The notes under the pieces: generated by a model
What the model saw: only the letters and a program-made list of their open reading frames with translations
What the model was told of the DNA's origin: nothing
Databases searched by the model: none
Assembly: GCF_012927085.1 (NCBI RefSeq)
Contig: NZ_JABBFX010000004.1
Location: 372,001-436,000, forward strand
Origin: Ramlibacter agri
Lineage (GTDB): Bacteria; Pseudomonadota; Gammaproteobacteria; Burkholderiales; Burkholderiaceae_C
Direction: 5' to 3'
Length of the DNA: 64,000 nt
Position numbers and translations under genes: made by a program
Shown here: positions 1 to 64,000 of the stretch, one piece after another
Layout: each line of letters opens with the position of its first letter
How positions within the stretch are numbered: the first letter of the stretch is position 1

Positions 1-354
1 GTGCCGCAGATGCTCAATTACGAATCCGTGGGCGGCGTCAATTTCAAGAAGGGCTGCTACCCGGGCCAGGAAGTCGTGGCGCGCAGCCAGTTCCGCGGCA
101 CGCTCAAGCGGCGCGCTTTCCTGGCGCATGCCGACGCGGAGCTCGCGCCCGGCCAGGAGGTGTTCCAGGCCGGCGACCCCGAGCAGCCCGCGGGCGTGGT
201 GGCCCAGGCCGCGCCGGCGCCCAGCGGCGGCTGGGACGCGATCGTCTCGCTGCAGCTCACGGCCGCCGAGGCCGGCGACCTGCACGCGGGCAGCGCCACC
301 GGCGCCCGGCTGGACCTGCAGCCCCTGCCCTACTTGCTGTTGGCCGACGTCTGA
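1..354 (+). CDS. ygfZ: YgfZ/GcvT-family folate-binding protein, C-terminal fragment
   Basis: The frame is open at the window edge, so the N-terminal part lies outside. The visible 117 residues carry the YgfZ signature K-G-C-Y-x-G-Q-E (residues 18-25 of the fragment), followed by a beta-rich C-terminal barrel. Family knowledge: YgfZ is a tetrahydrofolate-binding protein related to the glycine cleavage T protein that helps maintain or repair certain Fe-S clusters; it is cytoplasmic. The stop codon overlaps, tail to tail, the 3-prime end of the O-antigen ligase gene by 25 bases. The family call is firm because the motif is diagnostic; nothing can be said about start or regulation. Confidence 0.9.
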   Translation: MPQMLNYESVGGVNFKKGCYPGQEVVARSQFRGTLKRRAFLAHADAELAPGQEVFQAGDPEQPAGVVAQAAPAPSGGWDAIVSLQLTAAEAGDLHAGSATGARLDLQPLPYLLLADV

Positions 355-2633
355 GTGCCGGCCGCCGGCGCGGAGCCCGTCACCAGCGGCATCCACGACG
401 GCGGCACCTGCTGCAGCAGCTGGTCGCGTTCTTCCGGCTGCTGCGCGGCGGCGAGGCCCTCGCGCACCTGCTGCGCGCCCCGGGCCAGGTCGCCCTGCTG
501 GATATGGATCAGCCCGAGCTGCACCAGGCTGCGCGCCTTGGTCTGCGGCCAGTCCCTCAGGCGCAGCTCGGTCGCCTTCTCCGCCATGGCGAAGTCCTTG
601 CGTTGCAGCGCCAGGGCGACCGCGGCGTTCACCAGGTCGAAGTCGTAGAAGCCCTGGTCGATGGCCTCCTTGGCCAGCGCATAGGCACGGTCCGCCTGGC
701 CGGAGCGGGCCAGCATGATCACCTCCAGCGAACGCACCGCCGGTGCGTGCGGCTGGATGCGCTTGGCGCGCTCCAGCAAGGCCAGCGCCTGGTCCATCTC
801 GCCCATGCTGGCGTGGCCGCGGGCGGCGTTGCTGATGATCGCCACCACGTAGGGCCGCGAGCTGAGCACGCTCTCCCAGATCCAGGTGGCGTCCTTCCAG
901 TCGCCCCAGCGCGCCAGTTCGTCGGCGACCATCGGCGTGATCTTGCGGTAGTGCGGCGTGATGGCGACGCCTTCGCGCACCAGCTCCAGGAGCTCGCGCT
1001 TGGTGCCGTCCCATTCGGGGCTGTTGGGGCGCCCCGACTGGGTGATGGTCAGCGCCAGCTTGGCGGCCTGCACCAGCTTGCGTTCGGCCGTCGCGGCCTG
1101 CTGGGTGATGTACAGGGCCAGCACGAGGCAGACGCCGGTCAGCCCCAGGCAGACGCTCGCCGTCATCGGGCTCCAGCGCAGCGGCAGCGCGGCCCAGCGG
1201 CGCCGCCAGCCCTGGCGCGCATCGGAGGCCGCGAGGCCGCCCAGGCACAGCGCGAACAGCGCGCCAGTGGCCGCCATGCGCCAGGCGAAGCCGATGTTGC
1301 TGACGACCATCAGGGCCAGCAGGCTGGTGAGCATCACCGCCCGCCAGGGCTGGTCTTCGCGCGCCTCGGGGGTCACGGCTTTCCAGCTGCGCCAGGCAGC
1401 GGTGAGCAGGTAGGTGACCAGCCCCAGCAGGAACACCCAGCCGACCAGGCCGTACTCCGCCACCATCTGCAGGAACTCGTTGTGGACGTAGTAGTCGGTC
1501 TCCAGCTGCGAACCTTCGGCCTGGTACAGCGGGATCTCGCTTTCCCAGGCGCCGGCGCCCAGGCCGACCAGGGGCTTGGCCCGGATCGCATTGAGCGTGG
1601 CGCGCCACATGACCATGCGCACGCCCAGCGAGTAGTCCTTGGGCCCGATCGATTCCGTGCGGTTGACGGCGCGCTGCAGGGCGGTGGCGCCGCGCTCCTC
1701 GTCCAGCACCTTGGCGTTGTCGGTGGGAATCATGCCCAGGCCCAGCAACAGGCCGAGGAACAGGCCGATCGCGATGGCCCGCAGGTTGCGGCTCCAGGCC
1801 GGGAAGGCGAACTGGCTCCGGCAGCGCCAGGCGATCAGCGGCAACAGCAGGAACAGCTGCAGCCACAGCGCGATCAGCGCCGCCCGCGTGCCGGTCATGA
1901 ACAGGGCCAGCACCACCAGCGCGTTGCTGCAGGCCAGCAGGGCCACGGTGCCGCTGCGCCGCGCCTTCGCCAGCAGCAGCATGCCGAAGGGCACGGTGCA
2001 CACCACGAATTCGGCAAAGAAGTTGCGGTTGATGAAGGTGGACGCCGGCACCGGCCCTTGCGGGAACAGCGGCAGGTCGGCCCAGAACTGCAGTACGGCC
2101 CAGACCGACGCCACCACGGCGCCGGCATGGAAGCCCGCGGCCAGCCAGCCCAGGCGCTGGCGCGTCAGCACGTTCAGCCCCAGCCAGACCAGCAGCGCAA
2201 AGACGAACCAGCGGATCGACTCCACCGAAGCCAGGAAGGTGTGCGACCAGGCCATGCTGCCCAGCGCATAGGCCAGCAGCATCAGGGGCAGCCACAACAC
2301 CGCATGCCAGCGCAGCGGCTCGCGCCGCTTGCGCACCTGCAGGAACAGCAGCAGCGCCGCGACCAGCGCGCACATCGAGACGATCGCGGACTTGAGCGTG
2401 TCCTGCAGCATCAGCTCGGTCGGCGAGCCGAGCGCCGGCGCCAGGAACATCATCAAGGCCAGCAGCGCGCCGGCCCAGCCGTCGTCAGCAGGTTCGGACG
2501 GCAGGCGCACCGGCGCGGCCGCTTTCACGGCGGGCGCGGGCGTGGCGGCGGGAGTAGCGGCGGGAGCAGCGGCGGGTGCGCCGGACGGAGTCGCGCGCGA
2601 CGGGGCCGGCGCGGGGCGGCGTTTGCGGGCCAT
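330..2633 (-). CDS. O-antigen ligase / PglL-like membrane protein with C-terminal TPR domain
   Basis: A 767-residue protein. After a basic, Ala/Pro-rich cytoplasmic N-terminus (residues 1-50) come about ten to twelve hydrophobic segments (to about residue 480). The large periplasmic Wzy_C-type loop contains G-x-R-x-x-x-W and a V-H-N-E-F-L motif, typical of WaaL/PglL ligases. From about residue 540 the protein turns into helical TPR-like repeats. Family knowledge: such proteins move lipid-linked glycans onto lipid A core (WaaL), protein (PglL) or a growing polymer (Wzy); sequence alone does not separate these here. I chose the ATG at 2633 because the upstream frame reads as a shadow of the neighbouring fusion gene. 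It sits directly downstream of that gene, 5 bases apart, with no glycan-synthesis genes nearby. Confidence 0.82.
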   Translation of the reverse strand: MARKRRPAPAPSRATPSGAPAAAPAATPAATPAPAVKAAAPVRLPSEPADDGWAGALLALMMFLAPALGSPTELMLQDTLKSAIVSMCALVAALLLFLQVRKRREPLRWHAVLWLPLMLLAYALGSMAWSHTFLASVESIRWFVFALLVWLGLNVLTRQRLGWLAAGFHAGAVVASVWAVLQFWADLPLFPQGPVPASTFINRNFFAEFVVCTVPFGMLLLAKARRSGTVALLACSNALVVLALFMTGTRAALIALWLQLFLLLPLIAWRCRSQFAFPAWSRNLRAIAIGLFLGLLLGLGMIPTDNAKVLDEERGATALQRAVNRTESIGPKDYSLGVRMVMWRATLNAIRAKPLVGLGAGAWESEIPLYQAEGSQLETDYYVHNEFLQMVAEYGLVGWVFLLGLVTYLLTAAWRSWKAVTPEAREDQPWRAVMLTSLLALMVVSNIGFAWRMAATGALFALCLGGLAASDARQGWRRRWAALPLRWSPMTASVCLGLTGVCLVLALYITQQAATAERKLVQAAKLALTITQSGRPNSPEWDGTKRELLELVREGVAITPHYRKITPMVADELARWGDWKDATWIWESVLSSRPYVVAIISNAARGHASMGEMDQALALLERAKRIQPHAPAVRSLEVIMLARSGQADRAYALAKEAIDQGFYDFDLVNAAVALALQRKDFAMAEKATELRLRDWPQTKARSLVQLGLIHIQQGDLARGAQQVREGLAAAQQPEERDQLLQQVPPSWMPLVTGSAPAAGTQTSANSK

Positions 2634-2638
2634 CTTGT

Positions 2639-3508
2639 TCAGCGTGCGAGCGGCAGGGCGCGCGACATGGTCAGGTGCGGGATGCCGGCTTCCTCGAAGG
2701 GTTCGCCTTCGGGCGCGAAGCCGAGGCCGGCATAGAAATCCTTGGCCGTGCGCTGCGCGTGCAAGGTCAGCGCGCGGTCGCCGCGGCGATGGGCCGCGTC
2801 GGCCAGCGTGCGCAGCACCTGCTCGCCGATGCGGCCGCCGCGCAGCACCTGGTGCACCGCCATGCGGCCCACCTTGGCCACGCCGTCCTGCGCGGGCAGC
2901 AGCCGGCCGGTGCCGACCGGCTGGCCCAGGCGGTTGTAGGCCACGGCATGCAGCGAGGTGTTGTCGGCCTCGTCCCATTCCAGTTCGGCGGGAATGCGTT
3001 GCTCCTGCACGAACACCGCCGTGCGGATGCTGCCGGCGTCGGCGCCGAGCGCCTGCCAGTCGCCCGTCTTCACCTGCACCATCGCTTCGCCGGCCTCGTA
3101 GCCGGTGAGCATGGCGCGCAGGGCCGGCGGCACCGGCTTCGAAGTCTGGGTGGCCGGGTCCGCGAACACGTAGACCAGTTCGCAGGTGATCAGCAGGTCC
3201 TCGCCGCGGTAGATGGCGCCGAGGAAGGTCATCGAGGAAGTGCCGACGCGCGAGCACTTCAGCGCCACGTCGAGCCGGTCGTCCATGCGGGCCGAGGCGT
3301 GGAATTCGACCGAGGTCTTCTTCAGGTAGATGTCGCCCCCGAGCAGGTGCATCGCCTCCTCGTAAGGCATCGCCAGCGCCCGCCAGTAGTCGGCGACGGC
3401 AGTGTCGAAGTACATCAGGTAGTGGGCGTTGAAGACGATCTTCTGGATGTCCACCTCGGCCCAGCGCACCCGCAGGCGATGGAAAAACCGGAACTCTTGT
3501 CTCTTCAT
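2639..3508 (-). CDS. YbgC/FadM-type thioesterase fused to a GNAT acetyltransferase
   Basis: A 289-residue two-domain protein. Residues 1-135 are a hot-dog 4HBT thioesterase with the motif W-A-E-V-D-x-x-x-I-V-F-N-x-x-Y-L-x-Y-F-D, the Asp-containing helix of YbgC/FadM enzymes. Residues 145-289 are a GNAT (ElaA-like) domain with V-G-R-M-A-V-x-x-x-x-R-G-G-R-I-G, the acetyl-CoA pyrophosphate loop. Family knowledge: the first domain hydrolyses acyl-CoA thioesters and the second transfers acetyl groups; the joint substrate is unknown. Both domains look complete, so this is a true fusion and not a sequencing join. The ATG overlaps the stop of the upstream esterase by 4 bases (ATGA), which suggests translational coupling. 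Confidence 0.87.
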   Translation of the reverse strand: MKRQEFRFFHRLRVRWAEVDIQKIVFNAHYLMYFDTAVADYWRALAMPYEEAMHLLGGDIYLKKTSVEFHASARMDDRLDVALKCSRVGTSSMTFLGAIYRGEDLLITCELVYVFADPATQTSKPVPPALRAMLTGYEAGEAMVQVKTGDWQALGADAGSIRTAVFVQEQRIPAELEWDEADNTSLHAVAYNRLGQPVGTGRLLPAQDGVAKVGRMAVHQVLRGGRIGEQVLRTLADAAHRRGDRALTLHAQRTAKDFYAGLGFAPEGEPFEEAGIPHLTMSRALPLAR

Positions 3509-4455
3509 GGTGCGAAAGCCTTGTGCAGGGCGGCCGAGGCGTCGGCATGGGCTTGCCGGGCCTCCGGCAGCGCGCGGCCCATCTTGACGAATTCGTGGGT
3601 GACGCCGCGGTAGATCTCCAGCTCGACCGCGACGCCCGCAGCCCGGAGTTTATCCGCGTAGGCCAGGCCGTCATCGACCAGCGGGTCGCATTCGGCCAGG
3701 CCGAACCAGGCCGGCGCGACGCCTTCCACGTCCGGTGTGTTCAGCGGCGCGAAGCGCCAGTCGTCGCGTTCGCCCGCATCGATGTAGTGACGAAAAAAGT
3801 ATTCGATGTGGGCTTGCTCCAACAGCAGGCCTTCGTGATAGCGCAGGTGCGAGGGCGACTCCTGGCGCGCGGCGCAACCCGGGTAGAACAGCAGCTGCAA
3901 GCGCAAGGGCAGGCCGGCGTCGCGTGCCAGCGTGGCGCAGACCGCGGCCAGGGTGCCGCCCGCACTGTCGCCACCGACCGCCATGCGGCTCGTATCCAGC
4001 CCCAAAGCGGCGCCTTGCGTCGCGAGCCATTGCACGGCGTCCCAGGCGTCGTTCACCGCGGTCGGGAAGCGGTGTTCGGGTGCGAGGCGATAGCCCACCG
4101 ACAGCACCGCGCAACCCGCTTCTTTCGCGAGGACCCGGCACAAGGTGTCGTGCGAATCGACGCTGCCGATGGTGAAGCCGCCGCCATGGAAGTACACGAG
4201 CACCGGCAAGGCGCCCTGCTCCGGCGCCACGAGCCGGGCCGGCAGCCGCGCGCCGTCGCGCGTGGAGATCTCGAGGTCCTGCACGCGGGCCAGGGCCGGC
4301 CGGTCGACCTCCAGCACGCCGGCGCCGGCTTCGTAGGCGGCGCGCGCCTGTTCGGGCGGCAGCAGGTAAAGCGGCGGATGGCCGGCGCGCGCCATGCGTT
4401 GCAGCACCGAGCGCATGGCCGGGGTGAGTTCGGGAAACTGGGGAAGGAATGTCAC
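3505..4455 (-). CDS. alpha/beta hydrolase of the hormone-sensitive lipase family
   Basis: 316 residues with the HSL-family oxyanion motif F-H-G-G-G-F and the nucleophile elbow G-D-S-A-G-G. The C-terminal acid and histidine are seen as D-P-L-V-D and V-T-H-E-F. Such enzymes hydrolyse short to medium acyl esters in the cytoplasm. It is the first gene of a minus-strand group leading through the thioesterase fusion to the O-antigen ligase. The start at 4455 is GTG with no convincing ribosome site; an internal ATG 13 codons later is a possible alternative. The natural substrate cannot be read from the sequence. Confidence 0.85.
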   Translation of the reverse strand: MTFLPQFPELTPAMRSVLQRMARAGHPPLYLLPPEQARAAYEAGAGVLEVDRPALARVQDLEISTRDGARLPARLVAPEQGALPVLVYFHGGGFTIGSVDSHDTLCRVLAKEAGCAVLSVGYRLAPEHRFPTAVNDAWDAVQWLATQGAALGLDTSRMAVGGDSAGGTLAAVCATLARDAGLPLRLQLLFYPGCAARQESPSHLRYHEGLLLEQAHIEYFFRHYIDAGERDDWRFAPLNTPDVEGVAPAWFGLAECDPLVDDGLAYADKLRAAGVAVELEIYRGVTHEFVKMGRALPEARQAHADASAALHKAFAP

Positions 4456-4520
4456 GCTCGAGGCAGCGCGCCTGGCGGCCGCTGGCTTACAGTCAAGTGC
4501 ACCATCGTAAGGGACGCGCC

Positions 4521-5657
4521 ATGGCCTTGATCTACTACGTCACCCAGGTCCAGTTCGACTTCGGGGCGGTGCAGCTGCTGAAGCAGGAATGCGAGCGCGC
4601 CGGCATCCGCAAGCCCCTGGTCGTGACCGACGCCGGCGTGCGCGCGGCCGGCGTGTTGCAGAAGGCGCTGGATGCCCTGGGCGGCCTGCCGCATGCGGTG
4701 TTCGACCAGACGCCGTCCAATCCCACCGAGGCGGCGGTGCGGGCCGCTTCAGAGATCTACCAGGCGCAGGGCTGCGACGGCCTCGTCGCGGTCGGCGGCG
4801 GCTCCTCCATCGATTGCGCCAAGGGCGTCGCGATCCTCGCCACGCACGAAGGCCCCCTCACGCGCTACGCCACGATCGAAGGCGGTTCGCCGCGCATCAC
4901 GGAGAAGGTCGCGCCGCTGATCGCCGTGCCCACCACCAGCGGCACCGGCAGCGAAGTGGCGCGTGGCGCCATCATCATCGTCGACGACCACCGCAAGCTG
5001 GGCTTCCACAACTGGCTGCTGGTGCCCAAGGCGGCGATCTGCGACCCCGAGCTGACCCTGGGCCTGCCCTCGAAGCTGACTGCGGCCACCGGCATGGACG
5101 CCATCGCGCACTGCATGGAGACCTTCATGTCGGCGGCCGTCAACCCGCCGGCCGATGGCATCGCGCTGGATGGCCTGGAGCGCGGCTGGGGACACATCGA
5201 ACGCGCCACGCGCGACGGCAGTGACCGCGAGGCCCGCTTCAACCTCATGAGCGCGTCGATGCAAGGCGCGATGGCCTTCCAGAAAGGCCTGGGCTGCGTC
5301 CATTCCTTGAGCCACAGCCTGGGCGGCGTCGACCCCCGGCTGCACCATGGCACCTTGAACGCGATGTTCCTGCCGGCTGTGGTGCGCTTCAACGCGCAAG
5401 CGCCCTCCGTGCAGAAGGACCGCCGGCTGGAACGCATGGCCCATGCGATGGGCCTGAAGTCCGCCGGCGACATCCCGGAGGCGATCCGCGACATGAACGC
5501 GCGGCTCGGCCTGCCGTCCGGCCTGGCCGCCATGGGCGTGGAGCGCGCTGCCTTCGACGAGATCATCAAGGGCGCGCTGGCGGACCATTGCCACAAGACG
5601 AACCCGCGCGAAGCGAGCCCGCAGGACTACCGGGAGATGCTCGAAGCGTCGATGTGA
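4521..5657 (+). CDS. iron-containing alcohol dehydrogenase
   Basis: 378 residues of the group III (Fe-dependent) alcohol dehydrogenase family. Visible hallmarks are the nucleotide-binding G-G-G-S-S-I-D-C-A-K-G, the first metal motif G-M-D-A-I-A-H-C-M-E, and the H-S-L-S-H-x-L-G-G stretch with a following H-H-G-T-L-N-A that supplies further metal-binding histidines. Members oxidise or reduce alcohols/aldehydes with NAD(P); related proteins act on maleylacetate or butanol, so the exact substrate is open. The ATG at 4521 has an AAGGGA ribosome site 7 bases upstream. It is divergent from the esterase gene across 65 bases and convergent with the patatin gene. Confidence 0.9.
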   Translation: MALIYYVTQVQFDFGAVQLLKQECERAGIRKPLVVTDAGVRAAGVLQKALDALGGLPHAVFDQTPSNPTEAAVRAASEIYQAQGCDGLVAVGGGSSIDCAKGVAILATHEGPLTRYATIEGGSPRITEKVAPLIAVPTTSGTGSEVARGAIIIVDDHRKLGFHNWLLVPKAAICDPELTLGLPSKLTAATGMDAIAHCMETFMSAAVNPPADGIALDGLERGWGHIERATRDGSDREARFNLMSASMQGAMAFQKGLGCVHSLSHSLGGVDPRLHHGTLNAMFLPAVVRFNAQAPSVQKDRRLERMAHAMGLKSAGDIPEAIRDMNARLGLPSGLAAMGVERAAFDEIIKGALADHCHKTNPREASPQDYREMLEASM

Positions 5658-5667
5658 CGCCGCGCGT

Positions 5668-6744
5668 TCACAAGGCCTCGACGCGCGACGGGTCGGGCTG
5701 CGCGACCCACGCCGCGAATTCATCCGCCAGCTGTTGCGCCGCCGAAGTCGCGGTGCTCCACGCCTTCACCCGCGCCTGCAGGTCCGCGCCGTAGCGCGGG
5801 AAGTCGGTGCGGTCCGGCAGCTTGCCATTGGGCAGCTGCGCGACCCACGCCGGATCAGGCGCCAGGACCACCATCGAATCGAGGAAGGCCGTGGCGCCGT
5901 GCCGCCACTTCAGGGCCTTGTCCAGCCAGCCCGGGATCACCGCCTTCTGGAAGTGCGGGTACAGCACCAGGTTGGTCCCGTACTTCAGGTGCAGGTGGTA
6001 GTCCGTGATGCCGCCGTCCCAGTACGCGCCGGGCGGGGCGCCGGGGATGTCGTGCACCGCCTTCAGCACGAAGGGAATCGAGCAGCTCGCCTGCAAGGCC
6101 GGCTGGAAGTTGTCTTCGCTCAGCACCACCTGCCGCGTCGGATAGTCGTCGGTGCCGAAAGGCAGCGTGCTCGCCCTGCCCTGCTCCGGCGTCGAGAACA
6201 CGACGCGCTCCAGCCAGGCGCCCATGGCGCGCCGGTGCAGCGAGTTGCTGACGAAGGCGCCCAGGTAGCCGAGCGGCGTGGCGACGCGGTGCTCGCGCCG
6301 CAGCACGTGGCGCCCGCGCGCGGTGACGATGTGCAGGCGGAAGCGCGGATGCGACAGCACCTCCTGCACGCGGCCGCCGTAGAAGGATTCCAGGCTCTGC
6401 GCGAACCGCTCGCTGACGTGCGCCGCGGTCGGCGTTTTGCGCCCGGGCGGCAGCTCGTAGTCCTGCGCGATGTAGTCGCGCTCCAGCCGCTCGAAGGCGG
6501 GCAGCGGGTCGCGCAGGCAAGCCGTGGCCATGCGCCAGGCGCCGATCGACGCGCCGACCAGGTGCACCGGGTGCGTCGCCTGCGGCAGCCAGTCGCCGAA
6601 CAGGAAGCGGTCCAGCGGACCCAGGATCAGGCCCTTGGGGCCACCGGCCGCGGCTGGCACCACGCCGACGTCGGCCGGCACCAGGCCGTGCTGTTCGAGA
6701 TGCCGCCGGGCCGCCGGACCGGCGTAGATGCGCAAGGCTCGCAC
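5668..6744 (-). CDS. patatin-like phospholipase
   Basis: About 358 residues. Patatin features are an anion-hole loop A-A-G-G-P-K-G, the nucleophile elbow G-A-S-I-G, and the catalytic D-G-G (in W-D-G-G-I-T-D-Y). Patatins are Ser-Asp dyad acyl hydrolases of lipids. No ATG lies near the start; I chose GTG at 6744 because homologous sequence begins at I-V-R-A-L-R-I-Y and the kinase stop is 11 bases upstream. It is the last gene of a minus-strand run tex, PEGA protein, kinase, patatin, so it may be controlled together with, or be a target of, the kinase (inference). Confidence 0.82.
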   Translation of the reverse strand: MRALRIYAGPAARRHLEQHGLVPADVGVVPAAAGGPKGLILGPLDRFLFGDWLPQATHPVHLVGASIGAWRMATACLRDPLPAFERLERDYIAQDYELPPGRKTPTAAHVSERFAQSLESFYGGRVQEVLSHPRFRLHIVTARGRHVLRREHRVATPLGYLGAFVSNSLHRRAMGAWLERVVFSTPEQGRASTLPFGTDDYPTRQVVLSEDNFQPALQASCSIPFVLKAVHDIPGAPPGAYWDGGITDYHLHLKYGTNLVLYPHFQKAVIPGWLDKALKWRHGATAFLDSMVVLAPDPAWVAQLPNGKLPDRTDFPRYGADLQARVKAWSTATSAAQQLADEFAAWVAQPDPSRVEAL

Positions 6745-6755
6745 GATGGATCGTT

Positions 6756-7856
6756 TCAGGTGAGCGCGATCGCGACGGCGCCGGCCAGCGCCGCCACGTA
6801 GACCAGCGGCCAGGCCAGCTTGCGCAGGAAGGCGCCGCCGCCGGCGCCCGCAGCGGCTTGCGCTTCCGGCTTCAGCAGGCACTGCAGGGCCGCGCGCGAA
6901 TCGAATTGCACGGCGGGCAGCAGGGCCAGCACCGGGGAAGCGAGCGTGACGGTGGCATCGGCCCGCACGGTCGAAGAGAACAGCGTGGCGTCCGCCACCG
7001 TCGCCGCGCCGACCGGAACGGGCGCCGGCGCGCCGCCGAGGCAGGCCTCGAGGTCGCGCGCCATCTCACGGGCGTCCTGATAGCGGGCGCCCGGGTTCTT
7101 CTGCATCGCGCGGGCCAACACCAGGTCCAGCATCTGCGGAACGGCGGGGTTGTGGCGGCTGGCCGGCGTGGGCTGGCCGTGCAGGATGTCGTACAGCAGG
7201 TTGCCCAGTTCGGCGCCGCCGAAGGCGGGCTGGCCGGTCACCATCTCGTACAGCATGCTGCCCAGCGAGAAGATGTCGCTGCGCGCATCGACCGCGTGGC
7301 CGCCCACCTGCTCGGGCGACATGTACTTGGGCGAGCCGAGCAGCACGCCGCTGCGCGTGCGCACCTCGGACGCCTGCATGCGGGCGACGCCGAAGTCCAT
7401 GATCTTCGCGTGCCGGCCGTCCATCACCATGATGTTGGACGGCTTGATGTCGCGGTGCACGACGCCGTGCGAGTGCGCCGCGGCCAGGCCTTCGGCCACC
7501 TGCGCGGCGATGTCCAGGGCCAGCGGCAAGGGCATGGCGCCGACTGTCATCATCGTCTTCAGCTCGGTGCCGCGCAGCAGCTCCATCGCGATGTACAGCC
7601 AGTCGCCTTCGCGCCCGAGGTCGTGGATGGTGATGATGTTCGGATGGCTCAGGCCGCCGGCGGCCTTGGCCTCCTGGCGGAAGCGTGCTTCTTGCTCGTC
7701 GCGCTCGGCGGCGTCCGGCGGCAGCAGCATGGCCTTGACGGCCACCCGGCGTTGCAGCGACTCGTCTTCGGCCAGGTACACGATGCCCATGGCACCGCGT
7801 CCCAGTTCCTCGAGGATGCGATAGCGGCCGAAATGAGTGAAGGGCGGCGGGTTCAT
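6756..7856 (-). CDS. Ser/Thr protein kinase, C-terminally membrane-anchored
   Basis: 366 residues. Kinase domain at residues 8-270: glycine loop G-R-G-A-M-G, lysine K41 in V-A-V-K, catalytic H-R-D-I-K-P-S-N (D136), D-F-G at 154-156, and S-P-E-Q in place of the APE motif. All catalytic residues are present, so it should be active. The last 24 residues form the only hydrophobic segment and end at the stop, so the protein is tail-anchored with the kinase in the cytoplasm and no extracellular sensor domain. The ATG overlaps the stop of the PEGA gene by 4 bases. The absence of PASTA or other sensors suggests that the coupled PEGA protein supplies the input (inference). Confidence 0.93.
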   Translation of the reverse strand: MNPPPFTHFGRYRILEELGRGAMGIVYLAEDESLQRRVAVKAMLLPPDAAERDEQEARFRQEAKAAGGLSHPNIITIHDLGREGDWLYIAMELLRGTELKTMMTVGAMPLPLALDIAAQVAEGLAAAHSHGVVHRDIKPSNIMVMDGRHAKIMDFGVARMQASEVRTRSGVLLGSPKYMSPEQVGGHAVDARSDIFSLGSMLYEMVTGQPAFGGAELGNLLYDILHGQPTPASRHNPAVPQMLDLVLARAMQKNPGARYQDAREMARDLEACLGGAPAPVPVGAATVADATLFSSTVRADATVTLASPVLALLPAVQFDSRAALQCLLKPEAQAAAGAGGGAFLRKLAWPLVYVAALAGAVAIALT

Positions 7857-8782
7857 TTGAGCTTGTCCAGCCAGCCCTTGACCTTGTCGATGGCCTTGGC
7901 CTGTGTCGATTGCGGCTGCCTGGGCGCCACGCGCTTCGGCGCCGGCGCCGGCTTCGGCGCCTCGAAGGTGTGCTTCAGCTCCAGCTCTTCGCCCGGTGCC
8001 AGCTGCACGTCCATCACGACGGGCTTCATGTGCTCGTTGCGCAGCTCGATGCTGTGCGGCCCCGGCGGGATCGACAGCCGCGCGAGCGGCGGCGACACGC
8101 CCTTCAGCTCGCCGTCGACGTAGATCTCGCCTTGCGGATGGATTTCGAGCGCGATCGTGCCCGGCCGGCTGGCGGCCTCCATCTCTTCGCGCTGCCAGCG
8201 GCCGGCGAAACCGGCGGCCACGATCAGGGCCACGCCCACCGCGGCGAACAGGTGGCCCCACAGCGCGCGCCGGCGCGCTCTTCCCGGCTCGAAGGCATAC
8301 AGCGCGTGCGAACGCAGGCGCTCGTCGACGAAATCGCCGGCCGGACGCAAGGTCTTGGCGCGCTGCGGCCAGCGTGCCGCCAGCGCCTGGCGAAAGGGCA
8401 GCGAAGCCAGGATGGGATGCTGCGTGGCGAAGCCCGCCACCGCACCCGCGGTCTCCAGGCCCTCGCCCGCGACGCGGGCGCCGGCCAGGGTGTCGGCTTC
8501 GGCCTTGATGGGCCCGTAGTGCAGGCCGATGGCGACGTCCTCGCAGGACGCCGCGGCCTCGCGCGCGGCCTGCAGCGCCTGCCAGGGGTCGCCCCGGCCG
8601 ACGACGGCCAGGCCGTCCGGTGCTTCCAGCACCACGCGTTCCTCGGGCTGCCAGGGCGCCAACGCCTGCTTGACCGCGGCCAGCAGGCGTTCGCGGCGCT
8701 GCGCCTGTTCCGTGACCGGCTGGCCATGGAAAGCGCGCATCCGCAGGAACAACACGCTGGCCGGGACCGGGATAGCGGACAT
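7853..8782 (-). CDS. Degenerate nucleotide-cyclase-like domain, one TM helix and PEGA domain
   Basis: 309 residues. Residues 5-150 resemble a class III nucleotide cyclase fold: strand-helix pattern, A-P-D-G-L-A-V-V-G, and a V-A-I-G-L-H-Y-G-P segment like the conserved IGLH-G strand. The usual first metal-binding aspartate position is occupied by L-F-L-R-M-R, so cyclase activity is unlikely. A single TM helix follows (about 188-207), then a PEGA domain (about 218-275; I-Y-V-D-G-E-L-K-G-x-S-P-P) and a Pro/Lys-rich tail. The gene is translationally coupled (ATGA) to the Ser/Thr kinase. Inference: a membrane partner that senses a ligand or surface state and controls the kinase. Confidence 0.7.
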   Translation of the reverse strand: MSAIPVPASVLFLRMRAFHGQPVTEQAQRRERLLAAVKQALAPWQPEERVVLEAPDGLAVVGRGDPWQALQAAREAAASCEDVAIGLHYGPIKAEADTLAGARVAGEGLETAGAVAGFATQHPILASLPFRQALAARWPQRAKTLRPAGDFVDERLRSHALYAFEPGRARRRALWGHLFAAVGVALIVAAGFAGRWQREEMEAASRPGTIALEIHPQGEIYVDGELKGVSPPLARLSIPPGPHSIELRNEHMKPVVMDVQLAPGEELELKHTFEAPKPAPAPKRVAPRQPQSTQAKAIDKVKGWLDKLK

Positions 8783-8787
8783 GACGT

Positions 8788-11112
8788 TTATTTTCGCAAG
8801 CCCTGCAGTTTGGCGAAGGCGCCCTGCATGGCGCCGCCGATGGCCGGGTTGTTCGGGGCGCGCTGGCCGCGCGCCGCGCCTTCGAAGCGGTTCTCGCGCG
8901 GGCCGTCGCGGCGCTTGTCCACCGGGGCGCCCAGCTTCATCGTCAGGCTGATGCGCTTGCGCACGGGATCCACTTCGAGCACCTTCACCTTGACGATGTC
9001 GCCGGTCTTCACGACCTCGCGCGCATCGTTGACGAACTTGTGCGACAGCTGGCTCACGTGCACCAGGCCGTCCTGGTGCACGCCCAGGTCGACGAAGGCG
9101 CCGAAGGCGGCGACGTTGCTGACCGTACCTTCCAGCTCCATGCCGGGTTGCAGGTCCTTGATGTCGTCCACGCCTTCGTTGAAGCGCGCGACCTTGAAGT
9201 CCGGGCGCGGATCGCGGCCCGGCTTCTCCAGCTCGCCCAGGATGTCCTTGACGGTGATCACGCCGAACTTCTCATTCGAGAACAGTTCGGGCTTCAGCGT
9301 CTTCAGCATCTCGGCGCGGCCCATCAGTTCCTGCACCGGTTTCTTCACGGTTTCGAGGATCCTCTCAACGACCGGGTAAGTCTCGGGGTGGACGCCCGTC
9401 ATGTCCAGCGGGTTGTCGCCGCCGCGGATGCGCAGGAAGCCCGCGCTCTGCTCGAAAGTCTTGGGCCCGAGGCCGCTCACCTGCAAGAGTTGCTGGCGAT
9501 TTTTGAAGGCGCCGTTGTTCTCGCGCCACTGCACCACCGCCTTGGCCACGGTCCCGGACAGGCCGGAGACGCGGGACAGCAGCGGCGCGCTGGCGGTGTT
9601 GAGGTCGACGCCGACCTTGTTCACGCAGTCTTCGACCACCGCGTCCAGCATGCGGGCCAGCTCGCTCTGGTTCACGTCGTGCTGGTACTGGCCCACGCCG
9701 ATCGACTTGGGTTCGATCTTCACCAGTTCGGCCAGCGGGTCCTGCAGGCGGCGCGCGATGCTCGCCGCGCCGCGCAGGCTGACATCCACGTTGGGCAGTT
9801 CCTGCGAAGCGAATTCGCTGGCGGAGTAGACCGAGGCGCCGGCCTCGCTGACCACCACGCGCTGCATCTCGCCGCCCAGCAGCTTGCACAGTTCCCCGGC
9901 CAGCTTGTCGGTTTCGCGGCTGGCGGTGCCGTTGCCGATGGCGATGAGGTTGACGCCGTGCTTGGCGCACAGCTGCGCCAGGGTGCGCAGCGAGCCGTCC
10001 CAGTCGCGGCGCGGCTCGTGCGGGTACACGGTGGACGTATCGACCAGCTTGCCGGTGGCATCGCACACGGCAACCTTCACGCCGGTGCGGATGCCGGGGT
10101 CCAGGCCCATGACGACGCGCGGTCCGGCGGGCGCGGCCAGCAGCAGGTCGCGCAGGTTCTCGGCGAACACCTTGATGGCGACCTTCTCCGCGTCTTCACG
10201 CAGGCGGGCGAACAGGTCGCGCTCGGTGGACAGCGACAGCTTCACGCGCCAGGTCCAGGCGACGCACTTGCGCAGCAGGTCATCGGCCTTGCGGGCGCTG
10301 TGGCTCCAGCCCAGGTGCAAGGCGATCTTGCCTTCGGCGATGGAAGGCTTGCCCGGTTCGGGCTCCACCGGCAGCACCAGCTTGACTTCGAGGGTCTCCA
10401 GCTGGCGGCCGCGGAACACGGCCAGGGCGCGGTGCGAAGGCACCTTGCCGATCGGCTCGTCGTACTCGAAGTAGTCGCGGAACTTGGCGATGTCCGGGTT
10501 GTTTTCGTCCTTGCCGCTCGCGAGCTTGGACTTCAGCAGGCCTTCGGTCCACAGCCACTCGCGCAGGTTCTGCACCAGCGCGGCGTCCTCGGCCCAGCGC
10601 TCGGACAGGATGTCGCGCACGCCATCCAGCACCGCGGGCACGGTGGTGAAGTCCTCGCCGCCCTCGCCCTTTTCTGCCTTCACGAAAGGCACGGCTTCGG
10701 CCGCGGGGTCCTTGCTGGGGTCGGCCCACAGCAGGTCGGCCAGCGGCTCGATGCCGGCTTCGCGGGCGATCTGGCCCTTGGTGCGGCGGCGCGGCTTGTA
10801 GGGCAGGTAGAGGTCTTCCAGTTCCTGCTTGGTGGGCGCGGCCTCGATGGCGGCGCGCAGGTCGGGCGTGAGCTTGCCCTGCTCCTCGATGCTCTTGAGC
10901 ACCGCGGCGCGGCGCTCTTCCAGCTCGCGCAGGTAGGCGAGCCGGGCTTCGAGTTCGCGCAGGTGGTTGTCGTCGAGGCCGTTGGTGGCCTCCTTGCGGT
11001 AGCGGGCGATGAAGGGGACGCTGGCCCCGCCGTCCAGGAGCTCGACCGCGGCGCGGACCTGGCTTTCCTGCACCCGGAGTTCGGCGGCGATCTGCCGCAG
11101 GATCTTTTGCAT
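8788..11112 (-). CDS. tex: Tex-family transcription accessory protein
   Basis: 774 residues, the normal Tex length. Order: N-terminal helical region with [16 protein letters not shown], YqgF-like domain with [11 protein letters not shown], helix-hairpin-helix region, and a C-terminal S1 RNA-binding domain ([14 protein letters not shown]). Tex binds nucleic acid and acts on stalled transcription complexes in the cytoplasm. The ATG at 11112 begins the canonical M-Q-K-I-L-R-Q-I-A sequence. The PEGA gene starts 5 bases after the tex stop, so the kinase run may be read from the tex promoter. Confidence 0.97.
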
Positions 11113-11266
11113 TCTGTAACTGGCGCTGGGAAGCGCGGGGAACGGAGAACCTGAAAGCGCGCGAGTTTGCCACACGCTCCGCACAGGGAAACAGGGCCTG
11201 GTCCGACATGTGCAAAACAGCCACGGCAGAGAATGGAAACCAACAGTCCCCCTAGGAGAAATCCCC

Positions 11267-11953
11267 ATGCGCACCCGTGCCATCCTCCTCGTGGTCGCCA
11301 TCCTGCTGGTTGCCGCCTTTGCCGCCCTGAACTGGGGTGAAATCGTCCATACCGCGCCGCTGTCCTTCGGCCTCTTCGTCACGGACGCGCCGATGGGCGC
11401 CATCCTGCTGGCCTTGCTGGCCCTGGCGGCGGTCGCTTTCGCGCTGAGCGCCGCCACCATCCGCACGCAGGCGCTGGTGGACTACCGCAACCACCACAAG
11501 ACGCTGGAGCAGCAGCGCACGCTGGCCGACAAGGCCGAGGCCTCGCGCTTTACCGACCTGCGGCAGCACCTGGACTCGCAGCTGCGCGACCTGCGCGAGC
11601 GCGACTCCGTCGCTGCGACCGAGTTCGAGAAAGCCATGGTCCAGAGCCAGCGCGAGCTGCGCACGCAGCTGGAGCAGGTCAACCGCACCGTCGCCGCGCG
11701 CCTGACCGAGCTGGAGCATCGCCTGGACGCGCGCTTCGCCAGCGGCGTGGCGGCCCCGGCCGTGCGCGCGGAAACGGGCCAGTCGCAACAGTTGCGGGAT
11801 GCGCAACTGCGCGAAGACCAGCTGCGTGCCCGTGCCGAGCAGGAGCGCGCCCGCGCCGGGCAGGAACAGGCCGTGCGCCAGGAACAGCAGCGCGAGGAAC
11901 GCGCGATGGCGAGCGATCGGCCGGCCGAAAGCGGCTGGCGGAAGTGGTTCTAA
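11267..11953 (+). CDS. LapA-like (DUF1049) membrane protein with long coiled coil
   Basis: 228 residues. Two hydrophobic helices at residues 5-25 and 43-66 form a LapA/DUF1049-type hairpin. The rest (about 75-225) is highly charged, rich in Gln, Glu, Arg and Ala, and predicted as coiled coil. Family knowledge: LapA-domain proteins sit in the inner membrane and take part in envelope assembly, for example LPS export or its regulation; this coiled-coil form is much longer than E. coli LapA. The ATG has an AGGAGA ribosome site 7 bases upstream. It is divergent from tex across 154 bases in which I see no distinct element. Confidence 0.7.
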
Positions 11954-11999
11954 TCCTGGCGTAATTGCGGCGGGGTCGGCCGCGGCCATACTGCGGCCG

Positions 12000-12019
12000 G
12001 TGCGCAGCGAGCTGCGCAC
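12000..12019. repeat. 9-bp perfect inverted repeat between LapA-like and DUF1223 genes
   Basis: Arms GTGCGCAGC and GCTGCGCAC flank two bases (GA). It lies between the stop at 11953 and the start at 12051. No T run follows, so it is not a standard intrinsic terminator. It could be an operator dyad or an mRNA hairpin in the leader of the DUF1223 gene. Confidence 0.5.
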
Positions 12020-12050
12020 GCTACGTGGACACATCCACGGGAGCCCCGCC

Positions 12051-12770
12051 ATGAATCACACCACCCTCGCCTTCCTGCTGGCCGCCGGCGCGGCCCAGGC
12101 GCAGCAGCCTGCCTGCCACGCTTCCTCGCCCGCCACCCGCACCCCCGTCATCGAGCTTTACACCTCCGAAGGCTGCAGTTCCTGCCCGCCGGCAGACCAC
12201 TGGATCTCGGGCCTGAAAGACGCCGCCGCGCAAGGGCGCGTGGTCGTCCAGGCCTTCCACGTCGGCTACTGGGACTCGCAGGGCTGGGTCGACCGCTTCG
12301 CCACGCCCGCGTACACGGGCCGGCAGCGCGAGGTGGCCGCGAACAACCACGAGTTCACGCTCTACACGCCGCAGCTGGTGCGCGATGGCCGCGACTGGCG
12401 CGACTACGGCGCTGCGCTCCCGGCCAAGCCGGAGCCGGCGACGGTGGCGATCCAGCTCACGCGCGAGGGCGCGGACGTGGTGCAGGCGCAGGTGATCCCG
12501 CAGTCGCCCAACGCGTCTTGGGCCGCGTATTGGACCGTCACCGAGCACGGCCACGCGAGCAAGGTCACCGCCGGCGAGAACGCCGGCGAGGCGCTGAAGC
12601 ACGACTTCGTCGTGCGGCAATACGTGACGGCCGGCAACTACCAGGGCGCGCAGGCCCTGAGGTTCCGGCCGGTAGCTGCCACGCCGGGGCATGCGCAGCA
12701 GGTGAACCTGGTCGTCACGGAGCTGAAGGGCGGCAAGCCGCTGCAGGCGCTGAGCCTGTCCTGCTCCTAG
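12051..12770 (+). CDS. DUF1223 secreted thiol-disulfide-like protein
   Basis: 239 residues with a short signal-like N-terminus (hydrophobic to about residue 18, A-Q-A-Q). The DUF1223 signature follows: V-I-E-L-Y-T-S-E-G-C-S-S-C-P-P-A-D, a thioredoxin-like C-x-x-C. The rest matches the family pattern (F-H-V-x-Y-W-D-x-x-G-W-x-D, Y-T-P-Q). The function of DUF1223 proteins is not established; the fold and the cysteines suggest a periplasmic redox or metal-handling role. The gene stands alone and converges on the Bug gene. Confidence 0.85.
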   Translation: MNHTTLAFLLAAGAAQAQQPACHASSPATRTPVIELYTSEGCSSCPPADHWISGLKDAAAQGRVVVQAFHVGYWDSQGWVDRFATPAYTGRQREVAANNHEFTLYTPQLVRDGRDWRDYGAALPAKPEPATVAIQLTREGADVVQAQVIPQSPNASWAAYWTVTEHGHASKVTAGENAGEALKHDFVVRQYVTAGNYQGAQALRFRPVAATPGHAQQVNLVVTELKGGKPLQALSLSCS

Positions 12771-12777
12771 GAGAGGA

Positions 12778-13737
12778 TCACTCCGCGTGGATGTTCAGCT
12801 TGCGCACCAGCGCCGTGAAGCGCTGGAGATCCTGCGCGATGACCGCGGCGAATTCGGCCGGCGTGCTGGTGCGCGGGGTCGCACCCTGCGCGATCATCGT
12901 GTCACGCACTTCCTTGGAGTTGACCACCTCGCGGATGTCCGCCGCGATCTTGTCGATGACGGGCTGCGGCGTGCCGGCCGGCGCCAGGACGCCGAGCCAG
13001 GAGCCCATCTCCGCATTCTTCACGCCCTCCTCTGCCAGCGTGGGAACGTTGGGCAAGGCGGGTGATCGGGTTTCGCTCGACACCGCGAGCGGCCGGAACT
13101 TGCCCGAGCTGATGAAGCCCGTGGAGCCGAAGATGCTGGTGAACTGCATGTCGACGTGGCCGGCGATCACGTCCGTGTTGGCGAGGCCGCCGCCCTTGTA
13201 GGGCACGTGCAGGAACTTCGCGCCCGAGGCGGCCATGAAGATCTCCGCCGCCAGGTGCGTCGAATTGCCCGTCCCCGAGCTGGCGAAGGTGTACTTGTTC
13301 GGTTCGGCCTTGCCCAGCGCGACGAGGTCCTTGACGTTGGTCGCCTTGAAGCCGGGATACGTCACCAGCACGATCGGCAGGTCGGCCACCAGCGAGATCG
13401 GCGCGAAGGCCTTTTCGGGGTTGTAGGGCAGCTTGCCGTACAGCGGCGGGTTGATCGCCTGCGTGCCGACGTTCCCCATCAGCAAGGTGTAGCCGTCCGG
13501 CTTGGCGCGGGCCACGATGTCGGCGCCGACGATGCCGCCGGCGCCGCCGCGGTTGTCGATTACCACCGGCTGGCCCCACCTGGTGGACAGCGCCTGCGCA
13601 ATCAGGCGCGCGCCGGTGTCCGTGCCGCCACCCGGCGGGAAGGGAACGACCAGCGTGACCGGGCGCGAGGGATAGGCCTGCGCCATGACGGCCAGGGGAA
13701 GCAGCGTCGCCGCCAGGGCAAGAAGGATCTTGTTCAA
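12778..13737 (-). CDS. Bug/TctC-family periplasmic binding protein
   Basis: 319 residues. Signal peptide (L-A-L-A-A-T-L-L-P-L-A-V-M-A-Q-A), then Bug-family landmarks: V-P-F-P-P-G-G-G-T-D, I-D-N-R-G-G-A-G-G, P-D-G-Y-T-L-L, and H-V-P-Y-K-G-G. Bug proteins capture carboxylates and similar small acids in the periplasm. The start is TTG: an AGGAGA ribosome site lies 6 bases upstream and the TTG gives the correct signal peptide, whereas the nearest upstream ATG would run through the dehydratase gene. It follows the talarate/galactarate dehydratase gene by 17 bases, suggesting uptake of a sugar diacid. No TctA/TctB permease is nearby. Confidence 0.92.
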   Translation of the reverse strand: MNKILLALAATLLPLAVMAQAYPSRPVTLVVPFPPGGGTDTGARLIAQALSTRWGQPVVIDNRGGAGGIVGADIVARAKPDGYTLLMGNVGTQAINPPLYGKLPYNPEKAFAPISLVADLPIVLVTYPGFKATNVKDLVALGKAEPNKYTFASSGTGNSTHLAAEIFMAASGAKFLHVPYKGGGLANTDVIAGHVDMQFTSIFGSTGFISSGKFRPLAVSSETRSPALPNVPTLAEEGVKNAEMGSWLGVLAPAGTPQPVIDKIAADIREVVNSKEVRDTMIAQGATPRTSTPAEFAAVIAQDLQRFTALVRKLNIHAE

Positions 13738-13754
13738 GTGAGGTCTCCTGCGAT

Positions 13755-14855
13755 TCACGCGACGCGCCAGCGCGCCGCCTCTTCGGACAGGCTGAAGCCC
13801 AGCCCGGGGCGCTGGGGCAGGAACATCTGCCCGCCCTTGATCTCGAGGCGTTCGTTGAAGGCCGGCTCCAGCCATTCGATGTGCTCCACCCAGGCCTCGT
13901 GCGGATACGCGCAACCCAGGTGGATGTGGATCTCCATCACGAAGTGCGGCGCGAGCTTCAGGCGGTTCAGGTCCGCGCTGTTGGCGATCTTCAGGAACGG
14001 CGTGATGCCGCCGACCCGCGGCACGTCGGGCTGCAGGAAGGTGACCGAGTCGTGCCTGATCAGCTCGCCGCATTCGGCGACGCTGCTCAGCATCTCGCCC
14101 GTGGCGATGGGCGTGTCGAGCTTGGCCTTCAGCTGCGCGTGCCCGCGGTAGTCGTAGGCGTTGGTGGGTTCTTCCAGCCAGACCAGGTTGAACGGGTCGA
14201 GCATCCGGCCCGCGCGCAAGGCGGTGGTGACGTCCCATTGCTGGTTGGCATCCACCATCATCGGCACGTCATCGCCGACGTGCTTGCGCACGGCCGCCAC
14301 GCGCTCGATGTCCTTCTTCAGCTCGGGCTGGCCGACCTTCAGCTTGATGCCGCCGAGGCCGAGCTCCAGCGAGCGGTCGACGTTGGCCAGCACCTCGGAC
14401 GTCGATGCATTCAGGTAGCCGCCCGAGGTGTTGTAGCAGGGAACGCTTTCGCGGTAGGCGCCGAGCAGCTTGCCGATGGAGACGTCGGCCGACTTCGCCT
14501 TCAGGTCCCACAGCGCGACGTCGAAGGCCGCGATGCTCTGCACCGACACGCCGGTGCGCGATACCGAGGCGCCCAGCCACGCGAGCTTTTCCCACAGGCG
14601 GCCGATGTCGTTCGGATCTTCGCCCACGAGCGCGCCGGCCAGGTCCTTGGCGTGCGCCAACAAGGCGGAGCCGCCGGCGCGCAGCGAGTAGCTGAAGCCG
14701 AAGCCGCGCGCGCCGTTCACGGTTTCGATGGTGGCGGTGAGCAGGTCCACGTGCGCCAACGGCCGCTGGCGGCCGGTGAGCACCTTGGCGTCGCTCACGG
14801 CTTTCTTGAGAGGTACCTGGTAGAGGGCGACTTCGACAGTCTGGATGGGGTCCAT
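13755..14855 (-). CDS. L-talarate/galactarate dehydratase-like enolase-superfamily enzyme
   Basis: 366 residues. Mandelate-racemase subgroup hallmarks: K-L-K (K171, K173), metal ligands D202 (V-D-A-N-Q), E228 (E-E-P) and E254 (A-T-G-E), and base H304 in P-H-F-V-M-E-I-H. The C-terminal stretch with W-V-E-H and N-E-R-L-E resembles, from memory, Salmonella TalrD/GalrD, which dehydrates L-talarate and galactarate to a keto-deoxy acid. All catalytic residues are in place. It lies between two Bug genes and opposite a GntR regulator, which fits a sugar-acid catabolic locus. Another acid-sugar dehydratase specificity is possible. Confidence 0.82.
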   Translation of the reverse strand: MDPIQTVEVALYQVPLKKAVSDAKVLTGRQRPLAHVDLLTATIETVNGARGFGFSYSLRAGGSALLAHAKDLAGALVGEDPNDIGRLWEKLAWLGASVSRTGVSVQSIAAFDVALWDLKAKSADVSIGKLLGAYRESVPCYNTSGGYLNASTSEVLANVDRSLELGLGGIKLKVGQPELKKDIERVAAVRKHVGDDVPMMVDANQQWDVTTALRAGRMLDPFNLVWLEEPTNAYDYRGHAQLKAKLDTPIATGEMLSSVAECGELIRHDSVTFLQPDVPRVGGITPFLKIANSADLNRLKLAPHFVMEIHIHLGCAYPHEAWVEHIEWLEPAFNERLEIKGGQMFLPQRPGLGFSLSEEAARWRVA

Positions 14856-14872
14856 GCGATGCAGTCCTGCGT

Positions 14873-15645
14873 TCAATCGAGCTTCGCGCCCGAGGCCTTG
14901 ACGATCCGCGCCCACTTGGTGGACTCGGAGGCGTTGTAGTTGAGGAAGTCGGCGGCGCTGCTGCCGACGGGGTCGATGCCGCGCGAGGTGAGCTGCTCGC
15001 GCACGTCGGGCAGTTCGAGGATGGCGTGCACCTCGTTCGAGAGCTGGTCCACGACCGCCTTGGGCGTGCCCGCCGGGGCCCACAGGCCATACCAGGTGCT
15101 GATGTCGTAGCCGGGCACGCCGGACTCCGAGATCGTCGGCAGCCCGGGCTCCGCCGGCGAGCGCTTCGCCGAGGTCACCGCCAGGCCGCGCAGCTTGCCG
15201 GCCTGGATGAAGGGCATGGTGGAACCCAGCGAATCGAAGACCACCTGCACGTGGCCGGCGATGACGTCGTTCATGGCGGGCGAGCTGCCCTTGTAGGGAA
15301 TGTGCTGCAGGTCGATGCCGGCCTGCATCTTGAAGGCCTCGGCGGCCAGGTGGGTCGCGGAGCCGCTGCCCGAGGACGCGTATTGCAGCTGGCCCGGCTT
15401 CGCTTTCGCCAGCGCGATCAGCTCGGACACGGACTTGACGTTCAGTGCGGGGTTGACCGACAGCACTAGCGGCACGCGGGCGATCAGGTCGTTGGGGCCG
15501 CCGGCCGGATACGGAACGACCACCGGACGGACTTCTTCGGGTAGTCCGAGGACGCGGCCTGGGCCGTGTCCAGGATCGGCAGGGCGAGCAGCGCAAGGGC
15601 CGCCGCGAGGCTGAGCCGCTTGGCGCGGCTGGCAGGTGAGTTCAA
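14873..15645 (-). pseudogene. Bug/TctC-family binding protein, frameshifted and internally deleted
   Basis: The reading frame begins with TTG at 15645 behind a GGAG ribosome site and encodes a signal peptide (L-S-L-A-A-A-L-A-L-L-A-L-P) and S-D-Y-P-K-K-S-V-R. Near 15521-15525 the frame changes by one base: V-V-V-P-Y-P-A-G-G-P-N-D-L-I-A-R follows in another frame. Directly after I-A-R (about 15475-15483) the sequence jumps to V-P-L-V-L-S-V-N-P. Compared with the intact paralogue at 12778-13737, about 70 residues are missing there, including the D-N-R-x-G-A-G-G and P-D-G-Y regions. The remaining C-terminal 200 residues are well conserved. Two independent lesions argue for a real pseudogene; a base-call error could explain the first but not the second. 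Confidence 0.85.
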
Positions 15646-15712
15646 GGATTGTCTCCATCGCGAACACCGCGAATGCCACGGATTCTGCGGCCGGATCGGC
15701 GTACAAGTCAAT

Positions 15713-15742
15713 ATCGTGCACGATCGTTGATCCGCGATCGTG
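15713..15742. promoter_or_regulatory. Nested palindromes upstream of the GntR gene, candidate operator
   Basis: Two overlapping dyads lie in the divergent GntR/Bug intergenic region: a perfect 12-bp palindrome ATCGTGCACGAT (15713-15724), and CACGATCG (15719-15726) paired with CGATCGTG (15735-15742) across 8 bases. The first contains T-N-G-T-N-N-A-C-N-A, close to operators reported for FCD-type GntR regulators. Position, 38 bases before the GntR start, fits autoregulation and control of the divergent sugar-acid genes (inference). Confidence 0.6.
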
Positions 15743-15779
15743 GAATGACGATGCTCGCCCGGCGCGCCATAATCGCCGG

Positions 15780-16502
15780 ATGGCAACCTCCAAGACCCCC
15801 GCCGCCGGGCTGCGGCTGGTCAAGACCTCGCTGGCCGGACTGGCGTACGACGAACTCAAGCGCCAGATCCTCGACCAGCGCCTGCGGCCCGGCGAGCGCC
15901 TGAACATCGACGCCCTGTCGCGCGAATGCGGCGTCAGCAGTTCGCCGCTGCGCGAGGCGCTGGTGAAGCTCGGGGGCGAAGGGCTCGTCGTGTTCGAGGC
16001 CAACACGGGCTTCCGCGTGGCGCCGGTGCCGGACGAAGCGCAGATGAAGCACCTGCTGGAGTTCCGCACCGTGCTGGAAAGCCATGGCGCGCGGGTAGGC
16101 GCGGCGCTGGCGAACGAAGACTCCTTGGCGGCCATGCGCAAGGCCACCGACGGCATGGCCGCGATGCGGGCCAAGGGCGTGAGCTACAAGCAGTACCGGG
16201 CCTACTTCGAGCTCGAGCAGGCCTTCCACCAGGCGCTCGTCGACAGCGCCGCCAACCCGGTGATCTCCGCGGCCTATCGCGAGCTGCAACTGGTGCTGCT
16301 GGTGGCACGGATGTCCATCGTTCCGGACAGCAACAAGCTGGGCTCGGATGCCGCGGTGGACGAACACCGGGCCATCATCGCGGCCTTCGAGGCGCGCGAC
16401 CCCGATGCGGCGGAGGCAGCGGTGCAAGGCCACATCCAGGCGGCCCGCCAGCGCATGAAGCCGCAACCAGCGACAGGTGAGCGCCTGGCCGGCTCCGCCT
16501 AG
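15780..16502 (+). CDS. GntR-family transcriptional regulator, FCD subfamily
   Basis: 240 residues. Winged helix-turn-helix at about 20-85 (Y-D-E-L-K-R-Q-I-L-D, L-R-P-G-E-R-L-N, S-S-S-P-L-R-E-A-L), then an all-helical FCD effector domain (about 95-225) with metal or ligand histidines in F-H-Q-A-L and D-E-H-R-A-I. FCD regulators bind small acids and usually repress a divergent catabolic operon. It is divergent from the damaged Bug gene, the dehydratase and the intact Bug gene, so the effector is probably a sugar acid. Its stop codon overlaps the ogt stop on the other strand. Confidence 0.92.
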   Translation: MATSKTPAAGLRLVKTSLAGLAYDELKRQILDQRLRPGERLNIDALSRECGVSSSPLREALVKLGGEGLVVFEANTGFRVAPVPDEAQMKHLLEFRTVLESHGARVGAALANEDSLAAMRKATDGMAAMRAKGVSYKQYRAYFELEQAFHQALVDSAANPVISAAYRELQLVLLVARMSIVPDSNKLGSDAAVDEHRAIIAAFEARDPDAAEAAVQGHIQAARQRMKPQPATGERLAGSA

Positions 16503-17044
16503 TCGAACAGCCCGGGCTGGCCGCCGAAACGCGCCCGCTCGATCTCCAGCATCCTCAGCTTGGTGTCCACGCCGCCGGTGGCGGAGAAGCCGCCCGAGCG
16601 GCCGCCCGCGGCCATTACGCGATGGCAGGGCACGACCGGCGCGAAGGGGTTCGATCCGAGCGCCTGGCCCACCGCGCGCGCCGCTCCCGGATCACCGAGG
16701 CGTTGCGCCACTTCGCCATAGGTCAGCACCTCGCCGGGCGGAATCGCCCGCGCGAGCTCGTAGACACGGCGATGGAACTCCGGCACCGTGTCCAGGGCCA
16801 GTGGCAGGTCGCACAGGTCGTCGTGCTCGCCTTCCAGCAGGCGCTGCACGCGCTCGATCGCGCGCTGCACGAAGGGCGGCGGCTCCGACTCGGGCACTTC
16901 GCCGGAATGGCGCCGCATGCGTGCGAGCGTGCCGGCGCGCGTGGTCTCGGGCAACTGCACGGCGGCGATGACGTCCTCGGCCCAGGCGATGCCGCACGGC
17001 CCGATCGCCGTATCGAAAATGCAGCAGCCGAGGGCGCGAGCCAC
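16499..17044 (-). CDS. ogt: Methylated-DNA--protein-cysteine methyltransferase
   Basis: 181 residues. The C-terminal MGMT domain has the active site P-C-H-R-V (C140), the winged-helix segment Y-G-E-V-A-Q-R-L-G and the R-A-V-G-Q-A-L-x-x-N-P motif. The N-terminal ribonuclease-like domain is short, as in Ogt. It transfers the methyl group from O6-methylguanine to its own cysteine. There is no AdaA domain, so it is not the sensor. The start is GTG at 17044, 2 bases after the GST-like stop, with GAAGG about 10 bases upstream. It is the last gene of the aidB-GST-ogt run, which supports a shared alkylation response. Confidence 0.94.
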   Translation of the reverse strand: MARALGCCIFDTAIGPCGIAWAEDVIAAVQLPETTRAGTLARMRRHSGEVPESEPPPFVQRAIERVQRLLEGEHDDLCDLPLALDTVPEFHRRVYELARAIPPGEVLTYGEVAQRLGDPGAARAVGQALGSNPFAPVVPCHRVMAAGGRSGGFSATGGVDTKLRMLEIERARFGGQPGLFD

Positions 17045-17046
17045 TT

Positions 17047-17991
17047 TCAGGCAGCCTTCAGCACGTAGCCGAGCCGCGGGAAATGCACGTGCACGACGCC
17101 CGTGCGCGGGTCGTGGCGGCGCAGGCTGTAGTGGGTGCGGGTGGCGGCGATCAGTTCGCCCTCGGTCGCTTCGGTGCCGAAGGACTCCGGCGTGATGCTG
17201 ACGCGGCTGCCCAGCCGGAGGCCGTGGTCGTCCTGGAAGGCACTGTCGATCAGCAGGTTGGCGCCGGGCGCTTCCGGCTCGGCCGCTTTCGCGACCTCGA
17301 TCGCGTCCTCGGCGCCCAGCTTCGTCATCGCCCCGTGGCCGATGGCGGCCATGCGCTCGGCCCACTCCACCACCGAAGGCGTGGCGCTGAAGATGTCCAT
17401 CAACACCGGCACCTGCGTGCGCGTGTACCAGATGCCGTGGTAGGCCGCGAAGTCGGCCACGCAAGGATCCATGCCGAACAGGAAGTCGTGCTCGTCAGCC
17501 ATGTTGGCAAGCCGGCGCAGGTAGGAGCGGTAGGCCGAGGTCGCGTCGCCGGGACGCAGCCGCACCAGGTTGGAACTCATGGCCTTGCGGTCGGCGCCGA
17601 ACGCCTCCGCGGTGCCGGCCGGCGCCTTGCCGAAGACGAAAGCCGCGCCCTTGGGCTGCAGGTTGTAGCCCATCGCCGCCCAGAACAGCGTGGAGTCGGC
17701 CCACTGCGCGAAGATGCGGCAGGCGCCTTTCAGGTGCGGCGGGTACAGCGTGGGCTCGGGCCGCACGTGCTCCAGCACGTCGCAGATCAAGGCCGTGTCG
17801 CAGTAGATGTCGGCGCCGACCTGCAGCACCGGCGTGCGGCGGTAGCCGCCAGTGAGCGCCACCACGTCCGGCTTCGGCATGATGGGCGGCACCAGCACCG
17901 ACTTCCAGGGCAGCTTCTTGTGGCCCAGGACGAGGCGGAGCTTCTCGGAGAACGGCGAGCTGGCGTAGTTGTGCAGGATCAGGTCTTGCAT
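17047..17991 (-). CDS. Glutathione S-transferase-like protein with C-terminal extension
   Basis: 314 residues. Residues 1-78 form a thioredoxin-like GST N-domain (Y-A-S-S-P-F-S-E-K-L-R, R-R-T-P-V-L-Q) and about 90-205 the helical GST C-domain (F-A-Q-W-A-D, D-P-C-V-A-D-F-A-A-Y-H). The last 90 residues extend beyond a normal GST and form a small mixed domain ending H-F-P-R-L-G-Y. GSTs conjugate or reduce electrophiles with glutathione. Its place between aidB and ogt, 11 and 2 bases away, suggests detoxification of alkylating agents (inference). The start follows a GAAGAAGA ribosome site. Confidence 0.85.
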   Translation of the reverse strand: MQDLILHNYASSPFSEKLRLVLGHKKLPWKSVLVPPIMPKPDVVALTGGYRRTPVLQVGADIYCDTALICDVLEHVRPEPTLYPPHLKGACRIFAQWADSTLFWAAMGYNLQPKGAAFVFGKAPAGTAEAFGADRKAMSSNLVRLRPGDATSAYRSYLRRLANMADEHDFLFGMDPCVADFAAYHGIWYTRTQVPVLMDIFSATPSVVEWAERMAAIGHGAMTKLGAEDAIEVAKAAEPEAPGANLLIDSAFQDDHGLRLGSRVSITPESFGTEATEGELIAATRTHYSLRRHDPRTGVVHVHFPRLGYVLKAA

Positions 17992-18002
17992 GTCTTCTTC
18001 TT

Positions 18003-19649
18003 TCAATGGGGCGTGGCGCGGGCAAGGATCGTGTCGAAGGCGCTGCCGGCGGACAAGGTTCCGAAAGCCTGGCCCCAGTTGCCGGCCAGGCGCGAATCGC
18101 AGAAGGCGGCGAACACCTCGCCGGGCGCTTGCTGGGCGAGCAGCGCGGCCTGCACGGCCAGCGCCACGTCCTGCGCGAGGCGGCGCGCCTCGATCTCGGT
18201 GGCCATCTCCTCCACCCGCGCGGGCAGGCTGGCGGCCAGGCGGTCCAGCGCCGCGTGCATGCCCTTCGCCGGCGCGAGTTCCTGCGCCAGGGCCGCGGCA
18301 GCGTCCGCCTTGCGCAGCGCGCGCAACAGGTCCAGCGCCATGATGTTGCCGGCGCCTTCCCAGATGGAGTTGAGCGGCATCTCGCGGTAGATGCGGGCCA
18401 TGATGCCTTCGCCGCCCTCTTCCACGTAGCCGTTGCCGCCCAGGCATTCCATCGCCTCCTGGGCGAAGTGGCTGCCGCGCTTGCAGATCCAGAACTTGGC
18501 GATGGGCGTGAGCAGGCGCGCCATCACGGCCTCGTGCGCGTCGCCGCGCTGGTCGAAGGCACGCGCCAGGCGCAGGGCCAGCGCGGTCGCGGCTTCGCTC
18601 TCCAGCGCCAGGTCGGCGAGCACGTTGCGCATCAGCGGCTGCTCGATCAGCTTCTTGCCGAAGGCGGAACGTTGCTCGGTGTGGTTCAAGGCGATGGACA
18701 GCGCCTGTCGCATCAGCCCGCTGGTGCCCAGCGCGCAATCGAGGCGCGTCATCGTGCCCATCTCCAGGATCTGCGGCACGCCGCGGCCCTCTTCGCCCAC
18801 CAGCCAGGCAGTGGCGCCCTGGAACTCCACTTCGGAACTCGCGTTGGCCTTGTTGCCCAGCTTGTCCTTCAGGCGCTGGATGCGGAGGGCGTTGCGGCTG
18901 CCATCGGGCAGCACGCGCGGCAGGAACAGGCAGCTCAGGCCTGACGCCGTTTGCGCGAGCACCAGGAAGGCGTCGCACATCGGCGCCGAGAAGAACCACT
19001 TGTGGCCGGTGACGCGATAGCGCGCGCCCCAGTCGTCGTTGCCGTCCGGCTCGGCATGCGTCGTGTTGGCGCGCACGTCCGAGCCGCCCTGCTTCTCCGT
19101 CATGCCCATGCCCATGGTCACGCCCGGCTTGTCGCGCCAGGGCACGAGCCGAGGGTCGTAGCCGCGGCTGGTGAGCTTGGGGCCCCAGTCGCGGTAGACC
19201 GCGGCGTTGCTGCGCAGTGCCGGCGTCACCGCATAGGTCATCGAGATCGGGCAAAGGATCGACGGCTCGAGCTCGGTGAAGAGCATGAAGCCGGCGGCAC
19301 GCAACACATGCGGCGAAGCGCCCTCCCCGGCCCAAGGCGTGCCGTGCAGTCCGGCGGCAACCGCCGCCTTCATCAGCGCGTGATAGCTGGGATGGAACTC
19401 CACCTCGTCGATGCGGTGGCCGAAGCGGTCGTGCGTATGAAGTTCAGGCGTGTGGACGTTGGCCAGCCGCGCGTGCTGCTGGTACTCGGCGCTGCCGGCG
19501 AGGCGACCCAGCGCCTGCAGGGGCGCCGTGTCCAGCTGCGGCGCGTTGAAACGCAGCGCATCGCGCAGCGGCCGGTTGGTGGCGAACAGGTCGTAGTCGA
19601 CCAACGGCTGCGGCTGGTTGAAGACTTCGTGCGTGGCGTACTCTGCCAT
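18003..19649 (-). CDS. aidB: AidB-like acyl-CoA dehydrogenase family protein
   Basis: 548 residues; E. coli AidB is 541. Resemblance runs end to end: V-F-N-Q-P-Q-P-L, R-F-H-P-A/S-Y-H style N-domain (here V-E-F-H-P-S-Y-H-A-L-M), G-M-G-M-T-E-K-Q-G-G-S-D-V, G-H-K-W-F-F-S, R-F-D/L-D-C-A-L-G, and I-Y/W-E-G-A-G-N-I-M. AidB is an FAD protein induced by alkylating agents in the Ada response, with DNA-binding ability; its chemistry is unsettled. ATG at 19649 with GAGGATC upstream; an in-frame start 14 codons earlier is less likely. It heads the aidB-GST-ogt run, which strengthens the AidB reading over a plain isovaleryl-CoA dehydrogenase. Confidence 0.9.
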   Translation of the reverse strand: MAEYATHEVFNQPQPLVDYDLFATNRPLRDALRFNAPQLDTAPLQALGRLAGSAEYQQHARLANVHTPELHTHDRFGHRIDEVEFHPSYHALMKAAVAAGLHGTPWAGEGASPHVLRAAGFMLFTELEPSILCPISMTYAVTPALRSNAAVYRDWGPKLTSRGYDPRLVPWRDKPGVTMGMGMTEKQGGSDVRANTTHAEPDGNDDWGARYRVTGHKWFFSAPMCDAFLVLAQTASGLSCLFLPRVLPDGSRNALRIQRLKDKLGNKANASSEVEFQGATAWLVGEEGRGVPQILEMGTMTRLDCALGTSGLMRQALSIALNHTEQRSAFGKKLIEQPLMRNVLADLALESEAATALALRLARAFDQRGDAHEAVMARLLTPIAKFWICKRGSHFAQEAMECLGGNGYVEEGGEGIMARIYREMPLNSIWEGAGNIMALDLLRALRKADAAAALAQELAPAKGMHAALDRLAASLPARVEEMATEIEARRLAQDVALAVQAALLAQQAPGEVFAAFCDSRLAGNWGQAFGTLSAGSAFDTILARATPH

Positions 19650-19700
19650 GGCGGATCCTCGGGGGAAACGTTCCACCCGAGTATCGCCCACCTTGCAGCC

Positions 19701-20681
19701 TCAGCGTGTCGCCGGCAGGTCGTGCGAAGCCGCCAGTTTCGCCTGCACGTAAGCCGACGCGTTCACAGGTTCGTAGCGCGCCGGGTTGTCCGCACTCGTG
19801 CACGACGGCAAGGCCGCGATCTCGCTGGCCCCATTCGGGCCGGTGAAGGCCACCATCGACAGCCGCTGCGTCGACCCGGTCAGTTCGCGCGACGGGTTCA
19901 CCACGCGATGCAGCGTCGACCGCCAGCGCCCGTTGGTCCAGCGCGCCATCAGGTCGCCGACGTTGATGACGAAGCTGTCCGGGTGCGGCGGCACGTCGTG
20001 CCAGCGGCCTTCGCGGTCGCAGATCTGCAGGCCGCCGGGCGCTTCGTCCTGCCGCAGGACAGTGAGGCCGCCGTAGTCGTGGTGCGCGCCATAGCGCAGC
20101 TGCCCGGGCTCGGGCGGCTCCTCCTGGTCCGGGTAGTTGACGAAGCGCAGCGTCAGCGACGGCTCGCGGTAGAAGCCCGAAAAGAAGTCCTCCGGCAGGT
20201 CCAGCGCGAGCGCGGAAAGCCGCATCAGCTGCTGCGTCAGCCCGAACATGGCGTCGTACCAGGCCTGGACGTTGCGTCCCAGGTCCGCAGGCTGGTCCGG
20301 CCAGTAGTTGGGCAGGCCGAGCCCGGCCCGCTCGCGCTGCAGCGACGCGAACACGAGCGCCTCGCACAGGTCGGGCGGCGTGCGGCCGGCCAGCGTGGCC
20401 GCGACGCTTTCGATGCGCAGCGGCAGGTAGCCGCGACCCTTCGTCCTCTCGGGCGGCGTGTAGCGGCGCTTCTCCGGTTCAGGCAGCGCGAAGAAGCCGC
20501 GCGCACCGGCATAGGTGGCACGCACCAGGTCGGCGGGCACGCCGTGCTGCACGATGGTGACGAAGCCCGCCTCCTCCAGCGCGCGGCCGAACGCGCGCGC
20601 CACGTCCTCGCGTCGCGCGGCGTCGCCCGCCGCGAAGGCGCCGAGGTCGACGACCGGCACCGCCAGCGCGGCGGCCGTCAT
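19701..20681 (-). CDS. Isopenicillin N synthase-like 2-oxoglutarate/Fe(II) oxygenase
   Basis: 326 residues. N-terminal DIOX_N region (V-P-V-V-D-L, V-Q-H-G-V-P) and C-terminal jelly roll with Fe ligands H-x-D (in G-A-H-H-D-Y-G-G-L-T-V-L) and a distal His (T-L-H-R-V), then R-x-S (Q-R-L-S-M-V-A-F) for 2-oxoglutarate. It should hydroxylate or otherwise oxidise a small molecule; the substrate is not evident. The ATG overlaps the stop of the upstream NMT1-type binding protein by 4 bases, so the two products probably serve one compound, captured outside and oxidised inside. Confidence 0.9.
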   Translation of the reverse strand: MTAAALAVPVVDLGAFAAGDAARREDVARAFGRALEEAGFVTIVQHGVPADLVRATYAGARGFFALPEPEKRRYTPPERTKGRGYLPLRIESVAATLAGRTPPDLCEALVFASLQRERAGLGLPNYWPDQPADLGRNVQAWYDAMFGLTQQLMRLSALALDLPEDFFSGFYREPSLTLRFVNYPDQEEPPEPGQLRYGAHHDYGGLTVLRQDEAPGGLQICDREGRWHDVPPHPDSFVINVGDLMARWTNGRWRSTLHRVVNPSRELTGSTQRLSMVAFTGPNGASEIAALPSCTSADNPARYEPVNASAYVQAKLAASHDLPATR

Positions 20682-21649
20682 TGCGCGGCCTTGCCCACGA
20701 AGCGCAAGGTGTACGCGGCCTTGTAGTCGAGGCTGGCCGAGTAGACACCGGAGGCGGACATCACCTCGAAGAAGTCCTTCCAGCGCGCATCGGTCATGGC
20801 GCCCAGGCCCAGCGTCTTCGCGTCGCCGCTGTCGACGAGGCCGCGCTCCTTGATCTGCTTCATCTTGAAGTGGAACAGCGGCTCGCCGTGTTCCGGGTTC
20901 ATCGCCAGGATGCCCTTCATCGCCGGCGTGTAGTCGCCGTTCAGGCACTGCTGCCAGCCGGCGCGCGTCGCGTCCACGAAGGCCTGCACCACCTGCGGAT
21001 GCGCCTCGACCCAGGCGCGCGTGCCGAACACCGTGTCCTGGTAGTTGCTGTAGCCGTAGTCGGCCAGCAGGATGGACACCGGCGGCTTGGGCATGGCCTT
21101 GCCGAGCAGCATCGCGTCCTCGGTGATGTAGCCCTGTTGCACCGCCTGCGGGTTCACCAGGAACGGCGCGGCCGAATACGTGTAGGGCCGCAGCTGGTCG
21201 TCGACGAAGCCGTACTTGCGCTTCAGGAACTGCCAGTACTCCTGCTGCGAGAACTTGGCCACCATGATCTGGCGGCCCTTCAGGTCCTGCAGCTTCGCGA
21301 CACCCTGGTCGGGGTGCGCCACCAGCGTCTGCGGGTCCTTCTGGAAGAAAGCCGCCACCGTGACGGCCGGCACGCCGTTCTGCAGCATGTGCAGGGTCGT
21401 GAAACTGGAGCCCATGGCCAGCTGCAGGTCGTTGGCGCCGATCTGCAGCGGCAGGTTGCGGTCCGGCCCGCCGTTGACGATCTCGACGTCCAGGCCGGCC
21501 TTGTCGTAGAGGCCGGCCGCCTTGGCCTGGAAGAAGCCGCAGTGTTCGGCCTCGGCCACCCAGCTGAGGCCGAAGCGGACCCTTTCGGCGGCGTGGACGT
21601 TGAACGCGAGCGCCGCCAGCGCGGCGAACAGGGATGCATGCACCTTCAT
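20678..21649 (-). CDS. NMT1/ThiY-like ABC-type substrate-binding protein
   Basis: 323 residues with a signal peptide (F-A-A-L-A-A-L-A-F-N-V-H-A-A). The mature part matches the NMT1/THI5-like periplasmic family: F-G-L-S-W-V-A-E-A-E-H-C-G-F-F-Q-A-K-A-x-G-L-Y, N-L-P-L-Q-I-G-A-N-D-L-Q-L-A-M. Family members bind pyrimidine precursors, nitrate/sulfonates or related ligands for ABC import. No permease or ATPase gene accompanies it. ATG with GAGGAG upstream. Translationally coupled to the oxygenase gene. Confidence 0.85.
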   Translation of the reverse strand: MKVHASLFAALAALAFNVHAAERVRFGLSWVAEAEHCGFFQAKAAGLYDKAGLDVEIVNGGPDRNLPLQIGANDLQLAMGSSFTTLHMLQNGVPAVTVAAFFQKDPQTLVAHPDQGVAKLQDLKGRQIMVAKFSQQEYWQFLKRKYGFVDDQLRPYTYSAAPFLVNPQAVQQGYITEDAMLLGKAMPKPPVSILLADYGYSNYQDTVFGTRAWVEAHPQVVQAFVDATRAGWQQCLNGDYTPAMKGILAMNPEHGEPLFHFKMKQIKERGLVDSGDAKTLGLGAMTDARWKDFFEVMSASGVYSASLDYKAAYTLRFVGKAAQ

Positions 21650-21717
21650 CGGGACTCCTCGGAGTTGGATGAAGGGGCATCGCAAAACGCGTGCCCAGGC
21701 CCGCAGGCCGGCGCGCG

Positions 21718-22734
21718 TCAGGCCACCTTGACGACCTGCTTGCCGAAGTTCTTGCCCTTCAGCATGCCGAGGAAGGCCTCGGGCGCGGACTCCAGGCCTT
21801 GCGCGACGCTCTCGCGCGGCCGCAGCTTGCCGCTGCCCACCAGCTGCCCCAGCTCCTGCAGCGCCTGCGGCCACACTTCCATGTGCTCGCTCACGATGAA
21901 GCCCTGCAGCTTGATGCGGTTCGTCAGCAGCAGCTGCGGATAGGCCATCGGGATCGGCTGGCCGTCGTAGCCGGCGATCATGCCGCACAGGGCGATGCGG
22001 CCGTGCGCGTTCATGCGCAGCATCACGGCGTCCATCACCATGCCGCCCACGTTCTCGAAGTAGCCGTCGATGCCGTCCGGGCAGGCTTCCTTCAGCGCCT
22101 TGGACAGCGAGCCCGCGTCCTTGTGCTGCTTGTAGTCGACGCAAGCGTCGAAGCCCAGTTCCTCGGTCACGTAGCGGCACTTGTCCGGGCCGCCCGCGAT
22201 GCCGACCGCGCGGCAGCCGCGCGCCTTGGCGAGCGCGCCGAGGGCGCTGCCCACCGCGCCGCTGGCGGCGCTGACGACGACGGTCTGGCCTGCCTGTGGC
22301 TCGATGATCTTCACCAGCCCGTACCAGGCCGTCACGCCCGGCATGCCCACCGCGCCGAGATAGTGCGACAGGGGAACGTGGGTCGTGTCCACCTTGCGGA
22401 TGCTGCCCGGCTGGTCGGCGGAGACGACGCTGTATTCCTGCCAGCCGCCCATGCCCACGACCTTGTCACCGGGCTGGAACTTGGGGCTGCGGCTCTCGAC
22501 CACCTCGCCCACCGTGCCGCCTTGCATCACCTGGCCCACGGGCTGCGGCGCCGTGTAGCTCTTGGCGTCGTTCATGCGCCCGCGCATGTACGGGTCGAGG
22601 CTGAGGAAGTGGTGCTTGACCAGTACCTCGCCGTCCTTCAACGGCGGCGTGGTGCCGCTCGCCAGCTTGAAGTTGCTGGCCTGGGCTTCGCCGGTCGGGC
22701 GGTTGTCCAGCAGGATCTGCTTGTTCGTGGGCAT
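21718..22734 (-). CDS. NADP-dependent medium-chain oxidoreductase, CurA-like
   Basis: 338 residues of the zinc-free MDR family (2-alkenal/curcumin reductase type). Seen: start M-P-T-N-K-Q-I-L-L, D-P-Y-M-R-G-R-M, and the NADP fold S-A-A-S-G-A-V-G-S-A-L-G-A-L-A-K. These enzymes reduce activated double bonds of enals and enones. It is the last gene of the minus-strand acyl-CoA cluster, 13 bases after the thioesterase gene, which fits removal of unsaturated by-products of lipid breakdown. Specific substrate unknown. Confidence 0.9.
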   Translation of the reverse strand: MPTNKQILLDNRPTGEAQASNFKLASGTTPPLKDGEVLVKHHFLSLDPYMRGRMNDAKSYTAPQPVGQVMQGGTVGEVVESRSPKFQPGDKVVGMGGWQEYSVVSADQPGSIRKVDTTHVPLSHYLGAVGMPGVTAWYGLVKIIEPQAGQTVVVSAASGAVGSALGALAKARGCRAVGIAGGPDKCRYVTEELGFDACVDYKQHKDAGSLSKALKEACPDGIDGYFENVGGMVMDAVMLRMNAHGRIALCGMIAGYDGQPIPMAYPQLLLTNRIKLQGFIVSEHMEVWPQALQELGQLVGSGKLRPRESVAQGLESAPEAFLGMLKGKNFGKQVVKVA

Positions 22735-22747
22735 GAGGAGTCCTCTG

Positions 22748-23182
22748 TCAGTCGGTGGAGATGACGTTCGCCGCGGCCGTCGGAGCGGACCGCCGCACGA
22801 ACTTGAAAGTGCCGGTGGCCTGGGCGCACAGGCGGCCCTGGTCGTCGACGATGCTGCCTTCGCAGAAGCCCATGGACTTGGTCCGGTGCAGCAGCTTGCC
22901 GCGGGCCGTGAGCACGCCCGCGCAGGGCTGCATGAAGCTGGTCTTCATCTCGATGGTGACCACGCCCAGCTCCTTGTCGACGCTGCGCGCGGCCGTCGCC
23001 AGCGCCACGTCCAGCAAGGTCATGACGGCGCCGCCGTGGGCGACCTGGAAGGAGTTCATGTGTTCCCGCTTCGGCGCGAAGCGCAGCTCCGATTCGCCGC
23101 CCTCGTAGCGCACCATCTCGATGCCGAGCAGGTCGATGAAGGGAATCTCGACGCCGAAGGGAAAGCCGTTGTCTCGTGCCAC
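22748..23182 (-). CDS. PaaI-family thioesterase
   Basis: 144 residues, hot-dog fold. The conserved helix start H-G-G-A-V-M-T-L-L-D-V-A-L is clear, with the upstream N-S-F-Q-V-A-H. PaaI-type enzymes hydrolyse acyl- or aryl-CoA thioesters to free CoA. The start is GTG at 23182, 4 bases after the SDR stop. Context (SDR, acyl-CoA dehydrogenase, thiolase, FadB) indicates a role as a release valve in beta-oxidation. Confidence 0.88.
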   Translation of the reverse strand: MARDNGFPFGVEIPFIDLLGIEMVRYEGGESELRFAPKREHMNSFQVAHGGAVMTLLDVALATAARSVDKELGVVTIEMKTSFMQPCAGVLTARGKLLHRTKSMGFCEGSIVDDQGRLCAQATGTFKFVRRSAPTAAANVISTD

Positions 23183-23186
23183 GCGC

Positions 23187-23978
23187 TCAGCCCCCCGTCA
23201 CCACGGACACGCCGCCATCCACCGCCAGCCACTGGCCGGTGATGTGCTTGCCGGCATCGGAGGCGAACAGCAGCATCGCGCCCTTCAAGTCCTCGTCGTC
23301 GCCCAGGCGCCGCAGCGGCGCGTTCTGCGCCAGCTTTTCGGTGCCGATGCGGTCCAGCGTGCCCTGCGTCATCTTGCTCGGGAAAAAGCCCGGGCAGATG
23401 GCGTTGACGTTGATGCCGTACTTGCCCCACTCGCAAGCCAGCGCCTGCGTGAAGGTGATGACCGCGCCCTTGGACGTGTTGTAGGCCAGCGTGTTCATCT
23501 CCGGCGGGTTGCCGCCCAGCCCCGCGATCGAAGCGATGTTGACGATGCGGCCGGACTTGCGCGGGATCATGCTGCGCTTGGCGATGCGCTGGGCCAGCAG
23601 GAAATAGCCGCGCACGTTGAGGTTCATCACCTTGTCCCAGGCGTCGACCGGGTGGTCTTCCGCCGGCGCGCCCCAGGCGGCGCCCGCGTTGTTCACCAGG
23701 ATGTCGACGTCGCCCATGCGCTCCAGCGTCTGGTCGGCCAGGCGCTGGATGTCCTCCTCGCGCGCGCAGTCCGCCGCGATCCAGCGGGCATCGATGCCGA
23801 CGGCCTCGAGGTCCGCCACCGCTTGCTCCAGCTCGTCGGATTTGCGGGCGCTGATCATCACCCGGGCGCCGGCCTCGCCCAGGGCATGGGCCAGCTGCAG
23901 GCCGAGGCCACGCGAGCCGCCGGTGACGAGGGCCGTCTTGCCCTCGAGGTCGAACAGGGATTGCACAGTGCGCGTCAT
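23187..23978 (-). CDS. Short-chain dehydrogenase/reductase
   Basis: 263 residues, classical SDR: T-G-G-S-R-G-L-G cofactor loop, N-N-A-G, catalytic S in I-A-S-I-A-G and Y-N-T-S-K-G (Y-x-x-x-K), and I-C-P-G-F-F-P-S. NAD(P)-dependent oxidoreductase, probably for a hydroxyacyl-CoA or ketone given the neighbours. ATG at 23978. It lies in the acyl-CoA operon between the small membrane protein gene and the thioesterase. Confidence 0.92.
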   Translation of the reverse strand: MTRTVQSLFDLEGKTALVTGGSRGLGLQLAHALGEAGARVMISARKSDELEQAVADLEAVGIDARWIAADCAREEDIQRLADQTLERMGDVDILVNNAGAAWGAPAEDHPVDAWDKVMNLNVRGYFLLAQRIAKRSMIPRKSGRIVNIASIAGLGGNPPEMNTLAYNTSKGAVITFTQALACEWGKYGINVNAICPGFFPSKMTQGTLDRIGTEKLAQNAPLRRLGDDEDLKGAMLLFASDAGKHITGQWLAVDGGVSVVTGG

Positions 23979-24000
23979 GCGTCTCTCCGGACTTCGTGGT

Positions 24001-24228
24001 TCATGGCTTCGATTCTGCGCCGGCCTCGGGGGTCTCGTGCAGGCGCGAGCGCACGAAGATCAGCACGATGCCGGCGATGGTGGCGAGTGCCCCGAGCACC
24101 GACAGGCTCCAGCCGCCGACGGCCGTCTCGTCGTGCGAGGCGATGCCCAGCACCAGCGTCAGCAGGCCGCCGAAGATCAGGACCCAGACCAGCGTGTCGA
24201 TGCGCTCCAGGGTGCGGCGGTTCGTCAT
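24001..24228 (-). CDS. Small two-helix membrane protein
   Basis: 75 residues. Two hydrophobic helices at about 12-29 (V-W-V-L-I-F-G-G-L-L-T-L-V-L-G) and 40-60 (L-S-V-L-G-A-L-A-T-I-A-G-I-V-L-I-F-V), with a charged tail. No family recognised. The ATG shares one base with the stop of the acyl-CoA dehydrogenase gene (TGATG), a coupling arrangement that supports real translation. Confidence 0.75.
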   Translation of the reverse strand: MTNRRTLERIDTLVWVLIFGGLLTLVLGIASHDETAVGGWSLSVLGALATIAGIVLIFVRSRLHETPEAGAESKP

Positions 24229-26123
24229 CAGAAAGCCTCCTCGGGCATGCCGGCGCAGGTGGGATCGCGCGTCTCGACGACGCGCAGCCAGGCGCCGATC
24301 TTCGGCAGTTCGTAATGGAAGAAATAGCGGGCGGCGCGGCGCCGGCCCTCGTCGGCCGGTGAATTGCTCGCGGCGGGAACGGCCAGCAGCACGTCCAGCC
24401 AGGTCCACGCGATCACCAGGTGGCCGAAAGCCTGCATGTAGGGCACGGCATTGGCGAGCGCGTCGGTCGCCTGGCCGGTGGCCCAGGCGGCCTTGGTGGC
24501 GGCGCCGACCTTCTGCAGCGCCTGGCCCAGCGCATTGGCGTGTTCGGCCAGCGCCGGCTGCTGGATTGCGCGCTCGATGGTGGCGTTGATGCGCTGCGCC
24601 AGCAGCAGCAGGCCCTTGCCGCCTTCCATCACCACCTTGCGTCCCAGCAGGTCGGCGGCCTGGATGCCGTGCGTACCCTCGTGGATCATGTTCAGGCGGT
24701 TGTCGCGCCAGTACTGCTCCACCGGGAAATCGCGCGTGTAGCCGTAGCCGCCGTGGACCTGGATGGCCAGCGAATTGGCCTCCAGGCAGAACTCGCTGGG
24801 CCAGCTCTTGGCCAGCGGCGTCAGCACTTCGAGCAGCAGGCGGGCCTCTTCGACCGCCTCGGGCGTGCCGGTGTGCTGCTCGTCGACGAGGCGGGCGCAG
24901 TACAGCAGCAGCGCCAGTGCGCCTTCGCAGTACGACTTCTGCGCGAGCAACATGCGCTTGACGTCGGCGTGCTCGATGATGCGCACCTGCGGCTGGCCCG
25001 GGTCCTTGCCCACGACGCTTGCGTCGTTTCCGGTGTCTTGCCGACTTGTCGGCCGAAGGCCGACCGGCCGTCCTTGCGGCCGGTTCTTCGCGTAATCGAG
25101 CGAAGCGTAGTAGCCCGCCAGGCCCAGCGCGGTGGCGGCCAGGCCGATGCCGATGCGCGCCTCGTTCATCATGTGGAACATGCAGCGCAGGCCTTCGCCC
25201 GGCTTGCCCACCAGGTAGCCGATGGCGCCGGCACCGCGGCCGTCCAGGCCGCCTCCTGATGCTCCTCGCACCGGGTACTTGCCTTCGCCGAAATTCAGCA
25301 GCGTGTTGGTGGTGCCGCGCCAACCCAGCTTGTGGTTCAGCCCGGCCAGCGCGACGTCGTTGCGCTCGCCCGTGAGCTGCCCTTCGGTGTCCACCAGCTT
25401 CTTCGGCACGATGAACAGCGAGATGCCCTTCACGCCGGCGACGAGCTTGCCGTCGGGGCCGGGGATCTTCGCGAGCACAAGATGGATGATGTTCTCGGAC
25501 AGCTCGTGTTCGCCGGCCGAGATCCACATCTTGTTGCCCTTGAGGCGGTAGCGCGGGCCGAGCGGATCGCTCTCGAAGTCCGTGCCGTCCGGCGTCGCGC
25601 GCGTGGCGATGTCCGATAGCGACGAGCCGGCCTGCGGCTCCGACAGCGCCATCGTGCCGGAGAAGCGGCCGGCGAATTCGTTGCGGGCGAACACGGCCTT
25701 CTGCGGCTCGGTGCCGTGCACCATCAGCAGGTTGGCGTTGCCCTTGGTCAGCAGGCTGCTGTTGATGCTGACCGAAGCCGTCGCGAAGAACAGGCCCGCC
25801 GCCGCTTCCACGGTATAGGGCAGCTGCATGCCGCCCTCCTCGTAATCCTGGCTCGCGCTCAGCATGCCGGACTCGCCGTAGGCCTGGTGCGCCTCGTGGG
25901 TGGCCTGCGGCAGGATCACCTTCTCGCCATCGAAGTGCGGCTCCTGCGTGTCCACCACGCGGTTGAAGGGCGCGTACTTCTCGCGCGCGATGCGCTCGCA
26001 GGTATCGAGCACGGCATCGAAGGTCTCGCGCGAATGGTCCGCAAACCGCGCGCGCTCATCGAGCCGCTCGGCATGCAGCCAGTCGTAAAGGAGGAAGTCG
26101 AGGGTGGGGCGGAGTGCGGACAT
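24228..26123 (-). CDS. Acyl-CoA dehydrogenase of the FadE5/DmdC type, with two in-frame inserts
   Basis: 631 residues. Flavin acyl-CoA dehydrogenase core: M-A-L-S-E-P-Q-A-G-S-S-L-S-D-I, K-M-W-I-S-A-G-E-H, N-E-A-R-I-G-I-G, and the catalytic region Q-V-H-G-G-Y-G-Y-T-R-D-F-P-V-E-Q-Y, then a helical C-terminal extension typical of the roughly 600-residue subfamily. It oxidises acyl-CoA (possibly methylthio- or long-chain) to enoyl-CoA. Two stretches look inserted: residues about 289-298 (G-A-S-G-G-G-L-D-G-R) and about 355-371 (G-L-R-P-T-S-R-Q-D-T-G-N-D-A-S-V-V). Both coincide with DNA palindromes and keep the frame. Catalytic motifs are intact, so the enzyme may still work. Confidence 0.9.
   Translation of the reverse strand: MSALRPTLDFLLYDWLHAERLDERARFADHSRETFDAVLDTCERIAREKYAPFNRVVDTQEPHFDGEKVILPQATHEAHQAYGESGMLSASQDYEEGGMQLPYTVEAAAGLFFATASVSINSSLLTKGNANLLMVHGTEPQKAVFARNEFAGRFSGTMALSEPQAGSSLSDIATRATPDGTDFESDPLGPRYRLKGNKMWISAGEHELSENIIHLVLAKIPGPDGKLVAGVKGISLFIVPKKLVDTEGQLTGERNDVALAGLNHKLGWRGTTNTLLNFGEGKYPVRGASGGGLDGRGAGAIGYLVGKPGEGLRCMFHMMNEARIGIGLAATALGLAGYYASLDYAKNRPQGRPVGLRPTSRQDTGNDASVVGKDPGQPQVRIIEHADVKRMLLAQKSYCEGALALLLYCARLVDEQHTGTPEAVEEARLLLEVLTPLAKSWPSEFCLEANSLAIQVHGGYGYTRDFPVEQYWRDNRLNMIHEGTHGIQAADLLGRKVVMEGGKGLLLLAQRINATIERAIQQPALAEHANALGQALQKVGAATKAAWATGQATDALANAVPYMQAFGHLVIAWTWLDVLLAVPAASNSPADEGRRRAARYFFHYELPKIGAWLRVVETRDPTCAGMPEEAF
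25041..25083. repeat. REP-like double hairpin inside the acyl-CoA dehydrogenase gene
   Basis: Three dyads in tandem: CCGAC-TT-GTCGG (25041-25052), GTCGGCC-GAA-GGCCGAC (25048-25064) and CCGGCCG-TCCTTG-CGGCCGG (25064-25083). They encode the extra residues at about 355-371 of the dehydrogenase. Compact perfect palindromes of this sort are typical of dispersed REP elements, which normally lie between genes. Confidence 0.65.
25236..25252. repeat. Short palindrome at the second in-frame insert
   Basis: GCGGCC-GTCCA-GGCCGC, a perfect 6-bp stem with a 5-base loop, inside the extra Gly-rich segment of the dehydrogenase (residues about 289-298). It shares the GGCC core and a G-T-C-C loop with the element at 25064-25083, so it may be a partial copy of the same repeat. 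Confidence 0.45.
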
Positions 26124-26140
26124 GGGGTTGTTCGTGTGCT

Positions 26141-26274
26141 GAAGTCAGAACTGCCGGACGCAAAGGGCGCAAAAGAGAGCAAAGGTCGCAAAAGAATCAG
26201 AAGACCTTATCGGTTCTCCCTTTTGCGTCCTTTGCGAATCCTTTGCGCCCTTTGCGTCCGGAAGTCCGTCTTCA
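26141..26274. repeat. Large imperfect inverted repeat (cruciform-like) between thiolase and dehydrogenase genes
   Basis: Arms of about 41 bases, 26154-26194 and 26220-26261, are near-perfect inverted copies built of GGACGCAAAGGGCGCAAA-type units; the loop is about 25 bases. A weaker match continues outward to 26141 and 26274, reaching the thiolase stop codon. Within each arm a CGCAAAGG-like unit repeats three to four times. I recall similar GCAAAGG-rich intergenic palindromes in other Comamonadaceae genomes. It could act as a transcription terminator or mRNA stabiliser between the two genes. Confidence 0.85.
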
Positions 26275-27447
26275 AAGAACCTCGAAGACGCCCGCCGCCC
26301 CCATCCCGCCGCCGATGCACATCGTCACCACGACCTTCTTCGCGCCGCGGCGCTTGCCTTCGATCAGGGCGTGGCCGGTCAGGCGCTGGCCCGAGACGCC
26401 GTAGGGGTGGCCGACGGCGATGGCGCCGCCGTTGACGTTGAGGCGGTCGGCCGGGATGCCCAGCTTGTCGCGGCAGTAGAGCACCTGCACCGCGAAGGCT
26501 TCGTTCAGCTCCCACAGGTCGATGTCGCTCACCTTCAGGCCCAGCTTCTTCAGCACCTTCGGCACGGCGAACACCGGGCCGATGCCCATTTCGTCCGGCT
26601 CGCAGCCCGCCACCGCGAAGCCCAGGAAGCGGCCCATCGGCTTCAGGTTGTTGCGGCCCGCGTATTCCTCGCTGACGATGACGCAGGCACCGGCGCCGTC
26701 GGAGAACTGGCTGGCATTGCCGGCCGTGATGACGCCGCCCGGCAGCGCCGGCCGGATGCCGGAAATGTTTTCCTTGGTCGTGCCTTCGCGCAGGCCCTCG
26801 TCCTTGCTGGCCGTCACCTGCCTGGAGACGAGGCCCATCACCGGGTCGGCCACGCCGGCCGTCACGGTGATCGGCGCGATCTCCTGCTCGAACTTGCCGG
26901 CGGCCTGCGCGGCGCACGCCTTCTGCTGCGACGCGGCGCCGTATTCGTCCATCGCGTCGCGGCCGATGTTGTAGCGCTTGGCCACCTGCTCCGCGGTCTG
27001 CAGCATCGACCAGTAGATCTCGGGCTTCTTCTTGTCCAGCGCCAGGTCGCGCAGCATGTGCTGGTTCATTTCCTGCTGCACGCAGGAGATGCTCTCCACG
27101 CCGCCGGCGACATACACGTCGCCCTCGCCGGCGATGATGCGCTGCGAAGCCATCGCGATGGTCTGCAGGCCCGAGGAGCAGAAGCGGTTGATCGTGACGC
27201 CCGACGCCGTGACCGGCAGGTCCGCCATCAGCGCGATCTGCCGCGCGATGTTGGCGCCGGTGGCGCCTTCGGGGTTGGCGCATCCCATCAGCACGTCTTC
27301 CACGGCATCGCCGGGCACGCCGGCGCGCTGCAGGGCGTGCTTGACGGCGTGGCCGCCCAGCGTGGCGCCGTGCGTCATGTTGAACGCGCCCTTCCAGCTC
27401 TTGGTCAGGGGCGTGCGGGCGGTGGAAACGATGACGGCGTTGGTCAT
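26272..27447 (-). CDS. Acetyl-CoA acyltransferase (thiolase)
   Basis: 391 residues, degradative thiolase length. Nucleophile Cys in [11 protein letters not shown], the N-E-A-F-A motif, H-P-Y-G-V-S-G (catalytic His) and [10 protein letters not shown] (second Cys). It cleaves 3-ketoacyl-CoA with CoA in the last step of beta-oxidation. ATG at 27447. It follows the M20 peptidase gene by 26 bases, and with the FadB-like protein and the dehydrogenase makes a full beta-oxidation set. Confidence 0.95.
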
Positions 27448-27473
27448 GTCAGGCCTTTCTGGATGAAATCGGT

Positions 27474-28946
27474 TCAGGGCGCCGGCGCATTCAGGTTGCG
27501 CAGCAGTTGTTGGTAGAACTGCGCCAGCTCGGCGAGGTTCTGGACGGAAATGCGTTCGTTGGTGCCGTGCAGGCGCGAGAGGTCCTCGGGGCCGGCGCGC
27601 ACCGGGCAGAAGCGGAAGATGTTGTCGGCGATGGGCACGAAGGAGCGCGAATCGGAGCCGGCCACGTACAGCGCCGGCACGACCACCGTGCCCGGGAACA
27701 CGGCGCGCACGGCGCGGTTCACGGCCTGGTAGCCGGTCGAAGCCGTCGGCGTCACCGGCGTGGGGTCGTAGCTGCTCGGCAACTCGCGCACCGCGATGCC
27801 GGGGCCGGCGACTTCGCGCACGTGCGCCAGCACGCTCTCGCGGGTGTCGCCGGGCAGGATGCGGAAGTTCACCGTGCCGGTCGCGTCGGGCGGCAGCACG
27901 TTGTCCTTGTTGCCCGCGTGCACCATGGTCAGGGCCGTGGTCGTGCGCAGTGTGGAGTTCATGCTCCCGGAGCGTTCCATCTGCGCCTGCACCACGGGCC
28001 CGAACAGCCACAGGTTGGACAGCGCGACGCGCTGAAGGCCGCTCATCTCGGGCGCCAGGGTCTCGAACATCTCGCGCGCCACGCCGTTCATGGAAGCCGG
28101 CATCTGCTGCGTGTCCAGGCGCGAAAGCGCGGCGCTGACCTGGGCGATCGAGCCCGTGCCTGCCGGCGGCGGCATCGACGAGTGGCCCGGGGCCGACTTC
28201 GCCTTCAGCTCCACCGACATGTAGCCCTTCTCGGCGACGCCGATGGGCGCCACCGGCGCCTGCACGCCGGGGAAGATGCCGTGCGTGAGCACCAGGCCTT
28301 CATCGATGACGAACTCCAGCCGCACCTTGCGGTCCTGCAGCAGTTGCGCGATCTTGCGCGCGCCATCGCCACCCAGTTCCTCGTCGGCGCCGGAGACGAT
28401 GTAGACGGTCTGCCGCGGCTGGAAGCCGGCGGCCAGCAGCTGCTCCACGGCTTCCAGTTCGGCGACGAGGTTGCCCTTGTCGTCCCAGGTGCCGCGGCCC
28501 CAGACATAGCCGTCCTTCACGACGCCGTCGAAAGGCGGTTGCTGCCACTGGCCTTCGGTGCCCGGCGCGATCGGCACCACGTCCTGGTGCGCCATCAGGG
28601 CGATGCCCTTGGCCGACGGGTCGGTCCCGGGCCAGGTGTAGAGCAGGTGCACGCCATCCACCTCCTCGCGCTTCAGCCGCGCATGCACGAGCGGAAAGCG
28701 CTGGGCCAGGTAGGCGTGCAGTTCCTGGAAGCGCGCCGGGTCGGCCCGCTTCTCGTCCGGGCCGGAAACGGTGCGGATGCGGATCGCGCCCGCGAGCTTG
28801 TCGGCAAGCGCCGCGCGATCGATCGCGAACGGCGCCGCGGCCGGCACCTGCAGCTGCCGCGAGCCTTGGCGCAGCGTGTTGATGGCCAGCGCGGCCACCA
28901 GCAGCAGGACCACGGCAGCCAGAGCGAGAAAAATGCGTTTGAGCAT
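27474..28946 (-). CDS. M20-family metallopeptidase, membrane-anchored
   Basis: 490 residues. An N-terminal hydrophobic helix (residues 5-24) is an anchor or uncleaved signal. M20 zinc-site motifs: [18 protein letters not shown], and the catalytic D-E-E-L-G-G, followed by the dimerisation insert (P-G-H-S-S-M-P-P). Relatives of the PM20D1/carboxypeptidase S group hydrolyse, or reverse-synthesise, N-acyl amino acids or cleave peptides. In an acyl-CoA operon an N-acyl amino acid hydrolase would make sense (inference); if the nearby acyltransferases make N-acyl amino acids, this could be a degrading enzyme. ATG at 28946. Confidence 0.85.
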
Positions 28947-28962
28947 GGTGAGTCGGCGCGGG

Positions 28963-28982
28963 ATCCCGGCTTGCGCCGGGAT
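28963..28982. repeat. Dispersed-repeat-like hairpin ATCCCGGC/GCCGGGAT
   Basis: Perfect 8-bp arms around TTGC. This hairpin is the core of a repeat often seen between betaproteobacterial genes. It lies 16 bases upstream of the M20 start, in the short gap after the fadB-like gene. No T run follows on either strand. Confidence 0.55.
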
Positions 28983-28995
28983 GGCCGCACCGTTC

Positions 28996-29015
28996 AGACG
29001 TTCAGCTGAACGTCT
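28996..29015. repeat. 20-bp perfect palindrome across the fadB-like stop codon
   Basis: Arms AGACGTTCAG and CTGAACGTCT meet without a spacer, and the stop codon of the fadB-like gene (29002-29004) lies inside. In the gene direction no T run follows, so classical termination is doubtful. It may stabilise the mRNA end or bind a protein. Confidence 0.6.
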
Positions 29016-31101
29016 TTCCGTCTGCGGCCAGCTTGGCCAGCAGCGGCGCCGGCTGCCAGAACTTCGCATCGTCGCGCGGGTTCTGGCCGAAGCGCTTCAT
29101 CGCCTGGACCACGTTGAACAGGCCCACTTCGTCGGCATACTGCATCGGGCCACCGCGATGGATGGGGAAGCCGTAGCCCGTGATGTAGACCATGTCGATG
29201 TCGCTCGCACGGGCGGCGATGCCCTCTTCCACAATGCGCGCGCCTTCGTTGACCAGCGAGAACACCAGGCGCTGCACGATCTCGTCGTCGGATATCTTGC
29301 GCGGTTCGATGCCCAGGGACTTGCGGTGTTCGACGATCATGTCCTCGACCAGCTTCGACGGGATCGCGTCGCGCTTGCCGGCCTGGTAGTCGTACCAGCC
29401 GGCGCCGGTCTTCTGGCCGAAGCGGCCCAGCTCGCAAAGCTTGTCGGCAGTGCGCGAATACAGCATGTCGGGCCGCTCGGCCGCGCGGCGCTTGCGGATG
29501 GCCCAGCCGATGTCGTTGCCGGCCAGGTCGCCCATGCGGAACGGGCCCATCGCGAAGCCGAACTTCTCGATGGCCTTGTCCACCTGCTGCGGCGTCGCGC
29601 CTTCGTCCAGCAGGAAGCCGGCCTGGCGGCTGTACTGCTCGATCATGCGGTTGCCGATGAAGCCGTCGGTGACGCCGGAGACGACGGCCGTCTTCTTGAT
29701 CTTCTTGCCCAGCGCCATCACGGTGGCCATCACGTCCTTGGCCGTCTTGGCGCCGCGCACCACTTCCAGCAGCTTCATCACGTTGGCCGGCGAGAAGAAG
29801 TGCAGGCCGACCACGTCCTGCGGACGCTTGGTGAAGGCGGCGATCTTGTCCAGGTCCAGGGTGGACGTGTTGGACGCCAGGATGGCGCCCTGCTTCATGG
29901 TCCCGTCCAGCGTCTCGAACACCGCCTTCTTGACGCCCATTTCCTCGAACACCGCCTCGATCACCAGGTCGGCGTCCTTGATCTCGTCATAAGACAGCGT
30001 GGGCTTGAGCAGGGCCATGCGCTGCTCGTACTTGTCCTGCTTCAGCTTGCCCTTCTTGACCTGCGCCTCGTAGTTCTTGCGGATCGTGGCCAGGCCGCGG
30101 TCCAGCGCCTCCTGCTTGGTCTCGAGGATGGTCACCGGGATGCCGGCGTTCAGGAAGTTCATCGAGATGCCGCCACCCATGGTGCCGGCGCCGATGACGG
30201 CCACGCGCTCGATGGCGCGCTTGGGCGTGTCATCCGGCACGTCGGCGATCTTGGAGGCCGCGCGCTCCGCCATGAACAGGTGGCGCAGCGACCGGCATTC
30301 CGGCGTGAACATCAGGTTGGTGAAGATCTCGCGCTCGAAGACCATGCCCTCTTCGAACTTCTTCTTGGTCGCGGCCTCGACCGCGTCGACGCACTTGGCC
30401 GGCGCGGGGAAGTTCTTCGCCATGCCCTTGACCATGTTGCGGGCGAACTGGAAGTAGGCGTCGCCTTGCGGGTGCTTGGCCGGCAGGTTGCGCACCAGCG
30501 GCAGCGGTCGCGCGTCGGCGACCGAGCGCGCGAAGGCCAGGGCTTCTTCGGCCAGGGTCTCGGGCGAAGCGGCCATCTTGTCGAACAGCTTCTGGCCGGG
30601 CAGTTGGGCGAGCAGCTCGCTCTTGACCGGCTCGCCGCTCACGATCATGTTCAGGGCCGGTTCCACGCCCAGCACGCGCGGCAGGCGCTGCGTGCCGCCG
30701 GCGCCGGGGATCAGGCCCAGCTTCACCTCGGGCAGCGCGATGTTGGCGCCGGGCGCCGCGATGCGGTAGTGGCAGCCCAGGGCCAGCTCCAGCCCGCCGC
30801 CCATGGCGACGGAATGGATCGCCGCCACGGTGGGCTTGGACGAGTTCTCGAGGGCGCGGATGACCGATAGCAGGTTCGGGTCTTGCGTGGCCTTGGCGGA
30901 GCCGAACTCCTTGATGTCCGCGCCGCCCGAGAAGGCCTTGCCGGCCCCGGTGACCACGATGGCCTTGACGGCGGGGTCGGCATTGGCCTGGTCCAGGCCC
31001 TGCGTGATCGCGACCCGCGTCGCATAGCCCAGGCCGTTGACTGGCGGGTTGTTCATCGTGATGACGGCCACGTCGCCGTGCACCTTGTATTCAGCGGTCA
31101 T
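29002..31101 (-). CDS. FadB-like enoyl-CoA hydratase/3-hydroxyacyl-CoA dehydrogenase
   Basis: 699 residues. Crotonase domain (1-190): oxyanion segment F-S-G-G-A-D-I-K-E-F, M-G-G-G-L-E-L-A-L-G and catalytic L-P-E-V-K-L-G-L-I-P-G-A-G-G-T-Q. Rossmann NAD domain from about 295 (V-I-G-A-G-T-M-G-G-G-I-S), catalytic His in G-L-H-F-F-S-P-A-N-V-M-K-L-L-E-V-V, and the duplicated C-terminal HAD domain to 699. It hydrates enoyl-CoA and oxidises the 3-hydroxyacyl-CoA in the cytoplasm. ATG at 31101. It is the first gene of the acyl-CoA operon and lies behind a TetR-type dyad. Confidence 0.96.
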   Translation of the reverse strand: MTAEYKVHGDVAVITMNNPPVNGLGYATRVAITQGLDQANADPAVKAIVVTGAGKAFSGGADIKEFGSAKATQDPNLLSVIRALENSSKPTVAAIHSVAMGGGLELALGCHYRIAAPGANIALPEVKLGLIPGAGGTQRLPRVLGVEPALNMIVSGEPVKSELLAQLPGQKLFDKMAASPETLAEEALAFARSVADARPLPLVRNLPAKHPQGDAYFQFARNMVKGMAKNFPAPAKCVDAVEAATKKKFEEGMVFEREIFTNLMFTPECRSLRHLFMAERAASKIADVPDDTPKRAIERVAVIGAGTMGGGISMNFLNAGIPVTILETKQEALDRGLATIRKNYEAQVKKGKLKQDKYEQRMALLKPTLSYDEIKDADLVIEAVFEEMGVKKAVFETLDGTMKQGAILASNTSTLDLDKIAAFTKRPQDVVGLHFFSPANVMKLLEVVRGAKTAKDVMATVMALGKKIKKTAVVSGVTDGFIGNRMIEQYSRQAGFLLDEGATPQQVDKAIEKFGFAMGPFRMGDLAGNDIGWAIRKRRAAERPDMLYSRTADKLCELGRFGQKTGAGWYDYQAGKRDAIPSKLVEDMIVEHRKSLGIEPRKISDDEIVQRLVFSLVNEGARIVEEGIAARASDIDMVYITGYGFPIHRGGPMQYADEVGLFNVVQAMKRFGQNPRDDAKFWQPAPLLAKLAADGKTFS

Positions 31102-31123
31102 GCTGCTTCCTTTGATGAGAAAA

Positions 31124-31135
31124 GAACGGTCGTTC
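31124..31135. promoter_or_regulatory. TetR-type operator candidate upstream of the fadB-like gene
   Basis: GAACG-GT-CGTTC, flanked outside by AAAA and, one base offset, TTTT (31120-31141). The shape matches operators of TetR-family fatty-acid regulators such as PsrA/FadP-type proteins. It sits 23 bases before the fadB-like ATG. No TetR gene is in the window. Confidence 0.45.
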
Positions 31136-31180
31136 GCTTTTCGCGATTCTAGAGGCGTGCGCCCGGGTGCCAACAGCGGC

Positions 31181-31214
31181 TTGTCGCAGCCGGGACAAAA
31201 CAGGTGTGGTCTAT
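31181..31214. promoter_or_regulatory. Two dyads upstream of the module A acyltransferase gene
   Basis: TTGTC-N8-GACAA (31181-31198) and, just after it, TGTG-N6-CACA (TGTGGTCTATCACA, about 31204-31217). They lie about 90-120 bases before the start codon at 31305. The second is two bases too short for a CRP site. They are candidate regulator sites in a 203-base divergent intergenic region; no assignment is possible. Confidence 0.3.
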
Positions 31215-31304
31215 CACAATGGTGCGGCCAATACCAGCCTGGACGCTGAAGCCTTGCTGGCGGCACCCCCGCAGTCCTATTTCAACTTCTCAAGGAGGAT
31301 ACCC

Positions 31305-32039
31305 ATGCGCGCCATCGATTTCACCACTGTCACCCAAGCCAAGCTCTGGAACCCCGCCGCGCTCGCCGCGCCGCTCGATTTCCAGGATTCCGGCCCCGCG
31401 CCCGCGCTGGACTTCCACGTTGCCGAAGCGGACGCCCCGCTGCAGCTGCGCGTGCTGCGCACGGCCCGCCAGCGCGAGGAGCTTGCGACGCTGCGCAAGC
31501 ACGCCCCGATGGGCGTCGAGGACGACCTGGGTGCCGGCCTGATGCCTTACGAGACGCTGCGCGACGACATGGGCTTCGTCACGGCCATGTACCGCGGCAG
31601 CAAGCTGGTGGCGACGATGCGCTTCGTGCCGAGCGGCCTGCGCCTCACCGCGGCCGAGCGCCTGCCCGACGGCATCGGCGAGGCCGGCAACCGCATCCTC
31701 GGCGCGGGCAACTGGGAAGTGGGCCGCCTGATCGTGGCGCCGGACGAGCGTTCGCCCGAGCTGCTGCAGGACTGCCTGACCCTGGCCCTGCGCGCGCTGA
31801 TCGAAGAGCGCGACGTCGACCATTTCTACGCCATTGCCACGCCCGTGATGGCGCGCCTGTGGCGCCGCTTCGGCATGCGCCCGGCGGCCCCGCTGCGCGG
31901 CGCGAGCGGGCGCGACTTCATGCTGGTGGCCGGGGCCGTGGCCGCCGTCGCCACAGCGCTCGAGGTGCCGCTGCCGGCCCGCCGCGGCGTGGTTCCCGTT
32001 GCCGTCCTGCACGAGGAAGAAGCCGCCCTCGCTGCTTGA
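31305..32039 (+). CDS. LuxI/FeeM-like GNAT acyltransferase, module A
   Basis: 244 residues. The core (about 45-210) fits the autoinducer-synthase/N-acyl amino acid synthase branch of the GNAT fold: R-x-x-x-E-x-x-x-L-R-K (52-65), an acidic R-D-D (86-88) before the beta strand F-V-T-A-M-Y-R-G-S-K-L-V-A-T-M-R-F-V-P, then W-E-V-G-R-L (E138, R141), where LuxI-type enzymes have E-x-x-R, and a C-terminal F-Y-A-I-A-T-P-V-M-A-R-L-W-R-R-F-G-M. LuxI/FeeM enzymes use acyl-ACP or acyl-CoA as donor. Strong ribosome site AAGGAGG at 31292-31298. The next gene is a CqsS-like kinase. Inference: makes an acylated signal. Alternative: a PEP-CTERM-type or housekeeping N-acyltransferase. Confidence 0.72.
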   Translation: MRAIDFTTVTQAKLWNPAALAAPLDFQDSGPAPALDFHVAEADAPLQLRVLRTARQREELATLRKHAPMGVEDDLGAGLMPYETLRDDMGFVTAMYRGSKLVATMRFVPSGLRLTAAERLPDGIGEAGNRILGAGNWEVGRLIVAPDERSPELLQDCLTLALRALIEERDVDHFYAIATPVMARLWRRFGMRPAAPLRGASGRDFMLVAGAVAAVATALEVPLPARRGVVPVAVLHEEEAALAA

Positions 32040-32084
32040 GGAGATGGCGTACTTCCAGCTGACCCCGTTTGCTATAAAGTTCCC

Positions 32085-32150
32085 ATGAGAGCCGGCACAG
32101 CCCGGGCCGCCACGAGCGCCCGGGGGCCGGGGGCAAGGGAGAGGGAATGA
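32085..32150 (+). other. Possible 21-codon ORF overlapping the module A kinase start
   Basis: ATG at 32085 opens a 21-residue basic, Ala/Gly/Arg-rich ORF whose TGA overlaps the kinase ATG (ATGA). A TATAAA box at 32073-32078 lies just upstream, and there is no ribosome site. It could be a coupling leader or chance; the composition is low-complexity and not signal-like. Confidence 0.2.
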
Positions 32151-33868
32151 AAAGACTGGTCACCGACCTCATGCGCAGGTATCGGGCGCATCACGCTGGC
32201 AACGGCGGGCTGCTGCAGGGAATCGGCATCGTGGGGACAGTCGCGTTCCCGGGCATCTACCTGCTGCGCTTCACCGGCAGGCTGCCGCCATTGTGGGACG
32301 ACCTCCACTGGCGCCTGGTGGCGACCGTCCTTTGCTTCGGCCTCGCCACGCGCAAGTACTGGCCGCAGAAACTGCAGCCCTACTACCTGGGCTACTCCTG
32401 GTTCGCCGTCTTCTATTCGCTGGCCTTCCTGCTGCCGCTCACGCTGCTGCAGAACAACGCATCCACGCCCTCGGTCGCCAACATGGTGGTGAGCGTGGTG
32501 CTGATCATCCTGCTGACCGACTGGCGCAACACCATCATCATGCTGGTGGCCGGCTACATGTCCAGCATCGCGGTGTACTGGCTCATGATGCCGGACCCCG
32601 TGCTGCCTTCCAGCTTCCTGCTGTGGTGGGTGCCCCTGAGCGCCGTGCTCGTGGCCAGCGGCAGCATCTCCAAGTACGTGGAAAAACGCGCCGAGCTGGT
32701 GCGCATGCGCCGCCTCTATTCCGGCATGGCGGGCTCCGTGGCGCATGAGATGCGCACGCCGCTGTCGCAGGTGCAGCATGCGCTGGACACCATCGAGGCC
32801 AGCCTGCGGCGCAACACCAGCCGCAATGGCGCGGTGCTCACGCGCGAGGACCTGGCGCAGCTCCTGAACCTCACGGCCCAGGGCAAGCGCTCGGTGGGCC
32901 GCGGCCTGCAGGCGATCACCCTCACCTTGCAGCAACTGAGCGAGCGCGCCGTCGACACCAGCCACTACACGCGCCTGTCCGCCGCAGCCTGCGTGCAGAA
33001 GGCGGTGGACGAATACGCCTACGAAGGCGCGCAGCAGCGCTCCCGCGTGCGGCTGGACGTGCTGGATGACTTCGTCTTCATCGGCGACGAGACCGCCGTG
33101 GTGCTGATCGTGTTCAACCTGCTGAAGAACGCGCTGTACTACCTGCCCCTGCATCCCGAAGCCACCATCACCATCACCGTCGACGCCGGCCCCGAGCACC
33201 GCATCGTGGTGCGTGACACCGGCCCGGGCATTCCGCCGGAGGTCGTCGGCGGCTTGTTCGAAGAGTTCCAGTCCGCCGGCAAGGTCGAAGGCACGGGCCT
33301 GGGCCTGGCGTTCTCGCGCCGCGCCATGCGCGCCTGCGGCGGCGACATCGCTTGCCGCTCCGAGCTGGGCCAGTTCACCGAATTCACGCTGCGCTTCCCG
33401 CCCGCGCCGGCCGGCGCCGAGGCCGCACCCGCGGCCGCGCCGGAACCTGCCGCCCGGCCGGCCCTGGACCTGGCGGGCCGCACGGTGCTGGTGGTGGACG
33501 ACAGCGCCTTCAACCGCACCATCGTCAAGGCCCGCCTCGGCGAGCTGGGCGTGCACGCCATCGAGGCGCAGCATGGCGGCGAAGCCCTGCGCATGATCGA
33601 CGAAGGGGCGCGCCCCGCCGCCATCCTGATGGACATGCAGATGCCGGGGCTCAGCGGCGTGGAGGCGACGCGCGCGCTGCGCAGCCGGCCCGCGCCGGCG
33701 AATGCGATCCCGGTGCTCGGCTTGAGCGCGAACGACCTGCCGTCCTGGCGCGAAGGCGCGCTGGAGGTCGGGATGAACGGCTACCTGACGAAGCCCGTGC
33801 AGCCGGACCTGCTGCGCGAGGAACTGGAGCGGGTGTTGAACGCGCCGGAGCACGCGGCCGCGCCGTAA
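32147..33868 (+). CDS. CqsS/PhcS-like six-TM hybrid histidine kinase, module A
   Basis: 573 residues. Six hydrophobic helices at about 22-42, 54-68, 80-102, 108-124, 128-147 and 157-176 form a sensor without a periplasmic domain. It carries the features P-x-K-L-x-P-Y-Y (73-80) and T-D-W-R-N-T (124-129), which resemble the CqsS sensor as I recall it. DHp with H200 (A-H-E-M-R-T-P-L), HATPase with N-L-L-K-N-A-L-Y-Y, R-D-T-G-P-G-I and G-T-G-L-G-L-A-F, then one receiver with V-V-D-D and phospho-acceptor D496. All catalytic residues are present. CqsS, LqsS and PhcS bind small diffusible signals in this fold. It follows the acyltransferase gene by 107 bases on the same strand. Ribosome site GGGAGAGGG. 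Confidence 0.88.
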   Translation: MKRLVTDLMRRYRAHHAGNGGLLQGIGIVGTVAFPGIYLLRFTGRLPPLWDDLHWRLVATVLCFGLATRKYWPQKLQPYYLGYSWFAVFYSLAFLLPLTLLQNNASTPSVANMVVSVVLIILLTDWRNTIIMLVAGYMSSIAVYWLMMPDPVLPSSFLLWWVPLSAVLVASGSISKYVEKRAELVRMRRLYSGMAGSVAHEMRTPLSQVQHALDTIEASLRRNTSRNGAVLTREDLAQLLNLTAQGKRSVGRGLQAITLTLQQLSERAVDTSHYTRLSAAACVQKAVDEYAYEGAQQRSRVRLDVLDDFVFIGDETAVVLIVFNLLKNALYYLPLHPEATITITVDAGPEHRIVVRDTGPGIPPEVVGGLFEEFQSAGKVEGTGLGLAFSRRAMRACGGDIACRSELGQFTEFTLRFPPAPAGAEAAPAAAPEPAARPALDLAGRTVLVVDDSAFNRTIVKARLGELGVHAIEAQHGGEALRMIDEGARPAAILMDMQMPGLSGVEATRALRSRPAPANAIPVLGLSANDLPSWREGALEVGMNGYLTKPVQPDLLREELERVLNAPEHAAAP

Positions 33869-34573
33869 TCAAACTTCCAACCACTCCTTGCGGACATAGG
33901 CGTCCGCCCGCAGGGAGTCCGGCGTGCCCTGGAACACGATGCTGCCGTGCCCCATGACCAGCGCGCGGTCGGAGATGGCCATGGCGATGGTCAGCTTCTG
34001 CTCGATCAGCAGCACCGACACGCCGCGCGCCTTCAGCGTCTTCAGGTACTCGCCCACCAGTTCGACGATCTTCGGCGCCAGGCCTTCGGTCGGTTCGTCG
34101 ATGATGATCAGTTCCGGGTCGCCCATCAGGGTGCGGCACAGGGTCAGCATCTGCTGCTCGCCGCCGGACAGCACGCCGGCCTCGGTGTGCTGCCGCTCCT
34201 TCAGCCGCGGGAACATGCCGTACATGTCGTCGAAGGACCAGCGGCCCTTCTGGCCGGCCCTCTTCTGCCCCAGCATCAGGTTCTGGTGCACCGTGAGCTT
34301 GGGAAAGATGTCGCGGTTCTCCGGCACGTAGCCCAGGCCCAGGTGCGCGATCTCGTAGGGCTTGCGGCCCAGGATGCCCTGGCCGCGCCAGGTGACGTCG
34401 CCGCTGCATTCCACCATGCCCATGATGGCCTTGGCCGTCGTGGAACGGCCGGAGCCATTGCGCCCCAGCAGCGCGACGATCTCGCCCTGGCCCACGTCGA
34501 ACTGCACGCCGTGCAGCACGTGGCTCTTGCCGTAGTAGGCGTGCAGCTTGTCGACGGTCAGGATCGTGTTCAA
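33869..34573 (-). CDS. livF: LivF-type ABC transporter ATPase with Walker A Lys to Arg
   Basis: 234 residues, LivF length. Walker A reads G-R-N-G-S-G-R-S-T: the invariant lysine is arginine (R43, codon CGT). All other motifs are normal: Q-loop region P-E-N-R-D-I-F-P, signature L-S-G-G-E-Q-Q, Walker B L-I-I-I-D-E-P-T-E-G-L-A-P, and H-loop position occupied by I-E-Q. The partner ATPase has a normal Walker A. The start is TTG, overlapping the livG stop by 4 bases (TTGA). It is the last gene of the acyl-CoA ligase-livKHMGF group. Because the frame and other motifs are intact, it is probably expressed, perhaps with altered ATP hydrolysis at one site. Confidence 0.92.
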   Translation of the reverse strand: MNTILTVDKLHAYYGKSHVLHGVQFDVGQGEIVALLGRNGSGRSTTAKAIMGMVECSGDVTWRGQGILGRKPYEIAHLGLGYVPENRDIFPKLTVHQNLMLGQKRAGQKGRWSFDDMYGMFPRLKERQHTEAGVLSGGEQQMLTLCRTLMGDPELIIIDEPTEGLAPKIVELVGEYLKTLKARGVSVLLIEQKLTIAMAISDRALVMGHGSIVFQGTPDSLRADAYVRKEWLEV

Positions 34574-35340
34574 TGCGCCCCCGCCTGCTCGTCGGCGACG
34601 GAGGAACCGAGGTAGGCCTCCTGCACCTTGCGGTTGGCCCGCACCTTCTCGGGCGTGTCGAAGGCGATGATCTCGCCGTAGACCACCACCGCGATCTTGT
34701 CGGCCAGGCCGAACACCACGCCCATGTCGTGCTCCACGGTCAGCAGCGTCTTGCCCACGGTCACTTCCTTGATCAGCTCGATGAAGCGCCGCGTCTCCTC
34801 GCGGCTCATGCCGGCGGTCGGTTCGTCCAGCAGGATCACGCTGGCGCCGCCGGCGATGGTGATGCCCACCTCCAGCGCCCGCTGTTCCGCGTAGGTGAGG
34901 TTGGCCGCCAGCACGTCGCGCTTCTTGTGCAGGCGGATGCGCTCCATCAGCTGCTCGGCGCGCTCGTTGGCATCGTGCAGGTCCGCCAGGAAGCGCAGGA
35001 AGGTGTACTTGTAGCCCAGGCTCCAGAGCACCCCGCAGCGCAGGTTCTCGAACACCGACAGCTTGGGGAAGATGTTGGTGATCTGGAAGCTGCGCGACAG
35101 GCCCAGGCGGTTGATCTCGAAGGGCTTCCTGCCGTCGATGCGCTGCCCGTGCAGCAGCACCTGGCCGCTGCTGGGCGGGAAACGCCCGCTGACCAGGTTG
35201 AACAGCGTGGACTTGCCGGCGCCGTTGGGGCCGATCACGGCGACCCGCTCGCCGGCGTCCACCTGCAGGCTGCAGCCGCGGATGATCTCCGTCTTGCCGA
35301 AGCTCTTGCGCAGGTCTTTCAGTTCAAGCGCCGCGGTCAC
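34570..35340 (-). CDS. livG: LivG-type ABC transporter ATPase
   Basis: 256 residues. Walker A G-P-N-G-A-G-K-S-T, LivG-type Q-loop R-S-F-Q-I-T-N-I-F, signature region L-T-Y-A-E-Q-R-A-L-E (the family variant of LSGGQ), Walker B V-I-L-L-D-E-P-T-A-G-M, and H-loop V-E-H-D-M. It powers import with LivF on the cytoplasmic side. The start is GTG at 35340, overlapping the livM stop (GTGA). Confidence 0.93.
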   Translation of the reverse strand: MTAALELKDLRKSFGKTEIIRGCSLQVDAGERVAVIGPNGAGKSTLFNLVSGRFPPSSGQVLLHGQRIDGRKPFEINRLGLSRSFQITNIFPKLSVFENLRCGVLWSLGYKYTFLRFLADLHDANERAEQLMERIRLHKKRDVLAANLTYAEQRALEVGITIAGGASVILLDEPTAGMSREETRRFIELIKEVTVGKTLLTVEHDMGVVFGLADKIAVVVYGEIIAFDTPEKVRANRKVQEAYLGSSVADEQAGAH

Positions 35341-36632
35341 AGGGCTTCCCTCCGCTTCATCTCTTTTTCGATGTGCTCGTGGATCTCGCCCCACTGGCGC
35401 GAGAAGTGGCGGCGGGCCAGCTCGAACAGAGCGACGGCCGTGAGCATGAAGAACACCGCGCCGAACCAGGTGTCGACGCCCTTGGCATCGAGCGGCACGC
35501 CCAGGAACTGCAGCTTGGGCCCCAGCGCCGCATTGAGCTGCAGGTGGTAGACCATCTCGATCATCGCGGCGGCGCCCAGCAAGGCCAGGAAGGCGGTGAC
35601 GAACAGCGCCAGGTAGCTGACCCACAGCTGCTTCAGGCGCCCGAAGCTCGCCACCCGCAGGTTCATCATGATCAGGCTGGCGATGCCACCGGGCGCGTAC
35701 ATCACCATGAACAGGAAGACCAGGCCCAGGTACAGCAGCCAGGCCTTGGTGTATTCCGACAGCAGCACGAAGGCCAGCACCATCAGCACGCCGCCGAGGA
35801 TGGGGCCGAAGAAGAAGGTGGCGCCGCCGAGGAAGGTGAACAGCAGGTAGGCGCCCGAGCGAGGCGCGCTCACCACCTCGGAGGTGACGATCTCGAAGTT
35901 CAGCGCCGCCAGCCCGCCCGAGATCCCCGCAAAGAAGGCGGCGATGATGAAGGAGATGTAGCGCACCTTCTGCGTGTCGTAGCCGACGAACTCCACCCGC
36001 TCGGGGTTGTCGCGCACCGCGTTGAGCATGCGCCCGAGCGGCGTGCGCGTGAAGGCGAACATCAGCGCCGTGCAGGCGAAGGTGTAGACCGCGATCAGGT
36101 AGTACAGCTGGATCTGCGGCCCGAAGGTGATGCCGAAGGGCTTGGCGCCCACCACGCGGTTGCTGGAGATGCCGCCCTCGCCGCCGAAGAACTCCGGGAA
36201 CATCAGCGACGAGGCCCACACCAGCTCGCCTATGCCCAGCGTGATCATGGCGAAAGGCGTCGCCGCCTTCTTCGTCGTCACATACCCTAACAGCACCGCG
36301 AAGGCCGCCGAGGCCAGCCCGCCGGCGATGGGCACCAGGCTCACCGGGATCGGCCAATGGCCCTTGCCCACCAGGTTCAGCACGTGGATCGCGAAGAACG
36401 CGCCCATGCCCGAATACACCGCGTGGCCGAAACTGAGCATGCCGCCCTGCCCCAGCAGCATGTTGTACGAGAGGCAGACGATGATGGCGATGCCCATCTG
36501 CGACAGCATCGTGTGCGCCAGGCTGCTCGTGAACAGCAGCGGCGCCACGGCCAGGATCAGGCCGAAGGCGCCCCACACCACCCAGCGGCCGACGTTGTGC
36601 GGCTTGAATTCGTAGTAGTTCCTCTGCCCCAT
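35337..36632 (-). CDS. livM: LivM-type ABC transporter permease with C-terminal extension
   Basis: 431 residues. Standard LivM core with about ten hydrophobic helices, N-M-L-L-G-Q-G-G-M-L-S-F-G-H-A near residue 60, and the G-Y-x-x-x-K-V-R-Y coupling segment. From about 330 an extra 100 residues follow, with two more helices (A-L-F-V-T-A-F-L-A-L-L-G and F-F-M-L-T-A-V-A-L-F) and a charged end. The extension is unusual for the family. It overlaps livG by 4 bases. Confidence 0.9.
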   Translation of the reverse strand: MGQRNYYEFKPHNVGRWVVWGAFGLILAVAPLLFTSSLAHTMLSQMGIAIIVCLSYNMLLGQGGMLSFGHAVYSGMGAFFAIHVLNLVGKGHWPIPVSLVPIAGGLASAAFAVLLGYVTTKKAATPFAMITLGIGELVWASSLMFPEFFGGEGGISSNRVVGAKPFGITFGPQIQLYYLIAVYTFACTALMFAFTRTPLGRMLNAVRDNPERVEFVGYDTQKVRYISFIIAAFFAGISGGLAALNFEIVTSEVVSAPRSGAYLLFTFLGGATFFFGPILGGVLMVLAFVLLSEYTKAWLLYLGLVFLFMVMYAPGGIASLIMMNLRVASFGRLKQLWVSYLALFVTAFLALLGAAAMIEMVYHLQLNAALGPKLQFLGVPLDAKGVDTWFGAVFFMLTAVALFELARRHFSRQWGEIHEHIEKEMKRREAL

Positions 36633-36633
36633 G

Positions 36634-37581
36634 TCAGCCCTCCCGCGTGCCGAGGAGGCCCTTGGGCCGGAAGATCAGGATCAGCACCAGGAAAACGTAA
36701 GGCAGGATGGGCGCGACCTGCGAGATCTTCAGCTTCCACAGCGCGTAGCCGAAGGTCTCGGGCGTGATGGCCAGGCCCACGACTTGCGCGGCGTCGAGCA
36801 GCGAGCGGTCGATGCCCACCGCGAAGGTCTGGATGACGCCGATCGCGAGCGAGGCGACGAAGGCGCCGGCCAGCGAGCCCATGCCACCCACCACCACGAC
36901 GACGAAGATCACCGAGCCGACCGTCGCCGCCATGCCCGGCTCGGTCACGAAGGCATTGCCGCCGATCACGCCGGCCAGCGCGGCGAGCGCACAGCCGCCG
37001 CCGAACACCAGCATGAACACGCGCGGCACGTTGTGGCCCAGCGCCTCCACCGTGTCCGGGTGCGTCAGCGCCGCCTGGATCACCAGGCCGATGCGCGTGC
37101 GCGTGAGCAGCAGCCACATGGCCAGCAGCATCAACAGCGCCACCAGCATCATGAAGCCGCGGTACATGGGGAACTGGGTGCCGTACAGCGTGAACAGCGG
37201 CCCGCTCAGGGCCGCCGGCACCCGGTAGTCCACCGAGCTGGTGCCCCAGACCAGCTGCACCATCTCGAGGATGATGAAGGACAGCCCGAAGGTGAGGAGC
37301 AGTTCCGCGACGTGCCCGTACTTGTGCACCCGCCGCAACGCGTACTTCTCGAACAGCGCGCCCAGCCCCGCCACCAGCAGCGGCGCGATGACCAGCGCCG
37401 GCCAATAGCCGAACCACTGCGTCGTCGTATAGGCGAAATAGGCGCCCAGCATGTAGAAGCTGGCGTGGGCGAAATTGAGGACGCCCATCATGCTGAAGAT
37501 CAGCGTGAGCCCGGAACTGAGCATGAACAGCAGCAAGCCGTAGCTGATGCCGTTCAACAGGGAGATGGTGAAGAACTCCAT
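36634..37581 (-). CDS. livH: LivH-type ABC transporter permease
   Basis: 315 residues with about eight hydrophobic helices. Typical LivH sequence: N-G-I-S-Y-G-L-L-L-F-M-L-S-S-G-L-T-L-I-F-S, L-N-F-A-H-A-S-F-Y-M-L-G-A-Y, and V-V-G-G-M-G-S-L-A-G-A. It pairs with LivM as the membrane channel. The ATG at 37581 lies downstream of an intrinsic terminator that separates it from livK. LivM begins 1 base after its stop. Confidence 0.93.
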   Translation of the reverse strand: MEFFTISLLNGISYGLLLFMLSSGLTLIFSMMGVLNFAHASFYMLGAYFAYTTTQWFGYWPALVIAPLLVAGLGALFEKYALRRVHKYGHVAELLLTFGLSFIILEMVQLVWGTSSVDYRVPAALSGPLFTLYGTQFPMYRGFMMLVALLMLLAMWLLLTRTRIGLVIQAALTHPDTVEALGHNVPRVFMLVFGGGCALAALAGVIGGNAFVTEPGMAATVGSVIFVVVVVGGMGSLAGAFVASLAIGVIQTFAVGIDRSLLDAAQVVGLAITPETFGYALWKLKISQVAPILPYVFLVLILIFRPKGLLGTREG

Positions 37582-37637
37582 CCGTGCTTTTTCTGTGTTC
37601 GTTCTGCCTGGCCCGCATTCTGCCGGGCCGCGCGCGC

Positions 37638-37672
37638 AAAAAAAAGCCGGGACGCTGCTTGCCCCGGCTTTT
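37638..37672 (-). terminator. Intrinsic terminator between livK and livH
   Basis: AAAAGCCGGG (37642-37651) pairs with CCCGGCTTTT (37663-37672); on the minus strand the stem is followed by eight T (complement of A at 37638-37645). It lies directly after the livK stop at 37688. It should give more binding protein than permease, as leaky terminators do in other ABC operons. With TTTT on the other side it could also work weakly on the plus strand. Confidence 0.88.
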
Positions 37673-37687
37673 CGCGTCACCCGTGCA

Positions 37688-38941
37688 TCAGCCCGCCGGA
37701 CGCTTCATCTGGCAGCTGGTGGGCGTGCTGGACACGTACGGGTCCATCTGCTTCACCGGCACGAAGGTGAAATCGGTGTTCTCCACCTTGTACTCGCCCG
37801 GCTTGGCCTTCTGCCACTTGGTGATGAACATGGTCTGCTGCAGCTGGTGGTCGCTGGCGCGCATGGTCACGTCGCCGGCGAAGCTCTTGACCTGCAGGCC
37901 TTCCATGGCGTGGGCCACCTTCACCGGGTCGGTGGACTTGGCCTTGGCGATGGCCGCGGACATCAGGTTGATGCCGTTGTAGGTGGCGTAGGTGTAGTAG
38001 TCGTCGTTGAACTTCTTGTGGAAGTCGGCGCCGATCTGCCCCAGCTCGCCGGTGTGGTTGGCGTGCCCGTAGGCCACCACGTAGACCTGGCTCTCGCCGC
38101 CGGCGGCGAGAGCCGTGGGCGTGCCGGTGACGCCGGCGTAGTAGGTGTACATGGGAACCTTCAGGCCGGCGTCGTTCATCGCCTTCACCAGCAACGTGAG
38201 GTCCTGGCCCCAATTGCCGGTCAGCACCGCGTCGGCGCCCGAGGCCTTGATCTTGGCCACGTAGGGCGCGAAGTCCTTCACCTGGCCGATCGGGTGCAGG
38301 TCGTCGCCGACGATCTGGATGTCCGGGCGCTTGCGCTTGATGGCGTCCTTGAAGTACTTGGAGACCTGCTGGCCGTGCGAGTAGTTCTGGCCGATGATGT
38401 AGACCTTCTTGACGCTGGCCTGGTCCTTCATGAAGGAGGTCAGCGCCTCCATCTTCATCGAGGTGTCGGCATCCAGCCGGAACTGCCAGAAGCTGCAGCC
38501 GGGCGCGCCTTCCTTCTCCGGCGCGTTCGTCATCGCGGGGTCGACGGCGGCGTAGTTGAGATACACGATCTCCTTGCCGGGGTTGCGATCGTTGTACTTG
38601 TTGATGGCGTCCAGCAGCGCCCAGGCGGCGCCGGAGCCGTTGCCCTGCGTGACGTAGCGGAAGCCCTGGTCGATGGCGGCCTTCAGCGTGTTGAGGCTGC
38701 CTTCGGGCGTGCCCTTGTTGTCGAAGCCCACCACCTCGTACTTGACGCCGGCGGCGTTCTTGCCCGAGAAGCGGTCCGCCACGAACTGCCAGCTCTTCAG
38801 CTGGTTCTGCCCCACGTTCGCGAACGGGCCCGACAGCGGGTCCATGAACGCGATCCTGACCGTCTCGCCCTTCTGCGCGAGTGCCAGACCCGAGGCGGCG
38901 CACAGCGCCGCGACCGCAACGACCTTCATCGTGAATTTCAT
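37688..38941 (-). CDS. livK: LivK-type branched-chain amino acid ABC substrate-binding protein
   Basis: 417 residues with a signal peptide (V-A-V-A-A-L-C-A-A-S-G-L-A-L-A-Q). Mature type I periplasmic binding fold: R-I-A-F-M-D-P-L-S-G-P-F-A, V-Y-I-I-G-Q-N-Y-S-H-G, A-Y-G-H-A-N-H-T-G-E. The ligand may not be an amino acid: the first gene of the set encodes an AlkK-like acyl-CoA ligase, so an organic or aromatic acid is possible. The 166-base gap to the ligase gene probably holds its own promoter. Confidence 0.92.
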   Translation of the reverse strand: MKFTMKVVAVAALCAASGLALAQKGETVRIAFMDPLSGPFANVGQNQLKSWQFVADRFSGKNAAGVKYEVVGFDNKGTPEGSLNTLKAAIDQGFRYVTQGNGSGAAWALLDAINKYNDRNPGKEIVYLNYAAVDPAMTNAPEKEGAPGCSFWQFRLDADTSMKMEALTSFMKDQASVKKVYIIGQNYSHGQQVSKYFKDAIKRKRPDIQIVGDDLHPIGQVKDFAPYVAKIKASGADAVLTGNWGQDLTLLVKAMNDAGLKVPMYTYYAGVTGTPTALAAGGESQVYVVAYGHANHTGELGQIGADFHKKFNDDYYTYATYNGINLMSAAIAKAKSTDPVKVAHAMEGLQVKSFAGDVTMRASDHQLQQTMFITKWQKAKPGEYKVENTDFTFVPVKQMDPYVSSTPTSCQMKRPAG

Positions 38942-39107
38942 CGACTGTCTCCTGAGGGATTCCTGACAGCGCGCAGAGTACAGGCGTTAAGTCCGCGGCC
39001 CGGTCAGGGATTGCCCGTAAGCAGCGCGCATGTGTATCGCCAACGTGACAGCGGCTTGCGCGTGCATATGTCGGCTTCGCACATTGACTCGAAGGGATCG
39101 CGCAGCG

Positions 39108-40736
<1,629 letters not shown>

Positions 40737-40835
40737 TCCTTGTCTCCGGAAGTACGTTCTGGGCCGGATGCTACCCCGGCGGGCCCCCGCCCCTACTCGG
40801 TGGAAATCCGCGCCTGTGTCGCCGACGCGTCGCGA

Positions 40836-40854
40836 GGCCCGGCGGCACCGGGCC
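40836..40854 (-). other. Strong stem-loop after the module B operon
   Basis: GGCCCGG-CGGCA-CCGGGCC, a perfect 7-bp GC stem with a 5-base loop, 8 bases beyond the stop of the receiver-kinase gene. No T run follows, so it may be a Rho-associated end or mRNA stabiliser and not an intrinsic terminator. Confidence 0.5.
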
Positions 40855-40862
40855 GGAGCCGC

Positions 40863-42032
40863 TCAGCCCTGTTCGGCCAGCGGCTGGAAGTACAGCGTGA
40901 CCGCCGTGCCTTGCCCCACCGTGGACCGGATCTCGATGGAGCCGCTGATCGCCTGCATCACGCGGTGGCAGAACATCAGCCCCATGCCGTTGCCGCCGGC
41001 TCCCGCGCGGGTGGTGATCGGCTCGCGCGTGAGCTTGGCCAGCACCTCCGGCGGGATGCCGGGGCCGTTGTCCGCGAACACCATCCAGGCGCGCTTGCCG
41101 GCGGGGGCCGCCGCGTCGCAGCCGACCTCGATGCGCAACTGCGGCGCCGGCTGGCCGCGCAGTGCCTGCAAGGCATTCTTGGCCAGCGTGCACAGCACCA
41201 GGTACAGCAGGTCGCGCCGGCCCGGCAGCCAGAAGTCGCGCTTGACGTCGCTGCTGACGATGGCGCGTTCGCTGTCCTCGAAGGGGAATTCGTCCTGCAG
41301 CGCGCCGACCAGGCTGCTCGCCGACACCGACTGCGGCTGCGCGCCCGGATAGGCGTCGCGCGCCGACTGCACGAAGGTCGACACCAGCGACTGCGCATAC
41401 AGCGCGCGCCGCTCGGCCCGCTCCAGCGCGGCCAGGATCTCGCCCGGATGGTCCTCGGTGAACTGCGCGACGCCCGGCGGCGCATCGGGGCCGGCCGGCA
41501 CGTGGCGGGCGGCCACCGTGCTCACGTAGCCGCGCACCGTGGCCAGCGGCGTGTTCAGTTCGTGCGCCAGGAAGCCGATGGCTTCGCGCAGCGCCGCCAC
41601 CCGGCCTTCGTTCAGCATGCGCTCCAGCGCCTGGCTGCGATACAGCGCCAGGGCTTCGCGCAAGGCCTCGCGCGTGGCCGTGCCGTCCAGCGGCTTTTCC
41701 AGGATGCGCAGCACCTTGCCCTGGTTGACGGCGGCGATCGCGACGTCCTTCTCCGCATAGGCCGTGGCCAGCAGGCGGATCACGTGGCGGTAGTCGCGCT
41801 GCACGGCGCGCAGCAGCTTCATGCCGTCGCGCTCGGGCATGCGGTAGTCGGTGACCAGCACGCCGAATTCGTGGCTGCGCTCGCTCAGGATGGCCAGCGC
41901 CTCATCGGCGCCGCCCGCGGTGGCCACCTTGAATTCGTCGCCGAATTCGAGCGCGAACCACTTGCGCGAGGTGGGTTCGTCGTCCACGAACAGGATGGAT
42001 GGAGCCTCGCCGGCGAGATCATGCATGGGCAT
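40863..42032 (-). CDS. Receiver-histidine kinase protein (PhcR-like architecture), module B
   Basis: 389 residues, soluble. Receiver at about 10-125: V-D-D-E (16-19), phospho-acceptor D62 in T-D-Y-R-M-P, and K113 in L-E-K-P. Then a DHp helix with H157 (A-H-E-L-N-T-P-L-A) and an HATPase domain (L-A-K-N-A-L, A-D-N-G-P-G-I-P, G-N-G-M-G-L-M-F). A receiver followed by a kinase, with no DNA-binding domain, is the layout described for PhcR in Ralstonia. It starts 44 bases after the kinase gene and is the third gene of the module. Inference: takes phosphate from the Hpt of the kinase and passes the signal to an unlinked target. Confidence 0.88.
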   Translation of the reverse strand: MPMHDLAGEAPSILFVDDEPTSRKWFALEFGDEFKVATAGGADEALAILSERSHEFGVLVTDYRMPERDGMKLLRAVQRDYRHVIRLLATAYAEKDVAIAAVNQGKVLRILEKPLDGTATREALREALALYRSQALERMLNEGRVAALREAIGFLAHELNTPLATVRGYVSTVAARHVPAGPDAPPGVAQFTEDHPGEILAALERAERRALYAQSLVSTFVQSARDAYPGAQPQSVSASSLVGALQDEFPFEDSERAIVSSDVKRDFWLPGRRDLLYLVLCTLAKNALQALRGQPAPQLRIEVGCDAAAPAGKRAWMVFADNGPGIPPEVLAKLTREPITTRAGAGGNGMGLMFCHRVMQAISGSIEIRSTVGQGTAVTLYFQPLAEQG

Positions 42033-42076
42033 TCGCCCGATTATCGGGACCTGGGTTCAAGGAAGGGAAGGCGCCG

Positions 42077-44602
42077 TCAGGCGCCGTCACTGCGGGTTTC
42101 GGTGGCGCAATAGGCTTTCAGCGCGGCGTCCGTACGGACCGCCACGGCTTGCAGGTGTTCCAGCCAGGCCGGCGCGTCGGGCCATTCGTCGCGTTCCAGC
42201 AGTGGCACGTACAGGCGGCGCACCAGCTGGTAGAGCGCCTGCGCACCGGCCTCGCCGCTCATGCCCAGCAGCGAATGCAGGGCGTCCAGGCTGCGTTGCC
42301 GGTCCTGGCTGGCGGCGGCGTCCTGCAGGGCGCCGACCAGCCGCGACATCTCGGGCAGGTAGTCCGTCAGCAGTTCTTCCAGCATGCCCAGGCGGCGGTA
42401 GCTTTCCAGGCGCTGCACATTCAGCAGGCCTTCCTCGGGAATCTCCGGGACCACCGGGCGCGCGGCCACGGCAGGCGGCTCGGGGGGCGGAAGCGCCTTG
42501 CCGGTGCCGGCCACCAGCCGCACCAGCGTCTCGTACAGCAGCGCGGAATCGACCGGCTTCACCAGGAAGGCGTCCATGCCGGCGGCCCGCGCCGCGGCTA
42601 CCGCCTCCTCGTCGGAATGCGCAGTCAGCGCGACGACCGGCACGGCCGCCCAGGGCTCGCCGGAATGGCGGATGGCATGCGCCGCCTCCAGGCCGTCCAT
42701 GCCCGGCATGTGCAGGTCGACGACGACGGCGTCGAAGCCATCGTTGGCCTGCAGCTGGTCCAGCACCGCCTGCCCATGTTCGACTTCGATCACGTCGGCG
42801 GCGGCGTTGCGCAGGTAGGCCGCCACGGCCTTGCGGTTGAAGGCGCTGTCGTCGGCCAGCAGGATGCGGCGGCCGGCCAGCCGGCCCGGCTCGGTGCGCG
42901 CGGCGCCGCGCGGTTGCTGCACCACCTGCTGCAGCGCCGCCAGCAGCGGCAGCTGCGCGCAGGGCTTGCTGATGAAGCCGTCCATGCCGCCCTTCAGCGC
43001 CTTGGCGCGGGCCAGGTGCGACGGCTCGCTCGTGTAGGCGATGATGCGCACGTCCTGGTTGGGGCCGGCCTCGTTGCGGACCTTGTCGGCGACGGTGTAG
43101 CCGTCCAGGCCCGGCATGTTCAGGTCCATCAGCACGATGTGGTAAGTGCGCCGGCCCAGCATGTCCAGCGCCACCTGCCCGTCCTCCGCCTCGTCGAGGT
43201 CGGCGGTCAGGGCGAGCGGCCCCAGCTTCTGGCGCGTCGCCATGCGCTGCACCGGGTCGTCCTCGACGATCAGGATGCGCTTGCCGGCCAGCAGGGTGCG
43301 GGCCTGGGCCACGGCGGCCAGCCGGTGCTCCTCGCGCTCCTTCTCGCCGATGGCCGGGAAGCGCATCATGAACTCGGTGTACTGACCGGGCACCGAGCGG
43401 CACTCGATGTCGCCGCCGAAGGCGCGCATCACGCGCTTGCAGTAGGCCAGGCCGAGGCCGGTGCCGCCGGACTTGCCGATCGAGCGGAAGGGCTCGAACA
43501 GGCCCTTGAGCACGTCGGGCGCGATGCCCGGGCCGTTGTCGCGCACCTTCACCTGCTGGTCGGCCACGGTGATGGACACCTGCGTCTGCGGATACGGCGT
43601 CAGGTAGTACAGCGCGTTCTTGATCAGGTTGAACAGGACGAACAGGTAGGCGGTCTCGTCGCCCTTGAAGGTGAAGTCCTCGGCCACCGACACGCTCACC
43701 TTGTCACGGGCCTCGTCGCTGTCGTAGCTGTATTCCTCCACGGCTTGCTGCACCACTTCGGCGGCCGACAGGTAGCGGAAGGTGGTGGCGTCCAGCGGCC
43801 GCGCGCTCACCTCGTCCAGCGTCATGGAGATGACCTGCAGCCCGCGCTGCACGGCCTGTTCGCCGCGGGCCAGGTGCCGATAAAGCTGCTGCACTTCCTG
43901 CGGGTCCAGCCGCGCCGTCTGGCGCGAGGCGCCGGGCGCCGGCAGCACCTCCTGCATTCCTTCCAGGCTGTGCTTCAGCTGCGCGAGCGGATGCCGCATC
44001 TCGTGCGCGATCGAGCCTGCGAGCGCCTGCGTCGCGCGCAGCTTGCGTTCGGCATCGATCCGGTCCGTGCTGGACTTGAACATGTTGCCGCCGATCACGA
44101 CCATCGCGAACGCGGGCAACTGGGCGACGAGGTCGCGCGGAATGTGCGGATTGGTCGTCGTCAGCACGTAGACGCCCGAGGCGAGCGCGGTCCCCACCAG
44201 CACCATCAGCACGGTGTTGCGCCAGTCGGTCAGCAGCACCAGGAAGCACAGGCAGATGAAGGTGTTGGAGATGGACGCGATGCCGCCGCCGCGCTGCAGC
44301 CCGATCAGCACGTTGAAGAACGGCAGGCAGTACAGCAGCACCAGGTAGGAGAAGCGGATGTAGTACGGCTTCAGGCGCTCGGGCCAGAAGTCGCGCAGGC
44401 CCATCAGCAGGAACAGCGCGACGCCGAACAGGCGGAACGGGACGTCCTCGACCAGCAAAGTGTCGTGCGGCCGCGTGTAGCGGAAGAAGTGGAAGGCGGA
44501 GTAGCCGAGCGCGCCGAGGATGCCCATCACCTTCAGCCGGTTCGGGCCGTAGGCGTGATAGTCCTCGTAGTGGCGATAGACCTTCGCCAGGTACTTGATC
44601 AT
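42077..44602 (-). CDS. CqsS/PhcS-like six-TM hybrid kinase with two receivers and Hpt, module B
   Basis: 841 residues. Six-helix sensor (about 22-180) aligning residue for residue in key places with the module A kinase: P-E-R-L-K-P-Y-Y (74-81), T-D-W-R-N-T (125-130), and the DHp His at 200 in both (A-H-E-M-R-H-P-L). HATPase with N-L-I-K-N-A-L-Y-Y, R-D-N-G-P-G-I and G-G-T-G-L-G-L-A-Y. First receiver D493 (L-M-D-L-N-M-P), second receiver D629 (V-V-D-L-H-M-P), C-terminal Hpt with H776 (L-H-S-L-L-G-M-S-G). All phosphorelay residues are present. The ATG overlaps the acyltransferase stop (ATGA), so synthase-like and receptor-like proteins are translationally coupled. Confidence 0.9.
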   Translation of the reverse strand: MIKYLAKVYRHYEDYHAYGPNRLKVMGILGALGYSAFHFFRYTRPHDTLLVEDVPFRLFGVALFLLMGLRDFWPERLKPYYIRFSYLVLLYCLPFFNVLIGLQRGGGIASISNTFICLCFLVLLTDWRNTVLMVLVGTALASGVYVLTTTNPHIPRDLVAQLPAFAMVVIGGNMFKSSTDRIDAERKLRATQALAGSIAHEMRHPLAQLKHSLEGMQEVLPAPGASRQTARLDPQEVQQLYRHLARGEQAVQRGLQVISMTLDEVSARPLDATTFRYLSAAEVVQQAVEEYSYDSDEARDKVSVSVAEDFTFKGDETAYLFVLFNLIKNALYYLTPYPQTQVSITVADQQVKVRDNGPGIAPDVLKGLFEPFRSIGKSGGTGLGLAYCKRVMRAFGGDIECRSVPGQYTEFMMRFPAIGEKEREEHRLAAVAQARTLLAGKRILIVEDDPVQRMATRQKLGPLALTADLDEAEDGQVALDMLGRRTYHIVLMDLNMPGLDGYTVADKVRNEAGPNQDVRIIAYTSEPSHLARAKALKGGMDGFISKPCAQLPLLAALQQVVQQPRGAARTEPGRLAGRRILLADDSAFNRKAVAAYLRNAAADVIEVEHGQAVLDQLQANDGFDAVVVDLHMPGMDGLEAAHAIRHSGEPWAAVPVVALTAHSDEEAVAAARAAGMDAFLVKPVDSALLYETLVRLVAGTGKALPPPEPPAVAARPVVPEIPEEGLLNVQRLESYRRLGMLEELLTDYLPEMSRLVGALQDAAASQDRQRSLDALHSLLGMSGEAGAQALYQLVRRLYVPLLERDEWPDAPAWLEHLQAVAVRTDAALKAYCATETRSDGA

Positions 44603-45308
44603 TGCAGCACCATCGCTTCTTCTTCGAGCTCGATCAGCATTTCCTCCGCGAGCTCGCGTTCTCCCTCGTTGCCGGCGAGTGCCCGCAGCACCTCGGGCAT
44701 GTGGCCGTGGATCAGGCAGTAGGAACCCTCCCCAGCCTGCGCGGCGTCCTTCACCAGCACGCGGAAGCCGAAGCGGCGGTACAGCCGCGCGAGCACCGGG
44801 GTGCAGGACGCAAAGAGATTGTCGAGCCGGGAGTGCTCCAGCATGTCGCAAATGGTGAGGAAGAGGCAGCGGCGCAGGAATTCGGGGCCACCCCGATAGT
44901 GCGGGTCGACGACGAGGCGGCCGACCTCCCAGGCGTTCTCGAGCAGCTCAGGGGCGATGTCGTGGCGCTCGATCATCTTGTCGCAGGGCGCGACGTTCCG
45001 GGCCAGGGGAAGGACGCGGATCGTGCCTATGTACGCACCGAAACGCAGGAAGGCGCCGACCATGCCCACCTGGTCTCTTTTTTTTCGCGGGTACTGAAGG
45101 CGAGGTCCTCCCGGGCGGACTGCGGCAGGCGGATTTCGTCGCGCAGGTGCAGGATGCGGGTGATTTCGACGGGCGTGCGGAGATGGCGGAAAGTGACCTC
45201 GTGCGCCTGGACGTCCGTGGATTCCAGCGGCGGAAGATCCCCCAGCAAGGCAATCGGTCCGGCGGACGGCAGCGCGAACGATTGGTCCAGGGTCGACAGG
45301 TCACTCAT
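44599..45308 (-). CDS. LuxI/FeeM-like GNAT acyltransferase, module B, frame broken at an A8 tract
   Basis: The ATG at 45308 (GAGAGGAAAG upstream) opens a frame that runs 93 codons and stops at 45027. The rest of the protein lies in another frame, entered at the A8 tract 45078-45085. Read with one extra A, the product is 236 residues and aligns with module A: E-K-K-R-D-Q-V-G-M-V-G-A-F against T-L-R-D-D-M-G-F-V-T-A-M, W-E-V-G-R-L-V-V against W-E-V-G-R-L-I-V, and C-T-P-V-L-A-R-L-Y-R-R-F-G-F against A-T-P-V-M-A-R-L-W-R-R-F-G-M. So the two are paralogues. Expression would need -1 frameshifting, transcriptional slippage or a phase change; a base-call error is an equal possibility. Confidence 0.75.
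45078..45085 (-). other. A8 homopolymer at the frame break (slippage or phase-variation site)
   Basis: Eight T on the plus strand, read as GCG-AAAAAAAA-GAG in the gene. In the zero frame it is G-AAA-AAA-AAG-type slippery sequence; a -1 slip re-reads one A and enters the frame that encodes the remaining 150 residues. Long A runs are rare in this GC-rich sequence; the only comparable one seen is the livK-livH terminator. Confidence 0.7.
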
Positions 45309-45389
45309 TTGTTTCTTTCCTCTCCTGCGCCAGGCGGATTACTACACGTTTGCGAAGCTCGGCTGAAGTCATTATGCGTAACAAATGAG
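45304..45389. promoter_or_regulatory. Divergent intergenic region of module B with a 10-bp inverted repeat
   Basis: CTCATTTGTT (45304-45313, covering the acyltransferase start) is repeated inverted as AACAAATGAG at 45380-45389, 66 bases away. The region 45309-45453 is clearly more A/T-rich than its surroundings and must hold the promoters of module B and selO. The repeat could be coincidence of two similar start regions, a looping operator, or a leader RNA structure. Confidence 0.4.
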
Positions 45390-45453
45390 CAGCCCGAACA
45401 GTAAGCGAATCCCCTAAAGATACCCGCTTGGGCGCCACCGGGGACAATGCGGC

Positions 45454-46944
45454 ATGGACCCATTGCTTGCCGACGAGACGGCCACCGTGAACCTGGGCCT
45501 GCCCTGGCAGGAAGGCTTCGCCGGGCTGGGACCGGCTTTCTATACCGAACTCGCCCCCACCCCGCTGGCGGCGCCCGCCCTGGTATCACTCAACGAGCCC
45601 CTGGCCCGCGACCTCGGCCTGGACCCCGCGCAGCTCGCCTCGCCGCCGGGCGTGGCCGCCCTCACAGGTAACGTTTTGTTCGAGGGCGGCCGGCCGTTGG
45701 CCAGCGTCTACAGCGGCCACCAGTTCGGCGTCTGGGCCGGGCAGCTGGGGGATGGCCGCGCCATCCTGCTGGGCGAGGTGCAGACGCCGCTGGGCCCGCA
45801 GGAACTGCAACTGAAAGGCAGCGGCCGCACGCCCTACTCGCGCATGGGCGACGGCCGCGCCGTGCTGCGTTCGAGCATCCGCGAGTACCTGGGTTCCGAG
45901 GCCATGCAGGGCCTGGGAGTTCCCACCACGCGGGCACTGTCGGTCACCGGTTCGCCGCAGCCGGTGCGCCGCGAGGAGATCGAAACGGCCGCCGTGGTGC
46001 TGCGCGTCGCCCCCAGCTTCATCCGCTTCGGCCATTTCGAGCACTTCTCCTCGCGCGAGCAGTACGGCGAGTTGCGCCAACTGGCGGATTACGTCATCGA
46101 CCGCTACTACCCCGCCTGCCGTGGCTGCGAGCGCCTGGCCGGCAACCCCTACGCGAACCTGCTGGAACAGGTCAGCGAGCGCACGGCGGCGCTGATGGCG
46201 CAGTGGCAGGCCGTGGGCTTCTGCCATGGCGTAATGAACACGGACAACATGAGCATCCTGGGGCTCACCATCGACTACGGCCCCTTCCAGTACCTGGACG
46301 CCTTCGTCCCCAACCACATCTGCAACCACAGCGACGAAAGCGGCCGCTACGCGTACAACCGCCAGCCCAACGTCGCCCACTGGAACCTGTTCTGCCTCGG
46401 CCAGGCGCTGCTGCCGCTGGTCGAGGACCAGGAACTGGCTTTGGCGGCGCTCGAGTCGTACAAGACGGTGTTCCCGCGCGAAATGGAAGGCCGCATGCGC
46501 GCCAAGCTGGGCCTGCAGGGCGAGCAGGAAGCTGACCGCCAGCTGATCGAGGACGTCCTGCAACTGCTGGCCGCCGACCGGGTCGATTACCCGATCTTCT
46601 GGCGCCGGCTTTCCCGCTACGTGGCCGGTGCGCCGGCGGAGGAAGTGCGCGACCTTTTCCTTGCCCGTGAAAGAATTGACGGCTGGCTCCGACAATACGA
46701 CGAGCGCCTGCCGGACGATCGCAACACGGCCGCCAGGCGCATGCTCGCGACCAACCCCAAGTACGTGCTGCGCAACCATTTGTGCGAACTGGCCATCCGG
46801 CAAGCGAAACTAAACGACTTTTCCGCGGTCGAAGCCCTGCTGCGCTTGGTCCGGGCGCCGTTCGACGAACACCCGGAACACGAGGACATGGCCGGCTTCC
46901 CGCCCGACTGGGCTTCGCACATCGAGATCAGCTGCTCTTCATGA
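45454..46944 (+). CDS. selO: Protein adenylyltransferase SelO
   Basis: 496 residues, normal SelO (YdiU/UPF0061) length. Pseudokinase-fold motifs: [35 protein letters not shown], and [13 protein letters not shown]. The C-terminus is C-S-S with C494 at the position that is selenocysteine in some eukaryotes. SelO transfers AMP to proteins and is linked to redox stress. The stop overlaps the msrB start (ATGA). Divergent from module B. Confidence 0.96.
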
Positions 46945-47363
46945 CCGACGACTATCCGATCCAGAAATCCGACCCCGAGTGGAAGGAGATCCTGGCTGCC
47001 AAGGGCGCGGAGCCCGGCGCCTTCCAGGTGACCCGCCACGCCGCCACCGAGCGGCCCTTCAGCGGCAAGTACGAGCGCGTGTGGGCCGACGGCAGCTACC
47101 ACTGCATCTGCTGCGGCGCCAAGCTGTTCGACGCCGACACCAAGTTCGACGCCGGCTGCGGCTGGCCCAGCTTCGACCGGGCGGTGCCCGGCGCGATCCG
47201 GGAGATCCGCGACAGCACCCACGGCATGATCCGCACCGAGACGGTCTGCGCGCAATGCGGCGCCCACCTCGGCCACGTGTTCCCCGACGGTCCCACCGAC
47301 ACCGGCTTGCGCTATTGCATGAACTCTGCCTCGCTGGACTTCCACCCGCAAGAAAAAGCCTGA
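46941..47363 (+). CDS. msrB: Peptide-methionine (R)-S-oxide reductase
   Basis: 140 residues. Zinc cysteines in C-I-C-C-G and C-A-Q-C-G, G-C-G-W-P-S-F, and the catalytic C126 in [10 protein letters not shown]. It reduces methionine-R-sulfoxide in proteins with thioredoxin. Its ATG overlaps the selO stop by 4 bases, and yciB begins immediately after its stop, so the four genes selO-msrB-yciB-bolA look like one operon. A redox-repair partner for SelO is a sensible reading. Confidence 0.97.
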
Positions 47364-47918
47364 ATGAAGCTGCTGCTCGACTTCTTCCCCATCGCCCTCT
47401 TCTTCGTCGCCTTCAAGCTCTGGGGCATCTACGTCGCCACCGGGGTGGCCATCGTGGCGACCATCGCGCAGATCGCGTACGTGCGCTACTCCACCGGCAA
47501 GGTGGAACCGATGCAGTGGCTGAGCCTGGGCATCATCGTGGTGTTCGGCGGCGCGACCATCCTGGCCCACGACGACACCTTCATCAAGTGGAAGCCGACG
47601 GTGCTGTACTGGCTGATGGGCGGCAGCCTCGCCGTGGGCATGCTGGGTTTCCGCAAGAACCTGCTGAAGTCCGTGATGGGCTCGCAGCTGGAACTGCCGG
47701 AAAACGCCTGGCGCGTGATGAACTGGAGCTGGATCGTCTTCTTCGCCTGCATGGGCGTGATCAACCTCTGGGTCGCCTTCCACTACGACACCGCGACCTG
47801 GGTCAACTTCAAGCTGTTCGGCGGCCTGGGCCTGATGGCCGTCTTCGTGGTGGCGCAGGCTTTCTACCTGGGCCGCTACATGAAGGACGACAAGGCGGGC
47901 GCCGGCGAACAACCATGA
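47364..47918 (+). CDS. yciB: YciB/intracellular septation protein A family
   Basis: 184 residues with five to six hydrophobic helices. The start M-K-L-L-L-D-F-F-P-I-A-L-F-F-V-A-F-K and the later F-I-K-W-K-P-T and N-L-W-V-A-F are characteristic. Inner-membrane protein linked to cell division and envelope synthesis. The ATG directly follows the msrB TGA and the stop overlaps bolA (ATGA). Confidence 0.95.
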   Translation: MKLLLDFFPIALFFVAFKLWGIYVATGVAIVATIAQIAYVRYSTGKVEPMQWLSLGIIVVFGGATILAHDDTFIKWKPTVLYWLMGGSLAVGMLGFRKNLLKSVMGSQLELPENAWRVMNWSWIVFFACMGVINLWVAFHYDTATWVNFKLFGGLGLMAVFVVAQAFYLGRYMKDDKAGAGEQP

Positions 47919-48181
47919 GCACTGGCATCACCGCCGAAGCCGTGCGAGCGCGGCTGGCGGAAAAACTCGCCCCGAGCCAGCTCGAAGTGATCGACGAAAG
48001 CGCCCAGCACCTGGGTCACGCGGGCCAGGACGGCACCGGTTCCGGCACCCATTTCCGGGTGCGGATCGCTTCACCTATCTTCACCGGGATGCCCAAGGTA
48101 GCCCGGCATCGCCTTGTGTATGATGCCCTGCGCGATTTCCTGGACCGCGGCATGCATGCGCTCGCGATCGAGACGCTCTGA
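47915..48181 (+). CDS. BolA family protein
   Basis: 88 residues. BolA fold with the F-x-V-x-I-x-S-x-x-F-x-G motif (F-R-V-R-I-A-S-P-I-F-T-G) and R-H-R-L-V-Y-D-A-L near the end. BolA proteins work with monothiol glutaredoxins in iron-sulfur and redox metabolism, or as regulators. In the selO operon; the short length resembles the BolA/YrbA group. Confidence 0.92.
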   Translation: MSTGITAEAVRARLAEKLAPSQLEVIDESAQHLGHAGQDGTGSGTHFRVRIASPIFTGMPKVARHRLVYDALRDFLDRGMHALAIETL

Positions 48182-48206
48182 ATCTCCCCTCATAGACGGA
48201 AAACCC

Positions 48207-48986
48207 ATGAAAAAAGTCATCCTGACCGCGGTGGCCGCGGCCGCCATCGGCATGGCCCTGCCCGCCGCAGCCCAGAACGTCGCCATCGTCAACGGCAAGC
48301 CGGTGCCGATGGCTCGCGTCGACATGCTGAAGAACCAGCTGGAAAAGGCCGGCCGCCCGGTGCCCAAGGAAGCCGAGGGCCAGCTGAAGGATGAAGTGAT
48401 CGCGCGCGAAATCTTCATGCAGGAAGCCTCCAAGCGCGGCCTGGACGCCAGCGAAGACTACAAGGCGCAGATGGAACTGGCCCGCCAGACCATCCTGATC
48501 CGCGAGCTGTTCGCCGACCAGCAGGCCAAGAACCCCGTCACCGACGAAGAGATCAAGGCCGAATACGACAAGTTCGTCGCGGCCAACGGCGGCAAGGAAT
48601 ACAAGGTTCGCCACATCCTGGTGGAAAACGAAGCGGACGCCAAGAAGATCATCGCCGACCTGAAGAAGGGCGCGAAGTTCGACGACCTGGCCAAGAAGAT
48701 GTCCAAGGATCCGGGCTCCAAGGACCACGGCGGCGACCTCGACTGGGCCGCCGCTGCCAGCTACGTGCCGGAGTTCGCCGAGGCCATCACCAAGCTGCAG
48801 AAGGGCCAGATGACCGACGCGCCGGTGAAGTCGCAGTTCGGCTGGCACGTGATCCGCGTCGACGACATCCGCCAGGCGCAGCTGCCCAAGTTCGAGGAAG
48901 TGAAGCCCCAGATCGCGCAGCAGCTGCAGCAGCAGAAGCTGGCGCAGTTCCAGGATTCGCTGCGCAAGGGCGCGAAGATCGAGTAA
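48207..48986 (+). CDS. Periplasmic PpiC-type peptidyl-prolyl isomerase
   Basis: 259 residues. Signal peptide (A-V-A-A-A-A-I-G-M-A-L-P-A-A-A-Q), N-terminal helical SurA-like segment, then parvulin domain at about 130-225 (V-R-H-I-L-V, S-K-D-P-G-S-K-D-H-G-G-D-L-D-W, F-G-W-H-V-I-R-V). It helps outer-membrane proteins fold. It follows bolA by 25 bases and ends in a strong terminator. Confidence 0.94.
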   Translation: MKKVILTAVAAAAIGMALPAAAQNVAIVNGKPVPMARVDMLKNQLEKAGRPVPKEAEGQLKDEVIAREIFMQEASKRGLDASEDYKAQMELARQTILIRELFADQQAKNPVTDEEIKAEYDKFVAANGGKEYKVRHILVENEADAKKIIADLKKGAKFDDLAKKMSKDPGSKDHGGDLDWAAAASYVPEFAEAITKLQKGQMTDAPVKSQFGWHVIRVDDIRQAQLPKFEEVKPQIAQQLQQQKLAQFQDSLRKGAKIE

Positions 48987-48991
48987 ATGTC

Positions 48992-49015
48992 AAACGGCCC
49001 GTCGGGGCCGTTTTT
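48992..49015 (+). terminator. Intrinsic terminator after ppiC
   Basis: AACGGCCC-GTCG-GGGCCGTT followed by TTTTT, starting 6 bases after the stop. The converging gene's stop codon overlaps its T run at 49015. Confidence 0.92.
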
Positions 49016-49752
49016 CATTGGCGCGTGAGCATCACCAGGCCGAACAGCAGCGGCTGGTGCAGCATGTACCACGTCAGGCTCCAGCGCCCCAGCCACGCCA
49101 GCGGCCCCGCCGCCTTCGGGAGCGCGCCCTGCACCCACTGCGGCCGCTCCCGCAGCACCCACGCGCCTGCGGCCATGCCCCACCACATCACGCCCAGCCA
49201 GGGCAGCAGCGGCACGTAGTCCTCGGTCTGCGGCTTGCGCGACACGAAGCCGATCCAGCTGAAGGCGGGGTCGTTCAACACGTTCAGCGCCGGCCAGTGC
49301 ACGTGCGCGAAGGGCGCGACCCAGGCGAGTCCGATGGCCACCGCGCCGGCCAGCCACAGCCAGCGGCCCCAGTGCGCGGTCAGCCGCACGACCACCAGCA
49401 TCGCCGCGATGCCGTGCAGCACGCCGAACCAGATGAAGCGCGCATGGAACACGAACCAGGTGCCGACGCTCACCAGCAGCGCGCAGCCGGCCACCTGCGA
49501 CCAGCGGCGCCAGAAGCGCGGCCAGCGCTGCCCCTGGGCCACGGCCACCGCCTGCGACAGGCCGGCGCAGAACAGGAACAGGCTCACGATGGCCGTGCGC
49601 TGGCCGGTCCAGAAGCGGTCGCCCAGGAAGTCCTGGTGCAGCCAGCCGAAGTAATTGAGGTCGTAGCAGAAGTGGAAGACCGTCATCCAGACGATGGCGA
49701 CGCCACGCAGGGCGTCGATGCGGTCGTAGCGGGGCGTCTTCTTGGTCGGCAC
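49015..49752 (-). CDS. DUF1624/heparan-alpha-glucosaminide acetyltransferase-like membrane protein
   Basis: 245 residues with about seven hydrophobic helices. The N-terminal R-I-D-A-L-R-G-V-A-I-V-W-M-T-V-F-H-F-C-Y-D-L is the family signature, with the likely catalytic H in H-F-C-Y-D. Relatives move acetyl groups across the membrane to sugars; the bacterial substrate is unknown. The start is GTG at 49752 with no clear ribosome site. Confidence 0.86.
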   Translation of the reverse strand: MPTKKTPRYDRIDALRGVAIVWMTVFHFCYDLNYFGWLHQDFLGDRFWTGQRTAIVSLFLFCAGLSQAVAVAQGQRWPRFWRRWSQVAGCALLVSVGTWFVFHARFIWFGVLHGIAAMLVVVRLTAHWGRWLWLAGAVAIGLAWVAPFAHVHWPALNVLNDPAFSWIGFVSRKPQTEDYVPLLPWLGVMWWGMAAGAWVLRERPQWVQGALPKAAGPLAWLGRWSLTWYMLHQPLLFGLVMLTRQ

Positions 49753-49814
49753 GCGCGCAAGTGTAGGGGCTGCCCCGTTGACGTCTCCGGCAGCCGCGGT
49801 TCCAATCCCGCGCC

Positions 49815-50621
49815 ATGACCCGAATCCGCTTCCTGCTGCTGGCCGTCGCGGCCACCCTGCTCACGGCTTGCGCCACGGCGCCTTCCGCGCCGCCGGCCGC
49901 GGTCGTCAGCGAACTCGGTGGCACCGGCAAGCTGCGTGCCGCCATCAACTTCGGCAACCCCATCCTCGCCACGCGCGGCCCGGGCGGCGAGCCACGCGGC
50001 CTGTCCGTGGACCTGGCGACCGAAGCCGCGCGCCGGCTCGGCCTGCCGCTGGAACTGGTCACCTTCAACTCCGCCGGCATGACGGTGGAAGCGGTGAAGG
50101 CGCGCAAGGTGGACCTGGCCTTCGTCGCCATCGACCCGGTGCGCGCGGCCGACCTGGACTCCACCGCGCCCTACGTCATCATCGAAGGCGCCTACCTGGT
50201 GCGCAACGCCTCGCCGCTGCAGCGCAACGAGGAAGTGGACCGGCCCGGGACGCGCGTCGCGGTGGGCCGCGGGAGCGCCTATGACCTGTACCTCACGCGC
50301 GAGCTGAAGCAGGCCACGTTGGTGCGCACGCCGACCTCGCCCGAAGTCGTCGATGGCTTCCTGGCGCAGAACCTGGACGTGGCTGCCGGCGTGAAGCAGC
50401 AGCTGGAAATGGACGCGAAACGCGTCGGCGGCGTCCGCCTGCTGCCGGGCCGCTTCATGGTCATCGAACAGGCCATGGGCGTGCCCAAGGGCCGCACGGC
50501 CGCCCAGGCCTGGCTCAGCAGCTTCATCGAGGAAATGAAGGCCTCCGGCTTCGTGGCGGAGTCGCTGAAGCGCCATGGCGTCGAAGGGGCGGTGGTAGCT
50601 CCGCCGCAGGCGGCCCGGTAA
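49815..50621 (+). CDS. Periplasmic solute-binding lipoprotein, SBP_bac_3 family
   Basis: 268 residues. Lipobox L-L-T-A-C (C19) marks a lipoprotein. Type II binding fold: G-K-L-R-A-A-I-N-F-G-N, S-V-D-L-A-T-E-A-A-R-R-L-G, V-D-L-A-F-V-A-I-D-P. Family members bind polar amino acids or other small solutes, or act in signalling. No ABC permease is adjacent. Confidence 0.88.
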   Translation: MTRIRFLLLAVAATLLTACATAPSAPPAAVVSELGGTGKLRAAINFGNPILATRGPGGEPRGLSVDLATEAARRLGLPLELVTFNSAGMTVEAVKARKVDLAFVAIDPVRAADLDSTAPYVIIEGAYLVRNASPLQRNEEVDRPGTRVAVGRGSAYDLYLTRELKQATLVRTPTSPEVVDGFLAQNLDVAAGVKQQLEMDAKRVGGVRLLPGRFMVIEQAMGVPKGRTAAQAWLSSFIEEMKASGFVAESLKRHGVEGAVVAPPQAAR

Positions 50622-50648
50622 AATTCCGGGCTCCCTGCAGAGCCCTCC

Positions 50649-52628
50649 ATGTCCCTCTTGTACCACCAGCTGGAGCTGCTTGCTCCGGCGCGCGATGCCG
50701 ACATCGGCATCGAGGCGATCAACCATGGCGCCGACGCCGTCTACATCGGCGGCCCGGACTTCGGCGCACGCGTATCGGCCAGCAACACGGTGCAGGACAT
50801 CGAACGCCTCGCGAAGCACGCGCACCGCTTCGGCAGCCGCATCTTCGTCACGCACAACACCATCCTGCGCGACGACGAGCTGGATGCCGCCCGCAAGATG
50901 GCCTGGGACGTCTACCACGCCGGCGCCGACGTGCTGATCATCCAGGACATGGGCCTGCTGGAACTGGACCTGCCGCCGATCCAGCTGCATGCCAGCACGC
51001 AGACCGACATCCGCACCGTGGAGAAAGCGACGTTCCTGCAGGACGTCGGCTTCTCGCAGATGGTGCTGGCCCGCGAGCTGACCCTGGAGCAGATCCGCGA
51101 GATCCACGCAGCGCTCGATGCGGATCGCTGCAAGGTGGAGTTCTTCATCCACGGCGCGCTGTGCGTGGCCTACAGCGGCCAGTGCTACATCAGCCACGCC
51201 CACACGGGCCGCAGCGCCAACCGCGGCGACTGCTCGCAGGCCTGCCGCCTGCCGTACCAGGTGGTGGACAGCCAAGGCCGCTTCGTCGCGCACGACAAGC
51301 ACGTGCTCTCGATGAAGGACAACAACCAGAGCGAGAACCTCGGGGCGCTGGTGGATGCCGGCGTGCGCAGCTTCAAGATCGAGGGCCGCTACAAGGACAT
51401 GGGCTACGTGAAGAACATCACGGCCCACTATCGCAAGCTGTTCGACCAGCTGATCGAGGACCGGGAAGCGTCGGATTTCCCGGTGGCGCGCGCCTCCGCC
51501 GGCCGCACCACCTTCACCTTCACGCCCGACCCCAACCAGAACTTCAACCGCGAGTTCACCGACTACTTCGTGAACGGGCGCAAGGACGACATCGGCGCCT
51601 TCGATTCGCCCAAGAACCCGGGCCAGGCGATCGGCTGGGTGACCAAGGTGAACGCGGATTCGGTGGAGCTGGAACTGGACGACGCCAGCAAGCTGCTGCA
51701 CAACGGCGACGGCCTGTGCTACTTCGACCTGCAGAAGGAGCTGGTGGGCATGGCGCTGAACCGCGCCGAGCCGCTGGCCAGGCTGGGCGCCTGGCGCGTG
51801 TTCCCCAAGGACCCGATCGCGGGCATGAAGGACCTGCGCAAGGGCACGCAGATCAACCGCAACCGCGACATGGACTGGGTGCGGGTGCTGGAGAAGAAAT
51901 CCAGCGACCGCCGCATCGGCGTTTGGGCCACCTTTGGCGAGACGCCGGACGGCTTCGCGCTGCGCCTGACCGACGAGGACGGTTACCTGGGCGAGGCTGC
52001 GGCGCCGTTCGACAGGCAGCCGGCGCGCGATGCCACCAAGGGCGAGGAAGCGCTGCGCGAACACCTGGGCCGCTTCGGCAACACCATCTTCACGGCGCTG
52101 GACATCCAGCTGGAAGTCTCGGCTTCCTGGTTCGTGCCGCCTTCGCTGATCAACCAGCTGCGCCGCGACGCCATCATCTCGCTGGAAGCCGCACGGTCTG
52201 CCGGCTACGAGCGTCCGCAGCGTGGCCAGCCGGTCGAACCGCCGGTGGCCTATCCCGAGGACACCCTCACCTATCTCGCCAACGTCTTCAACCACAAGGC
52301 ACGCGACTTCTACGCGAAGCACGGCGTCAACGTGATCGCCGCGGCCTACGAGTCGCACGAGGAGGAAGGCGAGGTCAGCCTCATGATCACCAAGCACTGC
52401 GTGCGCTGGTCGATGAGCCTGTGCCCCAAGCAGGCCAAGGGGGTGGTGGGCGTCAAGGGCACGATCAAGGCGGAGCCGCTGCAGTTGATCAACGGCAGCG
52501 AGAAGCTCACCTTGCGCTTCGACTGCAAGCCCTGCGAGATGCACGTGGTCGGCAAGATCAAGAAGGCCGTGCTGCGGGAAGCGCAGGCGGTGCCCTTGAA
52601 GTTCTACAGGACGCGGCCCGCGGCTTGA
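50649..52628 (+). CDS. rlhA: RlhA-like U32 family 23S rRNA hydroxylation protein
   Basis: 659 residues; E. coli RlhA (YdcP) is about 653. U32 core E-L-L-A-P-A-R-D, G-A-D-A-V-Y-I-G-G, H-G-A-L-C-V-A-Y-S-G-Q-C-Y, R-G-D-C-S-Q-A-C-R and S-F-K-I-E-G-R-Y-K, plus the long C-terminal region with C-V-R-W-S and C-K-P-C-E-M. The cysteines are those expected for an Fe-S centre. RlhA hydroxylates C2501 of 23S rRNA. Length separates it from TrhP/YegQ (about 450). Confidence 0.88.
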   Translation: MSLLYHQLELLAPARDADIGIEAINHGADAVYIGGPDFGARVSASNTVQDIERLAKHAHRFGSRIFVTHNTILRDDELDAARKMAWDVYHAGADVLIIQDMGLLELDLPPIQLHASTQTDIRTVEKATFLQDVGFSQMVLARELTLEQIREIHAALDADRCKVEFFIHGALCVAYSGQCYISHAHTGRSANRGDCSQACRLPYQVVDSQGRFVAHDKHVLSMKDNNQSENLGALVDAGVRSFKIEGRYKDMGYVKNITAHYRKLFDQLIEDREASDFPVARASAGRTTFTFTPDPNQNFNREFTDYFVNGRKDDIGAFDSPKNPGQAIGWVTKVNADSVELELDDASKLLHNGDGLCYFDLQKELVGMALNRAEPLARLGAWRVFPKDPIAGMKDLRKGTQINRNRDMDWVRVLEKKSSDRRIGVWATFGETPDGFALRLTDEDGYLGEAAAPFDRQPARDATKGEEALREHLGRFGNTIFTALDIQLEVSASWFVPPSLINQLRRDAIISLEAARSAGYERPQRGQPVEPPVAYPEDTLTYLANVFNHKARDFYAKHGVNVIAAAYESHEEEGEVSLMITKHCVRWSMSLCPKQAKGVVGVKGTIKAEPLQLINGSEKLTLRFDCKPCEMHVVGKIKKAVLREAQAVPLKFYRTRPAA

Positions 52629-52663
52629 CGCGGGGCCGACGGCAGGCCGGGTAGGATCGCGCC

Positions 52664-53293
52664 ATGCTGCGGATCCTCCAACAAGCCTTGCTCTGCGCCT
52701 TCCTGGCCGCCTGCGCCCTCGCGCAAGCGCAGGACAACAAACCCGACGACTACGGCGGCCTCGCGAGCTACCAGGTTCCCGCCGACAAGGGCGGGCCGGC
52801 GGAATTCCGCTACTGCGTGCTCTATGCGAAGCGCGCCTGGCGCATGGCGAACATGGTGCGGGAAGGCTCGATCAGCATGCCGCAGGTCGAGGGCTTTGCC
52901 CGCAAGAGCCTGGGCAGGAAGGCGGCCGAAGAGGAAATCCAGGATTTCGAGCGGCTGCAAAGCAAGGAGTACCCCACCCCCAGCGCCCTGGCGGCGGAGC
53001 GCTTCATGCGTTGCGCCACGGCGCTGCGCCTGGATCCGCAACCGCGGCAGAAGCCCGCGAGCGAGTTCTGCTTCCGTTCGATCGAGCCGCTGGACCTGGC
53101 GGCGCGGCTGCGCGCGGACGGCAAGGCGAAGGACGCCGTCTGGACGACGCTGTCTGCCCGCTATCCCAAGGCCGGCGACAAGTTCCTGAACGACACCGTG
53201 AACCTCGCCTTCGAAGGGCCTTCGATCGGCGTCAGCACGCTGATCGAAGACACCTTCAGCAACTGCTTCGCCCGGGCGGGCGAACGCAAGTGA
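52664..53293 (+). CDS. Secreted protein of unknown function
   Basis: 209 residues with a signal peptide (L-L-C-A-F-L-A-A-C-A-L-A-Q-A-Q). The mature part is helical, with four cysteines that could form disulfides (in R-Y-C-V-L, F-M-R-C-A-T, E-F-C-F-R and S-N-C-F-A). No family recognised. It lies 35 bases after rlhA and converges on purL. GC-rich codon use like its neighbours supports a real gene. Confidence 0.75.
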   Translation: MLRILQQALLCAFLAACALAQAQDNKPDDYGGLASYQVPADKGGPAEFRYCVLYAKRAWRMANMVREGSISMPQVEGFARKSLGRKAAEEEIQDFERLQSKEYPTPSALAAERFMRCATALRLDPQPRQKPASEFCFRSIEPLDLAARLRADGKAKDAVWTTLSARYPKAGDKFLNDTVNLAFEGPSIGVSTLIEDTFSNCFARAGERK

Positions 53294-53294
53294 C

Positions 53295-56200
53295 CTAGCC
53301 GACCCACTTCCTGGCGTTGCGCCAGATCTGCATCCACGGGCTCAGCGCCGACTTGTCGCCCGAGGTCCAGGACAGCTGGATGTTGCGGAACACGCGCTCG
53401 GGGTGCGGCATCAGCGCCGTGAAGCGGCCGTCGGCCGTGGTCACGCCCGTCAGGCCGCCGGCGCCGCCGTTCGGGTTGAAGGGATAGCGCTCGGTCGCCT
53501 GGCCGTGGTTGTCGACGAAGCGCATCGCCGCGATCGCCTTGCCGGCGTCGCCACGGTGCGCGAAGTTCGGGTAGCCCTCGCCGTGCGCCACCGCGATCGG
53601 CAGGCGCGCGCCGGCCAGGCCCTGGAAGAACAGGCTGGGCGACTCGAGCACTTCCACCATGGACAGGCGCGCCTCGAAGCGCTCGCTGCGGTTGGTGGTG
53701 AAGCGCGGCCAGGCCTCGGCGCCGGGGATGATGTCGGCCAGCTCGGCGAACATCTGGCAGCCATTGCAAACGCCCAGGCCGAAGGTGTCCTTGCGGCCGA
53801 AGAAGGCCTGGAACTGTTCCGACAGCACCGGGTTGAAGGTGATGCTGCGCGCCCAGCCTATGCCCGCGCCCAGCGTGTCGCCGTAGCTGAAGCCGCCGCA
53901 GGCGACGACGCCGCGGAAGTCCTGCAGCTTGTGGCGGCCGGCCTGCAGGTCGGTCATGTGCACGTCGACCGCCTCGAAGCCCGCTTCGGTGAAGACGTAG
54001 GCCATCTCGATGTGCGAGTTGACGCCCTGTTCGCGCAGGATGGCGACGCGCGGACGCGAGCTGAGGGTGGCGGGAGCTGCGGGCAGTTCGCGCGGCAGGA
54101 AAACGTGCAGGCCCGGGTCGGCCGGATCGCCGGCCGCCGCGTGCTCGCTGTCGGCGCAGGCCGGGTTGTCGCGCTGCTGGCAGATCTTCCAGCTGACGCT
54201 GTCCCAGACCTGGTGCAGGTCGGCGAGCTTCGCGCTGAAGACGGTCTTGGTGTCGCGCCAGACCTGGATTTCGCCCTTGCCCACGGCTATGGCGGACGAC
54301 AGCGGCCGCGATTGGCCGACGAAGTGGCTGTGCCTGGACAGGCCGTGCGCGCGCAGCACCTGCATCACGTCGTTGCGCTCCGAGGTCTTCACCTGCAGCA
54401 CCACGCCCAGTTCCTCGTTGAACAGCGCCTTGAGCGTCAGCTCCTCGCGTCGCACGCTGACCTGCGAGGCCCAGTTCTTGGCGTCGCCGTATTCGGCGCG
54501 ACTGTCGCTGATGCCGTCGCCTTCGGTCACCAGCAGGTCGACGTTCAGCGCGACGCCCACCTGGCCGGCGAAGGCCATTTCGGCGGCGGCGGCGAACAGG
54601 CCGCCGTCGCTGCGGTCGTGGTAGGCCAGGATGCGGCCCTGCGCGCGCAGTTCGTTGACCGCGGCGACCAGCTTCACCAGGTCCTGCGCCTCGTCCAGGT
54701 CCGGCACCTCGCCGCCCGGCTGGCCCAGCACCTGCGCCAGGATGCTGCCGCCCATGCGATTGCGGCCGTGGCCCAGGTCCACCAGCACCAGCGTCGTGTC
54801 TTCCTTCGCATCCAGCTGCGGCGTCAGCGTGCCGCGCACGTCGTCCAGGCTGGCGAAGGCGCTGACGATCAGGCTGACCGGCGAGGTCACCTTCTGCGTG
54901 GCGCCGTCCTGCTGCCACTGCGTGCGCATCGACAGGCTGTCCTTGCCGACCGGAATGGACACGCCCAGCTGCGGGCACAGCTCCATGCCCACCGCATGCA
55001 CCGTGTCGTACAGCGCGGCGTCTTCGCCGGGTTCACCGCAGGCGGCCATCCAGTTGGCGGACAGCTTCACGCGCGCCAGGTCGATGGGCGCGGCCAGCAG
55101 GTTGGTGATGGCCTCGGCCACCGCCATGCGGCCGGAAGCCGGGCCGTCGACGGCGGCCAGCGGCGTGCGCTCGCCCATGCTCATGGCTTCCCCGGCGAAG
55201 CCCTGGTAATCGGCCAGCGTGACGGCGCAATCGGCCACCGGCACCTGCCAGGGGCCGACCATCTGGTCGCGATGCGTCAGCCCGCCCACCGTGCGGTCAC
55301 CGATGGTGACCAGGAAGCGCTTCGACGCCACCGTGGGATGGCTCAGCACCTGGATCACCGCTTCCTGCAGGGCCACGCCATCCAGCTTCAGCGGCGGCAC
55401 TTCGCGGGCCACGCGCTGGACGTCGCGATGCATGCGCGGCGGCTTGCCCAGGAGCACGTCCATCGGCATGTCCACCGGCGTGTCGGCGCCTTCGTCGGCC
55501 ACGACCAGCTCGCGCTGCTCGGTGGCCACGCCCACCACCGCGAACGGGCAGCGCTCGCGCTCGCAGAAGGCGCGGAATTGCTCCAGCGACTCCGGCGCGA
55601 TCGCCATCACGTAGCGTTCCTGGCTTTCGTTGCTCCAGATTTCCTTGGGCGCCAGGCCGCTTTCTTCCAGCGGCACCTGGCGCAGGTCGAAGCGCGCGCC
55701 GCGGCCGGCGTCGTTGGTCAGCTCGGGGAAGGCGTTGGACAGGCCGCCGGCGCCGACGTCGTGGATCGCCAGGATGGGGTTGTGGTCGCCCAGCGACCAG
55801 CAGGCGTTGATGACCTCTTGCGCCCGGCGCTCGATCTCGGGGTTGCCGCGCTGCACCGAGTCGAAGTCCAGTTCGGCGGTGTTGGTGCCGGTGGCCATGG
55901 ACGAAGCCGCGCCGCCGCCCATGCCGATGCGCATGCCGGGGCCGCCCAGCTGGATCAGCAAGGTGCCGGCCGGGAAGAGGATCTTGTGCGTGAGGCCCGC
56001 ATCGATGAAGCCGATGCCGCCGGCGATCATGATGGGCTTGTGGTAGCCGCGCTTCACGCCCGCCACTTCCTGCTCGTACTCGCGGAAGTAGCCCAGCAGG
56101 TTGGGACGGCCGAATTCGTTGTTGAAAGCGGCGCCGCCCAGCGGCCCCTCGGTCATGATCTGCAGCGGGCTGGCGATGTGCTCGGGCTTGCCGAACTTCG

Positions 56201-57281
56201 CGTCCCACAGCTTCGAGACCGTGAAGCCGGCCAGGCCGGCCTTGGGCCGCGCGCCGCGGCCGGTGGCGCCCTCGTCACGAATCTCGCCGCCGGCGCCGGT
56301 GGACGCGCCCGGGAAGGGCGAGATGGCCGTCGGGTGGTTGTGCGTCTCCACCTTCATCAGCACGTGATGGGTGGCGTCGGTCTTGCCGTAGGTGCCGCCC
56401 GCGCCCGGCAGGAAGCGCTCCACCGCATGGCCTTCCATCACCGACGCGTTGTCGGCATAGGCGACGATCGTGTGCTGCGGATTCAACTGGTGCGTGTTGC
56501 GGATCATGCCGAACATGCTCTTGTCCTGCGCCACGCCGTCGACCGTGAAGGAGGCGTTGAAGATCTTGTGCCGGCAGTGCTCGCTGTTCGCCTGCGCGAA
56601 CATCATCAGTTCCACGTCCGTCGGGTTGCGCTCCAGCTTGCGGAAGGCGTCCACCAGGTAGTCGATCTCGTCGTCCGCCAGCGCCAGGCCGAAGCGGCTG
56701 TTGGCCGCTTCCAGCGCCGCGCGGCCGCCGCCCAGCACGTCCACGTGCTCCATCGGCTGCGGCTCGAGTTCGGTGAACAGGCGATGGGCATCGGCGCGGC
56801 CGGGAACCACGCTTTCGGTCATGCGGTCGTGCAGCAGCGCCGCCACCGCACCCAACTGGGCGGCGTCCAGGCTGGCCTTGCCGAGCAGGCCCGAGGCCAG
56901 TTGCAGGCGGTACTCCACCACGCGCTCGACCCGCCGCACCGCCAGGCCGCAGTTGTGGGCGATGTCCGTGGCCTTGGAAGCCCAGGGCGAGACGGTGCCG
57001 AAACGGGGCGTGACGATGACCAGCGGCCCCTGGCTGGAGCCGGCGCAGGGCTCGCCGTAGGTCAGCAGTGCCGCCAGGCGCTCGCGTTCCGCCGCGGAAG
57101 GGGCATGGTCGGCCGCGACCAGGTGGACGTAGCGGGCCTGGATGCCCGTGATCTTCGGATGCACCGCTTGCAGGCGGGGCAGGAGTTGCTGGACGCGGAA
57201 GTCGCTGAGGGCCTGGCCGCCCTCGAACTCGGTGATATGCAGGGACACGGTGTGGGGTACGGCGGCGGGAGAACCCGGCAT
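53295..57281 (-). CDS. purL: Phosphoribosylformylglycinamidine synthase (large form)
   Basis: 1328 residues, the large proteobacterial PurL. N-terminal F-E-G-G-x-A-L-S-D-F-R, synthetase core with [19 protein letters not shown] and [11 protein letters not shown], and the C-terminal glutaminase with nucleophile Cys in G-V-C-N-G-C-Q and P-H-P-E-R-V. It makes FGAM in purine synthesis. ATG at 57281 with AGG upstream; a GTG 12 codons later (V-S-L-H-I-T-E-F) is nearer the usual start and remains possible. Confidence 0.97.
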
Positions 57282-57323
57282 TTTACCTGCGGGGGATTCC
57301 ACCCTCTGGGATAATCCCTTGCC

Positions 57324-58127
57324 ATGGGCATCACCTACAAAGACGAACAAGGCATCCAGGGGATGCGGACCGCCGGCCGCCTGGCCGCCGAAGTCCTGGA
57401 CCACCTGACCGACCACATCAAGCCCGGCATCACCACGCGCGAGATCGACCGCCTCGCCGCCGAGTTCATGAAGAAGCAGGGCTCGATTTCCGCCACGCTG
57501 GGCTACCAGCCCTCGGGCTACCCGCCCTACCCGGCTTCGCTGTGCACTTCGGTCAACAACGTGGTGTGCCACGGCATCCCGAACGACAAGCCGCTGAAGA
57601 AGGGCGACATCGTCAACGTCGACGTCACCGTCATCAAGGACGGCTGGTACGGCGACACCAGCCGCATGTTCGTCATCGGCGACGCCTCCATCGCCGCGAA
57701 GCGCCTGGTGCAGATCACCTACGACGCCATGTGGCACGGCATCTCCATGGTCAAGCCGGGCATCCGCCTGGGCGACATCGGCTTCGCCATCCAGAAGTTC
57801 GCCGAAGGCAACGGCTTCTCGGTGGTGCGCGAGTTCTGCGGCCACGGCATCGGCCGCAACTTCCACGAGGAGCCCCAGGTCCTGCACTATGGCAAGCCGG
57901 GCACGCTGGAAGAACTGAAGCCGGGCATGACCTTCACCATCGAGCCGATGATCAACGCCGGCCGCCGCGAGGTGAAGGAGTTCGGCAACGACGGCTGGAC
58001 CATCGTCACCAAGGACCACTCGCTGTCCGCCCAGTGGGAACACACCGTGCTGGTCACCGAAGACGGCTACGAGGTGATGACGCTTTCCGACGGCGCCCCG
58101 CAGCCGCCGGACTTCGTCCGGAAGTGA
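57324..58127 (+). CDS. map: Type I methionine aminopeptidase
   Basis: 267 residues. Metal-site motifs N-V-D-V-T-V and Y-G-D-T-S-R, C-G-H-G-I-G, F-T-I-E-P-M and W-E-H-T-V, all present. It removes N-terminal methionine. Divergent from purL over 42 bases. glnD starts 29 bases downstream. Confidence 0.97.
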
Positions 58128-58156
58128 CCTCGCTGCGCGCGTGACAGAATGAGGGA

Positions 58157-60796
58157 ATGACAGGTTCAGGTCATTCCGTCATCGAAGCGGCCCAGCCGCC
58201 AGTCCATTCCGCCATCGGCGACATCCGCGAGACGCATCGCGCCCGCAAGGCGGGCCTGCTGCAGCAGCTGCGCGACGAGCGCGGCTCCACCCGCGGCATC
58301 AAGAACCTGCTGGCCGCCTTCAGCCAGCTCGCCGACGACACCCTCAAGGCCTTGTGCCAGCGCGCCGGCCTGCCCGCCGGCGTGGCGCTGGTCGCCGTCG
58401 GCGGCTTCGGCCGCGGCGAACTCTTCCCCCATTCCGACGTCGACGTGCTGCTGCTGATGCCCGATGGCATCTCGCCGGACCACGACCCGGCGCTGAAGCA
58501 GCGCATCGAGGACTTCATCGGCAGCTGCTGGGACGCCGGGCTGGAGATCGGCTCCAGCGTGCGCACCGTGGAGGAATGCGTGGCGCAGGCGCTGGAAGAC
58601 GTGACGGTGCAGACCAGCCTGCTGGAGTCGCGCCTGATCACCGGCTCGCGCAAGCTGTTCCTGGCCTTCCAGGAGCGTTTTCGCGCCACGCTGGATCCCA
58701 GGGCCTTCTTCGTGGCCAAGACGCTGGAAATGCGCCAGCGCCACAACAAGTTCGAGAACACCCCGTACTCGCTGGAGCCGAACTGCAAGGAGTCGCCTGG
58801 CGGCCTGCGCGACCTGCAGGTGATCCTGTGGGTGGCCAACGCCGCCGGCTTCGGCAAGAGCTGGGACGAGCTGGCCCGCAGCGGGCTGGCCACGGCCTTC
58901 GAGGCGCGCCAGATCAAGCACAACGAGGCGCTGCTGAACCTGATCCGCGCCCGCCTGCACCTCATCGCCAACCGGCGCGAGGACCGGCTGGTGTTCGACC
59001 TGCAGAACGCGGTGGCGGAGTCCTTCGGCTACCAGACCACGATGCGGCCGGACGGCCGTCCGCTGGAGCGCGCCAGCGAGCGGCTGATGAAGCGCTTCTA
59101 CTGGGCGGCCAAGGCGGTGGCGCAGCTGAACCAGATCCTGCTGCTGAACATCGAGGAGCGGCTCAACCCCGCCGGCGCCGAAGCGCGCCCCATCAACGAG
59201 CGCTTCTCCGAGAAGGCCGGGATGATCGAGGTGGCGAGCGACGACCTGTACCTGGCGAACCCGCACGCGATCCTCGAGACCTTCCTGCTGTACGAGACGA
59301 CGCCCGGGGTCAAGGGCCTGTCGGCCCGGACGCTGCGCGCGCTGTACAACGCCCGCAAGGTCATGGACGGCGCCTTCCGCAACGACCCGGTCAACCACGC
59401 CACCTTCCGCGCCATCCTGATGCAGCCGGAAGGCATCACCCACGCGATGCGGCTGATGAACCAGACCTCGGTGCTGGGGCGCTACCTGTGGGTGTTCCGG
59501 CGCATCGTCGGCCAGATGCAGCACGACCTGTTCCACGTCTACACGGTGGACCAGCACATCCTGATGGTGCTGCGCAACGTGCGCCGCTTCTTCATGGCGG
59601 AACACGCGCACGAGTACCCGTTCTGCTCGCAGCTGGCCGCCGGCTGGGATAAGCCGTGGATCCTGTACGCCGCGGCGCTGTTCCACGACATCGCCAAGGG
59701 CCGCGGCGGCGACCACTCGGAACTGGGCGCGCGCGAGGTCAAGCGCTTCTGCCGCCAGCACCAGATCGAGCCGGAGGACTGCGAGCTGATCGAGTTCCTG
59801 GTGCGCGGGCACCTCATGATGAGCCGCGTCGCGCAGAAGGAAGACCTCGGCGATCCGGCCGTGATCCAGGCCTTCGCGAAGCGCGTGGGCAACGAGCGCT
59901 ACCTGACCGCCCTGTACCTGCTGACGGTCGCCGACATCCGCGGCACCAGCCCCAAGGTGTGGAACGCCTGGAAGGGCAAGCTGCTGGAAGACCTGTACCG
60001 CTACACGCTGCGCGTGCTGGGCGGCCGGGCGCCGGATCCGCAGGCCGAGGTGGAAGCGACCAAGCGCGAAGCGCTGGTGCTGCTGCAGCTGCACGCCCTG
60101 CCCTTCGAGGCCCACAAGAAACTGTGGGAAACGCTGGACGTGGGCTACTTCATGCGGCACGAGGCCGGCGACATCGCCTGGCACACGCGCCACTTGTCGC
60201 GCCATGTGGGAAGCGGCAAGACGATCGTGCGCGCGCGCCTGTCGCCGGTGGGCGAAGGCTTGCAGATCGTCGTCTACACGCCGGACCAGCCGGACCTGTT
60301 CGCCCGCATCTGCGGCTACTTCGACCAGGCCGGCTTCAGCATCCTGGACGCCAAGGTCCACACCGCCAGCAACGGCTATGCGCTGGACACCTTCCAGGTG
60401 GTGACGTCCATGCTGCCCGAGCACTACCGCGAGCTGTGCAACATGGCGGAGGCAGAACTCGCCAGCACCATCAGCCAGGCCGGCCCGCTGCCCGCGCCCA
60501 GCCGCGGCCGCGTGTCCCGCCGGGTCAAGAGCTTCCCCGTCACGCCGCGCGTCGACCTGCGGCCCGACGAGAAGGCGCAGCACTGGCTGCTGTCCATCTC
60601 CACCAGCGACCGCGTCGGCCTGCTGTACTCGATCGCGCGCGTGCTGGCCCGGCACAAGCTGAACCTGCAGCTGGCCAAGGTCAGCACGCTGGGCGAACGG
60701 GTGGAAGACACCTTCCTCATCGACGGGCCCGAGCTGCAGCAGAACCGGCGGCAGCTGGAGATCGAGACGGAATTGCTCGAAGCGATTTCCGCCTGA
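58157..60796 (+). CDS. glnD: Bifunctional uridylyltransferase/uridylyl-removing enzyme GlnD
   Basis: 879 residues. Nucleotidyltransferase motif [17 protein letters not shown] domain [15 protein letters not shown], and two C-terminal ACT domains (about 695-780 and 805-879). It senses glutamine and modifies PII proteins to set nitrogen metabolism. map-glnD adjacency is common in betaproteobacteria. Confidence 0.97.
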
Positions 60797-60885
60797 GGGG
60801 CATACGCAAAATTCCTAGGGGGTGCCATGGAGGGGCCATGTCGGCTTGCTACCATCGCCCGTTCGTTAGCAAGGACGTAATCGAG

Positions 60886-61899
60886 ATGTTGAAGAACTCC
60901 GCCCGCCGCGGCCTCGTGCTGCTGGCCCTCGCGGCCGCTGCCGGCGCCGCCTTTGCCCAGAAGCAGCCCGCCAAGGCGCCCGCCGCCGCCGCCGCGCCGC
61001 TGAACTGGCCCACCAAGCCGCTGCGCATCGTCGTCGGCTTCCCGCCCGGCTCCACGCCCGACCTGGTGGCACGCACCATCGCCGACCCGCTGTCCAAGCA
61101 GCTGGGCCAGCCCGTGGTCGTGGACAACCGCGTGGGCGCGGGCGGCAACATCGCCGCCGACATCGTGGCCCGGGCCACCGACGATCACACCATCGGCGTG
61201 ATGATCAACGGCAACATGACGATCGCCAAGCTGCTGAACCCGAAGGTCACCTACGACCCGCAGACGGCTTTCCAGCCCCTCAGCCTGATCGGCACCGCGC
61301 CGCTGCTGCTGACCGCGTCCGCCCACACGCCGGGCGCGACCGCGCAGGACTTCTTCCTGGCCGGCCGCAACGCCGGCAACAAGTGGAGCTACGGCTCGCC
61401 CGGCGTCGGCACCGTGGGCCACATCGGCATGGAGCTGCTCAAGACCAAGACCAACATCGACCCGGTGCACGTGCCCTACCCGGGCAACCCGCAGGTGGTC
61501 AACGCCCTGATCACCGGCGAAATCCAGCTCGCGCTGCTGCCGCCCGCGCTGGCCGACGCCCAGATCAAGGCCGGCAAGCTGCGGGCCATTGGCGTCACGT
61601 CCACCGGCCGCAGCTCGCTGGTGCCGCAGTACCCCAGCCTGAACGAGCAGGGCATCCGCGGTTTCCAGCTGGAGATCTGGACCGCCGCCGCCGCGCCGAA
61701 GTCCATGCCCAAGCCGATCGCGGAGAAGCTGTCGCAGATGATCGCCGACATCGCCCGCACGCCGGACGTGCGCCAGAAGCTGTTCACCCAGGGCTGGACG
61801 GCCGTGGGCACCAACGCCGAAGGCCTGGCGAACCGCATCAAGTCCGACACCAACCTGCTGGGCGGCGTCATCATGATGCGCGGGATCAAGGCCGAATAA
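60886..61899 (+). CDS. Bug/TctC-family periplasmic binding protein
   Basis: 337 residues from ATG 60886, which gives a normal signal peptide (L-V-L-L-A-L-A-A-A-A-G-A-A-F-A-Q). An in-frame ATG at 60838 has a better ribosome site (GGAGGGG) but adds 16 residues before the signal; the choice is uncertain. Bug features: V-G-F-P-P-G-S-T-P-D, V-D-N-R-V-G-A-G-G-N, H-V-P-Y-P-G-N. Ligand unknown. It stands alone between glnD and a terminator. Confidence 0.88.
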   Translation: MLKNSARRGLVLLALAAAAGAAFAQKQPAKAPAAAAAPLNWPTKPLRIVVGFPPGSTPDLVARTIADPLSKQLGQPVVVDNRVGAGGNIAADIVARATDDHTIGVMINGNMTIAKLLNPKVTYDPQTAFQPLSLIGTAPLLLTASAHTPGATAQDFFLAGRNAGNKWSYGSPGVGTVGHIGMELLKTKTNIDPVHVPYPGNPQVVNALITGEIQLALLPPALADAQIKAGKLRAIGVTSTGRSSLVPQYPSLNEQGIRGFQLEIWTAAAAPKSMPKPIAEKLSQMIADIARTPDVRQKLFTQGWTAVGTNAEGLANRIKSDTNLLGGVIMMRGIKAE

Positions 61900-61917
61900 G
61901 CCGCGTCCCTGCAAGCA

Positions 61918-61946
61918 AGGCGGCCCACCCGGGCCGCCTTTTTTTT
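61918..61946 (+). terminator. Intrinsic terminator after the Bug gene
   Basis: AGGCGGCCC-ACC-CGGGCCGCCT type stem (61918-61939) followed by eight or more T. It begins 19 bases after the stop codon. Confidence 0.93.
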
Positions 61947-62021
61947 GTCGGCGTTACCCCTGTCGGCAAGGCCGCACCACTCAGGTACATTCGACTTACA
62001 AATCGAGCGTTGAGGAGTGGG

Positions 62022-62894
62022 ATGTCGAAATACAAGGTCGTGATCACCGGCCGGTCGGCTGGTGCGTCGCCGTCGGAAGTTGCCGCGAAACTGGCCGCGG
62101 CTTTCAAGCTGCCGCAAGACAAGGCGCTGGAACTGGCGCAGGCGCGTTCCGTCGTCGTCCGCAGGGGGCTGGACCTGCAAGCCGCGGCCCGCTACGAACA
62201 GGCGCTGGCCGCCGCGGGTTGCACGGTGACCGTGGAGCCGGAAACGCCGCCCCAGGAGTCGCTGGCCCTGGATGTCGGCAGCTCCGCGCCGGCGCCAACG
62301 GCTTCGCCGGCAGCGAGCGAAGGGGAAACCGCTGCAGGCCAAGGCAACATCGCGCAGGTCGCGGGGACCCTGCTCACCCCGCTGCTCATGTTCGCCTTGT
62401 GGGTGTGGTTCACCGAACCGGCCTGGCTGACCAGCGCCCTTTCCGTCGTGCGTGGCCCGAACCAGCTGGAATCGGTGCTGCGGGTCGGGAAAAGCAAGTC
62501 CGCCGAATTCGAACAGTTCAAGATGAAGGGCGGGCTCGAGGCAGAAAGCCGCTGGAAGGGCTTCCGCGTGCGCGCCGTCTCGGTGTCCTACCGCGACAGC
62601 GGGGAGCTGTCGATGGCGCAGCTGCGACTGTTCAAGGAATTCCCGGGCTACAAGCTCGGCTCGCTGGACAACTTCAAGTCCGCGCTGCGCTCGGAATGCG
62701 GCGGCAGCTGGGACGTGAACGCCAACCAGACGGGCATGTCCGCGAAGGGCGGCAACGGTGTCCAATGCGTGGTCAACGGCGCCGGCGACGACATCGAAGT
62801 GATGCTGGCGCTGGGCGAGCCGCAGGCACGCTCCGGCGGCGGCGTCGCCGTAGCCGCTGCGGCAGGGGCCGCCGCCGCGCCCGACGCACCTTAG
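62022..62894 (+). CDS. Membrane protein with N-terminal L7/L12-like domain, uncharacterised
   Basis: 290 residues. Residues 1-75 (K-Y-K-V-V-I-T-G-R, L-A-A-A-F-K-L-P, R-S-V-V-V-R-R-G-L, A-G-C-T-V-T-V-E-P-E) resemble the small L7/L12 C-terminal-like module found at the front of various membrane proteins. A Pro/Ala linker and one TM helix (about 112-132) follow, then a 150-residue domain with two cysteines (S-E-C-G, V-Q-C-V) and an Ala-rich tail. No function known. ATG with GAGGAG upstream. Confidence 0.75.
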   Translation: MSKYKVVITGRSAGASPSEVAAKLAAAFKLPQDKALELAQARSVVVRRGLDLQAAARYEQALAAAGCTVTVEPETPPQESLALDVGSSAPAPTASPAASEGETAAGQGNIAQVAGTLLTPLLMFALWVWFTEPAWLTSALSVVRGPNQLESVLRVGKSKSAEFEQFKMKGGLEAESRWKGFRVRAVSVSYRDSGELSMAQLRLFKEFPGYKLGSLDNFKSALRSECGGSWDVNANQTGMSAKGGNGVQCVVNGAGDDIEVMLALGEPQARSGGGVAVAAAAGAAAAPDAP

Positions 62895-62933
62895 CCGGCG
62901 CATCCCCTGGCGCGTGGCGGACGCGCCAGCGCC

Positions 62934-64000
62934 TCAGGCAAAAGTGACCCTCAGGTTCACCCGCCCGCGGTTGTTGCCGTAGCAGTTCCAGGCGTCGTTG
63001 GCATACGCGTAGAAGTAGCCCGACTTGCGCGGCGTGTAGGTGCAGCCGTCCCCGATGGCGAAGCTCTCGTGCGGCGCGAGGTGCTGCTTGGCGTCGACGC
63101 CCCCGCCGTTGGCGATGGCGCCGACCAGGCAGAACCAGGGCATGTTCTCGTGCCGGCGCGTGAAGCGGAAGTCCGCGGCTTCGTTGCCGGTGATCTTCTT
63201 CCATGCGTCCTCCGCCTTCCCGAGCAGCGTGCCGGCCATCTGCGCCAGTTCGCCGATCTGGAAGTGGCCGTCGTTGCAGCCCGCGGGGCCGCACTTGATG
63301 GACGCGTCCATCCACTCGCCGCTGGCCTCGAAGCGGTAGGCCGTGCCGGCCTCCAGCCACAGGCCGGTGGCGTTCCAGGGCGGCAGCGCGAACACCTGCA
63401 CCTGCGCCGGCAGTTGCTTGTCGAACGCCAGGTTGTCCCGGTACGGGCACTGCGAGATCGGCGGCGCCTTCTGGCGCTCGAGCACCGACGGATGCACCGA
63501 AGGACCCTCGACCAGGCGCGGGGCGCTGCGCGGCTGCGTGGGCAGCAAGGCGAAGGCGCCGCGGCAGGATTCGTGCAGCACGTCCTGCACGGAAGGCTTC
63601 ACCTGGCCCACCATGCCGGCGGTGAAGGCCAGCCCGGCGCGCCCGGCTTCGGCCAGCATCCAGGCCAAAGTGCCGTCCGACAGGCCGGTCTCGGGGTAGC
63701 CGCCGCCGACGTCCGAGTGCACGCCGGCGAACCAGACCTGCTGCGCGTCCACGGTGGCGGGCGCGTCCCACAGCGTGGGCTGGAAGCTGGCCCGCAGCTC
63801 GTCGAGCGCCACCGCGTGGCGCGCCACCTGGATATGCGTGCCGAGCACGGTGTCGTGGAAGGTGTGGTCCTGCAGCTTGTCCAGCAGGTTCAGCACCGCC
63901 ATGTCTTCGGGGATGCCCAGCGCGCCGACCGTGTCCCACACGCCGAGGAAGCGGATGGGCACCGCGTCGCCGTTGGCATGGAAGGCGTAATCCGCCCAGG
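62934..64000 (-). CDS. DUF2235 (Tle1-like) alpha/beta hydrolase, 5-prime part outside window
   Basis: The frame is open to the window edge, so the N-terminus, with the expected G-x-S-x-G, is missing. Visible: F-L-G-V-W-D-T-V-G-A-L-G (catalytic Asp region) and W-F-A-G-V-H-S-D-V-G-G-G-Y (catalytic His region), both diagnostic for DUF2235, then a C-terminal beta-rich domain with Y-R-F-E-A-S-G-E-W and two C-x-x-x-C-type cysteine pairs. Tle1-family DUF2235 proteins are phospholipase effectors of type VI secretion; others are housekeeping lipases. No VgrG or immunity gene is visible. Confidence 0.85.
   Translation of the reverse strand, partial: WADYAFHANGDAVPIRFLGVWDTVGALGIPEDMAVLNLLDKLQDHTFHDTVLGTHIQVARHAVALDELRASFQPTLWDAPATVDAQQVWFAGVHSDVGGGYPETGLSDGTLAWMLAEAGRAGLAFTAGMVGQVKPSVQDVLHESCRGAFALLPTQPRSAPRLVEGPSVHPSVLERQKAPPISQCPYRDNLAFDKQLPAQVQVFALPPWNATGLWLEAGTAYRFEASGEWMDASIKCGPAGCNDGHFQIGELAQMAGTLLGKAEDAWKKITGNEAADFRFTRRHENMPWFCLVGAIANGGGVDAKQHLAPHESFAIGDGCTYTPRKSGYFYAYANDAWNCYGNNRGRVNLRVTFA

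Follow-up and report, generated by a model that had tools for sequence, protein, structure and literature searches.

An acyltransferase gene in two reading frames

The locus in Ramlibacter agri raises two linked questions: how an acyltransferase that is encoded in two reading frames comes to be made as one protein, and whether this enzyme produces a signal for the kinase encoded directly behind it. In the window (the whole 64-kb stretch of DNA that was analysed), three genes follow each other on the reverse strand: the acyltransferase; a hybrid kinase of 841 aa (42,077-44,602); and a PhcR-like receiver-histidine kinase of 389 aa without a DNA-binding domain (40,863-42,032). The stop codon of the acyltransferase overlaps the start codon of the hybrid kinase (ATGA), and 44 bases separate the two kinase genes. 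An earlier note on this DNA had described the same layout, and its coordinates, overlap and spacing stand; its description of the acyltransferase as a single open frame has to be given up, since the gene is split in two frames. The N part (45,027-45,308, reverse strand, frame 0) would give 93 aa without a shift, about 76 of them up to the slip site; the C part (44,599-45,069, reverse strand; 156 aa), which holds a GNAT core of the FeeM type, lies in the -1 frame and is entered at the slip site.

The two parts can be joined only via a -1 shift at a run of eight adenines (A8; 45,078-45,085, reverse strand). The sequence at the joint reads CGC GAA AAA AAA GAG ACC (G-A8-GAGA), so that the run is made up exactly of the glutamate codon and the slippery heptamer A_AAA_AAA in frame 0; a -1 step here yields E-K-K-R-D and one protein of 236 aa, which aligns with continuous relatives gaplessly at the site (L046, which has other frame breaks, was left out, and L002 is unaligned there). 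The site thus has the make-up of programmed -1 recoding, with a correctly phased slippery heptamer where the two selected frames meet. The 13-mer G-A8-GAGA occurs a single time in the whole 7.2-Mb genome. Among relatives the N part is kept in frame 0; past the site, frame 0 continues for 3 to 84 codons (median 21; 39 genes, L046 excluded), and so variable an extension looks like a truncated tail, unlike a conserved product. An Rfam search over the 64-kb window gave no matches.

Conservation of the run and the frame relation

Homologues of the C part were found in 26 of 61 related genomes (26 of the 37 of the same genus, none of the 24 others), and a scan with one genome per species gave 41 homologous loci, from Ramlibacter, Caenimonas, Polaromonas, Hydrogenophaga, Paraburkholderia, Burkholderia sp. 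H160 and other Burkholderiales. An order-wide survey with the C-part alignment returned one of 399 genomes, that of R. agri itself; beyond the genus sample the enzyme is thus rarely met. The A run and the -1 relation are present at the same place in 39 of the 41 loci as well as in the window, and the relation holds in all 40 genes that have the run (39 loci plus the window). Only one of these 40 genes has a longer run (A9, in L056, where substitutions make the difference and the frame relation is unchanged); the rest have A8. Counted among the run carriers is L046 from R. terrae (CP053418), an assembly in which the frame of this gene is broken at several further points. The two loci that lack the run, L064 and L073, encode a continuous acyltransferase.

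Other searches gave similar results. A survey of kinases in the genus, which overlaps the first set, returned 30 loci, 28 with the A run; of the other two, L105 has a continuous acyltransferase and L097 has none upstream. In genome G014 (L082; also L015/L029) the A8 run is kept and the sequence after it is two bases shorter, which brings the parts into frame there; the same gene has a second frame break further on. Seven of ten further sensor loci could be assigned (all but L110, L127 and L129): four have the A run (L108, L112, L113 and L134), L109 is continuous, and L114 and L128 are of the B type described below. L112 also contains a second A8 run on the opposite strand, with no long open -1 frame after it.

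Over 38 aligned genes (L046 and L056 left out) the sequence G-A8-G-A-G-A is invariant, with one position at 97%; most columns in the 45 bases upstream and the 60 bases downstream are less conserved, and the few invariant bases there are single or paired, for example TT at -13/-12. These 13 bases are near-invariant, while pairwise identity between C parts drops as low as 31% (26-gene set); elsewhere in these genes AAA makes up 28% of lysine codons and AGA 3.6% of arginine codons. In 41 close pairs (L046 and L056 again left out), substitutions before the run number 146, 128 and 216 at the three codon positions of frame 0, the third being highest, and after the run it is the third position of the -1 frame that collects most of them (333 vs 74 and 110); the pattern indicates purifying selection on both parts of the acyltransferase, each in its own frame. 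A midpoint-rooted tree (G014 and L046 left out) gathers the shifted genes in a single supported group. Of its 41 rows 39 are shifted, and within it the continuous L064 is firmly nested and the continuous L105 loosely nested; the B-type acyltransferases, all continuous, fall outside the group. The shift therefore looks old, can be lost, and has mostly been kept.

Recoding and its alternatives

Judged from these alignments, the split frame is better accounted for by conserved recoding, through a ribosomal -1 shift or polymerase slippage, than by decay, phase variation or sequencing error. Homopolymers do attract errors, and in R. terrae and G014 this gene is broken at other points too, but a pseudogene or a sequencing error can practically be dismissed, given an identical run and relation in 39 of the 41 loci, from many independent assemblies, and purifying selection on each frame. 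Phase variation is a frequent effect of homopolymer tracts within genes, and the A run might be imagined as a contingency tract whose slippage during replication switches the gene; this is scarcely credible, since all 40 run-bearing genes show the off relation, the A9 gene keeps the frame relation despite its substitutions, and the in-frame case in G014 stems from a two-base difference after the run and not from run length. Quite improbable, too, is an enzyme of two chains, in which the C part would start from an internal start codon and pair with the N part. The purine-rich run might serve as a ribosome-binding site, and in the window GTG and ATG lie 3 and 5 codons past the site; among 39 genes (L046 left out), however, 14 lack any ATG, GTG or TTG within eight codons past the site, 30 share the most frequent start-like codon, at offset 24, which already falls within the core, and 28 offer no start in the C frame from its upstream stop as far as the site; relatives are continuous. 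Phase variation, a pseudogene, an assembly error and internal initiation were all set aside on these grounds: the recurrence of run and relation, selection in both frames, and the start-codon counts.

Recoding itself could take place on the ribosome or in the mRNA, and both routes can yield the same protein. RNA polymerase might add one A or drop two at the A8 run, so that a fraction of the transcripts would encode the full-length enzyme; we hold this to be a possible if less favoured route, and lean towards ribosomal -1 frameshifting. The run is pure and has neither a Shine-Dalgarno (SD)-like nor a structural stimulator, which would suit the polymerase: SD-like sites lie upstream of it in 2 of 39 genes (vs 14% in the control), RNA structure downstream has mean z-scores of -0.20 and -0.36 and is nothing special (L046 left out of both counts), and 50-nt fold energies along the genes show nothing special after it. 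Eight adenines have also been proposed to slip in insertion sequence (IS) elements of Deinococcus and Nostoc, although the same source, in the sections drawn on here, puts the usual slippage threshold at nine (PMC1088944). Against the polymerase, the run is exactly the glutamate codon plus the heptamer and almost never longer, and the R. agri genome has separate tRNA-Lys UUU and CUU, a set that would make an all-AAA site the better choice for the ribosome. For -1 shifts, stimulators are described as usual and not obligatory, and in E. coli 61% of heptamers are said to shift to some extent without them (both in part of PMC4066793); A_AAA_AAG is given as a stronger slip site than A_AAA_AAA in a passage of PMC5009743.

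Fold and family of the acyltransferase

The C part matches the Pfam family FeeM (PF21926) by a small margin (28.9 bits, cut-off 27), and the continuous acyltransferase of L064 matches it at 35.7 bits. The LuxI family (PF00765, Autoind_synth) is matched by neither part in Pfam, the N part alone has no Pfam match, and a LuxI profile found nothing in the R. agri genome, as it found nothing in the control genomes. In a structure comparison LuxI and FeeM structures fill 10 of the top 11 rows, with other GNATs scoring close behind and one tied, so that the ranks are near ties; the earlier note's call of a LuxI/FeeM-like acyltransferase therefore holds for the fold, less sharply for the separation from other GNATs. 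By sequence, the PDB contains no significant relative (best E 0.32), NCBIfam has no model for the acyltransferases or for the haem-oxygenase-like protein tested (see below), and a plasmid collection searched with a Paraburkholderia C part gave no match.

Receptor kinase and third gene

Pfam places two receivers, HATPase_c and Hpt in the hybrid kinase, with HisKA below the cut-off; the phosphorelay residues D493, D629 and H776 are at the positions previously proposed, and the HisKA histidine is H200. Its sensor (residues 1-183) had been likened to CqsS, and profile comparison bears this out: hhalign against three Vibrio CqsS sensors gives a probability of 98.4 and an E-value of 5.3e-15 over 158 columns, and against nine LqsS-type sensors of other Gammaproteobacteria an E-value of 1.5e-39. 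An aminotransferase class I/II gene is found beside two of the three Vibrio kinases (the two that were examined), which we take to be CqsS beside CqsA; a receiver-like ORF of the LqsR type adjoins seven of the nine LqsS-type kinases by eye, and in L138 it was confirmed by Pfam. The model of the sensor has a pLDDT of 83.5, and Foldseek returned nothing for it at E 0.001 (the top row is ImcA, with E 0.2, probability 0.98 and TM 0.55); when the whole kinase was compared with the PDB, the best 60 of 72 matches cover the kinase and receiver parts, and none covers the sensor. In L115 (Comamonadaceae), an LqsS-like kinase is flanked by a receiver gene on one side and an aminotransferase-like gene on the other, which makes an Lqs-like set.

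The third gene encodes a receiver, HisKA and HATPase_c and no DNA-binding domain according to Pfam, as had been read from the sequence and as PhcR is defined in the portion of PMC8578825 used here. Seven homologues were found in 300 Burkholderiales genomes (42-63% identity), and six of the seven lie, by eye, in operons of a kinase, a receiver-kinase and a receiver, the layout that the same source, in part, gives for phcS-phcR-phcQ (PMC8578825).

Pairing, co-divergence and neighbouring genes

A kinase of this class lies downstream of the acyltransferase in 40 of the 41 loci (the exception is L073), and in the first survey it follows the acyltransferase in all 31 loci holding the latter, two of which are halves of one gene; the counter-case is L097, a kinase of the class with no acyltransferase upstream. 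The co-occurrence expected in the earlier note is borne out by this survey, and together with the sensor profile match it points to a regular pairing of the acyltransferase with a receptor of the CqsS/LqsS class. Over 26 genes the mean pairwise identity is 0.45 for the N part of the enzyme, 0.48 for the C part, 0.53 for the sensor, 0.55 for the receivers plus Hpt, 0.66 for the kinase core and 0.71 for the third gene. Identities of the C part and the sensor correlate over the 26 loci with r 0.86, and with a partial r of 0.62 given the core and the third gene, pairs not being independent; the value to set against this, for the receiver-Hpt part, is 0.01 (L046 and the 13 of 39 genes without the long kinase and the third gene were left out). 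Such co-divergence of enzyme and sensor is what should be expected of a signal maker and its receptor, with the pairs again not independent.

In several loci enzyme and kinase stand about 0.8 kb apart, and a haem-oxygenase-like gene fills the space (L053, L064, L065 and L066); that of L053 (7,467-8,123), the one of the four tested, belongs to PF14518. On a plasmid of Paraburkholderia caribensis (L033, 4,918-8,559), a ketoacyl-synthase-III-like gene lies directly before a kinase of this class, which shares 37% identity with the window kinase over its full length; the ketoacyl-synthase-III-like gene possibly stands for yet another signal chemistry read by such receptors. From these two kinds of neighbour, the chemistry partnered with the sensor class seems to vary. 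A gene of the PF14518 family also lies beside an LqsS-type kinase in L143 (664-1,404), from a lineage distant from that of L053.

The next gene on the same strand in the window encodes an acyl-CoA ligase (39,108-40,736, reverse strand), which scores over the cut-off of the NCBIfam model for 3-(methylthio)propionyl-CoA ligase. An acyl-CoA ligase is found downstream in 23 of the 41 loci, in 17 of these directly after the third gene; it may supply a precursor, or its position may be only synteny.

A putative synthase-receptor module and known systems

We consider it likely that the locus encodes a cell-cell signalling module, with the recoded acyltransferase as autoinducer synthase, the kinase as receptor and the dose set by the frameshift; this view draws on the split frame, its conservation, selection in both frames, the GNAT core, the sensor class, the pairing and the co-divergence, all of them read from sequences. 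The acyltransferase would make a small acylated signal, which the adjacent hybrid kinase would sense and pass into a phosphorelay through its two receivers and Hpt to the PhcR-like receiver-kinase. Full-length enzyme would arise only after the -1 move at A_AAA_AAA (GAA AAA AAA, then AGA GAC), and translation without the shift would end in an N-terminal fragment that lacks the catalytic core; the slip rate would thereby set the dose of the synthase, and probably keep it low. The shift may affect the kinase as well, because only shifted ribosomes would reach the ATGA overlap. It is unlikely, on the other hand, that the recoded enzyme acylates a protein, lipid or metabolite and that the kinase responds to another stimulus. 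GNATs have a versatile fold, and many that are not LuxI come near the top of the structure ranks, but LuxI and FeeM dominate those ranks, the partner belongs to a class of autoinducer sensors, and enzyme and sensor co-diverge.

The signalling module proposed here shares with CqsA/CqsS and LqsA/LqsS (alpha-hydroxyketone quorum sensing) the sensor class and a putative synthase gene that adjoins the receptor gene; CqsA and LqsA, however, are PLP-dependent aminotransferase-like proteins by Pfam, and the Ramlibacter enzyme is a recoded GNAT of the FeeM type. With PhcB/PhcS/PhcR/PhcQ of Ralstonia, as laid out in part of PMC8578825, it shares the order of a sensor kinase and then a receiver-histidine kinase without a DNA-binding domain; the Ralstonia synthase PhcB is a methyltransferase according to the same portion of that paper and not an acyltransferase, no PhcQ-like third partner is seen in the Ramlibacter operon, and the Ramlibacter kinase has two receivers and Hpt, unlike PhcS. 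FeeM and LuxI-type synthases have the FeeM Pfam match and the fold in common with the Ramlibacter gene, which differs in having no LuxI Pfam match and in needing a frameshift. The closest precedent found for the latter is FseA of Mesorhizobium, where, as proposed here, a programmed frameshift acts in a quorum-sensing-linked circuit, although the passages of PMC5009743 concerned describe a +1 ribosomal shift in an excision activator, as opposed to a -1 shift in a putative signal synthase. In dnaX, IS elements and tssM1, slippage on an A run likewise gives a second product; as far as the parts of PMC4066793, PMC1088944 and PMC4256274 drawn on here go, these are not signalling genes, and several of the sites have stimulators or longer runs, neither of which was found here.

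Our literature searches gave no pairing of FeeM with CqsS among the matches listed, related topics being judged by title or abstract opening, and no recoded autoinducer synthase under quorum sensing and programmed frameshift; for acyl-homoserine lactone synthase and ribosomal frameshifting the titles point to rhizobial work only, and for quorum sensing and transcriptional slippage none of the titles concerns a synthase. We are inclined, by a little more than even chances, to see a new class of quorum sensing here, with a FeeM/LuxI-like acyl signal, its modification in places by a haem-oxygenase-like oxidase, sensing of the CqsS/LqsS class, and an old, conserved frameshift in the synthase. If so, acyl-transfer chemistry would be added to the CqsS/LqsS receptor class, and the enzyme would be, as far as our literature searches show, the first autoinducer synthase under recoding control and a clean, testable case in which frameshifting controls dosage in communication between cells. 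Through the frameshift, basal signal output would stay low or follow the state of translation, and the ATGA overlap would tie receptor synthesis to the shift. Such genes are likely annotated as pseudogenes or as two ORFs, so the system may be overlooked in Comamonadaceae and Paraburkholderia.

A second acyltransferase-kinase pair

The window contains two acyltransferase/kinase pairs, at 31,299-33,868 (forward strand) and at 40,863-45,308 (reverse strand). The former consists of a second FeeM-like acyltransferase, the B type (31,299-32,039), which is a single continuous frame and has no A run, and downstream of it a second kinase of the same sensor class (32,147-33,868). A six-frame FeeM search of the R. 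agri genome lists the B-type gene and a third match, both under the cut-off, and leaves the split acyltransferase unlisted; this third, weak match (L002; G000:C1:3512626-3515964) has no kinase of the class within 1.5 kb. Two kinases of the class, 12-15 kb apart, are also found on one contig in four other genomes (G013, G015, G438 and G580), and the linkage of the two may thus be conserved.
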